Positions 1 to 33,064 of a DNA stretch of 33,064 bases are shown here, piece by piece. Made by a program: the position numbers and the translations under genes. Below the pieces are notes generated by a model. It made no database searches. It saw nothing but the letters and a program-made list of their open reading frames with translations, and was not told the DNA's origin. Position 1 is the first letter of the stretch, and every line of letters starts with the position of its first letter. The DNA comes from a virus. The DNA is taken from positions 1 to 33,064 of the IMG/VR virus record IMGVR_UViG_3300049477_000280; one strand, 5' to 3'.

Positions 1-39
1 CATGACATAAATTATAAATAAAATATCACATATTGCAAA

Positions 40-216
40 TTAAAAATAAGTGCATTGAAGCTGAGCTTTTAGAACTAACAAATCAGCACGTTCTTGAGCC
101 GTTATCCTAGTTGATTGAAGCTTAATTCTAACATTCTCACAGAAGATCACATTTAAAGGTAATGAAAACGAGTTAAAACTTAAAAACAAACTAAATACTA
201 AAATTAAATATTTCAT
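40..216 (-). CDS. small secreted protein, unknown function
   Basis: A 58-residue product that begins MKYLILVFSLF with a hydrophobic stretch to about residue 20, consistent with a Sec signal peptide. Two cysteines lie in the mature part. I chose the ATG at 214-216 because AAGGA sits 5 bases upstream; the frame stays open to 321, but that extension has no comparable ribosome site. The C-terminal part (ITAQERADLLVLKAQL) faintly resembles the C-terminal half of the secreted protein at 23301-23513, which may be chance. It lies downstream of the tRNA on the same strand. Function not recognised. Confidence 0.55.
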   Translation of the reverse strand: MKYLILVFSLFLSFNSFSLPLNVIFCENVRIKLQSTRITAQERADLLVLKAQLQCTYF

Positions 217-329
217 AAACATCCTTTTTAAGACAGGCCCGATACTACTCATAGTAATACCAGGCCAAAATGAATGGAGAAAAACTATTAAAATTAAAGC
301 AATTAAAAAAAAAAAATTCAAGACAAAAC

Positions 330-405
330 TGGCTGTGGGAGAAGGATTCGAACCTCCGACTTCATCATTAACAGTGATGCGCTCTACCAGCTAAGCTATC
401 CCACA
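330..405 (-). tRNA. tRNA-Asn (anticodon GTT), CCA encoded
   Basis: Read on the minus strand, all arms can be drawn. The acceptor TGTGGGA (405-399) pairs with TCCCACA (340-334), followed by discriminator G and an encoded CCA (332-330). The anticodon stem CATCA/TGATG encloses the loop CTGTTAA, giving anticodon GTT for asparagine. The T arm is GGAGG/CCTTC with TTCGAAT. Length is 76 bases. It could be phage-borne or a host gene at a prophage boundary; no integrase or duplicated tRNA end was seen to decide this. Confidence 0.95.
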
Positions 406-649
406 ACTCAAGAATTTAGTATTTAATCTTATAATGAGTTTTAACTCAAGAAAGAAACAATTAGCTCGATCAATGTACTCATTGATGAGCAAACCAAGCG
501 TAGCGCGGTAGTTAGTAATTGAATTGAAGTTTGTACGAATTAGTCAGTGCTTGAATTTAAGATACATTTTCACTCATATTCATTGTCAAGATAAAACAAC
601 GCGGCAAGACCTTTTTAAATGTAAAATTAAGGTTATTTGTATTTTTTAC

Positions 650-678
650 TTGCCAAAAATAAATGTACCTAGTCTAAT
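650..678 (+). promoter_or_regulatory. sigma70-type promoter for the packaging operon
   Basis: TTGCCA (650-655) and TCTAAT (673-678) are separated by 17 bases. Each matches the sigma70 consensus at five of six positions. The predicted start of transcription falls at or next to the ATG of the small terminase (685), which has no recognisable SD sequence, so the transcript may be leaderless. Confidence 0.6.
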
Positions 679-684
679 TTCTTT

Positions 685-1122
685 ATGGCACTTAATGCAA
701 GGCAGCGCATATTCGTCGCTCAATATTTGAAACATAAAAATGCGACTAAAGCAGCAAAAGAAGCTGGTTATAGTGAAGATTCTGCTCATGTTATTGGTCC
801 ACGTTTGTTAGAAAATGTTAGTGTTAAGGAAGAATTAGCTAAAGGCGTTCAATCTATCACTGAATCGCTTGGCATTGGTCCAGAATACATCCTTGGAAGC
901 TTAAGACAAGTTGCAGATAGATGTATGCAGGGTGAAAAAGTAATGGAATTTGACCCTGTTTCTAAAGAAATGGTTGAAACTGGTGAATGGAAGTTTGAGC
1001 ACAACGGAGCTAATAAAGCTCTTGAACTTTTAGGTAAATATCAGAAGCTTTTCACTGACAAGCTAGAAATAGATGATAAATCAGGAATTGCAGACAAACT
1101 TAAGAAGTTTAAAGGAAAATAG
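685..1122 (+). CDS. terS: terminase small subunit
   Basis: This 145-residue protein has the Terminase_2 pattern: an N-terminal LNARQRIFVAQYL segment, then a helix-turn-helix-like region (ATKAAKEAGYSEDSA, residues about 20-34), a charged middle and a lysine-rich tail. The family recognises the packaging site on phage DNA and passes it to the large subunit. Length is typical. The start is set by the family-like N terminus; no SD precedes it, and a promoter ends only a few bases upstream. The next gene, a methyltransferase, follows immediately, and the large terminase comes after that. Confident on family resemblance by eye. Confidence 0.9.
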   Translation: MALNARQRIFVAQYLKHKNATKAAKEAGYSEDSAHVIGPRLLENVSVKEELAKGVQSITESLGIGPEYILGSLRQVADRCMQGEKVMEFDPVSKEMVETGEWKFEHNGANKALELLGKYQKLFTDKLEIDDKSGIADKLKKFKGK

Positions 1123-1126
1123 ATTG
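1111..1126 (+). promoter_or_regulatory. ribosome binding site that decides a TTG start
   Basis: AAAGGA at 1111-1116 lies 7 bases before TTG at 1124-1126. The in-frame upstream ATG at 1073 has no comparable site and would add 17 residues overlapping the small terminase that do not look like the methyltransferase N terminus. Starting at TTG gives MININLLHGDCLE, the usual beginning of this family. Confidence 0.65.
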
Positions 1127-1840
1127 ATTAATATTAATCTTTTACATGGCGACTGCCTCGAGCTTATGAAGTCTATTCCTGATAAGTCTATTGATCTTGT
1201 GCTTACGGATCCACCATATGGCACCACGGCTTGTAAATGGGACACAGTGATTCCATTTGAACCAATGTGGAAGGAATTGAAACGTATTCGCAGAGATAAT
1301 GCTGCAATTGCATTATTTGGTGGTGAGCCGTTTAGTTCTGCTCTTAGGATGAGTAATATTAAGGAGTTTAAATATGATTGGATTTGGGAAAAGCAAAATT
1401 TTGTAAATGCTTTAATGGCAAAAAAACAACCACTAAAAATTCATGAATTAGTAAATTTGTTTTATAAGCAACAGGCTAAATATTATCCACAAGGTATCTT
1501 AAAATGTAATAAAGTAACAAAGCAGGGCAGAAAATGTAGTGATATTTTTGGGCAAAATATCACAAGAAAAGAATCATATTTTCAGGAATTTACAAACTAC
1601 CCGACTAGCATTTTGATTCACTCAAAAGGTGGCAATAATGTACATCCCACTCAAAAACCAGTTGCCCTTCTTGAATACCTCATCAAAACCTACACTCTTG
1701 AAGGTGAAACAGTCCTAGACTTCACAATGGGAAGCGGTTCAACAGGAGTCGCTTGTAAGAATTTGAATCGAAACTTTATTGGAATTGAAAAAGACGACAA
1801 GTATTTCGAGATTGCAAAGAATAGAATAAATGAAGCATGA
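1124..1840 (+). CDS. DNA methyltransferase, beta class (N6-adenine or N4-cytosine)
   Basis: A 238-residue protein starting at TTG. It carries the catalytic motif DPPY (residues 29-32) near the N terminus and the S-adenosylmethionine-binding motif DFTMGSG (199-205) near the C terminus, preceded by HPTQKP (174-179). That order is the beta-class arrangement. The middle segment would be the target-recognition region. It transfers methyl groups to exocyclic amines of DNA bases, probably protecting phage DNA from host restriction or marking packaging sites. No restriction enzyme partner is nearby, so it is an orphan. It lies between the two terminase genes and overlaps the large terminase by 11 bases, so it is co-transcribed with packaging genes. 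Target sequence cannot be read from the protein. Confidence 0.88.
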   Translation: MININLLHGDCLELMKSIPDKSIDLVLTDPPYGTTACKWDTVIPFEPMWKELKRIRRDNAAIALFGGEPFSSALRMSNIKEFKYDWIWEKQNFVNALMAKKQPLKIHELVNLFYKQQAKYYPQGILKCNKVTKQGRKCSDIFGQNITRKESYFQEFTNYPTSILIHSKGGNNVHPTQKPVALLEYLIKTYTLEGETVLDFTMGSGSTGVACKNLNRNFIGIEKDDKYFEIAKNRINEA

Positions 1841-3293
1841 CATTGACCTTGAACTCGCAGAAGCAGTTGCTCAATATGAATTCGATCCACTTGGATACGC
1901 AGAACGAGCTTACGACTGGGGATCTGGTGAACTTGCTGATGCGGCAAGTCCCAGAACTTGGCAAAAAGAAATTCTCGCAAGTATTACAACTCACCTTACT
2001 GATGAAAAAACCAGGCATGAACCGCTTAAAATTGCAGTCGCTTCGGGACATGGAATTGGAAAGAGCGCTTTAGTCGGAATGGTTACTAACTGGGCAATGA
2101 GCACTCACGATGATTGCAAAATTGTCATGACTGCAAATACTGATACTCAACTTAGAACTAAGACAATGCCAGAGGTTGGAAAATGGTTCAAATTGGCCAT
2201 AACTTCTCATTGGTTTAAGACAAATTCAGAGTCCATTCATTCAATCGATAAAAAGCATGAGAAAACATGGCGATTAGACGCTATACCTTGGTCTATAAAT
2301 AATACCGAGGCTTTTGCAGGTCTTCACAACAAAAACAAGATCATAGTCCTGATATTTGATGAGTCGAGCGCAATTTCAGATAAGGTCTGGGAAGTCGCTG
2401 AAGGTGCCTTAACCGACGAAAATACAATTATCATCTGGCTAGCTTTTGGTAATCCGACAAGGAATACAGGTAGATTCAAGGATTGCTTCAATAAGGACAA
2501 GCATCGTTGGCAATGCTGGCAAGTGGATTCAAGAAATGTTGAGGGTACAAACAAGACTCAAATATTGAAGTGGATCGAAGATTATGGAATTGATTCAGAC
2601 TTTGTTAAGGTACGAGTTAGAGGATTATTCCCTTCAGCATCACTTAAGCAATTCATCACGCAAGACTTAGTCGATAATGCTTATAATAAGCAGATAGACA
2701 AGAAGTCATATGAATTTGCACCTAAGATCATTTCACTAGATCCGGCATGGGAAGGTGACGATGAGTTAGTCATTGCTATGCGGCAAGGTTTGCACTTTAA
2801 GATAATGAGAACAATGCTTAAAAACGATAATGATATCGAGATTGCTAATATTTTAGCTCGTATTTGTGATGAAGAAAAACCAGATGCGGTTTTCATCGAT
2901 GGTGGTTATGGAACAGGGATAATTTCAGCAGGCAAGACTTTAGGCTATAAATGGCAAATTGTTTGGTTCAGCGGTGCAAGCGGTGATGAGGGATGTCTCA
3001 ATAAACGTGCTGAAATGTGGAAAAACATGCGAGATTGGTTGAAAGATGGTGGAGTTCTTCCAGAAGACCCAAGTCTTTCACAAGAAATCATAGGACCTGA
3101 GACAGTTGCTCGTTTGGATGGTAAAATCCAGCTTGAATCAAAGAAAGATATGAAGTCCAGAGGTCAGCGTTCACCAAATAGAGCCGATGCTTTGGCTTTA
3201 ACTTTTGCCTTTCCAGTAAGCAAAAAGCGAGCTGTTGAACAGAAAAATAGATATGCAGATAGATCTAACAATTCTCAAGGTTGGATGTCATAA
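1830..3293 (+). CDS. terL: terminase large subunit (packaging ATPase and nuclease)
   Basis: A 487-residue motor protein. The ATPase half has Walker A SGHGIGKS (residues 72-79), Walker B IIVLIFDE (171-178) and a coupling motif AFGNPT (205-210). The RNase H-like nuclease half shows candidate metal-binding aspartates in SLDPAW (D304), VFIDGG (D357) and RADALAL (D453). It pumps DNA into the prohead through the portal and cuts the concatemer. Length is close to P22 gp2 (about 500). The start overlaps the methyltransferase stop. Its 3' end overlaps by 6 bases the end of a convergent HNH gene. Confidence 0.95.
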   Translation: MKHDIDLELAEAVAQYEFDPLGYAERAYDWGSGELADAASPRTWQKEILASITTHLTDEKTRHEPLKIAVASGHGIGKSALVGMVTNWAMSTHDDCKIVMTANTDTQLRTKTMPEVGKWFKLAITSHWFKTNSESIHSIDKKHEKTWRLDAIPWSINNTEAFAGLHNKNKIIVLIFDESSAISDKVWEVAEGALTDENTIIIWLAFGNPTRNTGRFKDCFNKDKHRWQCWQVDSRNVEGTNKTQILKWIEDYGIDSDFVKVRVRGLFPSASLKQFITQDLVDNAYNKQIDKKSYEFAPKIISLDPAWEGDDELVIAMRQGLHFKIMRTMLKNDNDIEIANILARICDEEKPDAVFIDGGYGTGIISAGKTLGYKWQIVWFSGASGDEGCLNKRAEMWKNMRDWLKDGGVLPEDPSLSQEIIGPETVARLDGKIQLESKKDMKSRGQRSPNRADALALTFAFPVSKKRAVEQKNRYADRSNNSQGWMS

Positions 3294-3662
3294 TTTTAGT
3301 CTTTGTTTATAAGTCCGACCTTTTTTAAAGCTATCATTATAATTATCTTTATTTGTTCCAATGAATAAATGCCTTGGGTTTACGCATAATGGTTTATCAC
3401 ATGAATGACATACAATTATTGTGTTTTTATCATATTTTTCATTTTTAGGAATAATAGTTCTATAGAATATTTCATAAGATAATCTATGTGCTTTAAAATA
3501 CTTGAATTTTTTAATTCCTAAAGAGTTTTTGCCTAATCCAATTGCAATTACTCCGTAACCATCACGAGATTCTTTTTTACCAGGCCAAAGAATGCATTCC
3601 ATTTGACCGTTATAGGTTATTCTAGAGTTAAAAAATGCGACTGCTTTTTGTCTTGCGTCCAT
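3288..3662 (-). CDS. HNH endonuclease, homing type
   Basis: A 124-residue protein of the HNH_3 kind: an N-terminal CILWPG (C23), AHRLSYEIFY (59-67), then VCHSCDKPLCVNPRHLFIGT (84-103) with the H86, N95 and H98 signature and clustered cysteines likely to bind zinc, ending in a KGR tail. Such free-standing proteins cleave a specific DNA site and spread by copying into cleaved alleles. It lies alone on the minus strand inside the head operon between large terminase and portal, where P22-like phages usually have no gene, so it looks like an insertion. No clear SD is seen at its ATG (3660-3662). Confidence 0.9.
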   Translation of the reverse strand: MDARQKAVAFFNSRITYNGQMECILWPGKKESRDGYGVIAIGLGKNSLGIKKFKYFKAHRLSYEIFYRTIIPKNEKYDKNTIIVCHSCDKPLCVNPRHLFIGTNKDNYNDSFKKGRTYKQRLKL

Positions 3663-3720
3663 AATTTCAGACCATATTCACACAATATTATTTAAAGCCA
3701 GTCCAATTAATTTATTTTTC

Positions 3721-3735
3721 TTGTAAAAATTACAA
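3721..3735. repeat. perfect inverted repeat in the HNH/portal gap
   Basis: TTGTAA-AAA-TTACAA is a perfect 6-base inverted repeat with 3-base spacer in the 94-base gap between the divergent HNH and portal starts. It could be an operator, a weak hairpin, or a chance product of AT-rich DNA. TTGTAA could also serve as a -35 element with TTCATT (3745-3750) as -10, about 6 bases before the portal ATG. Confidence 0.35.
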
Positions 3736-3756
3736 AACTGTTCTTTCATTAGACCA

Positions 3757-5886
3757 ATGTCTACAGATAAAGAAATACAACAAGAGATCGATCCTATTTC
3801 AGATGAAGATATTATATCGCAGGCCAAAAAGCGTTTTAAAGACGTTGAAGATGCTGAGAACGATGCGCGTCAACAAGCTTTAGAAGATCTTAAGTTTGTT
3901 GTTGGAGACCAATGGCCTGATGATGTTAAAACTCAGCGAAATCTTGATGGCCGTCCTTGTTTAACAATCAATAGACTACCTCAATTTGTCAGACAAATTA
4001 CAAATGATCAGCGTCAAAATCGCCCCTCCATTAAAGTGTATCCTGTTGACTCAAAAGCCGATGTAGACACAGCAAATGTAATTCAAGGTATGATTAAGCA
4101 TATTGAGTACAATTCTAATGCTGAGCTTGCTTATGATACTGCATTTGAAGCTGCTGTAAGAATGGGGCGAGGATTCTTCAGAGTTTTAACTGATTATTCT
4201 AGCCCTGAATCTTTCGATCAAGAAATTATCATAAAAATGATCGAGAATGCATTTACTGTGTATTTTGATCCTTTTTCAGTTGAGCCTGATGGAGCCGATG
4301 CTTCATATGCGTTAGTAGTTGAGGACGTTTCTCAAGCTACATTCAAGACCATGTATCCAGATGCGAAATTATCTTCTATGGATGATTGGTCTAGCCTTGG
4401 TTCAAATTCTCAAGGATGGATTTCAAACGATACAGCACGAGTTGCTGAGTATTTTGTTAAAGATTATGAGAAGAAAACCATCGTCCTTTTAAGTAATGGC
4501 GATGTGATCGAAAAGCCTGCAGATGATGCTGATCTAGGTGCAGATGAAACAGGTAAGCCGATTGTTATTAAATCAGAGCGTGTAACAGAAATTCCAGTCA
4601 TCAAATGGTACAAGTTTTCAGGCAATGAAATTCTAGAAAAGAAAGATTGGCCTGGATACTGGATTCCAATCATTCCTGTTTATGGTGACAAATTAAATGT
4701 CGACGGTAAAAAGATCTTTGAAGGCATTGTCAGACATGCAAAAGATCCTCAACGCATGTATAACTATTGGTCGTCAAATGAGACCGAAGTCATTGCACTT
4801 GCGCCAAGAGCTCCATTCATCGGAGTTGCAGGACAGTTTGAAGGTTATGAAGATAAGTGGCGAGATGCGAACAAACGCAATTTTGCTACACTAGAATATA
4901 ATCCAGTAGATATTAATGGAACTCCTGCTCCAGCTCCAGTTAGAAATGTTTTCGAGCCTCCAGTTCAAGCAATCACTCAAGCTAAGGCATTTTCTGCAGA
5001 GGATATCAAATCAACTACTGGCATTTATGATTCATCACTTGGAATGCAAGGAAATGAGCAGTCTGGAATTGCAATACAAAGACGAACGACACAGTCTCAG
5101 ACTTCTAATTTTCATTTCATCGATAACATGAGTCGTGCTCTTAGACATACTGGACGAATCATTGTTGATTTACTTCCTGCTATTTATGACACAGCTCGCG
5201 CTGTTCGTATTTTAAAAGATGATGGAACTTCTGAAATGATGGCCATTAATCAATTATTCACTGATAAAAAAGGCAATCAAATGCGCTATGATTTATCAGT
5301 TGGTCAATACGATGTGATAGTTGAAACAGGTCCTAGTTATGCAACTAAGAGAATTGAAGCTGCTCATTCTATCGAGAAAGTCATTCAATCTTATCCTCAG
5401 CTTATGCAAATTGCAGGTGATTTATTGATAGATAATATGGATTGGCCTGGAGCTAAAGACCTTGCTGCTCGTCTTAAAAAGACTATTCCACCGGATCTAT
5501 TGCAAGATGATCAACAACCTGAAATTCCACCTGAAGCTCAAGCTCAAATGCAGCAAATGCAGCAAATGATAATGAGTCTAACTCAAAGCTTGAACGTTGC
5601 AAAACAGCACATTGAAAATAAGAAACTTGAACTTGCAAGCAAAGAGAGAATTGAACTTGCTAAAATTGAAGCTCAGATTGAACAAACACTTCTTAAAGAA
5701 GGTGTAGCAAATGATCAATTTGAACTTGAACATCAGGCTAAAATTCTCGAGCAGCGTCAACGTTTGCTTGAGATGCAACAGCCTTTAACTCCAGATATTA
5801 ATCAGCAAGCTGCTGGCCAAATGGCTGCGCCGCAAGCTGGAAATGTACCACAACAAACTACTGGCGGTTTTTCACCAGGCTTATAA
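3757..5886 (+). CDS. portal protein, P22 type
   Basis: The 709-residue product matches the P22 portal family in length (P22 about 725) and pattern: an acidic N terminus, then FVVGDQWPDDVKTQR, RPCLTINRLPQFVRQITNDQRQNRP and AAVRMGRGFFRV. Twelve copies form the ring at one capsid vertex through which DNA passes. The C terminus (about residues 590-700) is rich in glutamine, with long helices forming a coiled coil, like the P22 portal barrel. The ATG has no evident SD, unlike the head genes that follow, and the gene probably needs its own promoter because an antisense HNH gene separates it from the large terminase. Confidence 0.95.
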   Translation: MSTDKEIQQEIDPISDEDIISQAKKRFKDVEDAENDARQQALEDLKFVVGDQWPDDVKTQRNLDGRPCLTINRLPQFVRQITNDQRQNRPSIKVYPVDSKADVDTANVIQGMIKHIEYNSNAELAYDTAFEAAVRMGRGFFRVLTDYSSPESFDQEIIIKMIENAFTVYFDPFSVEPDGADASYALVVEDVSQATFKTMYPDAKLSSMDDWSSLGSNSQGWISNDTARVAEYFVKDYEKKTIVLLSNGDVIEKPADDADLGADETGKPIVIKSERVTEIPVIKWYKFSGNEILEKKDWPGYWIPIIPVYGDKLNVDGKKIFEGIVRHAKDPQRMYNYWSSNETEVIALAPRAPFIGVAGQFEGYEDKWRDANKRNFATLEYNPVDINGTPAPAPVRNVFEPPVQAITQAKAFSAEDIKSTTGIYDSSLGMQGNEQSGIAIQRRTTQSQTSNFHFIDNMSRALRHTGRIIVDLLPAIYDTARAVRILKDDGTSEMMAINQLFTDKKGNQMRYDLSVGQYDVIVETGPSYATKRIEAAHSIEKVIQSYPQLMQIAGDLLIDNMDWPGAKDLAARLKKTIPPDLLQDDQQPEIPPEAQAQMQQMQQMIMSLTQSLNVAKQHIENKKLELASKERIELAKIEAQIEQTLLKEGVANDQFELEHQAKILEQRQRLLEMQQPLTPDINQQAAGQMAAPQAGNVPQQTTGGFSPGL

Positions 5887-5900
5887 CATGAGGGGAAATC

Positions 5901-6851
5901 ATGGCAGTAAATATCGTTTCGACAACTGATTCAGCAGCAGATGTGACCAAAGCACAGGGAATGTATGCTCAGAAATCAGTAGAAACAAAGTCCGCGCCTT
6001 CTGAGAAATCAGAGAGCACAAAACAAGCTGAAGCTTCGGAACCTACAGCAAAAGCTGATCATGTTGACACGGAAGTGGACACTGATAGCGAAACAGAAGT
6101 AGAGCATGATGATTCTGGTCATGATGAATCGAAAGATGCTGGAACACCTAAGAAAAAAGGTGGATTTCAAAGACGAATAGATAAGCTGAATAAGAGAGTT
6201 TCTTCAACTGAGGAAGAGAGAGATTACTGGAGAGAGCAAGCCCTTAAAAAAGGTGAAATTCAAACTCCAAAGCCTCAAGAATCAACTGTTGAGAAAACAG
6301 CAAAAGACATGACTGGGAAACCAGATCCTGACAAATTTGAAACTGTTGCTGATTATTTGGAGGCTGTTGCCGACTGGAAATATGAGCAGCGAGTTCAAAA
6401 AGCTGAGGCTGACAAAAAAGTCGCTGAGGCTAAAAGTACTTATGAGAAATCTATAAGCACATTTCAGGAAAAGAGAGACGAATTCAAAAAGTCTGTTGCT
6501 GATTATGATGAAGCTCTTGATTCGGTTGAACATATTCCTTTGAGTGTGGCGCTTCATGATTTTATTCTTGAATCAGAGCACGGGCCACAATTAGCATATG
6601 AACTGGCAAAAAATCCAGATGAGTATGAAAGAGTGTCCAAGCTTTCTCCTTTAGCTCTTTACCGAGAAATGGGAAAAATGGAAGCTAAAATCAGTCCTGC
6701 CTCTACTTCTGAAAAAACACCAAACAAAATAACAAAAGCGCCAGCGCCGATTAAGCCTGTCAGTCGTGGAGCTGTAACATCCACCAAAGATCCAGGTGAG
6801 ATGTCATACAAGGAATACGTTGAGTGGCGAAAAAATGGCGGCGGACGCTAA
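5901..6851 (+). CDS. putative scaffolding protein
   Basis: A 316-residue, highly charged, mostly helical protein between portal and coat genes, the place of the P22 scaffold (gp8, 303 residues). Residues about 25-80 are acidic and low-complexity (Glu, Asp, Ser, Thr, Lys); then GGFQRRIDKLNKRV begins a long helical region, and the end is basic (YKEYVEWRKNGGGR). Scaffolds guide coat assembly and leave the prohead before maturation. Assignment rests on position, length and composition rather than sequence motifs. A strong SD (GAGGGG) precedes the ATG. Confidence 0.75.
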   Translation: MAVNIVSTTDSAADVTKAQGMYAQKSVETKSAPSEKSESTKQAEASEPTAKADHVDTEVDTDSETEVEHDDSGHDESKDAGTPKKKGGFQRRIDKLNKRVSSTEEERDYWREQALKKGEIQTPKPQESTVEKTAKDMTGKPDPDKFETVADYLEAVADWKYEQRVQKAEADKKVAEAKSTYEKSISTFQEKRDEFKKSVADYDEALDSVEHIPLSVALHDFILESEHGPQLAYELAKNPDEYERVSKLSPLALYREMGKMEAKISPASTSEKTPNKITKAPAPIKPVSRGAVTSTKDPGEMSYKEYVEWRKNGGGR

Positions 6852-6872
6852 AATCTTGAAAGGATTTAAATT

Positions 6873-8084
6873 ATGGCAAATCAAATTTTAACAATTTCGA
6901 TGATCACTCGCGAAGCAATGCGCGTGTTAGAAAATAACTTGCAATTCACTAAAGGCGTTAATCGTCAATATGATGACAAATTCGGTATCGAAGGTGCAAA
7001 GATCGGTTCAACTTTGAACGTTCGTTTGCCTGCACGATATGTTGGTCGCTCTGGTCCTGTTTTGTCTATTGAGAATCAAACTGAGACTTACTCTCCGTTG
7101 ACTCTTTCTAACCAAGACGGCGTGGACGTACAATTTACATCTGCAGACTTAGAATTATCAATGGATGATTTTTCTGAGCGTTACTTAATGCCTGCAATGG
7201 CAAACGTTGCGAATAAGATTGATCGCGCTGGATTACTTCAGGCTTACAATGTTTACCAAACTGTTGGAACACCTGGAACTACTCCATCGACTTTGCAAAC
7301 TTACTTGCAAGCTCAAGCAAAACTAGATTTTGCAGCTGCTCCGCGTGACAATTTGCGTTCAATCATCATGGACCCAAATGCTCAAGCTGGAATCATCAAT
7401 AACTTGACTACTCTTTTCAATCCTTCGAAAGAGATTTCTGATCAATACAAAGATGGTTCAATGGGTAAAGCTATTGGAGCAAAATGGTCTATGGACCAGA
7501 ACGTTGTTTCAATGACTGTTGGTCCTCAAGGTGGATCACCACAAGTTGCAGCTGTTCCAACTTCAGGTGCTAGTGTTCTTGCTACTCAAGGCTGGACTGC
7601 AGCAGCAGCTCTTCGTTTGAATGCTGGAGATATCTTTACAATCGCTGGTGTTTACTCTGTGAATCCTCAGTCTCGTCAAACTACTGGTCAACTTCAGCAG
7701 TTTGTTGTGACTTCTGCATTCAGCTCAAGCGGTGCAGGAACTGGTAACGTTAGCATTTCTCCTGCAATGATTTCTTCTGGTCAATTCCAGAACATCGATG
7801 CATTGCCTGCAGTTGCTGCTGCGATCACAGTTCTTGGAGCTGCTGGAACAGTAAGCCCTATGAATCTTTGCTACCATCGGGATGCATTCATTCTAGGTTG
7901 TGCTGACCTTCCACTTCCAAAAGGTGTGGATATGGCGTCTCGAGTATCTGACAAAAAAGTCGGTGTTTCGATTCGTATGGTCCGTGCATATGATATCGTC
8001 AATGACATGTTCCCATGTCGTCTAGACGTGTTGTATGGATGGTCAACTCCATATGCTCAGCTTGCTTGCCGTATCCAAGGTTAA
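6873..8084 (+). CDS. major capsid (coat) protein, P22 type
   Basis: A 403-residue protein with features of the P22 coat family: N terminus ITREAMRVLENNL, then GSTLNVRLPARY, DVQFTSADLELSMDDFSERYL, and a central beta-rich insertion around residues 245-300 (LNAGDIFTIAGVYSVNPQSR). P22 coat is 430 residues and has an extra I-domain in this region. Hundreds of copies form the head. A good SD (AAAGGAT) lies upstream. P22 coat depends on GroEL/GroES for folding, which is relevant because this window also encodes a GroES (22866). A stem-loop follows the gene. Confidence 0.95.
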   Translation: MANQILTISMITREAMRVLENNLQFTKGVNRQYDDKFGIEGAKIGSTLNVRLPARYVGRSGPVLSIENQTETYSPLTLSNQDGVDVQFTSADLELSMDDFSERYLMPAMANVANKIDRAGLLQAYNVYQTVGTPGTTPSTLQTYLQAQAKLDFAAAPRDNLRSIIMDPNAQAGIINNLTTLFNPSKEISDQYKDGSMGKAIGAKWSMDQNVVSMTVGPQGGSPQVAAVPTSGASVLATQGWTAAAALRLNAGDIFTIAGVYSVNPQSRQTTGQLQQFVVTSAFSSSGAGTGNVSISPAMISSGQFQNIDALPAVAAAITVLGAAGTVSPMNLCYHRDAFILGCADLPLPKGVDMASRVSDKKVGVSIRMVRAYDIVNDMFPCRLDVLYGWSTPYAQLACRIQG

Positions 8085-8095
8085 TTAAACAAAAT

Positions 8096-8140
8096 TAGGC
8101 GTCTGTTCCCAAGGGCTAGAAAACCCAAGGGAACGGCCTA
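8096..8140 (+). promoter_or_regulatory. long stem-loop between coat and head-fibre genes
   Basis: Nested pairing: TAGGC (8096-8100) with GCCTA (8136-8140); GTTCCC (8105-8110) with GGGAAC (8129-8134); and GGG (8113-8115) with CCC (8124-8126) around an 8-base loop, with a symmetrical AA/AA internal loop. No T-run follows, so it is not a standard terminator. Placed after the coat gene, it may protect the coat mRNA end or be a processing site. The SD of the next gene (AAAGGA) lies just beyond it. Confidence 0.65.
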
Positions 8141-8158
8141 CTCAAGAAAGGAAATTTT

Positions 8159-8446
8159 ATGTCAAATCCAGGACCTTCAATTACAGATACATCAAATATG
8201 ATCGAATTAAATGTTCCGCAAAGTGATGGCCTACAAATCGGAAGTTCAGCTTCTGCACTTGTTGGTTTTTACGGAGCAACTCCTGCAGTTCAGCGTTCAG
8301 GCGCAGCTCAAGCAGCAGTTGTAACTACTCCAGCAGCTCTTACATCTTATGGCTATACTCAAGCTCAAGCAGATGCGATTGTTGTCTTGTTGAATGAAAT
8401 TCGAGCGACACTTGTTGCAGCAGGACTTATGAAAGGTTCAGCTTAA
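8159..8446 (+). CDS. head fibre or capsid decoration protein
   Basis: A 95-residue protein. The segment ALVGFYGATPAVQRSG (residues 33-48) followed by a C-terminal helix with LLNEIRATLVAAGLM (77-91) is the pattern of the phage head-fibre family (Phage_fiber_2, phi29 gp8.5-like), in which GFYG..PV.Q precedes a trimerising coiled coil. It would bind the outside of the capsid. It sits directly after the coat gene and just before a strong terminator, so coat and fibre form the end of a transcription unit. Family match is by pattern only. Confidence 0.7.
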   Translation: MSNPGPSITDTSNMIELNVPQSDGLQIGSSASALVGFYGATPAVQRSGAAQAAVVTTPAALTSYGYTQAQADAIVVLLNEIRATLVAAGLMKGSA

Positions 8447-8457
8447 TAAGTAATTAT

Positions 8458-8485
8458 GCATCCCCTTAATTGGGGATGCTTTTTT
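8458..8485 (+). terminator. rho-independent terminator
   Basis: GCATCCCC (8458-8465) pairs perfectly with GGGGATGC (8472-8479) around a 6-base loop, followed by six T residues (8480-8485). It ends the packaging, coat and head-fibre unit. The downstream genes at 8497 onward must be reached by read-through or another promoter. Confidence 0.92.
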
Positions 8486-8496
8486 AAGGAGTATTT

Positions 8497-8751
8497 ATGT
8501 CATATCCAGTTTGGAAACATCATGCAGTACATGGTGGAATTTTAGTTAGAACAAAAGAAGAGCATGCAGCACTAGGTGAAGGTTGGGGCGATGATTCTTC
8601 TGTATGGCGGAAACATCTTTTGCAAGATGCAGCTAATGAAGTCATGGCTGAAGAAATTATTGAGCCTGTGGCAGAAATAAAGGAAGAGAAAGTTGAAGAA
8701 ATCGCAGAAGCTAAACCAGTTAAAAAAGCTGGAAAAAAAGTCTCTAAATAA
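8497..8751 (+). CDS. small conserved phage protein, unknown function
   Basis: An 84-residue product. The N-terminal third holds the motif EEHAALGEGW (residues 21-30), which recurs in small proteins located between coat and connector genes of many phages. The rest is an acidic helix (EEIIEPVAEIKEEKVEEIAEA) ending in a lysine-rich tail. An SD (AAGGAG) is present between the terminator and the ATG. Near its end is a run of seven A residues; the +1 reading frame there stays open up to the next gene (8738-8842), so a longer form is possible. Confidence 0.75.
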   Translation: MSYPVWKHHAVHGGILVRTKEEHAALGEGWGDDSSVWRKHLLQDAANEVMAEEIIEPVAEIKEEKVEEIAEAKPVKKAGKKVSK

Positions 8752-8842
8752 AGCTGATTTCAAAATTTCTAAGCATGAGGTCCAGAAAAAAAAGACTCAT
8801 GTTGAACAACCTAAACGTCTAGGTAAAATGAGGCTGAGATGA
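8738..8842 (+). other. open +1 frame extension of the upstream gene
   Basis: After the A7 run (8733-8739), the frame one base ahead of the 84-residue gene is open for 34 codons and stops at TGA 8840-8842, overlapping the ATG of the next gene in the ATGA style. Its translation is Lys-rich and plausible (for example KKKTHVEQPKRLGK). Either the gene is read by slippage at the A-run, or an indel has truncated it, or the opening is chance. No stimulatory hairpin was found. Confidence 0.35.
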
Positions 8843-9549
8843 AAATAAGAGACCTGGTTAGATTATCAATGCTTAATATCGGTGTTCTTGCTGAAGGTGA
8901 AGATCCTTCTGCTTCTCAATTGCAAGATGCTATTTCTTCTCTAAATATGATGCTTGATACTTGGTCAACTCAAAAGCTTTTCATTTACAGTATTGCTCAA
9001 GAAGTTTTTAACGTTGTTGGAGGACAGCAGCTTTATACAATGGGACCTGGTGGAAACTTTAACACTACAAGGCCTATTTATATCGAGACTGCTTCAATGC
9101 GTATTCAGTATGGAACTCCACAGCAGATTGATATTCCACTGCCTATTTTTAATATCGATCAATGGGCTAGAATTTCCGTAAAGAATACGCAGAGTGTTTT
9201 TCCAACTAGGCTTTATTTTGATACTGCCTATCCTCAAGCAAGACTATATTTTTGGCCAATACCTCAGCAAACGAATGAAGTTTATATTACTTCTTGGAAA
9301 CCATTAGGTTCATTTACTACTGCAGAGGCTGATTTTGAATTACCTCCTGCATTTGTGGAAGCGGTTATGTATAGTTTAGCCACAAGATTATGCCCGATGT
9401 ATGGAAAATCTGCTAGCCCTGAGATTATTGGCTTTGCACAAAGTGCAAGAGCAAGTCTTAAAACATCACTTAGTAAATCATACCTCATGCGAGCAGATGA
9501 TGGATTATTGCCTCCTGATAAAGTTTTCAATTATTTGACTGGAGAATAA
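8839..9549 (+). CDS. head-tail connector, P22 gp4-like adaptor
   Basis: A 236-residue protein opening MKIRDLVRLSMLNIGVLAEGEDPSASQLQDAISSLN in form, the helical N terminus of the P22 tail accessory factor gp4 family. It continues with an LDTWSTQKL segment and ends in a helical region rich in basic residues. In P22, gp4 (166 residues) binds under the portal ring as the first plug protein. This copy is longer, with a beta-rich middle (residues about 65-165) also common in relatives outside P22. It is followed at once by the gp10-like gene, as in P22. GAGG lies a few bases before the ATG. Confidence 0.85.
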   Translation: MKIRDLVRLSMLNIGVLAEGEDPSASQLQDAISSLNMMLDTWSTQKLFIYSIAQEVFNVVGGQQLYTMGPGGNFNTTRPIYIETASMRIQYGTPQQIDIPLPIFNIDQWARISVKNTQSVFPTRLYFDTAYPQARLYFWPIPQQTNEVYITSWKPLGSFTTAEADFELPPAFVEAVMYSLATRLCPMYGKSASPEIIGFAQSARASLKTSLSKSYLMRADDGLLPPDKVFNYLTGE

Positions 9550-11397
9550 ATGAGATTTCCTGGCTTTATTGGTGGATCTTATCAGATGCGCTCTATCACT
9601 ACAGACTCTCAGCGCTGTGTGAATTTATATGTAGACCTTGATGAAATGGGAACAGGCAAAGAAGGTGAAATTGGAGCTCTTCTTGGAACTCCAGGAACTG
9701 AGCTTCTTTTAGCACTTCCACAACAGCCGATTCGTGGCATTTGGGCAGCGAGAAATTATGATAGAATCTTTGCGGTTTCTGGTAATGGTTTTTATGAGCT
9801 TATTAATACTGCAGGTGTTTGGTCTTATATTTTACTTGGTGAACTTTTAACGTCGACTGGAAAAGTAGGCATTTCAGATAATGGAATCGAGATTGCTATC
9901 GTTGACGGCGATAATATGTATGCTTATGCGTTCCTTGAAAAAAGCATTCTGCCTCAAGCTTACAGATTTACAACTTCACCTGCAAATGCCACAGTTGGTG
10001 CAGTTTATCAAAACAATGCTTTTAGTTTCACAGTTTTAAGCACGATAACTGGTGGAACTATCTTAATGACTACCGGATCAGGTGGACCAACTCCATCAGG
10101 AACACTCACTTTAGACAGTGGAACAGGTGATGCAACTATCACTTATTCTTCATTTCAAATTACATCACAAGAACCTTGGCTTCCACTTCATGCCTATGCT
10201 TTAGGTGATACAATTATTCCTACTGTTGGTGGATACATTTACAGATGCATTCAAGCTGGAACATCATTCTCAGTAGAGCCAATATTTAACACAGCTAGAT
10301 TCTCAACTACTATCGACGGCACTGTGATTTGGGAGCGAACAACGTCTTTCAGAGAAGTAACAGATGATGGATTTATTGGTTCAAACATTATCACTTATCA
10401 AGATGGATATTTTATTTTAGCAAAGCCTGGAACTAATACGGTCTACAGCTCCAATCTGTATTCAACTTCATTTAATGCTTTAAATTTTACTAATTTATCA
10501 GGTTCAACTGCTCCAGTTTTAAACATCGTTTCACTTCACAGAAATCTATACATTCAGTCTACGCAAACTACAGAAGTTTATTACAATGCTGGAATTTCAC
10601 CAGGATTCCCATTTGCAAGGATCAATGGTGGATATTTAGAGCAAGGATTAGCTGCTCAGTACTCAATGACTCAGACTGCAAATGCTATGTTTTGGCTTGG
10701 CCAAGATAAATCAGGAAACGGCATTGTTTATACGACTGCTGATTTCTTGCCGCAAAGAATTTCTACATTTGCGATTGAAAGTGAGCTTTCTCAGTACTCA
10801 AATATATCTGACGCTATAGCGTACACTTACACTGAAGGTGGACATAGTTTTTATGTCCTTAACTTCCCTGAAGCACAAAAAACATGGTGCTATGATATCT
10901 CGACAAAGTTTTGGCATGAGCGAGCTTATAATGACAATGGAAACCAAGTCATGCAGAAGCAAGTCTATCATCAGTTCACTTTTGGAATGCATTTTGTGGG
11001 TGATTACACAAACGGAAATATCTATCAACAGTCACAGGATTTTTTCACTGATAATGGAACTGTAATCATAAGAAAACGAGTTTCACCACATTTAGCAAAA
11101 GACATTTTAAGAATGTTTTATAGTTCATTTCAACTTGATATCCAGCAAGGCCAAGGTCTTAACGGAACAGTTCAAGGTAGTGATCCACAGTGTATGCTGA
11201 GATTCTCAGATGATGGAGCTAGAACTTGGTCTAATATCAAGATGGCATCAATTGGCAAAATCGGTGAATACAAGAAGCGTGCAATATTTAGACGTCTTGG
11301 TCATGCAAGAGACAGAGTATTTGAAATCACAATATCTGATCCTGTATTTGTTGCGATTAACGGAGCTGAAATCTATTTAGAAGTAGGTTCTAGTTAA
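9550..11397 (+). CDS. P22 gp10-like packaged DNA stabilisation protein (tail hub)
   Basis: A 615-residue protein whose N terminus (GGSYQMRSITTDSQRCVNLY, residues 8-27) and GTPGTELL, RGIWAARNYDRIFAVSGNGFYEL segments are characteristic of the P22 gp10 family (Phage_stabilise). It plugs the portal channel and forms the tail hub that carries fibres. P22 gp10 is 472 residues; the excess here is an insertion at about residues 137-265 with an Ig-like stretch (SPANATVGAVYQNNAFSF) and a WLPLHAYALGDTI...DGTVIWE unit, resembling small carbohydrate-binding-like modules in phage proteins. Adjacent to gp4-like and fibre genes. Confidence 0.88.
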   Translation: MRFPGFIGGSYQMRSITTDSQRCVNLYVDLDEMGTGKEGEIGALLGTPGTELLLALPQQPIRGIWAARNYDRIFAVSGNGFYELINTAGVWSYILLGELLTSTGKVGISDNGIEIAIVDGDNMYAYAFLEKSILPQAYRFTTSPANATVGAVYQNNAFSFTVLSTITGGTILMTTGSGGPTPSGTLTLDSGTGDATITYSSFQITSQEPWLPLHAYALGDTIIPTVGGYIYRCIQAGTSFSVEPIFNTARFSTTIDGTVIWERTTSFREVTDDGFIGSNIITYQDGYFILAKPGTNTVYSSNLYSTSFNALNFTNLSGSTAPVLNIVSLHRNLYIQSTQTTEVYYNAGISPGFPFARINGGYLEQGLAAQYSMTQTANAMFWLGQDKSGNGIVYTTADFLPQRISTFAIESELSQYSNISDAIAYTYTEGGHSFYVLNFPEAQKTWCYDISTKFWHERAYNDNGNQVMQKQVYHQFTFGMHFVGDYTNGNIYQQSQDFFTDNGTVIIRKRVSPHLAKDILRMFYSSFQLDIQQGQGLNGTVQGSDPQCMLRFSDDGARTWSNIKMASIGKIGEYKKRAIFRRLGHARDRVFEITISDPVFVAINGAEIYLEVGSS

Positions 11398-12182
11398 TGG
11401 CTGAAACCATATCACCGCTTATTTCTCCAGTACCAAATAATCAGCCAATAGTTGATCAGCGTGGCATGGTCTCGATGGTCTGGTCTGGTTTTTTTAATCA
11501 GTTATTTTTAAGATCCGGTGGAGCAGTTGCCTCGACTAATACTCAGCTGCAAACTCAGATCAATCAAAATACGACTTCTGCAGCGAACACAATAAAGGGA
11601 AATAACACAGGATCAGCAACGACTACTTTCGATTTAACTCCTGCTCAAGTCACTGCAATGCTGAGTTTGTTTTCATCATCTTTAAAGGGATTAGTTCCTG
11701 GATCTGGCGGAGGGACAAGTAATTTTCTAAGAGCTGATGGAACATGGTCTGCTCCGATTACTAGTGTTTTTGACTTCTTTACTTCATCTAGGGTTTTTAC
11801 TGATAGTTCATCTATTTCATCTGCAACATATGTCACTGCTAGCAATAGTCCTGCATTTACTTTCACACCTAATTTCACAGCTAAATATAAAATCTATGCT
11901 TCTGTTCCAGTTGCTTTAAATGATGCCGCTTCAGCAAAGGGAGCCGTTCAAATCATCAAAACATCTGGAACTGGAACTTTATTCTATGATTCACAAGCTG
12001 CAGTTGGAGGGGATACTGCAACGTCTGATCTTCAATCATCAGTTTATGTGCAAAATATTTATGAATTAACTGAAGGTGTTTCGTATGTTTTCGATATTCA
12101 AGCAAAGCTGCTAGCAGGAACAGGTCTAGTTATTGAAGGTCTTGATTCTCCGTTTTACATGTTTGCTGAGAGGGTAGAATGA
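11397..12182 (+). CDS. fibre-like virion protein
   Basis: The 261-residue product begins with a proline-rich segment and a SMVWSGFFNQLF motif seen in small virion-attachment domains of phages. A Gln/Asn/Thr-rich stalk follows (residues about 45-70), then GLVPGSGGGTSNFLRADGTW (100-119), a linker typical of phage fibre proteins. The last 130 residues look like a beta-sandwich (alternating beta strands, no cysteines), similar in feel to C1q/TNF-like receptor-binding heads. Starts inside the gp10-like stop (TAATG). Role as adhesin or short fibre is inferred from motif and position. Confidence 0.65.
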   Translation: MAETISPLISPVPNNQPIVDQRGMVSMVWSGFFNQLFLRSGGAVASTNTQLQTQINQNTTSAANTIKGNNTGSATTTFDLTPAQVTAMLSLFSSSLKGLVPGSGGGTSNFLRADGTWSAPITSVFDFFTSSRVFTDSSSISSATYVTASNSPAFTFTPNFTAKYKIYASVPVALNDAASAKGAVQIIKTSGTGTLFYDSQAAVGGDTATSDLQSSVYVQNIYELTEGVSYVFDIQAKLLAGTGLVIEGLDSPFYMFAERVE

Positions 12183-13060
12183 AGCACGAAATTATGCAGA
12201 TGGATAAGGCTGTTCTTACTTTAAATGATATTGAGCTAGGTGAACTTGAAACTCATATGCTCAAGGAAGATCAAGTCGAATGTCCAGTAATTCACAGATT
12301 TGGACCTGGAACGTATATCCGCGAGGTTCATATCCCTGCAAATACGCTTGCAATAGGTCATGAGCAAAACTTTAAACATACAAACGTAATGTTAAAGGGC
12401 CGAGTGACAATGCTCAATGACGATGGCTCTACAACTCAATATCAAGCACCTATGATCTTCACTGGCAAACCTGGACGAAAGATTGGGTTTATTCATGAGG
12501 ATATGGTCTGGCTTAACGTGTATCCAAATACTGAAGGTGAGCAGGATATTGAAAAGCTTGAAAATAAATGGATGACCAAATCAGATACATTTAAACTTTC
12601 AGAGAAAATGCAGAATTGTTTGATGATTGGAACAAAGCTTGATGATCATGAGGATTTTGAGCAGGCAATTCATGAGCTTGGTTTTTCAGCAGATGAAGTT
12701 AGAAAAATGTCAGAATGTGAAAATGATATGACAGAGCTTCCTGATGGAGCTTTTATGTTTAAGGTTGCTGATTCTTTTATTGAAGGAAAAGGCGTTTTTT
12801 CTACTGCTGATTTTGCTATTGGTGATATAATTGGACCTGCAAGAATTGATGGTAAAAGAACAGTTTTAGGTAGGTACACCAATCATTCTAAGAATCCAAA
12901 TGCCAGATTTGTTATTGGTGATGAAGAAAACATATATTTAATTGCAAATTCTAAAATTTTAGGTTGTCGCGGTGGCTTTGATGGTGATGAAATAACAGTA
13001 GACTATCGCGAGGCTGTGAAGCTTAATAAAAGTATTGAGGTGAAACCATGTCAGGAGTAG
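12179..13060 (+). CDS. cupin-SET fusion protein (putative lysine methyltransferase)
   Basis: A 293-residue two-domain protein. Residues about 30-120 resemble a cupin: VIHRFGPGTYIREVHIPANT, then HEQNFKHTNVMLKGRVTMLNDDG, and an aromatic-rich ending. A helical linker (about 121-190) follows. The C-terminal domain (about 193-282) has SET hallmarks in order: GKGVFST (203-209) for cofactor binding, GRYTNHSKNPN (231-241) matching the R-Y-x-N-H-S knot motif, and GDEITVDY (269-276) with the catalytic-type tyrosine. SET domains transfer methyl groups from S-adenosylmethionine to protein lysines. It is a short SET without cysteine-rich flanks. The gene starts in the fibre gene's stop and overlaps the first ejection gene by 13 bases, so it is expressed with virion genes. 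Target unknown. Confidence 0.78.
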   Translation: MKHEIMQMDKAVLTLNDIELGELETHMLKEDQVECPVIHRFGPGTYIREVHIPANTLAIGHEQNFKHTNVMLKGRVTMLNDDGSTTQYQAPMIFTGKPGRKIGFIHEDMVWLNVYPNTEGEQDIEKLENKWMTKSDTFKLSEKMQNCLMIGTKLDDHEDFEQAIHELGFSADEVRKMSECENDMTELPDGAFMFKVADSFIEGKGVFSTADFAIGDIIGPARIDGKRTVLGRYTNHSKNPNARFVIGDEENIYLIANSKILGCRGGFDGDEITVDYREAVKLNKSIEVKPCQE

Positions 13061-13755
13061 CAACAGCAATTGGTGTGAGTTCCGCGATTGGAGCAATCAG
13101 TTCTTCAAGCGCTGCCAATAAACAAAAAGCTGCAGCAGGTGAAGCAAATGCCGTAGCTCGAGAGCAACTTGAATATCAAAAACAATTAAATAAGCCTTAT
13201 CATGAAGCTGGAACTCGCGCTCTTACTAAAATGGAAGATCCTTCATTTCAAAAGGATTTTACTCGTGCAGATTTTAAGACTTCACCAGGATATAACTTTG
13301 CTTTAGAGCAAGGTCAAAACGCTATCAATGCAATGAACTCTGCAACTGGAAATACAGTTTCAGGTGCAGGATTAGCAGCACTTTCTAAATATAACACTGG
13401 AATGGCCGATCAATCATATCAGCAGGCTTTTAATAATTTTCAAACAAACACTCAGAATAAATTTGGACGTCTATCAAATATTGCAGGCATGGGACAAGGT
13501 GCAGCTTCAAATTCTGGACTAGCTTCAAATTATTTTACTAAGACGGCTAGTGAAAACACATTAGGTGCAGGTAATGCTGGAGCAGCTGGAGATATGGCAA
13601 GTGCAAATGCTCTTAGCCGTGGAGTCACTGGCTTAGCAGGTGCTTTTGGTGGAATGAGTGCAGGAACTGATGCAGCAAGTACTGCTGGATTTACAAATGC
13701 AGATACTCCTGGAGCTTCATCAGGTCGTTCAATGAGTTCTTTTGCTTTTAGATAA
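13048..13755 (+). CDS. putative DNA ejection (internal virion) protein, small
   Basis: The 235-residue product begins with a small, Ala/Ser-rich hydrophobic stretch (VATAIGVSSAIGAISSSSAA), then a helix and the motif PYHEAGTRAL (50-59). Next comes SPGYNFALEQGQNAINAMNSATGNTVSGAGLAALSKYN, of a type found in phage DNA-transfer proteins (GYxFxLxxGxxA...). The C-terminal half is Gly/Ala-rich and low in charge. Proteins of this class leave the virion and help DNA cross the envelope. It is the first of three likely ejection genes in a row, as P22 has gp7, gp20 and gp16. Confidence 0.7.
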   Translation: MSGVATAIGVSSAIGAISSSSAANKQKAAAGEANAVAREQLEYQKQLNKPYHEAGTRALTKMEDPSFQKDFTRADFKTSPGYNFALEQGQNAINAMNSATGNTVSGAGLAALSKYNTGMADQSYQQAFNNFQTNTQNKFGRLSNIAGMGQGAASNSGLASNYFTKTASENTLGAGNAGAAGDMASANALSRGVTGLAGAFGGMSAGTDAASTAGFTNADTPGASSGRSMSSFAFR

Positions 13756-13765
13756 GGGGTTTTAG

Positions 13766-15082
13766 ATGCCTATAGAAACGTCAATGTATGATCTTAAGAA
13801 TATGGCAAATCCTGCAGAGGATTATGATAAAGCCTATAAAGGCTCTATTGATCGTCAAGAAAAGGCCATGAGTCTCAAGAGTCTTGCTATGGAACAAAAA
13901 GCCAAAGAGCAAGGATTTCAAGATCAGCAAGCTATCAGAAAAGCCTCAAGAGAAAATGTTGATCAATTTGGTCAATTCAATTCTCAAAATGCTATTGCTC
14001 AAGTTTCAAAACAAAATCCTATGGCAGCAATGCAAATGCAGAAGATGGTTAATCAGTATGGCATTGATGGCGCTGCTCAACATGCGGAACGTGCTCAACA
14101 GTTCTTTGCTAATACAACTCCTGAGAATTATGCAGAGCAAAGAGAGAAGATGATTAAATCAGGATTTGAAGAATTTCAAAAGCTTCCTGATGTTTATATT
14201 CCTTCAGTTATTCAACGTGGACTTGTTGGATCATCAAGTGCTGCTCAACAAATGTCTATGTTACAAGCTCAAGCACAACGTGAAATGGAAATTAGAAAAG
14301 TACAAATCGAGCAGGGTATTATGCCAAACGGTGGATCATATGATCAATATGGTATTCCAAAAGCTGCAGATCCTGTTCCTGGAATTATGCCAACAAATTT
14401 CAAAGGAAAAGTAGGTGCTTTACCTCCAGAGGCTCAAGGTCTTGGTCCTGGTGCAGTTATTCCTGCTGGCAAGCGTGACATGAAGGCTCAAGAAATGGCT
14501 AATGACCAATTAAGTAAAAGCGCTGCAGGACAAGATTATACAACAGCAAAAAATAATCTATTAGCTGTTAAAAATGCACAAAGCTTAGTTAATGAGGCTG
14601 CTGATCCAAATGAAATTACAAATTTGATGCTTCCTTTATTAGCTGTAGAATCCGCAAAGCTTGCTGCAGGAAAAGCTCCAACAGCAGAAGAAATGAGTCA
14701 CATGCTTCCTCAAAATAGATTAACAGCAATGGCAAAATCTATTTCATATCTTACAGGACAGCCAGAGGCAGCAAATCAAGGTGAGTTTGTTGAGCAGCTA
14801 AATAAATATCTAGAAGATTTAAAAAAGAACTCAGTAGAAAATATCAAGGCTTACCATCAAAGTGCTTTAGATGCTGGAATCAGAGCTGGAATGTCGCCAA
14901 AGACTGCAGAAGCATTTAAGGCATCAAAAGCTCGTGAATTGCGTGATCTTTCAGAGACTAGAAAAAATGAATCAAAAAGCTCTGGAATTAGTCAGCAAGA
15001 CAAGCAAGCAATCGAATGGGCTAAAAAGAATCCAGGTCCACAAGCTGATGCAATTTTAAAAGCCAATGGGGTTAAGAAATGA
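13766..15082 (+). CDS. putative internal virion / ejection protein
   Basis: The 438-residue product is almost wholly helical and rich in Gln, Ala and Met (for example QNPMAAMQMQKMVNQYG and SSAAQQMSMLQAQAQREME), with no signal peptide or transmembrane segment. A proline/glycine-rich break (residues about 195-230) divides it. I recognise no catalytic motif. Composition and place between two other ejection-type genes suggest an internal virion protein that is expelled with the DNA, analogous to P22 gp20 (471 residues), but no sequence match is claimed. SD AAGGGG upstream; it ends overlapping the next gene by ATGA. Confidence 0.6.
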   Translation: MPIETSMYDLKNMANPAEDYDKAYKGSIDRQEKAMSLKSLAMEQKAKEQGFQDQQAIRKASRENVDQFGQFNSQNAIAQVSKQNPMAAMQMQKMVNQYGIDGAAQHAERAQQFFANTTPENYAEQREKMIKSGFEEFQKLPDVYIPSVIQRGLVGSSSAAQQMSMLQAQAQREMEIRKVQIEQGIMPNGGSYDQYGIPKAADPVPGIMPTNFKGKVGALPPEAQGLGPGAVIPAGKRDMKAQEMANDQLSKSAAGQDYTTAKNNLLAVKNAQSLVNEAADPNEITNLMLPLLAVESAKLAAGKAPTAEEMSHMLPQNRLTAMAKSISYLTGQPEAANQGEFVEQLNKYLEDLKKNSVENIKAYHQSALDAGIRAGMSPKTAEAFKASKARELRDLSETRKNESKSSGISQQDKQAIEWAKKNPGPQADAILKANGVKK

Positions 15083-17553
15083 AGAATTGCTATGAGGACG
15101 GCGGATTAGTTCAAGGCCAAGCAAAGTTTGAAGGAAATTCTCCTGAAAATGATACTGTCCATGCTAAATTAAGCCCTGGTGAAATTGTAATTGACCGTGA
15201 AACTATCTCAAAAGGTCCTGAAGCAATTCTTGATTTTGTTTTAGATCAACTTAAATATCCTCATAAAGATTCTAAAAATCATTTGTGGGATGGAGGACAG
15301 GCAGTTAATCCAAAACAAGCTGAATTAGCTGAGTATTTTGGAGCAAAGCCTGCTGCGGCTCCATCTTCAGGACAGAATATTGTTAAACCTGAAGATGAAG
15401 AATTTAGACAATTAACTACTGCCTATAGTAATTTAGGTCCAGCAAGAATGTCTCCAAAGATGCTTGATAGATTAAGAATTTTAAATGCACAAAGACAATA
15501 TCAAGCTCAGCCAGTTCAACAAGCTCCAATTGGTTATGCTGAAGGTGGAACTGTTCAAGGCTTTGATCCAGATAAGTATTTAGCTCAAAAATCGGCATCT
15601 GCTGAATTTGATCCTAATAAATATCTTGAACAAAAGACTGGTAAAAAAGAAACTTCATTTGGTGATAAAGCTCAGACTGCTCTTGAGAATTACGGCCAAG
15701 CAATGACACTTGGTTATTTACCTCAGATTCAAGCTGCAACTGAGCCAATTTCTGCAAAGATCTTCAATGCCGTGACTGGTGAGAATGTTGAAGCTGATCC
15801 ATATTTACAAGCTCGTGATGCAAACATAGCTCGCATGGAAAAACAGTCTGCAGAAAATCCAAAAAGCGCATTAGCTGGAACAGCCGCAGGAATTATTGGT
15901 TCCGCGATTGTTGCTCCAGAGTTACCAATTCTAAAAGGTGCAGGTGCTTTAAAAAATATTGGTCGTGGTGCAATCATGGGAGCAGGCTATGGACTTGCTC
16001 AAAATCCTGGTGATGTTCAAGGTGAAGTAAGTCCGTTGCAAGTTGGTGAAAGACTGAATAATGCAAAGACAGGCGCTGCTCTTGGCGCTGCTGTTGGCGG
16101 AGCAGGTGCTTTAATCGATAAAGGTGCAAAAGCACTAAAAGGATCTGCTGAAGTTGCTCGTGAAACTGCAAACACTCAAGCTGTTAAGGCTGCAGGTGGA
16201 ATGCTTAAAGATATGCGAGTGCTGAATGCAAATGATAAAATTGATGAAATTGGAAAATTTGCTTTAGATAAGGGAATTGTAAAAGCAGGTGACACTGTTC
16301 ATGATGTTGCTGAAAAATCAGATACTGTAAGAGAAGCAGCAGGTAAGCAGCTTGATGACATTTATAAGGCTGCTCAGGAAGCGGTAAAAAATCAAAGATC
16401 AAAAATAGCTCAACAAGTTGAGTTATCACCTGGACCTGAATTTATATCTAAAACATATGAGCCATCAACAAATCTTGATCTGGTGCAATTTCCAAATAGA
16501 AAAAAGGGACAGTTTGGGATTAATTTAATTGAGAAAAAAGCACTTAATGAACATTTTGATAAGCAGCTTGGTGAGTTTGGTACTCAGACTGAAATGATTC
16601 CTGTTGGAAAATCATCAATTGAAATGCCAATAATGCCTGGATTTAATCCTTCAATGGAGAAAGATAAAATTTTATCTTCTGTTTCTTCAAAGCTTGGCGA
16701 TAGTCCAGATAAAAAAACAGCATTAAGAACTGCAAAATCTTATTTGGATCAATTAATAGAAACACATGGAAATAGTTCTTTAGATCCAAAAACAGCCAAT
16801 AATATTAAAACAGAGCTTGATAAGCAGATTAATTATTCAAGAAATCCACTAACTAAAGATCCAGCAAAAGAACAAGCATTTACTGCAATGCGCAGCTATA
16901 TCAATGATGCTGTAAAAAATCATATAGAAATGCTTGGAAAAGAATCAGGTAATCCTGATTTAGCAAAACAACTATTAGCTGCTAATAAAGAATACGGATT
17001 CGCGAAACAGTTGCAAACAATGGCTGAAGATCGAGTTAGCCGTGAAACTGCAAATAGAATGTTTGGTTTAACAGATACTATTGCTGGAGCTGCTGGAGCT
17101 GGAGCAGGCTCAATAATTGGCGCGGCTTCAGGACATGGTGCTGAAGGTGGATTAGCACTTGGATTACTATCAGCTGGAGCAAATAAACTTGCTAGAACTG
17201 CAGGACCTGGAGCATTAGCTTCTGCAGCTGATAAAGCGGCACCAATCTTAGAAAAAACAGCTGTTCCACTAGGAAAACTGCTTGAAAAAGCACCAAAAGA
17301 AGTACTTCAAAAAGCTACAATTATGGAAGCTGCTAGTCTTTCAAAAGCAGGTCCTAAAAAATGGTCAAACGATGGTTATTCTGTTTTGTTTAAACATGTG
17401 GACAGAGATGAGAAAGAGTATTTACGATCAATGAAGGATAAACTTTTATCTAGTCCAAAAGGACAAAGATTGTTGATCGAAGCATCAGCTTTAAAGCCTG
17501 GATCTAAGAAATTAGACAAAGTGCTAGCTGACATTAAGGAGCTACAAAAATGA
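15079..17553 (+). CDS. putative large DNA injection protein
   Basis: An 824-residue protein. The N terminus has GGLVQGQAKFEGNSPENDT followed by AKLSPGEIVIDR (residues 8-40), a motif that recurs at ends of phage injection and tape-measure proteins. A tandem unit FDPDKYLAQK / FDPNKYLEQK lies at about 162-186. Two long Gly/Ala-rich hydrophobic regions (about 264-306 and 660-710) could insert into membranes as the protein is ejected; between them is a helical region with charged residues. This fits the role of P22 gp16 (609 residues), which forms part of the trans-envelope conduit. No muramidase motif seen. Starts and ends with ATGA overlaps. Confidence 0.7.
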   Translation: MKNCYEDGGLVQGQAKFEGNSPENDTVHAKLSPGEIVIDRETISKGPEAILDFVLDQLKYPHKDSKNHLWDGGQAVNPKQAELAEYFGAKPAAAPSSGQNIVKPEDEEFRQLTTAYSNLGPARMSPKMLDRLRILNAQRQYQAQPVQQAPIGYAEGGTVQGFDPDKYLAQKSASAEFDPNKYLEQKTGKKETSFGDKAQTALENYGQAMTLGYLPQIQAATEPISAKIFNAVTGENVEADPYLQARDANIARMEKQSAENPKSALAGTAAGIIGSAIVAPELPILKGAGALKNIGRGAIMGAGYGLAQNPGDVQGEVSPLQVGERLNNAKTGAALGAAVGGAGALIDKGAKALKGSAEVARETANTQAVKAAGGMLKDMRVLNANDKIDEIGKFALDKGIVKAGDTVHDVAEKSDTVREAAGKQLDDIYKAAQEAVKNQRSKIAQQVELSPGPEFISKTYEPSTNLDLVQFPNRKKGQFGINLIEKKALNEHFDKQLGEFGTQTEMIPVGKSSIEMPIMPGFNPSMEKDKILSSVSSKLGDSPDKKTALRTAKSYLDQLIETHGNSSLDPKTANNIKTELDKQINYSRNPLTKDPAKEQAFTAMRSYINDAVKNHIEMLGKESGNPDLAKQLLAANKEYGFAKQLQTMAEDRVSRETANRMFGLTDTIAGAAGAGAGSIIGAASGHGAEGGLALGLLSAGANKLARTAGPGALASAADKAAPILEKTAVPLGKLLEKAPKEVLQKATIMEAASLSKAGPKKWSNDGYSVLFKHVDRDEKEYLRSMKDKLLSSPKGQRLLIEASALKPGSKKLDKVLADIKELQK

Positions 17554-18317
17554 GTGCAGTTTTATCTCCGTGGTTTGCTCAGCAGTTTTTTGATAATAAC
17601 GGACTACCTCTAGTTGGAGGTAAGATTTACACTTATGAAGCAGGGACTTCAACTCCACTTGCTGCTTTTACTGATCAAGGTGGCTTAACACCACAGTCGA
17701 ATCCGATTGTTCTTGATGGTAGCGGACGAGCACAAATCTGGATTCCAAATGTAAACTATAAATTTGTGGTTAAAACATCTTTAGATGTAACCCTTTACAC
17801 TTATGATTTTGTAAATCCTTTTTCTATTGCAAATGGATCTATTGGAACTGCACAACTTGCTGATGGAGCAGTGACAGAACCAAAGCTTGCTACAAATGCA
17901 GTGTCTACAATCAAGATTCAAAATGGCGCTGTAACAGCACAGAAACTAGCTGCTGGAGTCGGCATTTTGCCGGATCTGGCAGTTGGACCTGCACAATTAT
18001 ACACGACAATAAGCGCAGCAATTACAGCAGCAGTTCCAGGTCAAAGCATTTATGTGCAGACTGGAAACTATCTTGAAAGTGTCACTGTAAATAAACCTAT
18101 CACAATTATAGGCTCAGGTCGCGGAGCTGTGATCGGTGGAACTTTAACAATTGCAAGCGGTGGAAGTTATTCAATGGTTCAAAATATGAGAGTGATGACT
18201 GGTATTGTAGTTGATTCTGGAGTTATTCAATCTCAAATATTAAATTTCTGGAATGCAGCAGGACAGTCGGTAACAGATAACGGCACTAATTCATTTCTTC
18301 AGGGAATGCAGGAGTAA
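17550..18317 (+). CDS. tailspike-like adhesin with N-terminal virion-binding domain
   Basis: The N-terminal 75 residues (FFDNNGLPLVGGKIYTYEAG, residues 13-32, then NPIVLDGSGRAQIW, 51-64) match the beta-rich head-binding domain found on many podovirus fibres and spikes. A stalk of repeating units (GSIGTAQLADGAVTEPKLA, GAVTAQKLAAG) follows to about 137. The last 110 residues (146-255) are a short beta-helix-like domain (YTTISAAITAAVPGQSIYVQ) that recurs at the end of the 914-residue fibre (18746). Total 255 residues, much shorter than P22 tailspike (667) and without an obvious enzyme core. It likely anchors or serves as a receptor-binding protein. Confidence 0.8.
   Translation: MSAVLSPWFAQQFFDNNGLPLVGGKIYTYEAGTSTPLAAFTDQGGLTPQSNPIVLDGSGRAQIWIPNVNYKFVVKTSLDVTLYTYDFVNPFSIANGSIGTAQLADGAVTEPKLATNAVSTIKIQNGAVTAQKLAAGVGILPDLAVGPAQLYTTISAAITAAVPGQSIYVQTGNYLESVTVNKPITIIGSGRGAVIGGTLTIASGGSYSMVQNMRVMTGIVVDSGVIQSQILNFWNAAGQSVTDNGTNSFLQGMQE
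17985..18314 (+). repeat. 110-residue C-terminal module, copy 1
   Basis: Residues 146-255 of the tailspike-like protein align without gaps to residues 805-914 of the large fibre (copy 2 at 21158-21487). Counting by hand gives 65 identities in 110 positions. Both start at GP(A/S)Q.YTTI and end at Q-E followed by the stop. The identity is also clear in DNA, for example the 19-base AGTGTCACTGTAAATAAAC in both. Confidence 0.9.
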
Positions 18318-18319
18318 AA

Positions 18320-18745
18320 ATGAGCTCAACTATTTACACTATACCATATTACCAAGTTCAAACTCCGATTACTTTAAACACAAGTTTTACATTAAACTGG
18401 GTTCCAATATTTTTTCTAGGATATTTCATACAAGCTGAATGGACAGGAACTCCAACTGGAGTTTTTTATCTTGAAGCATCTGGTGATAAATACAAAGATG
18501 GAACTATGAATGTTGATCAGATTTCTGCTGACGCTCCATTTTTCACAAAGAAACTTGTTGAGTCTCCAACTCATGCAAGCCTTATTGCAGGTTCTCAGTA
18601 CAATGTTACTATGGCAGGACTTAATGCTTGGAATGTTCAAGGTGCTAGATATAACTGGGTTAGGCTTTGTTATACGGATAACAGTGCTGGAGCAAGTACG
18701 GCTGAATTGACTTTTGTAAATGTTAGTCAAAAAGGACCTTTCTAA
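18320..18745 (+). CDS. beta-sandwich phage protein of unknown function
   Basis: A 141-residue protein. The elements IQAEWTGTPTGVFYLEASGD (residues 37-56) and YNWVRLCYTDNSAGAS (110-125), ending in KG, recall a family of small beta-sandwich proteins common in environmental phage tail regions (aveW.GtptGtf.lqaS...; Y.WvR..Y...sG). It lies between two fibre genes with 2-base spacing to the first and none to the second, so it is expressed with them. Likely virion-associated or a fibre partner; no catalytic motif. Good SD (CAGGAG). Confidence 0.6.
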   Translation: MSSTIYTIPYYQVQTPITLNTSFTLNWVPIFFLGYFIQAEWTGTPTGVFYLEASGDKYKDGTMNVDQISADAPFFTKKLVESPTHASLIAGSQYNVTMAGLNAWNVQGARYNWVRLCYTDNSAGASTAELTFVNVSQKGPF

Positions 18746-21490
18746 ATGATTAAGTTTTTATTCATTTTATTATTTTCACTAAATGTTTTTGCACAACAAA
18801 ATGGATGGATTGATTTACCGCCAAGTGGAGGTGGATCTGGGACTATTACTTCAGTAGGTTTATTGTTGCCCGCTAGTGTCTTTAATATCACAGGATCACC
18901 AGTTACAACTACAGGAACTCTTACTGGATCATTCATTGATCAGAATGCTAATACTGTTTTTGCTGGACCTACATCTGGAGCGGCAGCAACTCCAAGCTTC
19001 AGACTACTTGGTCCTTCTGATATTACTGGTGGAAATATAAATACTTTTGCAGGATTTGATGCTTCAGGAAATTTATTCTCTGTCCCTGAGTTTTTTATCA
19101 ATACCACGTCTGGTGGAATGGACATTGCTCTAACTGAACAGCCTAATAATGGCGGTGGAACAAGTGTACATAATCAGAATGTTAATTTTGATCCACTTCA
19201 AAATTCTCCTAATGAAAACTGGAATATTTATAATTTATCTGCTCAATTTGACGTAAATAATTCAGGATTTTCTCAAGGTACAAATGGAAATGCAGCTCAG
19301 TTGCTAAATTTGAGCTTTAACCATCAAAATACTGGTCCTATTGGTCAGCTTGTTTTTGAAAATATAACAGCCAGTATTGGAAACGGAACAGATCCATTAA
19401 CTACGAATGGATTGGTAATAGCAGCAACTGGAATAAATTATAATGCAAATGTAACTTTAAATGGTGGATTTCAAGGTTATGGATTTAGTCCAAATGTAAA
19501 TGCTGCAGCTATAGATGGAACAAACTTTTATGTAAATGCCTTTTCTGATTTCTCAAATATTGGTATTACGATGGGATCATATAATTCTGTTACAAGTAGC
19601 CCATCTATTGCAGGAATTAAAAATAATTTCAACTATACAGGTGTTAACATAAATCCTCAGATTACAACATTAAATGGAAATGCTGGAGCAACTGGATTTG
19701 GCTTCTATGGAACATACACCACGACTAGTGCAACTGGTGGAATTCAAGGTGTAAATATAAATCCTAATATCGTAACAATGGGAGCAACTGGTTATTATCA
19801 CGGTATTGATATCAATGCTAACATCACAACAGCTCATGGAAATATTAACGGATTAAACATTAACTCTAGTATTGCTGCAGGTGATGCAAACTATGCAGGT
19901 ATTAATATATATCCACAGAGCTCTGTATCCTTACCTTATGTAGTTGGTATTAATGCAGACTTAAACGGTATTCCTTCCACAACACAAAGACAGGGCTTAA
20001 CTTTAAATGGAGGAATGCTACAGGCATATTCTGATTATGACACTAGCGTTTTGCCTGCTTCACCTGGATTTATGAATCAAAACGCATTAGGTGGATTATT
20101 TCATGTAGAGTCTGGATCACCAATGACAAGCACTTTAGTTCTTGCGAATAACTTTGGAATGGCGGCTCAGTTTGATGATGACATGGGACCAGATGCATTT
20201 GGCGGATTTCTAGGTTATGTAGGAAATGGATTATTAAGCCAAGTTGCAGTTAATGCAGGGAAAACAGTGGATACGTTTACAGGCGCAGCAATAGCCGCAT
20301 CAGTTCCATCAATACCTACTAGTGGCGGAACAATTACAAATGCAAACATGTTGACAGTTGCAGGTCCAATTAATGGCGGTGGAACTTTATCTGTAACAAA
20401 TTTAAAAACTATTAATATTCCTTCATTTTCAAATGGATTTGCAGCAACAAATGCATGGGGTTTGTATGTTGCAGATACTTCTTTAGATAACTGGTTTGCT
20501 AAGAATGTCGTTATAGGTGGAGCAACTGGTAAACCTGTAGGATCTGAAGCTTTGAGCGTTACAGGAACTGCTTATATTGATGGAGTTCTAGATATGAACA
20601 CTCATCAAATACAAAATGTAGTTGATCCAACATTAGCTCAAGATGCTGCAACTAAGAACTATGTGGATACGTTTGGAGCAGTCACTGCTGTTTCTGTGGC
20701 AACGGCTAATGGCTTTGCAGGATCATCAAGTGGTGGAACGACTCCTGCTTTAACACTGACAACAAGTGTAACAGGTATGATCAAAGGTAATGGAACTGCA
20801 ATGTCTGCAGCAACAGCAGGAACGGATTATTCTGATGGAACCGCTTCTTTAGCAACTGGTATTTTAAAATCAACAACTGGAACAGGTGTATTATCGATTG
20901 CAATTGCAGCAGATTTTCCAACTTTAAATCAAAATACGACTGGAACAGCTGCAAACGTGACAGGTATTGTTGCAGAGGCAAATGGTGGAACTAATCAATC
21001 AACTTATACTATTGGTGATGTTTTATATGCTTCAGCTGCAAACGTTTTAAGTAAGTTAGGAATCGGCTCAGCAGGACAAGTTTTAACTGTAGTTGCTGGA
21101 GTTCCTGCATGGCAAACTCCATCAAGTGGAGCAAATATTCTCTGTGATAGAAACGTAGGACCTTCTCAAACATATACAACTATTGGTGCAGCAATTACTG
21201 CAGCTTCAGCAGGTGATAGTATATGTATTCAGACTGGAACTTATGCAGAGAGTGTCACTGTAAATAAACAACTCACAATTACAGGCTCTGGCCGTGGTGT
21301 TGATATTACTGGATCATTGACAGTAACATCTAGTGGAGATTATTCTTTAATTCAGCAGGTTAAGGTTGATAGTGGAATTACTATTGATTCTGGAGCTTTA
21401 TATGTGCAGTTACTTTCTTTCTGGAGCGCATCTGGACAGACAATAACTGATAACGGTACAGGTAGTTATATTAGAGGAATTCAAGAATAA
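18746..21490 (+). CDS. large fibre-like protein with N-terminal signal peptide
   Basis: A 914-residue protein. It begins MIKFLFILLFSLNVFAQQ, a clear Sec-type signal peptide with probable cleavage after VFA. Then come a Gly-rich linker, a long beta-repeat region (about 190-420) of GxNINPxITT and GIDINANITT-like units, a NPxxAQDAATKNYVD collar (about 625-640), GNGTAMSAATAGTDY (about 675-690) typical of phage fibres, and the 110-residue end module shared with the tailspike-like protein. Virion fibres normally lack signal peptides, so this may be exported to the cell surface instead, or be a fibre derived from a host secreted adhesin. The start directly abuts the preceding stop; AAAGGA is about 10 bases upstream. 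Confidence 0.8.
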   Translation: MIKFLFILLFSLNVFAQQNGWIDLPPSGGGSGTITSVGLLLPASVFNITGSPVTTTGTLTGSFIDQNANTVFAGPTSGAAATPSFRLLGPSDITGGNINTFAGFDASGNLFSVPEFFINTTSGGMDIALTEQPNNGGGTSVHNQNVNFDPLQNSPNENWNIYNLSAQFDVNNSGFSQGTNGNAAQLLNLSFNHQNTGPIGQLVFENITASIGNGTDPLTTNGLVIAATGINYNANVTLNGGFQGYGFSPNVNAAAIDGTNFYVNAFSDFSNIGITMGSYNSVTSSPSIAGIKNNFNYTGVNINPQITTLNGNAGATGFGFYGTYTTTSATGGIQGVNINPNIVTMGATGYYHGIDINANITTAHGNINGLNINSSIAAGDANYAGINIYPQSSVSLPYVVGINADLNGIPSTTQRQGLTLNGGMLQAYSDYDTSVLPASPGFMNQNALGGLFHVESGSPMTSTLVLANNFGMAAQFDDDMGPDAFGGFLGYVGNGLLSQVAVNAGKTVDTFTGAAIAASVPSIPTSGGTITNANMLTVAGPINGGGTLSVTNLKTINIPSFSNGFAATNAWGLYVADTSLDNWFAKNVVIGGATGKPVGSEALSVTGTAYIDGVLDMNTHQIQNVVDPTLAQDAATKNYVDTFGAVTAVSVATANGFAGSSSGGTTPALTLTTSVTGMIKGNGTAMSAATAGTDYSDGTASLATGILKSTTGTGVLSIAIAADFPTLNQNTTGTAANVTGIVAEANGGTNQSTYTIGDVLYASAANVLSKLGIGSAGQVLTVVAGVPAWQTPSSGANILCDRNVGPSQTYTTIGAAITAASAGDSICIQTGTYAESVTVNKQLTITGSGRGVDITGSLTVTSSGDYSLIQQVKVDSGITIDSGALYVQLLSFWSASGQTITDNGTGSYIRGIQE
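21158..21487 (+). repeat. 110-residue C-terminal module, copy 2
   Basis: The last 110 residues of the large fibre, paralogous to 17985-18314 with no gap needed. It shares the strings ESVTVNK, GSGRG and TDNGT. The module ends two otherwise unrelated proteins separated by one gene. Confidence 0.9.
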
Positions 21491-21505
21491 TAAAAAGGAG
21501 TTAAT

Positions 21506-21979
21506 ATGAGTGGAACAGTAGTTGGACCGATTGGAAGTTTAGGAGCTCAGCCATCACTTACAGTTGGTGGAAGAGTTTTTACAGACCTGGATAATTTAAA
21601 AGTACTATATGGAAATGTGGGACAAACCTCTGGAGCTGCAACATTAAGGGAGCCAAATTCATCATCTGGTTATGTTGTACCTGCCTTAAAAACATTTAAA
21701 ATGTATGCAATTGAAGTTGTTTATGGAGCAAATGTTAGCGGTATTCTTGTTGCTTATGGTGATAATGACGTAGGCATGGCATCAACATCTTACCCAACAA
21801 ACGTTGTTTATACTGGTGGAGATCAAGTTAATTTCTCTGTTATTGGCACTCCTGCATCGACAATGGCTCAAGCTTCACTTTATTTTGAAGTGCCTGCTGG
21901 GAAATATCCATGCGCAGGCACGATTGGTGCCGCTGGTTCAGCAATCGCATCAATTAAAGTTTACGGATATGAGGTGTAA
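21506..21979 (+). CDS. conserved phage tail-region protein, beta-rich
   Basis: A 157-residue product without signal peptide. The segments SSSGYVVPALKTFKMYAIEV (residues 51-70) and AYGDNDVG (81-88), and FEVPAGKYP near the end, are a recurring pattern in small proteins of phage tail regions, as I recall it; the function is not known to me. It is beta-rich with almost no charged residues, consistent with an extracellular or virion part. Strong SD (AAGGAG). It ends overlapping the next small gene by one base. It follows the fibre cluster and precedes the lysis-like genes. Confidence 0.6.
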   Translation: MSGTVVGPIGSLGAQPSLTVGGRVFTDLDNLKVLYGNVGQTSGAATLREPNSSSGYVVPALKTFKMYAIEVVYGANVSGILVAYGDNDVGMASTSYPTNVVYTGGDQVNFSVIGTPASTMAQASLYFEVPAGKYPCAGTIGAAGSAIASIKVYGYEV

Positions 21980-22146
21980 TGGAAAAATATATCAATAAGC
22001 ATAAAGCTATCATCTTTATGATTTCGATAGGTGCAAGTGTAACAGTTTGGGCCTATTCGACTTTCATAACTAAGGATGCATGGATGTCTATTGATAGAAG
22101 GTTAGAAAGAATCGAAGATTGTTTAATAAAAAAGGATTGTAAATAA
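21979..22146 (+). CDS. small membrane protein (possible holin or lysis accessory)
   Basis: A 55-residue product. One hydrophobic segment (about residues 10-29, IIFMISIGASVTVWAYSTFI) is followed by a short charged helix with two cysteines (RRLERIEDCLIKKDCK). This is the form of many phage membrane proteins encoded near endolysins. It starts in the TAATG overlap of the preceding stop, so it is translationally coupled. Its position just before other small proteins and the M15 peptidase suggests a part in lysis; not certain. Confidence 0.65.
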   Translation: MEKYINKHKAIIFMISIGASVTVWAYSTFITKDAWMSIDRRLERIEDCLIKKDCK

Positions 22147-22159
22147 CAAGGGAGATAAT

Positions 22160-22303
22160 ATGGATATCATTATGCAACATCAGTCAGAAATTTTAGCTTT
22201 TCTTTTTGCTTTGTCTGAGCTTTTGGCTCTTGTACCAGGTATCAAGTCAAACAGCGTATTTCAGTTGATTTTCAATGGCCTTAAAAAAGTCGCTGGAAAA
22301 TAA
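22160..22303 (+). CDS. small hydrophobic protein, holin-like
   Basis: A 47-residue product with a hydrophobic helix (ILAFLFALSELLALVPGIK, residues 10-28) and an amphipathic basic tail (FQLIFNGLKKVAGK). The ALSE.LALIPG.KSNSVFQ pattern recurs in tiny phage proteins near lysis genes, as I remember it. Strong SD (AAGGGAG, 22148-22154) sets the start. It may be a holin or antiholin, inferred only from size, hydrophobicity and neighbours. Confidence 0.65.
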   Translation: MDIIMQHQSEILAFLFALSELLALVPGIKSNSVFQLIFNGLKKVAGK

Positions 22304-22441
22304 ATGCAAAAGACAAAAATCTTTTTAATAGAGCTATGCTTATTGTTTAGATTCTGGAGATTATTTCGCTCGACTAATTATCAGCAAATATCTCCAGTTT
22401 TTCCTGCAAAACAAGATAACATGATCGAGATTAAGCACTAA
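22304..22441 (+). CDS. small protein with hydrophobic N terminus
   Basis: A 45-residue product that starts one base after the preceding stop (TAA-ATG). Residues 6-18 (IFLIELCLLFRFW) are hydrophobic and the rest is polar. It could be a short membrane anchor. It has no match I recognise and could be a lysis accessory; the ATG has no SD of its own other than within the previous gene. Confidence 0.45.
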   Translation: MQKTKIFLIELCLLFRFWRLFRSTNYQQISPVFPAKQDNMIEIKH

Positions 22442-22442
22442 A

Positions 22443-22862
22443 ATGGGCATGCATCAAAATAATGGATCATGCCTAGGATGTGCTAAGATATTCAATAAAT
22501 ATCCTGGTTTTTATAAGCCATTACTTGAATGGTTTTTCCATGTTCAAGAAAAACATCCTGAGTTTCATATTGCAAATGCTGGACGTGGAAAAATAGATCA
22601 AGAGACATATTTTTCAAAAGGAGCCTCTAATGCAAGATGGCTTGAATCATCTCATAATTACAATGCTGCTTTTGACTCTTTCTTTATGGTTAATGGAGAA
22701 TATCGATTAGATGATTCTCTTTATGCAAAAATATATAAAGAAATAACTCCAAATATTAAATGGTATGGCGAAAAAAATGCCGTCTATAAAGAAAAGCCTC
22801 ACTTTGAAGTTGCCAATTGGAAAGAATTGAGAGATCAAGGAATTCTTAACCAAGTGGAGTAA
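22443..22862 (+). CDS. endolysin, M15 peptidase type
   Basis: A 139-residue peptidase of the VanY / L-Ala-D-Glu endopeptidase class. Likely zinc ligands are H71 in ESSHNYNAAFD, D78 in the same motif (SxHxxxxAxD) and H120 in KPHFEVANW; an acidic catalytic residue would be near. An upstream GRGKIDQETYFSKGASNA segment is typical of the family. It would cut cross-links in peptidoglycan at the end of infection. No signal peptide, so it needs a holin for release; the small membrane genes just upstream fit that. Two cysteines (C10, C13) near the N terminus are unusual. The SD is weak. Confidence 0.88.
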   Translation: MGMHQNNGSCLGCAKIFNKYPGFYKPLLEWFFHVQEKHPEFHIANAGRGKIDQETYFSKGASNARWLESSHNYNAAFDSFFMVNGEYRLDDSLYAKIYKEITPNIKWYGEKNAVYKEKPHFEVANWKELRDQGILNQVE

Positions 22863-22865
22863 GTC

Positions 22866-23189
22866 ATGAGTCATGATAAAATTGTCCCAATGCAAGATAA
22901 AATCCTAGTAAAACGTGCAGATGCACCAACAGTCTCAAAAGGTGGAATCATCATTCCTGAGATTGCACAGGAAGAACTGCATTATGGAACTGTAATCGCT
23001 GCAGGGCCTGGGAAAATGCAGTTAAATGGCCGTCGTGCAGAGATGTCAGTAAAACCAGGTGATAAGATCTATTTCACTAAAAACGCTGTCATAGATGTTA
23101 TGCATGATGGAGCTGAGCACTTGATGATGAAAGAAGATCGAGTGCTATTAATAGAAGGCAAGAAATCAAAGCTGAAAGTAATTAATTAA
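22866..23189 (+). CDS. groES: GroES-type co-chaperonin
   Basis: A 107-residue Cpn10 homologue: MQDKILVKR (residues 9-17), mobile loop with GGIIIPE (26-32), a Y-G-T-V-I-A-A-G-P-G turn (40-49), VKPGDKIYF (62-70) and a C-terminal MMKEDRVLLIEG. The hydrophobic III at 28-30 corresponds to the IVL that binds GroEL. Host GroES is about 97 residues; this has a basic tail of about 10. No groEL gene is present, so it must cap host GroEL. It lies 3 bases after the endolysin gene. T4 gp31 is the known precedent for phage co-chaperonins; P22 coat needs GroEL/GroES, and this phage has a P22-type coat. Confidence 0.92.
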   Translation: MSHDKIVPMQDKILVKRADAPTVSKGGIIIPEIAQEELHYGTVIAAGPGKMQLNGRRAEMSVKPGDKIYFTKNAVIDVMHDGAEHLMMKEDRVLLIEGKKSKLKVIN

Positions 23190-23276
23190 ATAATTCGATA
23201 AAGCGTACAAAATAACTCCATAAAGCACAGTTCCCATAATTGTCTCAAAAGTCTCTTTTGTTTGTTCGTTTTTCAT
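23166..23276 (-). CDS. micro-membrane protein
   Basis: A 36-residue product too short for most gene finders. The start MKNEQTKETFE is charged; the rest (TIMGTVLYGVILYALSNYLINYF) is a single hydrophobic helix. AAGGAG lies 5 bases before the ATG at 23274-23276, which is the main evidence. It converges on and overlaps the groES 3' end by 24 bases. Last gene of a minus-strand set of small proteins. Confidence 0.6.
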   Translation of the reverse strand: MKNEQTKETFETIMGTVLYGVILYALSNYLINYFQL

Positions 23277-23300
23277 AAAAACTCCTTAGTTTAGGTTTGT

Positions 23301-23513
23301 TTACTCAGGGATAATTACTTGAAATGGCTTGTCTGTTTTCGGAGCGTTAATTTTAGCTTTCAGGTATGAGTACTCAGCCTTCATTTTATCAGTAAAATAG
23401 CCTTTTGGCAGATTCTTTTTTATCGTTTCTAGCTGTTTAAGTCTTTCTTCATTTGAGATATGGTATGCATTGGCTTGAATTGATACAATTAATATTAAGA
23501 CTAGCGTTTTCAT
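23301..23513 (-). CDS. small secreted protein, unknown function
   Basis: A 70-residue product. MKTLVLILIVSIQANA is a Sec signal peptide with likely cleavage after ANA. The mature part is a charged helix (ISNEERLKQLETIKKNLPKG) and a lysine-rich remainder. SD AAGGAG is a few bases upstream. It is part of the minus-strand set divergent from the XRE regulator. I recognise no family. Confidence 0.7.
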   Translation of the reverse strand: MKTLVLILIVSIQANAYHISNEERLKQLETIKKNLPKGYFTDKMKAEYSYLKAKINAPKTDKPFQVIIPE

Positions 23514-23522
23514 TTTATCTCC

Positions 23523-23879
23523 TTATTGCACTGTAAATAAGAACATTCTATGGCATGTGAACTGTTCAAATGTTGTATGATATTTTTTAGTATTCTCAAA
23601 ACAAGAGCTTCTTTTTGGTTCAACAGTGATCTTATGGCCTTTGCAATCGCTAGATAGCTCACAAATTGTCATGAATTCATTCATAGCATTGTTAAGGGCT
23701 TTAGTTCTAGCATCACCCTCTGTCGAATATGTACCAACTCCACAAATTACGAATGTATTTCCTGTTTTCATAGCCTGGTCATCAGTACAAAACCATTGTT
23801 CCTTGTCTGTTGCACGAGACTCTAAAGCTATAAAAAGGCTTACAATTAGGATCAATGAAGTAAATCTTAATTTTTTCAT
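23523..23879 (-). CDS. secreted cysteine-rich protein, LPP20-like
   Basis: A 118-residue product. MKKLRFTSLILIVSLFIALESRA is a signal peptide. The mature protein has WFCTDD, FVICGVGTYSTEGDARTKALNNAMNEFMTIC (about 44-74), SDCKGHKI, and ends in CHRMFLFTV, with cysteines that could form disulfides in the periplasm. The CGVG....DAR..AL..A...F pattern resembles the LPP20 / YfiO-like family, and I have seen similar proteins in predatory Bdellovibrionota. Good SD (AGGAGAG). Probably a lysogenic-conversion or superinfection-related factor in the envelope; that is inference. Confidence 0.72.
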   Translation of the reverse strand: MKKLRFTSLILIVSLFIALESRATDKEQWFCTDDQAMKTGNTFVICGVGTYSTEGDARTKALNNAMNEFMTICELSSDCKGHKITVEPKRSSCFENTKKYHTTFEQFTCHRMFLFTVQ

Positions 23880-23887
23880 ATTCTCTC

Positions 23888-24214
23888 CTATTCCATTTTC
23901 TCAATAATTAGATCTTCAATTTTCTTTTTAAATTCTGCTTTGTTATTCTCTATTATACCAAGTCCAAAGCCTTGTTTGAAAGTGCTGTTTTCTTTGCTCT
24001 CATTTTCAAACGTATCAGAAAGAGACTCAAGGAATGGATGCACAGTCTTATTAAATTGAATGTCCTTGATTTGAACTGAATTCCAATCAATTGTAAGCTT
24101 GCTGTTAGCTCGTGGATCATTGCCACTATAGCTATTCTGCCAATATTTATATTCAACTGTACCAAATATAGTACCTGAATTAGCTTCAAATTCAAATCTT
24201 ATTGAGTCGCTCAT
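23888..24214 (-). CDS. small protein of unknown function
   Basis: A 108-residue product without signal peptide. The N-terminal half (FEFEANSGTIFGTVEYKYWQ) looks like beta strands with acidic residues; the C-terminal half is helical and charged (AEFKKKIEDLIIEKME). SD AGAGG and an ATGA overlap with the upstream 33-residue gene set its start at 24212-24214. It is the only cytosolic-looking member of the minus-strand set. Not recognised. Confidence 0.65.
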   Translation of the reverse strand: MSDSIRFEFEANSGTIFGTVEYKYWQNSYSGNDPRANSKLTIDWNSVQIKDIQFNKTVHPFLESLSDTFENESKENSTFKQGFGLGIIENNKAEFKKKIEDLIIEKME

Positions 24215-24312
24215 TTTAAACCTCTAATTATTTCAAAGTATTCAAACCAAGTTATTAGTCCAAGTCCTAAAGCTATTGCTGCATTTTGTAGTTTTAATTC
24301 TTTATCATCCAT
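24211..24312 (-). CDS. micro-membrane protein at head of minus operon
   Basis: A 33-residue product with a hydrophobic centre (IALGLGLITWFEYFEII). It ends overlapping the next gene by ATGA. No SD precedes its ATG at 24310-24312, but a possible -10 (TAATGT) lies 7 bases upstream, so the transcript may begin at the ATG. Its shortness keeps confidence modest. Confidence 0.5.
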   Translation of the reverse strand: MDDKELKLQNAAIALGLGLITWFEYFEIIRGLK

Positions 24313-24345
24313 ACATTTAACATTAAAGCATTTTGTTTAACAATG

Positions 24346-24362
24346 CAATATTTACAATATTG
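24346..24362. promoter_or_regulatory. 17-bp palindromic operator-like site
   Basis: CAATATT-TAC-AATATTG is a perfect 7-base inverted repeat with 3-base spacer in the 127-base gap between divergent transcription units. Size and symmetry suit a dimeric XRE-type repressor; the XRE regulator starts at 24440. It lies between the possible -35 of the minus operon and the -35 of the plus promoter. Confidence 0.6.
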
Positions 24363-24382
24363 ATACAGTCATAATGAGAATC

Positions 24383-24411
24383 TTTACATTTGATATTAAG
24401 TTAAATATATT
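24383..24411 (+). promoter_or_regulatory. promoter of the regulator/recombination operon
   Basis: TTTACA (24383-24388) and TATATT (24406-24411) are separated by 17 bases; a start near 24418 leaves a short leader carrying AGAGGAG before the ATG at 24440. It is about 20 bases downstream of the palindrome. Confidence 0.55.
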
Positions 24412-24439
24412 ACTTTAAACACATATAGAGGAGTTTGAA

Positions 24440-24676
24440 ATGAAGTTAGCACAATACATTAAGAATGCGCGTATCTATAAGGGAATGACTCAAAAGGATA
24501 CTGCAGTTAAATTAGGGACTTCAGTTGTATTTGTATCTCTAATGGAAAGTGGAGAATCTAAAATACCTTTAGATAAGCTTAAAAAGCTCATTAAAATTTA
24601 CAGCCTTCATAAGAGCGAAGTTGTAAAGCTTGCTGTTGATCAGTATGAGAAGATGCTTTTACAAGAATTACTATAA
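24440..24676 (+). CDS. XRE-family transcriptional regulator
   Basis: A 78-residue single-domain helix-turn-helix protein: IKNARIYKGMTQKDTAVKLG (residues 7-26), then TSVVFVSLMESGESKIPLDKLKKL (27-50), the Cro/CI/HTH_3 pattern with the second helix pair at 17-40. No dimer-cleavage or peptidase domain, so it resembles Cro or a small repressor rather than a cleavable CI. Starts with a good SD (AGAGGAG). It is first in the operon with recT and the exonuclease, and a palindrome lies upstream, so it may regulate itself and the divergent minus-strand cassette. Confidence 0.88.
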   Translation: MKLAQYIKNARIYKGMTQKDTAVKLGTSVVFVSLMESGESKIPLDKLKKLIKIYSLHKSEVVKLAVDQYEKMLLQELL

Positions 24677-24685
24677 GGAGAAAAA

Positions 24686-25600
24686 ATGTCCAACTTAATA
24701 AGAATAGAAAATGTCCAGCAATTATTAAAAATGGTCGAGCCTTCATTCAATCAAATGGCAGAGCTTCATAAAGCAGTCGATTATCGCAGAGAAGCTTCTT
24801 TTGCTCTACAGGCTTTGCAGGATAATGATTTTCTTGCAACTACTGCAATGAAAAATCAGGATTCTTTCAAGCGTGCAATTATTAACGTTGCAGCGATTGG
24901 CCTTAGCCTTAATCCTATCAAGAAACTAGCTTATTTAATTCCAAGAAAAGGGAAGGTCTGTCTTGATATTTCATACATTGGTTTAGTTACTTTGGCTGTG
25001 GATGAGAAGTCCATCAAATGGGCTCAAGCTGAGATTGTCAGAGAGAATGATAACTTTACTTTTAACGGAGTTGGAGAAAAACCAGACCATGAATTTAAGC
25101 CTTTCTCAGAAGATCGAGGTAAGATCATTGGTGCTTATTGTGTAGCTAAGACGAATCAAGATGAATTCATAACTATTCAGATGAGCATTAAGCAAGTCTA
25201 TGAAATCAGAAATCGCTCTGAATCTTTCAAGTCAGGATCTGGACCTTGGAAAACTGATGAGGAGGAAATGATCAAGAAAACTGTTATTCGTAGAGCTTAT
25301 AAATCATGGCCAAGAGCTTCAACTATGGACCGATTTGAAAGAGCAGTTGACGCTGTTGAGGATGCACATGAATTAGCAGCTCCACTTGCAATAGATAATG
25401 TAAAAAGAGCAGAGCAGTTTTTATTCATTGAGGAAATGCTAGTTAAGCTGAATATTGACAAGGAATATTTCATAAAAGATAAGGTTCCAAAGTTCACACG
25501 ACGAGAGATTGCACAATTTGAAGATTTAACGGATCAGGAGATTTCTATTATCTTGATTCAATTGACTCAATTAGTGGAAGAGAAAGGAAACTTGGAATGA
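24686..25600 (+). CDS. recT: RecT-family single-strand annealing protein
   Basis: A 304-residue protein with the RecT hallmarks: an N-terminal helical region, SFKRAIINVAAIGLSLNPIKKLAYLIPRKG (residues about 60-90), DISYIGLVTLA, and a GSGPWKTDEEEMIKKTVIRRAYKSWP block (about 190-215). It anneals complementary strands and works with a 5'-3' exonuclease; a YqaJ exonuclease is encoded two genes on. SD AAGGAG. Normal family length is about 270-330. Confidence 0.93.
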   Translation: MSNLIRIENVQQLLKMVEPSFNQMAELHKAVDYRREASFALQALQDNDFLATTAMKNQDSFKRAIINVAAIGLSLNPIKKLAYLIPRKGKVCLDISYIGLVTLAVDEKSIKWAQAEIVRENDNFTFNGVGEKPDHEFKPFSEDRGKIIGAYCVAKTNQDEFITIQMSIKQVYEIRNRSESFKSGSGPWKTDEEEMIKKTVIRRAYKSWPRASTMDRFERAVDAVEDAHELAAPLAIDNVKRAEQFLFIEEMLVKLNIDKEYFIKDKVPKFTRREIAQFEDLTDQEISIILIQLTQLVEEKGNLE

Positions 25601-25827
25601 TTATCAATGATGAATATATTGATGAAAATCAAGTCACTAAATGTTGGTATGCTGAAGATTCATTCTATATACTTGGCATTAAAAGCAAATGTTGGGTTAT
25701 TAAATATAGGATTAAAAACGATTCCAATACTTATTATGTTAATGCAAATAAAGAACAATATAATTTATTTCTTAATGCTTGTAATAAGAAAAATGAGGAA
25801 ACACTTTTAGATGAAAACAATCAATGA
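25597..25827 (+). CDS. small protein between recT and exonuclease, unknown
   Basis: A 76-residue product rich in Asn, Lys and Tyr, mixed beta/alpha in appearance (YAEDSFYILGIKSKCWVIKYRI). Starts in an ATGA overlap with recT and overlaps the exonuclease by 17 bases. No recognised domain. Location suggests a helper of the recombination pair or a hitchhiker. Confidence 0.65.
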   Translation: MIINDEYIDENQVTKCWYAEDSFYILGIKSKCWVIKYRIKNDSNTYYVNANKEQYNLFLNACNKKNEETLLDENNQ

Positions 25828-26515
25828 TATTGCAAAAAACCTAGAAGAATTTGAAAAACGCTTTGGACTTAATGTTATAGGTGCAGAGCAAGGATCTGGA
25901 ATATGGATGAACATGAAACTAGGCGTTATTTCAGCAAGTAATGCCTCTAAAGCAATTGCAAAGCGAGATTCTGACAAGCGCTTAACTTATATGTCTGAAT
26001 TAGTTGCTCAAGTCTGCACAGGAATTCAAGAAGAGATTAGCTCTAAATATCTTGATTGGGGATCTGAGCATGAAATGTCTGCTCGTGCTGCATATGAGTT
26101 GAAAACTGGATACACTGTAAAACCAGTATGTTTTGTATATAAGGATAATACATATAGAACTGGGTGTTCACCTGATGGCCTTGTTAGTGACACAAAAGGC
26201 TGTGAAATCAAGACTCCTTACAATGCGGAAAACTACATCAAATTTCTGTGTGAAGATTTTTTAAAGCCTGAGTATGTATATCAGTACCAATTTACATTGT
26301 GGGTTATGGATGGAGAGGAGTACGATTTTGTTCAATACCATCCTTTTATGAAACGTAAGCCATTGCATATATTGAATGTAAAAAAAGACATTGAAATACA
26401 TAAGAAGTTTGATGACTTAATACCTGTGTTTATTGAAGATATGGACAAAATGCTAAAAAAGATAGGTATTAAATATGGCGAACAATGGGAAAGACTGTCA
26501 GATAAAAGCCCTTAA
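25811..26515 (+). CDS. YqaJ-type (lambda Exo-like) exonuclease
   Basis: A 234-residue nuclease. GVISASNASKAIAK (residues 35-48), LDWGSEHEMSARAAYEL (81-97), SPDGLV (119-124) and CEIKTPY (130-136) are the conserved motifs of the YqaJ fold, with D/E..K metal-site residues (E85, D121, E131, K133). It degrades one strand of double-stranded DNA ends so that RecT can anneal the other. Ends 41 bases into the next gene. Confidence 0.92.
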   Translation: MKTINDIAKNLEEFEKRFGLNVIGAEQGSGIWMNMKLGVISASNASKAIAKRDSDKRLTYMSELVAQVCTGIQEEISSKYLDWGSEHEMSARAAYELKTGYTVKPVCFVYKDNTYRTGCSPDGLVSDTKGCEIKTPYNAENYIKFLCEDFLKPEYVYQYQFTLWVMDGEEYDFVQYHPFMKRKPLHILNVKKDIEIHKKFDDLIPVFIEDMDKMLKKIGIKYGEQWERLSDKSP

Positions 26516-26663
26516 AGATCTTTTAGAAAAAATACACCAAGAAAAAACAATTGCTCAAGACACTATTTATGTATTAATGCAAAAGATAAAGATTCTAGAG
26601 GGTGAAAATTACAAATGGCGAAAATATTTTAGAGAATTAAGAAATATGGAAAAATTATCATGA
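26475..26663 (+). CDS. small coiled-coil protein
   Basis: A 62-residue helical, lysine-rich product (LKDLLEKIHQEKTIAQDTIYVLMQKIKILEGEN). It begins 41 bases before the exonuclease stop and ends in an ATGA overlap. AGATAGG upstream is a weak ribosome site. Not recognised. Confidence 0.55.
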   Translation: MANNGKDCQIKALKDLLEKIHQEKTIAQDTIYVLMQKIKILEGENYKWRKYFRELRNMEKLS

Positions 26664-26899
26664 TAAATTCTGTGAAAAATGCTTATTGCCTTTCTCCATC
26701 ATGTTTGAATGCTGATGGCAAGAGTGAGTTAAATTATAGTGGAGCTCTAAAGAATGTAAGTATAGGAACTATAGAATGTCCAGACTGTAAATATATTTTA
26801 GTGTGGAAAAATAAAAAAGGAAGTATTAGGCATTATGGAACATCTGGAAAAGAAAAGAAAAATGTTAAATACAAAAAAACATATATGGATGAAATATGA
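26660..26899 (+). CDS. zinc-ribbon-like small protein, copy 1
   Basis: A 79-residue product. C10-x4-C15 and C40-x2-C43 in ECPDCKYILVW suggest a four-cysteine zinc site; the C-terminal part is basic. The protein at 31716 has the same C-x4-C...LECPDCKHALMW arrangement, so the two are paralogues. It could bind nucleic acid. Overlaps its neighbours at both ends by ATGA. Confidence 0.7.
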   Translation: MINSVKNAYCLSPSCLNADGKSELNYSGALKNVSIGTIECPDCKYILVWKNKKGSIRHYGTSGKEKKNVKYKKTYMDEI

Positions 26900-27042
26900 C
26901 TGAAACAATCTTAGCAATTTATTGCATTGGAGTATTTATCACAGCAATGACCTCAGTATTCACTGAAGACGCTAAATACTTTTTCCTCAGTCCGATTTGG
27001 CCCATTGTTTACATAAAATATTGTTGGGAGATGTTGAGATGA
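26896..27042 (+). CDS. small membrane protein
   Basis: A 48-residue product. The N-terminal two thirds are hydrophobic (TILAIYCIGVFITAMTSVF, residues 3-21, then YFFLSPIWPIVYIKYC). It may span the membrane once or twice. ATGA overlaps at both ends with real neighbours are the best evidence that it is a gene. Confidence 0.65.
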   Translation: MTETILAIYCIGVFITAMTSVFTEDAKYFFLSPIWPIVYIKYCWEMLR

Positions 27043-27536
27043 AAATAGAAATTGATTTAAAGGATATCTTGTTTGACGAGGATTATGGTCCAGAAACCAT
27101 GCAAGACTCTATAAAGCGACAAGTAGTTTCAAATATTGAAAAAACTATTATCGCAGGAATTGGCAAAAAAATAGATTCTGAAATTGCAAAAGCAATTGAT
27201 GAACAAATAAAAAAATCACTTGATGAGATCAGACCAAATTTAATCAATGAGATTCTTGATGCCGAGTATATTTCTGTAGATAGATATGGACAACGATCTA
27301 AAGAGCCAACAACATTTAGACAGCAGCTCATTAAAGCGGTGAATGAAAACATGGTATATAAACCAAACTCATATTCAAATGATAAGAATGCTTTTACGAG
27401 TGCTGTTGACGAGATTTTAAGATCGCAGGTTAACGAATTTAAAAAACAATTTGATGCGATAATTTCAAAGGACTACATAGAACAAACAAAATTCTACGCA
27501 GTTACAGTTTTAAAAGAAAAGTTGGGGTTTAAATAA
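27039..27536 (+). CDS. helical protein of unknown function
   Basis: A 165-residue charged, largely helical protein (ISKDYIEQTKFYAVTVLKEK near the end; IEKTIIAGIGKKIDSEIAKAID about 30-50). The frame is open upstream to an ATG at 26997, but the start at 27039 has GGGAG 5' of it and an ATGA overlap with the previous gene, so I use that. No domain recognised; similar long-helix proteins are frequent in early phage regions. Confidence 0.75.
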   Translation: MKIEIDLKDILFDEDYGPETMQDSIKRQVVSNIEKTIIAGIGKKIDSEIAKAIDEQIKKSLDEIRPNLINEILDAEYISVDRYGQRSKEPTTFRQQLIKAVNENMVYKPNSYSNDKNAFTSAVDEILRSQVNEFKKQFDAIISKDYIEQTKFYAVTVLKEKLGFK

Positions 27537-27904
27537 TGGAACAAAAAATAAAAGACCTAGAAAAGCAAGTAAAAGACCTTCAGAAGAAACTTGAGGACAG
27601 AAACCCTGCCTTCAATGGAAATCTTTTAAGAAAATCAGATGAGCAGTTTACTCAATTGCAAATGAAAATCGGGACTGCAATACAGCAAGCTGTTGGGCAA
27701 GACTTAGTTCATGTATTTAAAGACAAGAGAATGGTATTAGATTTTGATTCATCTACTTATGGAGGTAAAGGTTGGAGCGTTTACTTCATAGAGGATGCTG
27801 ACAATAAATCAATCAAGGATAGTTTAGCTAATTTGCAGATGAAGAAATTCCAAGAGTCATTGGATAATTTTGCATGGGCTGTTAATAATGGGAGTGGACA
27901 ATGA
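27536..27904 (+). CDS. coiled-coil protein of unknown function
   Basis: A 122-residue product. Residues 1-22 are a heptad-type coiled coil (IKDLEKQVKDLQKKLED). The rest is mixed (VHVFKDKRMVLDFDSSTYGGKGWSVYFI) with a predicted small alpha/beta part. It starts in a TAATG overlap and ends in ATGA. No match recognised. Confidence 0.7.
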   Translation: MEQKIKDLEKQVKDLQKKLEDRNPAFNGNLLRKSDEQFTQLQMKIGTAIQQAVGQDLVHVFKDKRMVLDFDSSTYGGKGWSVYFIEDADNKSIKDSLANLQMKKFQESLDNFAWAVNNGSGQ

Positions 27905-28089
27905 CAAACACCTGCAAGCTGAGACCTTATTTTGACGTTGTAAAAAAACCAAAACCATTTGATATGGTGTTAGGGTTTGCAATTTTATGGGAGTCGTATT
28001 TTAAATCAGAGTCTATTTATTTTTATGGTCTGTCTGTCGTAACATTCGGTCGCGGAGTGTTCATCGGATTTAAGAAGGTGTGCCGATGA
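27901..28089 (+). CDS. small protein with hydrophobic centre
   Basis: A 62-residue product, hydrophobic and aromatic over residues about 21-55 (DMVLGFAILWESYF, IYFYGLSVVTFGRGVFIGF). It may associate with membranes. Coupled by ATGA overlaps on both sides; function not recognised. Confidence 0.65.
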   Translation: MTNTCKLRPYFDVVKKPKPFDMVLGFAILWESYFKSESIYFYGLSVVTFGRGVFIGFKKVCR

Positions 28090-28238
28090 GAGTTTATTAC
28101 AATTCAGATGCCGATGAGATTCTTGTCTATCTTGGAAAGAGTACACTTCCTTGTTTTAGAAGATATCAGTTTAAAGAAAACGGATTTTGCGATACATTAC
28201 TAAAGCCTAAAGATTTAATTTACATAGGAGTGTTATGA
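28086..28238 (+). CDS. small soluble protein, unknown
   Basis: A 50-residue product (MRVYYNSDADEILVYLG...), mixed beta/alpha, no signal or membrane segment. Real-gene evidence is the ATGA overlap at both ends and its uninterrupted frame. Not recognised. Confidence 0.6.
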   Translation: MRVYYNSDADEILVYLGKSTLPCFRRYQFKENGFCDTLLKPKDLIYIGVL

Positions 28239-28513
28239 AACCAAGGAAGCTAGATGAGATTCGCGACGAGTTGGCCTGTGATTATCCAAAAATAAGAGTT
28301 GGAAATTGGAAGGCAGAAATTAAAGCATTTGCTGAAGGCTTCGACGCCTCAACCTCCCATCACCAAAAGATCATTGCCGATCTTGTGAGTGCGCTGCAAG
28401 AGATTGTTGATCGTAAGGGCATGGGAGTTATTAGAAACGCAGAGATGATTGCAAGACAAGCCTTGGCAGCATATAAACATAGTGTCAATACTGGTGAGAG
28501 TGGTGTGAAATGA
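28235..28513 (+). CDS. small helical phage protein
   Basis: A 92-residue helical protein with the motif LVSALQEIVD...AEMIARQALAAY (about 49-80), a pattern of many uncharacterised early phage proteins (L..AL..I...A..AL). The protein at 30125 has a weaker version. ATGA overlap with both neighbours. Role unknown. Confidence 0.7.
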   Translation: MKPRKLDEIRDELACDYPKIRVGNWKAEIKAFAEGFDASTSHHQKIIADLVSALQEIVDRKGMGVIRNAEMIARQALAAYKHSVNTGESGVK

Positions 28514-28728
28514 GATATTTCGGACCATGGTTTTATGAACAAGCAATTTGCCCATTCTGCAAAGAAGAGGATTTTGATTTAGTTGGTTTGAAACATCATT
28601 TCGATATGGGATATTGTGATAAGTTTAAGACTATTCAGGCAGAATATGAAAAATATTGCGATGAGAAGGATGCTGCTGTCATGCTACCTACTCCAAGTCC
28701 GAGTAGTACATCAGAGGAGAAGAAATGA
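28510..28728 (+). CDS. small zinc-finger-like protein
   Basis: A 72-residue product with CPFCKEEDFDLVGLKHHF (residues 14-31) and a later C36, giving C-x2-C ... H-H ... C ligands for zinc. The C terminus is Ser/Pro-rich. Possibly nucleic-acid binding; unproven. Coupled to neighbours by overlaps. Confidence 0.65.
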   Translation: MRYFGPWFYEQAICPFCKEEDFDLVGLKHHFDMGYCDKFKTIQAEYEKYCDEKDAAVMLPTPSPSSTSEEKK

Positions 28729-28823
28729 GTCTAGAATATAAAGTAAATGCAGAGAAAGCTATAGCTTTGGCAGAAAAATATATTAAACCCAGTAAAATAG
28801 ATTTAGCCGTTGCTGCGATGTGA
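28725..28823 (+). CDS. micro-ORF, possibly first part of a split gene
   Basis: A 32-residue product (MSLEYKVNAEKAIALAEKYI...) starting in an ATGA overlap. It ends at TGA 28821-28823, and a second frame opens there (28820). Either two coupled small genes or one gene broken by a frameshift. Confidence 0.45.
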   Translation: MSLEYKVNAEKAIALAEKYIKPSKIDLAVAAM

Positions 28824-28963
28824 TATGCGAATCAAGCGATGACCTATCAAGACCCGAAATAGTCATGCGATTATTGGAAGAAAATCTGTCATATTATTGG
28901 AAAGATATTGTAGGTACAGAGGATTATCCAATTGAATACGAAACAGAGGAGTGGCGCGAATGA
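28820..28963 (+). CDS. micro-ORF with GTG start, possibly second part of a split gene
   Basis: A 47-residue acidic product (SRPEIVMRLLEENLSYYWKD) if it starts at GTG 28820, which overlaps the previous stop as GTGA. It ends overlapping the lipoprotein ATG by ATGA, which supports real use of this frame. No SD for the GTG; an internal ATG could also serve. Confidence 0.45.
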   Translation: MICESSDDLSRPEIVMRLLEENLSYYWKDIVGTEDYPIEYETEEWRE

Positions 28964-29280
28964 AACTATTAATTATTATCTTATCCGTAGCAATGACTGG
29001 CTGTTCATCTTCGGAAAAAACTGATATAGCCGCTTATGATAGATACAAAATATCTGAAAACCGCTATCAGGGCTATCTTAATGAAGGTGATTTTATTTCT
29101 TATGAAAAAGTGCTATGGACAGTTGATGGAAATGGTAGAGCCATAGACGCAAAGATACAACTACCTGATAGCGGCAAGATAATCACACAGCGTATCTGGT
29201 CATACGATAGTTTTTTCAAATGGAGAAGAGACATGAAACATAAGCGAATGATGTTAGAGGCTTTACAATGGATAAGATGA
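28960..29280 (+). CDS. small lipoprotein, unknown function
   Basis: A 106-residue product starting MKLLIIILSVAMTGCSSSEK: a signal peptide with lipobox at C15 (MTGC), then a Ser-rich linker and a mature part with many charged and aromatic residues (YKISENRYQGYLNEGDF). The frame extends three codons upstream (GTG), but the ATG at 28960 is coupled by ATGA and gives the correct signal length. It would be anchored in the inner or outer membrane. It sits alone among cytosolic small genes; o-spanin or exclusion function would be guesses. Confidence 0.72.
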   Translation: MKLLIIILSVAMTGCSSSEKTDIAAYDRYKISENRYQGYLNEGDFISYEKVLWTVDGNGRAIDAKIQLPDSGKIITQRIWSYDSFFKWRRDMKHKRMMLEALQWIR

Positions 29281-29318
29281 CATCAAACTCCAAACGCGAA
29301 GAACAGGAGCGAGGATGA
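29277..29318 (+). CDS. 13-codon linking mini-ORF
   Basis: Encodes MTSNSKREEQERG. It begins in an ATGA overlap with the lipoprotein stop and ends in an ATGA overlap with the next gene, and contains that gene's ribosome site (AGGAGCGAGG). Its opening resembles that of the gene at 29479 (MTNTKRDAA), so it may be the remnant of a partly deleted duplicate, kept for translational coupling. Confidence 0.35.
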   Translation: MTSNSKREEQERG

Positions 29319-29482
29319 GTGAAAATGTTGAACGAATACATAAACAAATTTCAGAGCTGTCTTTTGGTGACCTTCTATTACTGGCTGGTAATGCCGTGAA
29401 TATGCCAATGGACGAAGAAAGAATTGATTTGATTTTGAAGTACGTTGAAATAGCTCTCACATTACGAAAGATAAACAAATGA
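29315..29482 (+). CDS. small helical protein
   Basis: A 55-residue product, soluble and helical (GDLLLLAGNAVNMPMDEERIDLILKYVEIAL). SD AGGAGCGAGG is upstream; it ends in an ATGA overlap. No known domain. Confidence 0.65.
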   Translation: MSENVERIHKQISELSFGDLLLLAGNAVNMPMDEERIDLILKYVEIALTLRKINK

Positions 29483-29955
29483 CCAACACTAAACGCGATG
29501 CTGCAGCAAAAGAATTTTTTATTGAAAGATACAATGGCAATGGGTCTTTTAAAGTTTTGAACGCAGAACCAAATGTAGTTCACGCTACAAAAATTACCAT
29601 TAACGGCGTAACAATGCCTGCATATACTTATTTTCACGTTATTGAAAAATCTGCTCGAGACGCAGAAGTCGCAGAGCTTAGGGAACAGTTGGAATCAGCA
29701 CAAATGGAGCAAAATCATTTCAAAAAACAATTTGAAGAGTATGAAATGATGTATAACCTTGAAAAACAAGCTGCATTAAAAGCTGAGCAAGAACGCGACT
29801 CACTCAAGCAACAGGTTGAAACACTTAAATCATTCATACTTAAATGGCTTGAGTTTGAAGAGTCATGCATCAAAAAAGATGGTCCTTATGTTAGCTTGCC
29901 AATACCTAAACTTATGGATGAAGCAAACACGCTGCTCGGTCGGGAGAAGGTATGA
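29479..29955 (+). CDS. coiled-coil early phage protein
   Basis: A 158-residue product. An N-terminal beta-like part (FKVLNAEPNVVHATKITINGV) is followed by a long coiled coil (about 60-120: VAELREQLESAQMEQNHFKK, EQERDSLKQQVETLKSF) and a short helical end. The pattern resembles Ea22-like early phage proteins. ATGA overlaps on both sides. Function unknown. Confidence 0.7.
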   Translation: MTNTKRDAAAKEFFIERYNGNGSFKVLNAEPNVVHATKITINGVTMPAYTYFHVIEKSARDAEVAELREQLESAQMEQNHFKKQFEEYEMMYNLEKQAALKAEQERDSLKQQVETLKSFILKWLEFEESCIKKDGPYVSLPIPKLMDEANTLLGREKV

Positions 29956-30128
29956 ATGATAAATTAAAGCTTAAAAAACTTCGTTCTGAAAATAGGCGTC
30001 TCAAAAAAGAATTGAGATCTTCAAAAGAACTTTATGATTTTGTCATGAAAAAAAGAATTTCAGAACGTAAAGAGTTATCATTTTTAAGAGAGATACAGGG
30101 ATTGAGCACAACAAAGGATGAAGCATGA
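29952..30128 (+). CDS. small basic coiled-coil protein
   Basis: A 58-residue basic helical product (LKLKKLRSENRRLKKELRSS), perhaps a nucleic-acid binder or a partner of the preceding coiled-coil protein. ATGA overlaps at both ends; GGGAGAAGG lies upstream. Too short to identify. Confidence 0.65.
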   Translation: MNDKLKLKKLRSENRRLKKELRSSKELYDFVMKKRISERKELSFLREIQGLSTTKDEA

Positions 30129-30340
30129 GTGAACTGCTAAAACCAATAACAAGACACGATATTTGCTCTGCTATAAATGCCGCAAGCAATGAGAGATTTG
30201 TGCCGTATTCTGTTCATGCCGACCTCAAAGCGAAGTACGAGAAGGCTTTGAGTGCGCTTAATAGAATAGTGAACAGTCTTGATGAAAAAGGACCGAGAGT
30301 TATTGCTGCAAATACACTGGCAGAGCTAGGAGAGAATTAG
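30125..30340 (+). CDS. small helical phage protein, paralogue-like
   Basis: A 71-residue product with KYEKALSALNRIV...VIAANTLAEL (about 38-68), the L..AL..I...A..L pattern also in the protein at 28235. Starts in ATGA. Role unknown. Confidence 0.65.
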   Translation: MSELLKPITRHDICSAINAASNERFVPYSVHADLKAKYEKALSALNRIVNSLDEKGPRVIAANTLAELGEN

Positions 30341-30341
30341 G

Positions 30342-30605
30342 ATGAAATACAGAAAAAAACCAGTAGTAATTGAGGCAATTCAATTTAACAGTTACAAAGA
30401 CTTAAATAAAATGTGTAATTTATGGGCAGGTCCATTTATGGAGGTAGCTGATTTCGATGAAGATGAAAAAGAAAATTTCTTTATTGAAACGCTAGAAGGT
30501 AATCACTGTGTGTCGCTTGGTGATTTTGTTATCAAAGGTGTTAAAGGTGAATTTTATTCATGTAAGCCAGATATTTTTGAGATTACTTATGAGGCTGTTG
30601 AATGA
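30342..30605 (+). CDS. conserved small phage protein (PVVIEAIQ type)
   Basis: An 87-residue protein with YRKKPVVIEAIQF (residues 3-15) and LGDFVIKGVKGEFYSCKPDIFEITYE (about 59-84), the recognisable two ends of a widespread family of small phage proteins of unknown function. Its SD is GGAG inside the preceding gene. Ends in an ATGA overlap. Confidence 0.85.
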   Translation: MKYRKKPVVIEAIQFNSYKDLNKMCNLWAGPFMEVADFDEDEKENFFIETLEGNHCVSLGDFVIKGVKGEFYSCKPDIFEITYEAVE

Positions 30606-30763
30606 AACAAGAAACTAAACTAATGGCAGGACTTCTTATCATACTATTTTGTGCCTTCATCGAAGCGCTAATTATACTGAAGCAAGACGATATTATCTCG
30701 GCAGTGCAGGAAAGCTGCATCAAGAACAATAGGCAAAAGGCGTGTGATGTATTTTACAAGTGA
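30602..30763 (+). CDS. small membrane protein
   Basis: A 53-residue product with one hydrophobic segment (LMAGLLIILFCAFIEALIIL, residues 7-26) and a polar tail with two cysteines. It overlaps the end of the convergent exonuclease by 10 bases and starts with ATGA. Last gene in the plus-strand run. Confidence 0.65.
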   Translation: MKQETKLMAGLLIILFCAFIEALIILKQDDIISAVQESCIKNNRQKACDVFYK

Positions 30764-31545
30764 AGTCTTGTCTTTTGCATTTGTTTTACTTTCTCATATG
30801 AAACTGAGCCACAGTCATTGCATAAATGGCGCTGTTTTTTTCCAGATTTAACAATTTTTTTTCCGTCTTTTATTGTTCTAACGCTTCCACAGTTTGGACA
30901 TATTTTATGCTGATCATCTGCATACCATAAACCATGATTTGGCATGTTTTTAATAAATGGACGCATTTTAAGGAATAGTTTTTCAAGCAACAAGACATCT
31001 TGCTTACAGTATTTTTCCATAGTTTTTAGCGCTTGCTTGTTTCCTGCATGAGCTTTAACCCATAGGTTCCAGCCTTCATGCTTCATCTTTCTATCGCCTG
31101 CTATATGCTCACCTAGCGTATCAAGGCGGTTATTGTATGCGAGTAAATTACTTTTACTTAATCTACATGTATCTATGTGAGGGATTGATGGTAATGGATG
31201 CAGACCATGCTTCATGAGTCTTGTTTGCAGAAATTTCCAATCAAACTTAATTCCATTGTGAGTAACTATGGCATCTGCTGACATGAGAATTTTTCTAAGT
31301 TTTATTACCAGGTCCTTGTCATCATTGACGTTTGATTTCCAGCCCTTGCTATCCCACACTTTTATGCAGTGAACTTTTTTCTCACCTAATACTTTCCATC
31401 CTGCACAGAGAATTGTTGTATGAGTGGCTTTTAAAGTAAGTCCTGGATATGCGCTTAGTCCTGAATAGACTTTTAATACTTCTTGAAGGTCAGCGATTGT
31501 TTCCAGGTCGAATAAGATAATGCGCGGTTTTCTCGGTTTCGACAT
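30754..31545 (-). CDS. DEDDy-type 3'-5' exonuclease with zinc ribbon
   Basis: A 263-residue protein. LFDLETI (D13, E15), GIKFDWKFL (D102) and YCKQD (Y179, D183) are the four acidic residues and tyrosine of the DEDDy exonuclease / RNase_H_2 group, related to the exonuclease domain of DNA polymerase B. A C-terminal zinc ribbon, C216-x2-C219 and C242-x2-C245, follows and may bind nucleic acid. It would trim 3' ends of DNA or RNA. It is alone on the minus strand between two plus-strand segments, with no clear SD (ATG 31543-31545). Confidence 0.85.
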   Translation of the reverse strand: MSKPRKPRIILFDLETIADLQEVLKVYSGLSAYPGLTLKATHTTILCAGWKVLGEKKVHCIKVWDSKGWKSNVNDDKDLVIKLRKILMSADAIVTHNGIKFDWKFLQTRLMKHGLHPLPSIPHIDTCRLSKSNLLAYNNRLDTLGEHIAGDRKMKHEGWNLWVKAHAGNKQALKTMEKYCKQDVLLLEKLFLKMRPFIKNMPNHGLWYADDQHKICPNCGSVRTIKDGKKIVKSGKKQRHLCNDCGSVSYEKVKQMQKTRLHL

Positions 31546-31610
31546 GCTTAAATTGTGGGATGTTAGGACAGTAAAAACAAGAATAAATATAAGTGGTCTA
31601 GTAATAAAGA

Positions 31611-31644
31611 AAGGCGGCTAAACCCAGGGGAGATCAACCGCCTT
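31611..31644. promoter_or_regulatory. stem-loop in the 158-base divergent gap
   Basis: AAGGCGG (31611-31617) pairs with CCGCCTT (31638-31644) around a 20-base loop. On the minus strand it is followed by TCTTTATT, so it could be a weak terminator toward the exonuclease gene; on the plus strand it may be a leader structure for the gene at 31716. This holds the only clear structure in the gap 31546-31715. Confidence 0.5.
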
Positions 31645-31715
31645 ACTGATCGAGAGATTGACACCGGATTAATCACATAGTTTATAGGTTTTCAAGATTT
31701 ATTTTGGAGGTGAAT

Positions 31716-31961
31716 ATGAATCTAATTGGAGTTTGTAATTCAAGTTTATGCAATGAAATGAATTATCACAGGCCTCATAAGCAATCTAAGAGCATTGGAT
31801 CAATAAAGCTCACTATTCCTATAGAACAAAGGCGTAGGCCTTTAGAATGTCCTGACTGTAAACATGCTCTAATGTGGATAAAAGAGACTCAAAAAGCTAG
31901 GGCTGGCACTAAATTCGGTGTTCATAAAAAACATGTAGCAAATAGAGAATTTACTATTTAG
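31716..31961 (+). CDS. zinc-ribbon-like small protein, copy 2
   Basis: An 81-residue product with C7-x4-C12 near the N terminus and LECPDCKHALMW (C46, C49) later, as in the protein at 26660. The C terminus is basic. A strong GGAGG at 31706-31710, 5 bases before the ATG at 31716, fixes the start; the frame also opens at an upstream TTG that I reject. Probably zinc-binding; function not known. Confidence 0.78.
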   Translation: MNLIGVCNSSLCNEMNYHRPHKQSKSIGSIKLTIPIEQRRRPLECPDCKHALMWIKETQKARAGTKFGVHKKHVANREFTI

Positions 31962-31970
31962 CATTTTTAT

Positions 31971-32201
31971 ATGAGTACAATTTCAGAGGCCTGGGAAGAT
32001 TTTTTAGTAAAATTAGATGAGGGTGAGGAAGGCATGAGTGAAGAACAGCTTGAGAAGGCTGAATTATGCTTTTACTGTGGTGCTCTTTTTATCTTATCAG
32101 AATTTGAAAGTATTACTAATCTTAGTAAGTATAAGAAATTTGAAAAGGAAATTACTCAAAAGCTTCAAATGGACAAACTTGAAATGCGATATGAAAACTA
32201 A
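31971..32201 (+). CDS. acidic small protein, unknown
   Basis: A 76-residue acidic helical product (EAWEDFLVKLDEGEEGMSEEQLEKAELCFYCG). One CxxC pair (in CFYCG) is not enough for a finger. Nothing else recognised. The SD is unclear (upstream TTTTTAT). Confidence 0.55.
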   Translation: MSTISEAWEDFLVKLDEGEEGMSEEQLEKAELCFYCGALFILSEFESITNLSKYKKFEKEITQKLQMDKLEMRYEN

Positions 32202-32216
32202 AAGGAATGCATAATT

Positions 32217-32582
32217 ATGCAGGATTTATTCTATGATTTGATTTGGTCTCAGATTGTAAAAGCAATTGCTACCAGGATTATTACCTTTTTTGCATTATCT
32301 TCTACTTCATTTTTTGGTGGAATTGGCATAGCTATAGTTACAAAACTCCTTAAAATTGTAACTGACATTATTTATGATCATTTAAAAATGTATATAGATG
32401 TAAAAGCTATTCAGTTTAAAAATCAGATTTTACAGGCTAAATGGCAAGCGGCAAGTGATCAGTTAGACGTTGCATTAATTGAATACGGCCAAGATTCAGA
32501 GGAATTCAAAGCAAAGCATAAAAAAGAACAAGAAGGATTTTATGAAACGTTCACTTTTAATACTCGCAATACTGCTCATTAA
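32217..32582 (+). CDS. membrane protein with helical tail, i-spanin-like
   Basis: A 121-residue product. Hydrophobic residues about 14-52 (AIATRIITFFALSSTSFFGGIGIAIVTKLL) could be one or two membrane segments. The remainder is a charged helix (FKNQILQAKWQAASDQLDVALIEYG, KAKHKKEQEGF). Its 3' end overlaps by 41 bases, in another frame, the start of a lipoprotein gene. Membrane anchor plus helical part plus overlapping lipoprotein is the layout of Rz/Rz1 spanins, so it may be the inner spanin; the sequence alone does not prove it. Confidence 0.6.
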   Translation: MQDLFYDLIWSQIVKAIATRIITFFALSSTSFFGGIGIAIVTKLLKIVTDIIYDHLKMYIDVKAIQFKNQILQAKWQAASDQLDVALIEYGQDSEEFKAKHKKEQEGFYETFTFNTRNTAH

Positions 32583-32913
32583 TGCAGGATGCCGTGAAAC
32601 TATTGATGGCCCTAAAATAAAGGTTCCAGATCTTGAATGGTGTAAGCCTATTTCAAAGATTTCTATAGGTGCAGATTGCATTAAGATGGTATCTCAGCAA
32701 ACAAGGCAAATGACAGGTGAAGAGTTTATACACTGGCTTAATGCAAGCTCTGGCAAGCTTCCAGCAGTGTCTTTATCGGGTAAAGATGCAGTTGAGGCTA
32801 TGACTGTAATGGAGCAAATGTGTACTATGCTAAAGTCACATTGTACGTTAGAGATGAAGAGAGTTATTGAATCTTTAGAGCTTATGATACCGCAAACTGT
32901 TGATGAGATTTGA
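32542..32913 (+). CDS. lipoprotein, o-spanin candidate
   Basis: A 123-residue product starting MKRSLLILAILLINAGCRET, a lipoprotein signal with lipobox cysteine C17. The mature part has four more cysteines and helical regions, and is not proline-rich as lambda Rz1 is. The frame is open upstream to an ATG at 32479, but AGAAGGA at 32531-32537 and the signal sequence support 32542. It begins inside the preceding membrane-protein gene. It may be an outer spanin or an unrelated surface lipoprotein. Confidence 0.65.
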   Translation: MKRSLLILAILLINAGCRETIDGPKIKVPDLEWCKPISKISIGADCIKMVSQQTRQMTGEEFIHWLNASSGKLPAVSLSGKDAVEAMTVMEQMCTMLKSHCTLEMKRVIESLELMIPQTVDEI

Positions 32914-33061
32914 ACTCATATTCTTCTAAGATGCGCTGCAAACAATATAATTGATTACGTTTATATTCTAATTCACGTTTAATTTCTGATTTTTTAAAAA
33001 AATCTGTCTCTGAATCTAAATCATCAATAAGATTCAATATGTCATATTCTAGAATCTGCAT
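32882..33061 (-). CDS. partial helical protein at window edge
   Basis: From ATG at 33059-33061 (the true start may lie outside) the frame runs 59 residues (MQILEYDILNLIDDLDSETD...) to TAA at 32882-32884. It is acidic then basic and helical. It converges on the lipoprotein gene and overlaps its end by 32 bases. No family recognised; the upstream context is missing. Confidence 0.5.
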   Translation of the reverse strand: MQILEYDILNLIDDLDSETDFFKKSEIKRELEYKRNQLYCLQRILEEYEFKSHQQFAVS

Positions 33062-33064
33062 TTC

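What the first reader, a model, noticed from the sequence alone, without database searches (positions are those of the whole stretch)
12179..13060. Cupin-SET fusion encoded among phage virion genes
Seen: the C-terminal domain has GKGVF, RYTNHSKNPN and GDEITVDY in SET order; the N-terminal part looks like a cupin. Known: SET domains methylate lysines of proteins and are best studied in eukaryotes. Inference: located between fibre and ejection genes with coupled overlaps, the enzyme may modify a virion protein (coat, fibre or ejection protein) or be packaged and delivered to act on a host target. I do not know of a described function for such a fusion in phages.
Basis: partly seen in the sequence, partly recalled or inferred. 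Interest (0 to 1): 0.75.

Follow-up and report, generated by a model that had tools for sequence, protein, structure and literature searches.

The report
Phage cupin–SET protein methyltransferase, virion operon
A large family of short-tailed phages carries, among the genes that build the virion's DNA-ejection machine, a protein that joins a virion-type cupin domain to a very small but intact-looking SET domain (the kind that methylates lysines in our histones), so these phages probably methylate one of their own particle proteins or a bacterial protein, a possibility I found no published test of.

Summary
ORF 12179-13060 (293 aa) folds confidently (pLDDT 91) into a cupin barrel (aa 32-130), a helical linker (131-189) and a SET domain (190-281). 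The SET fold matches MLL1 (Z 9.7) and vSET (Z 9.0). The SET catalytic residues are kept in essentially all of 88 non-redundant relatives, and the domain is under strong purifying selection (dN/dS 0.09). The canonical SET-I insert is missing.

About 445 relatives were found in IMG/VR. In 137 of 159 loci with enough sequence, the gene sits directly before a P22 gp7-like ejection gene, usually with overlapping frames, mostly downstream of a gp10-like tail-hub gene. This is the slot of P22 gene 14. The same cupin occurs alone in this slot in other podoviruses. Elsewhere cupin and SET are separate genes, or fused in reverse order, which points to a functional link.

Best reading: a SAM-dependent protein-lysine methyltransferase of the late virion/ejection module, held in place by its cupin, modifying a virion or ejection protein. 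Delivery into the host, as with chlorovirus vSET, is the main rival. Substrate, activity and virion location are not shown; a conserved lysine target in gp7 was sought and not found. No described function was found in the literature searched.

The parts
12179..13060 (+). Cupin-SET fusion gene, 293 aa
   Evidence: Open frame; PHROG 34170 E 2.8e-86; AlphaFold2 pLDDT 91.1
12272..12568 (+). Cupin (RmlC-like) domain, aa 32-130; homologous to stand-alone proteins labelled 'short tail fiber' or 'tail fiber adhesin'
   Evidence: PHROG 12032 E 5e-27, PHROG 24280 E 4e-23; PDB cupins by Foldseek and VIA
12569..12745 (+). Helical linker, aa 131-189; its second half (from about aa 156) accompanies SET even where SET is separate from the cupin
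   Evidence: DSSP on the model; A4 alignment with D159, D183, P188 shared with stand-alone SET proteins
12746..13021 (+). SET domain, aa 190-281, lacking a canonical SET-I insert
   Evidence: VIA Z 9.7 to MLL1 7u5v, 9.0 to vSET 3kma; profile hits; Pfam SET
12785..12793 (+). GxG motif (aa 203-205)
   Evidence: G203 and G205 88/88
12872..12901 (+). RYTNHSKNPN motif (aa 232-241)
   Evidence: N235 88/88, H236 87/88, N241 87/88, R232 87/88
12983..13006 (+). GDEITVDY motif (aa 269-276) with presumed catalytic Y276
   Evidence: E271 and Y276 88/88
9550..11397 (+). Upstream tail-hub/head-closure gene (P22 gp10-like, Hc3)
   Evidence: PHROG 578 E 1.9e-100
11397..12182 (+). Gene directly upstream, unassigned, in the P22 gene 26 (needle) position; overlaps 12179 by 4 bp
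   Evidence: No PHROG or significant Pfam match; position against P22
13048..13755 (+). Gene directly downstream, P22 gp7-like DNA-ejection protein; overlaps the cupin-SET gene by 13 bp
   Evidence: PHROG 598 E 1.5e-27; next gene in 137 of 159 fusion loci with room
13766..17553 (+). Two following genes (13766-15082, 15079-17553) in the P22 gene 20 and 16 positions
   Evidence: Gene order against P22; only a weak unknown-function PHROG match

Best explanation
The gene encodes a SAM-dependent protein-lysine methyltransferase of the late virion module. The cupin is a podovirus morphogenesis or virion component that sits, as gene and probably as protein, between tail hub and ejection proteins. The helix-plus-SET module is attached to it, covalently here and as a separate neighbouring gene elsewhere, so that a protein of the tail or ejection apparatus is methylated as particles are built. 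Shown here: the folds, invariant catalytic residues, purifying selection, conserved gene slot, overlapping frames, and repeated linkage of cupin with SET. Inferred: enzymatic activity, lysine as target, and a virion or ejection protein as substrate.
For: SET fold and motifs. Catalytic positions invariant or nearly so in 88 nr90 relatives. dN/dS 0.09 in SET, 0.06 in cupin over 26 pairs. A gp7-like gene lies directly downstream in 137 of 159 fusion loci with room, mostly with short overlaps, and a gp10-like gene upstream in 119 of 153. The cupin stands alone in the same slot in Vibrio, Shewanella and Thalassomonas phages and in T7-like Sphaerotilus phage R1 between tail tubular B and internal virion genes. 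SET is linked to cupin in other ways: reversed fusion in L151; separate overlapping genes in L098; separate genes in one cluster in L123, with three genes between them. The corresponding P22 gene 14 product is labelled head morphogenesis, and its low-confidence model gives only acetyltransferase-type top hits, which hints that this slot can hold protein-modifying folds.
Against: No activity or virion proteomics data. No lysine column conserved above 60% in 86 gp7-like neighbours; gp20/gp16-like neighbours were too divergent to test. The cupin works without SET in many phages, so methylation is not universally needed. The tail-fibre label of the cupin rests on annotation without experiments (PMC8703784). 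Some loci (L096, L098) lie outside the gp10/gp7 context.
Confidence: 0.5

Rival explanations
1. The fusion is packaged through its cupin and delivered with the ejection proteins to methylate a host protein early in infection, as chlorovirus vSET is packaged and methylates host histone H3.
For: Neighbouring ejection genes; closest solved viral SET is vSET (Z 9.0), which PBCV-1 packages (PMC7019647); a cupin-only homologue in Shewanella phage X14 is annotated as structural.
Against: No evidence that the fusion is in virions or leaves them. An ejected 33-kDa folded enzyme would have to pass the tail channel.
Confidence: 0.22
2. It is made late and acts on a host or non-virion protein in the cytoplasm (for example ribosomal, transcription or nucleoid proteins), its place in the operon only setting expression time.
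For: SET enzymes have varied non-histone substrates (general knowledge); SET occurs outside the gp10/gp7 slot in L096 and L098.
Against: Recurrent linkage to the virion-module cupin in several architectures and strong conservation of the slot.
Confidence: 0.15
3. The SET fold is catalytically dead or purely structural, a binding or oligomerisation module of a tail component.
For: SET-I is missing, and SET has been gained or lost repeatedly, so it is dispensable on the evolutionary scale.
Against: GxG, NH, PN and catalytic Y are invariant or nearly so across deeply diverged relatives.
Confidence: 0.1

Closest known systems
PBCV-1 vSET (A612L), chlorovirus H3K27 methyltransferase
   Same: Small viral SET; fold Z 9.0, 29% identity over 80 aa; full profile aligns aa 191-279 to vSET 5-110
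   Different: About 17 residues shorter over the aligned span; fused to helices and a cupin; phage of bacteria, which lack the eukaryotic histone H3 target; gene in a virion operon; vSET is reported packaged (PMC7019647), unknown here
MLL1/KMT2A SET domain
   Same: Best profile and structural match (E 4.5e-12; Z 9.7)
   Different: MLL1 spans about 31 more residues over the region aligned; no post-SET zinc site seen here
PHROG 12032 / 24280 podovirus cupins ('short tail fiber', 'tail fiber adhesin')
   Same: Homologous cupin in the same genomic slot before ejection genes
   Different: No SET domain; tail-fibre role unproven
P22 gp14 (PF11039, PHROG 651)
   Same: Same gene slot, 10-26-14-7-20-16
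   Different: No shared family match; low-confidence GNAT-like model; no cupin or SET

Membership tests
SET-domain protein lysine methyltransferases (PF00856) | Sequence match to the SET profile | tested here: met
   22.5 vs cut-off 22.4 for P0001, 35.2 for relative L098; SET-module profile to PDB E 4.5e-12
SET-domain protein lysine methyltransferases (PF00856) | SET fold | tested here: met
   Model pLDDT 91; MLL1 Z 9.7 rmsd 1.9 over 79 aa; vSET Z 9.0
SET-domain protein lysine methyltransferases (PF00856) | GxG, RxxNHxxxPN and GEExxxxY catalytic/cofactor motifs | tested here: met
   Key residues kept in 88/88 or 87/88 non-redundant relatives
SET-domain protein lysine methyltransferases (PF00856) | SET-I insert (common but variable in length; not counted here as defining) | tested here: not met
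   Profile matches MLL1 in two blocks on either side of the SET-I region; fixed 34-residue GxG-to-NH spacing in 84 of 87
SET-domain protein lysine methyltransferases (PF00856) | SAM binding and lysine methylation | not testable with these tools
   Needs biochemistry
vSET-type packaged viral SET enzymes | Presence in the virion | not testable with these tools
   Needs virion proteomics
Podovirus slot cupin (PHROG 12032/24280) | Homologous cupin domain in the slot before gp7-like genes | tested here: met
   E 5e-27 and 4e-23; gene order
Podovirus slot cupin (PHROG 12032/24280) | Tail fibre or receptor-binding function | not testable with these tools
   Annotation only; one cited source notes no experimental validation
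Metal-binding germin-type cupins | HxH...E metal motif | tested here: not met
   Read from alignments: G60-H61-x-Q63...H67-x-N69...G74, no HxH; H67 retained in 75 of 88
P22 gp14 orthologue (PF11039) | Sequence relationship to gp14 | tested here: inconclusive
   gp14 matches only DUF2824 and PHROG 651, P0001 matches others; shared slot only

The most novel reading that the evidence does not exclude
Podoviruses have a protein-modification station in their late operon, next to the ejection genes, and in this family a minimal SET enzyme lacking SET-I, aimed by a virion cupin, methylates lysines of the ejection or tail apparatus, or is injected to methylate a bacterial protein. To my knowledge it would be the first phage SET enzyme with a role in particle assembly or genome delivery.
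Probability: 0.4. Interest if true: 0.82.

Novelty: new variant of a known kind. Interest (0 to 1): 0.62.

Why it matters
SET methyltransferases are known mainly from eukaryotes, giant viruses and a few bacterial effectors. A conserved cupin-SET protein in the virion operon of hundreds of environmental podoviruses, some of them isolated on cultured hosts (Rhodoferax phage P26218, Pseudoalteromonas phage PH1), raises a directly testable question: do phages methylate lysines of their own particles or of their host? It also gives a defined handle on the poorly understood P22 gene-14 and T7 gene-13 slot.

Tried and rejected
Single-sequence phmmer against PDB gave only weak hits (two of them cupins) and no SET; profiles solved this. 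NCBIfam scans gave no relevant match. A conserved lysine in gp7-like neighbours as substrate was not found; gp20/gp16-like neighbours were too divergent (2 sequences each). P22 gp14 as a cupin orthologue is not supported by sequence; its fold was predicted with low confidence (pLDDT 52), so the GNAT hits are a hint only. I suspected GNAT-like small genes beside the cupin in L001 and L123 by eye, but sequence searches gave nothing. Two papers holding 'SET domain' with phage terms were false hits, immunoglobulin I-set/C2-set domains; another was unrelated. No nucleotide-level relative of the window region in the phage collection. The cupin tree has few columns and is weakly resolved; it supports only that SET presence is interspersed, with at least 3 changes forced by starred branches. 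A survey of the Burkholderiaceae failed because a locus id was not accepted as centre.

Full report
What is there. The ORF at 12179-13060 encodes 293 aa. A 41-sequence alignment gave an AlphaFold2 model with mean pLDDT 91.1 and pTM 0.86: helices at the N terminus, a beta-barrel (aa 32-130), helices (124-178) and a compact C-terminal domain (190-281). Structure comparison matches the barrel to cupins and the C-terminal domain to SET enzymes: MLL1 7u5v Z 9.7 over 79 aa at 29% identity, vSET 3kma Z 9.0 over 80 aa at 29% identity. Pfam SET is just above its cut-off on the single sequence, but the family profile reaches E 4.5e-12 against MLL-type SET chains.

Is it a working enzyme? Among 165 relatives reduced to 88 below 90% identity, S199, G203, G205, T228, G231, N235, E271 and Y276 are invariant, and H236 and N241 are kept in 87. 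These include the residues that build the SAM and lysine sites in known SET enzymes (established knowledge). Pooled dN/dS over 26 close pairs is 0.09 for SET, 0.06 for cupin and 0.06 for the linker. An inert domain would not be expected to hold these residues. The SET-I insert is missing: family profiles match MLL1 in two blocks on either side of the SET-I region, and the GxG-to-NH spacing is fixed at 34 residues in 84 of 87. In its place is a conserved ARIdGKRT..GRY segment. The helical segment just before SET goes with SET even when SET is a separate protein, so helix plus SET looks like one module; whether the helices pack where SET-I would lie was not examined.

Where it sits. The window follows P22 order: terminase, portal, scaffold, coat, gp4-like, gp10-like, one unassigned gene, the cupin-SET gene, gp7-like ejection gene, and two genes in the gp20/gp16 positions. 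The cupin-SET gene is therefore in the slot of P22 gene 14. In fusion loci with enough flanking sequence, a gp7-like gene follows directly in 137 of 159 and a gp10-like gene lies upstream in 119 of 153, most often with short overlaps into the next gene. A profile scan of IMG/VR returned 445 relatives; nine contigs of bacterial genome assemblies also carry relatives. These are isolate contigs and metagenome bins; only L096 and L098 were looked at closely enough to see an integrase and phage genes nearby.

Cupin and SET as partners. The cupin occurs alone in the same slot in Vibrio, Shewanella and Thalassomonas phages and in the T7-like Sphaerotilus phage R1, between tail tubular B and internal virion genes, where T7 has gene 13. 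Besides cupin-SET fusions there is a reversed SET-cupin fusion (L151, before a gp7-like gene), overlapping separate genes (L098, Paraburkholderia), separate genes in one cluster (L123), and SET alone near putative virion genes (L096). On a weakly resolved cupin tree, SET presence is clustered but interspersed: 8 changes in the parsimonious count, at least 3 forced by well-supported branches. Recurrent linkage in several arrangements is the main argument that SET works with the cupin.

What it probably does. The best-supported account is a protein methyltransferase tied to virion or ejection assembly. Two cautions: gp7-like neighbours show no lysine conserved above 60%, so gp7 is not an obvious single-site target; and the tail-fibre label of the cupin has no experimental basis that I could find. 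The closest functional precedent for delivery is vSET, packaged by PBCV-1 (PMC7019647). P22 gp14 shares only the slot; its model is poor (pLDDT 52) but the top Foldseek hits are acetyltransferase-type folds, a hint that the slot may hold protein-modifying enzymes in other podoviruses as well.

Novelty. The SET domain was already flagged automatically in a phage record and in metagenomic proteins, and PHROG 34170 holds the family as 'unknown function'. I found no paper describing it. It is a new variant of a known kind: a SET enzyme without SET-I, fused to a podovirus cupin in the ejection module.

Noticed in passing
aa 262-269 of P0001; window 12962-12985: A GC.GG..G-type insertion before GEEIT is conserved in the main clade but absent in Pseudoalteromonas phage PH1, L094, L095 and the stand-alone SET proteins; possible extra loop near the active site.
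   Followed up: partly
aa 134 of P0001; window 12578-12580: A lysine at the cupin-linker junction (FLDKS) is kept in 68 of 88 fusions and mostly absent from cupin-only homologues; a possible automethylation site, untested.
   Followed up: partly
L178 8911-9366 (P22 gene 14): A low-confidence model of P22 gp14 (PF11039, function unknown) gives acetyltransferase-type top hits, suggesting gp14 may be a GNAT-type protein.
   Followed up: partly
L264 3001-3432: In the T7-like Sphaerotilus phage R1 the cupin occupies the T7 gene 13 position, between tail tubular B and internal virion genes.
   Followed up: partly
window 1073-1840: A DNA methylase (N6_N4_Mtase) gene overlaps the start of the next gene (1830-3293), which by position is probably the large terminase although family matches are weak.
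   Followed up: no
window 24686-26515: RecT-type annealing protein and YqaJ exonuclease pair, a phage recombination module.
   Followed up: no
window 18746-21490: A 914-aa protein with no PHROG or Pfam match, after the probable tail-fibre gene at 17550-18317.
   Followed up: no
L093 7953-8870: One fusion carries TNQS instead of TNHS in the SET motif, the only relative of 88 without this histidine.
   Followed up: no
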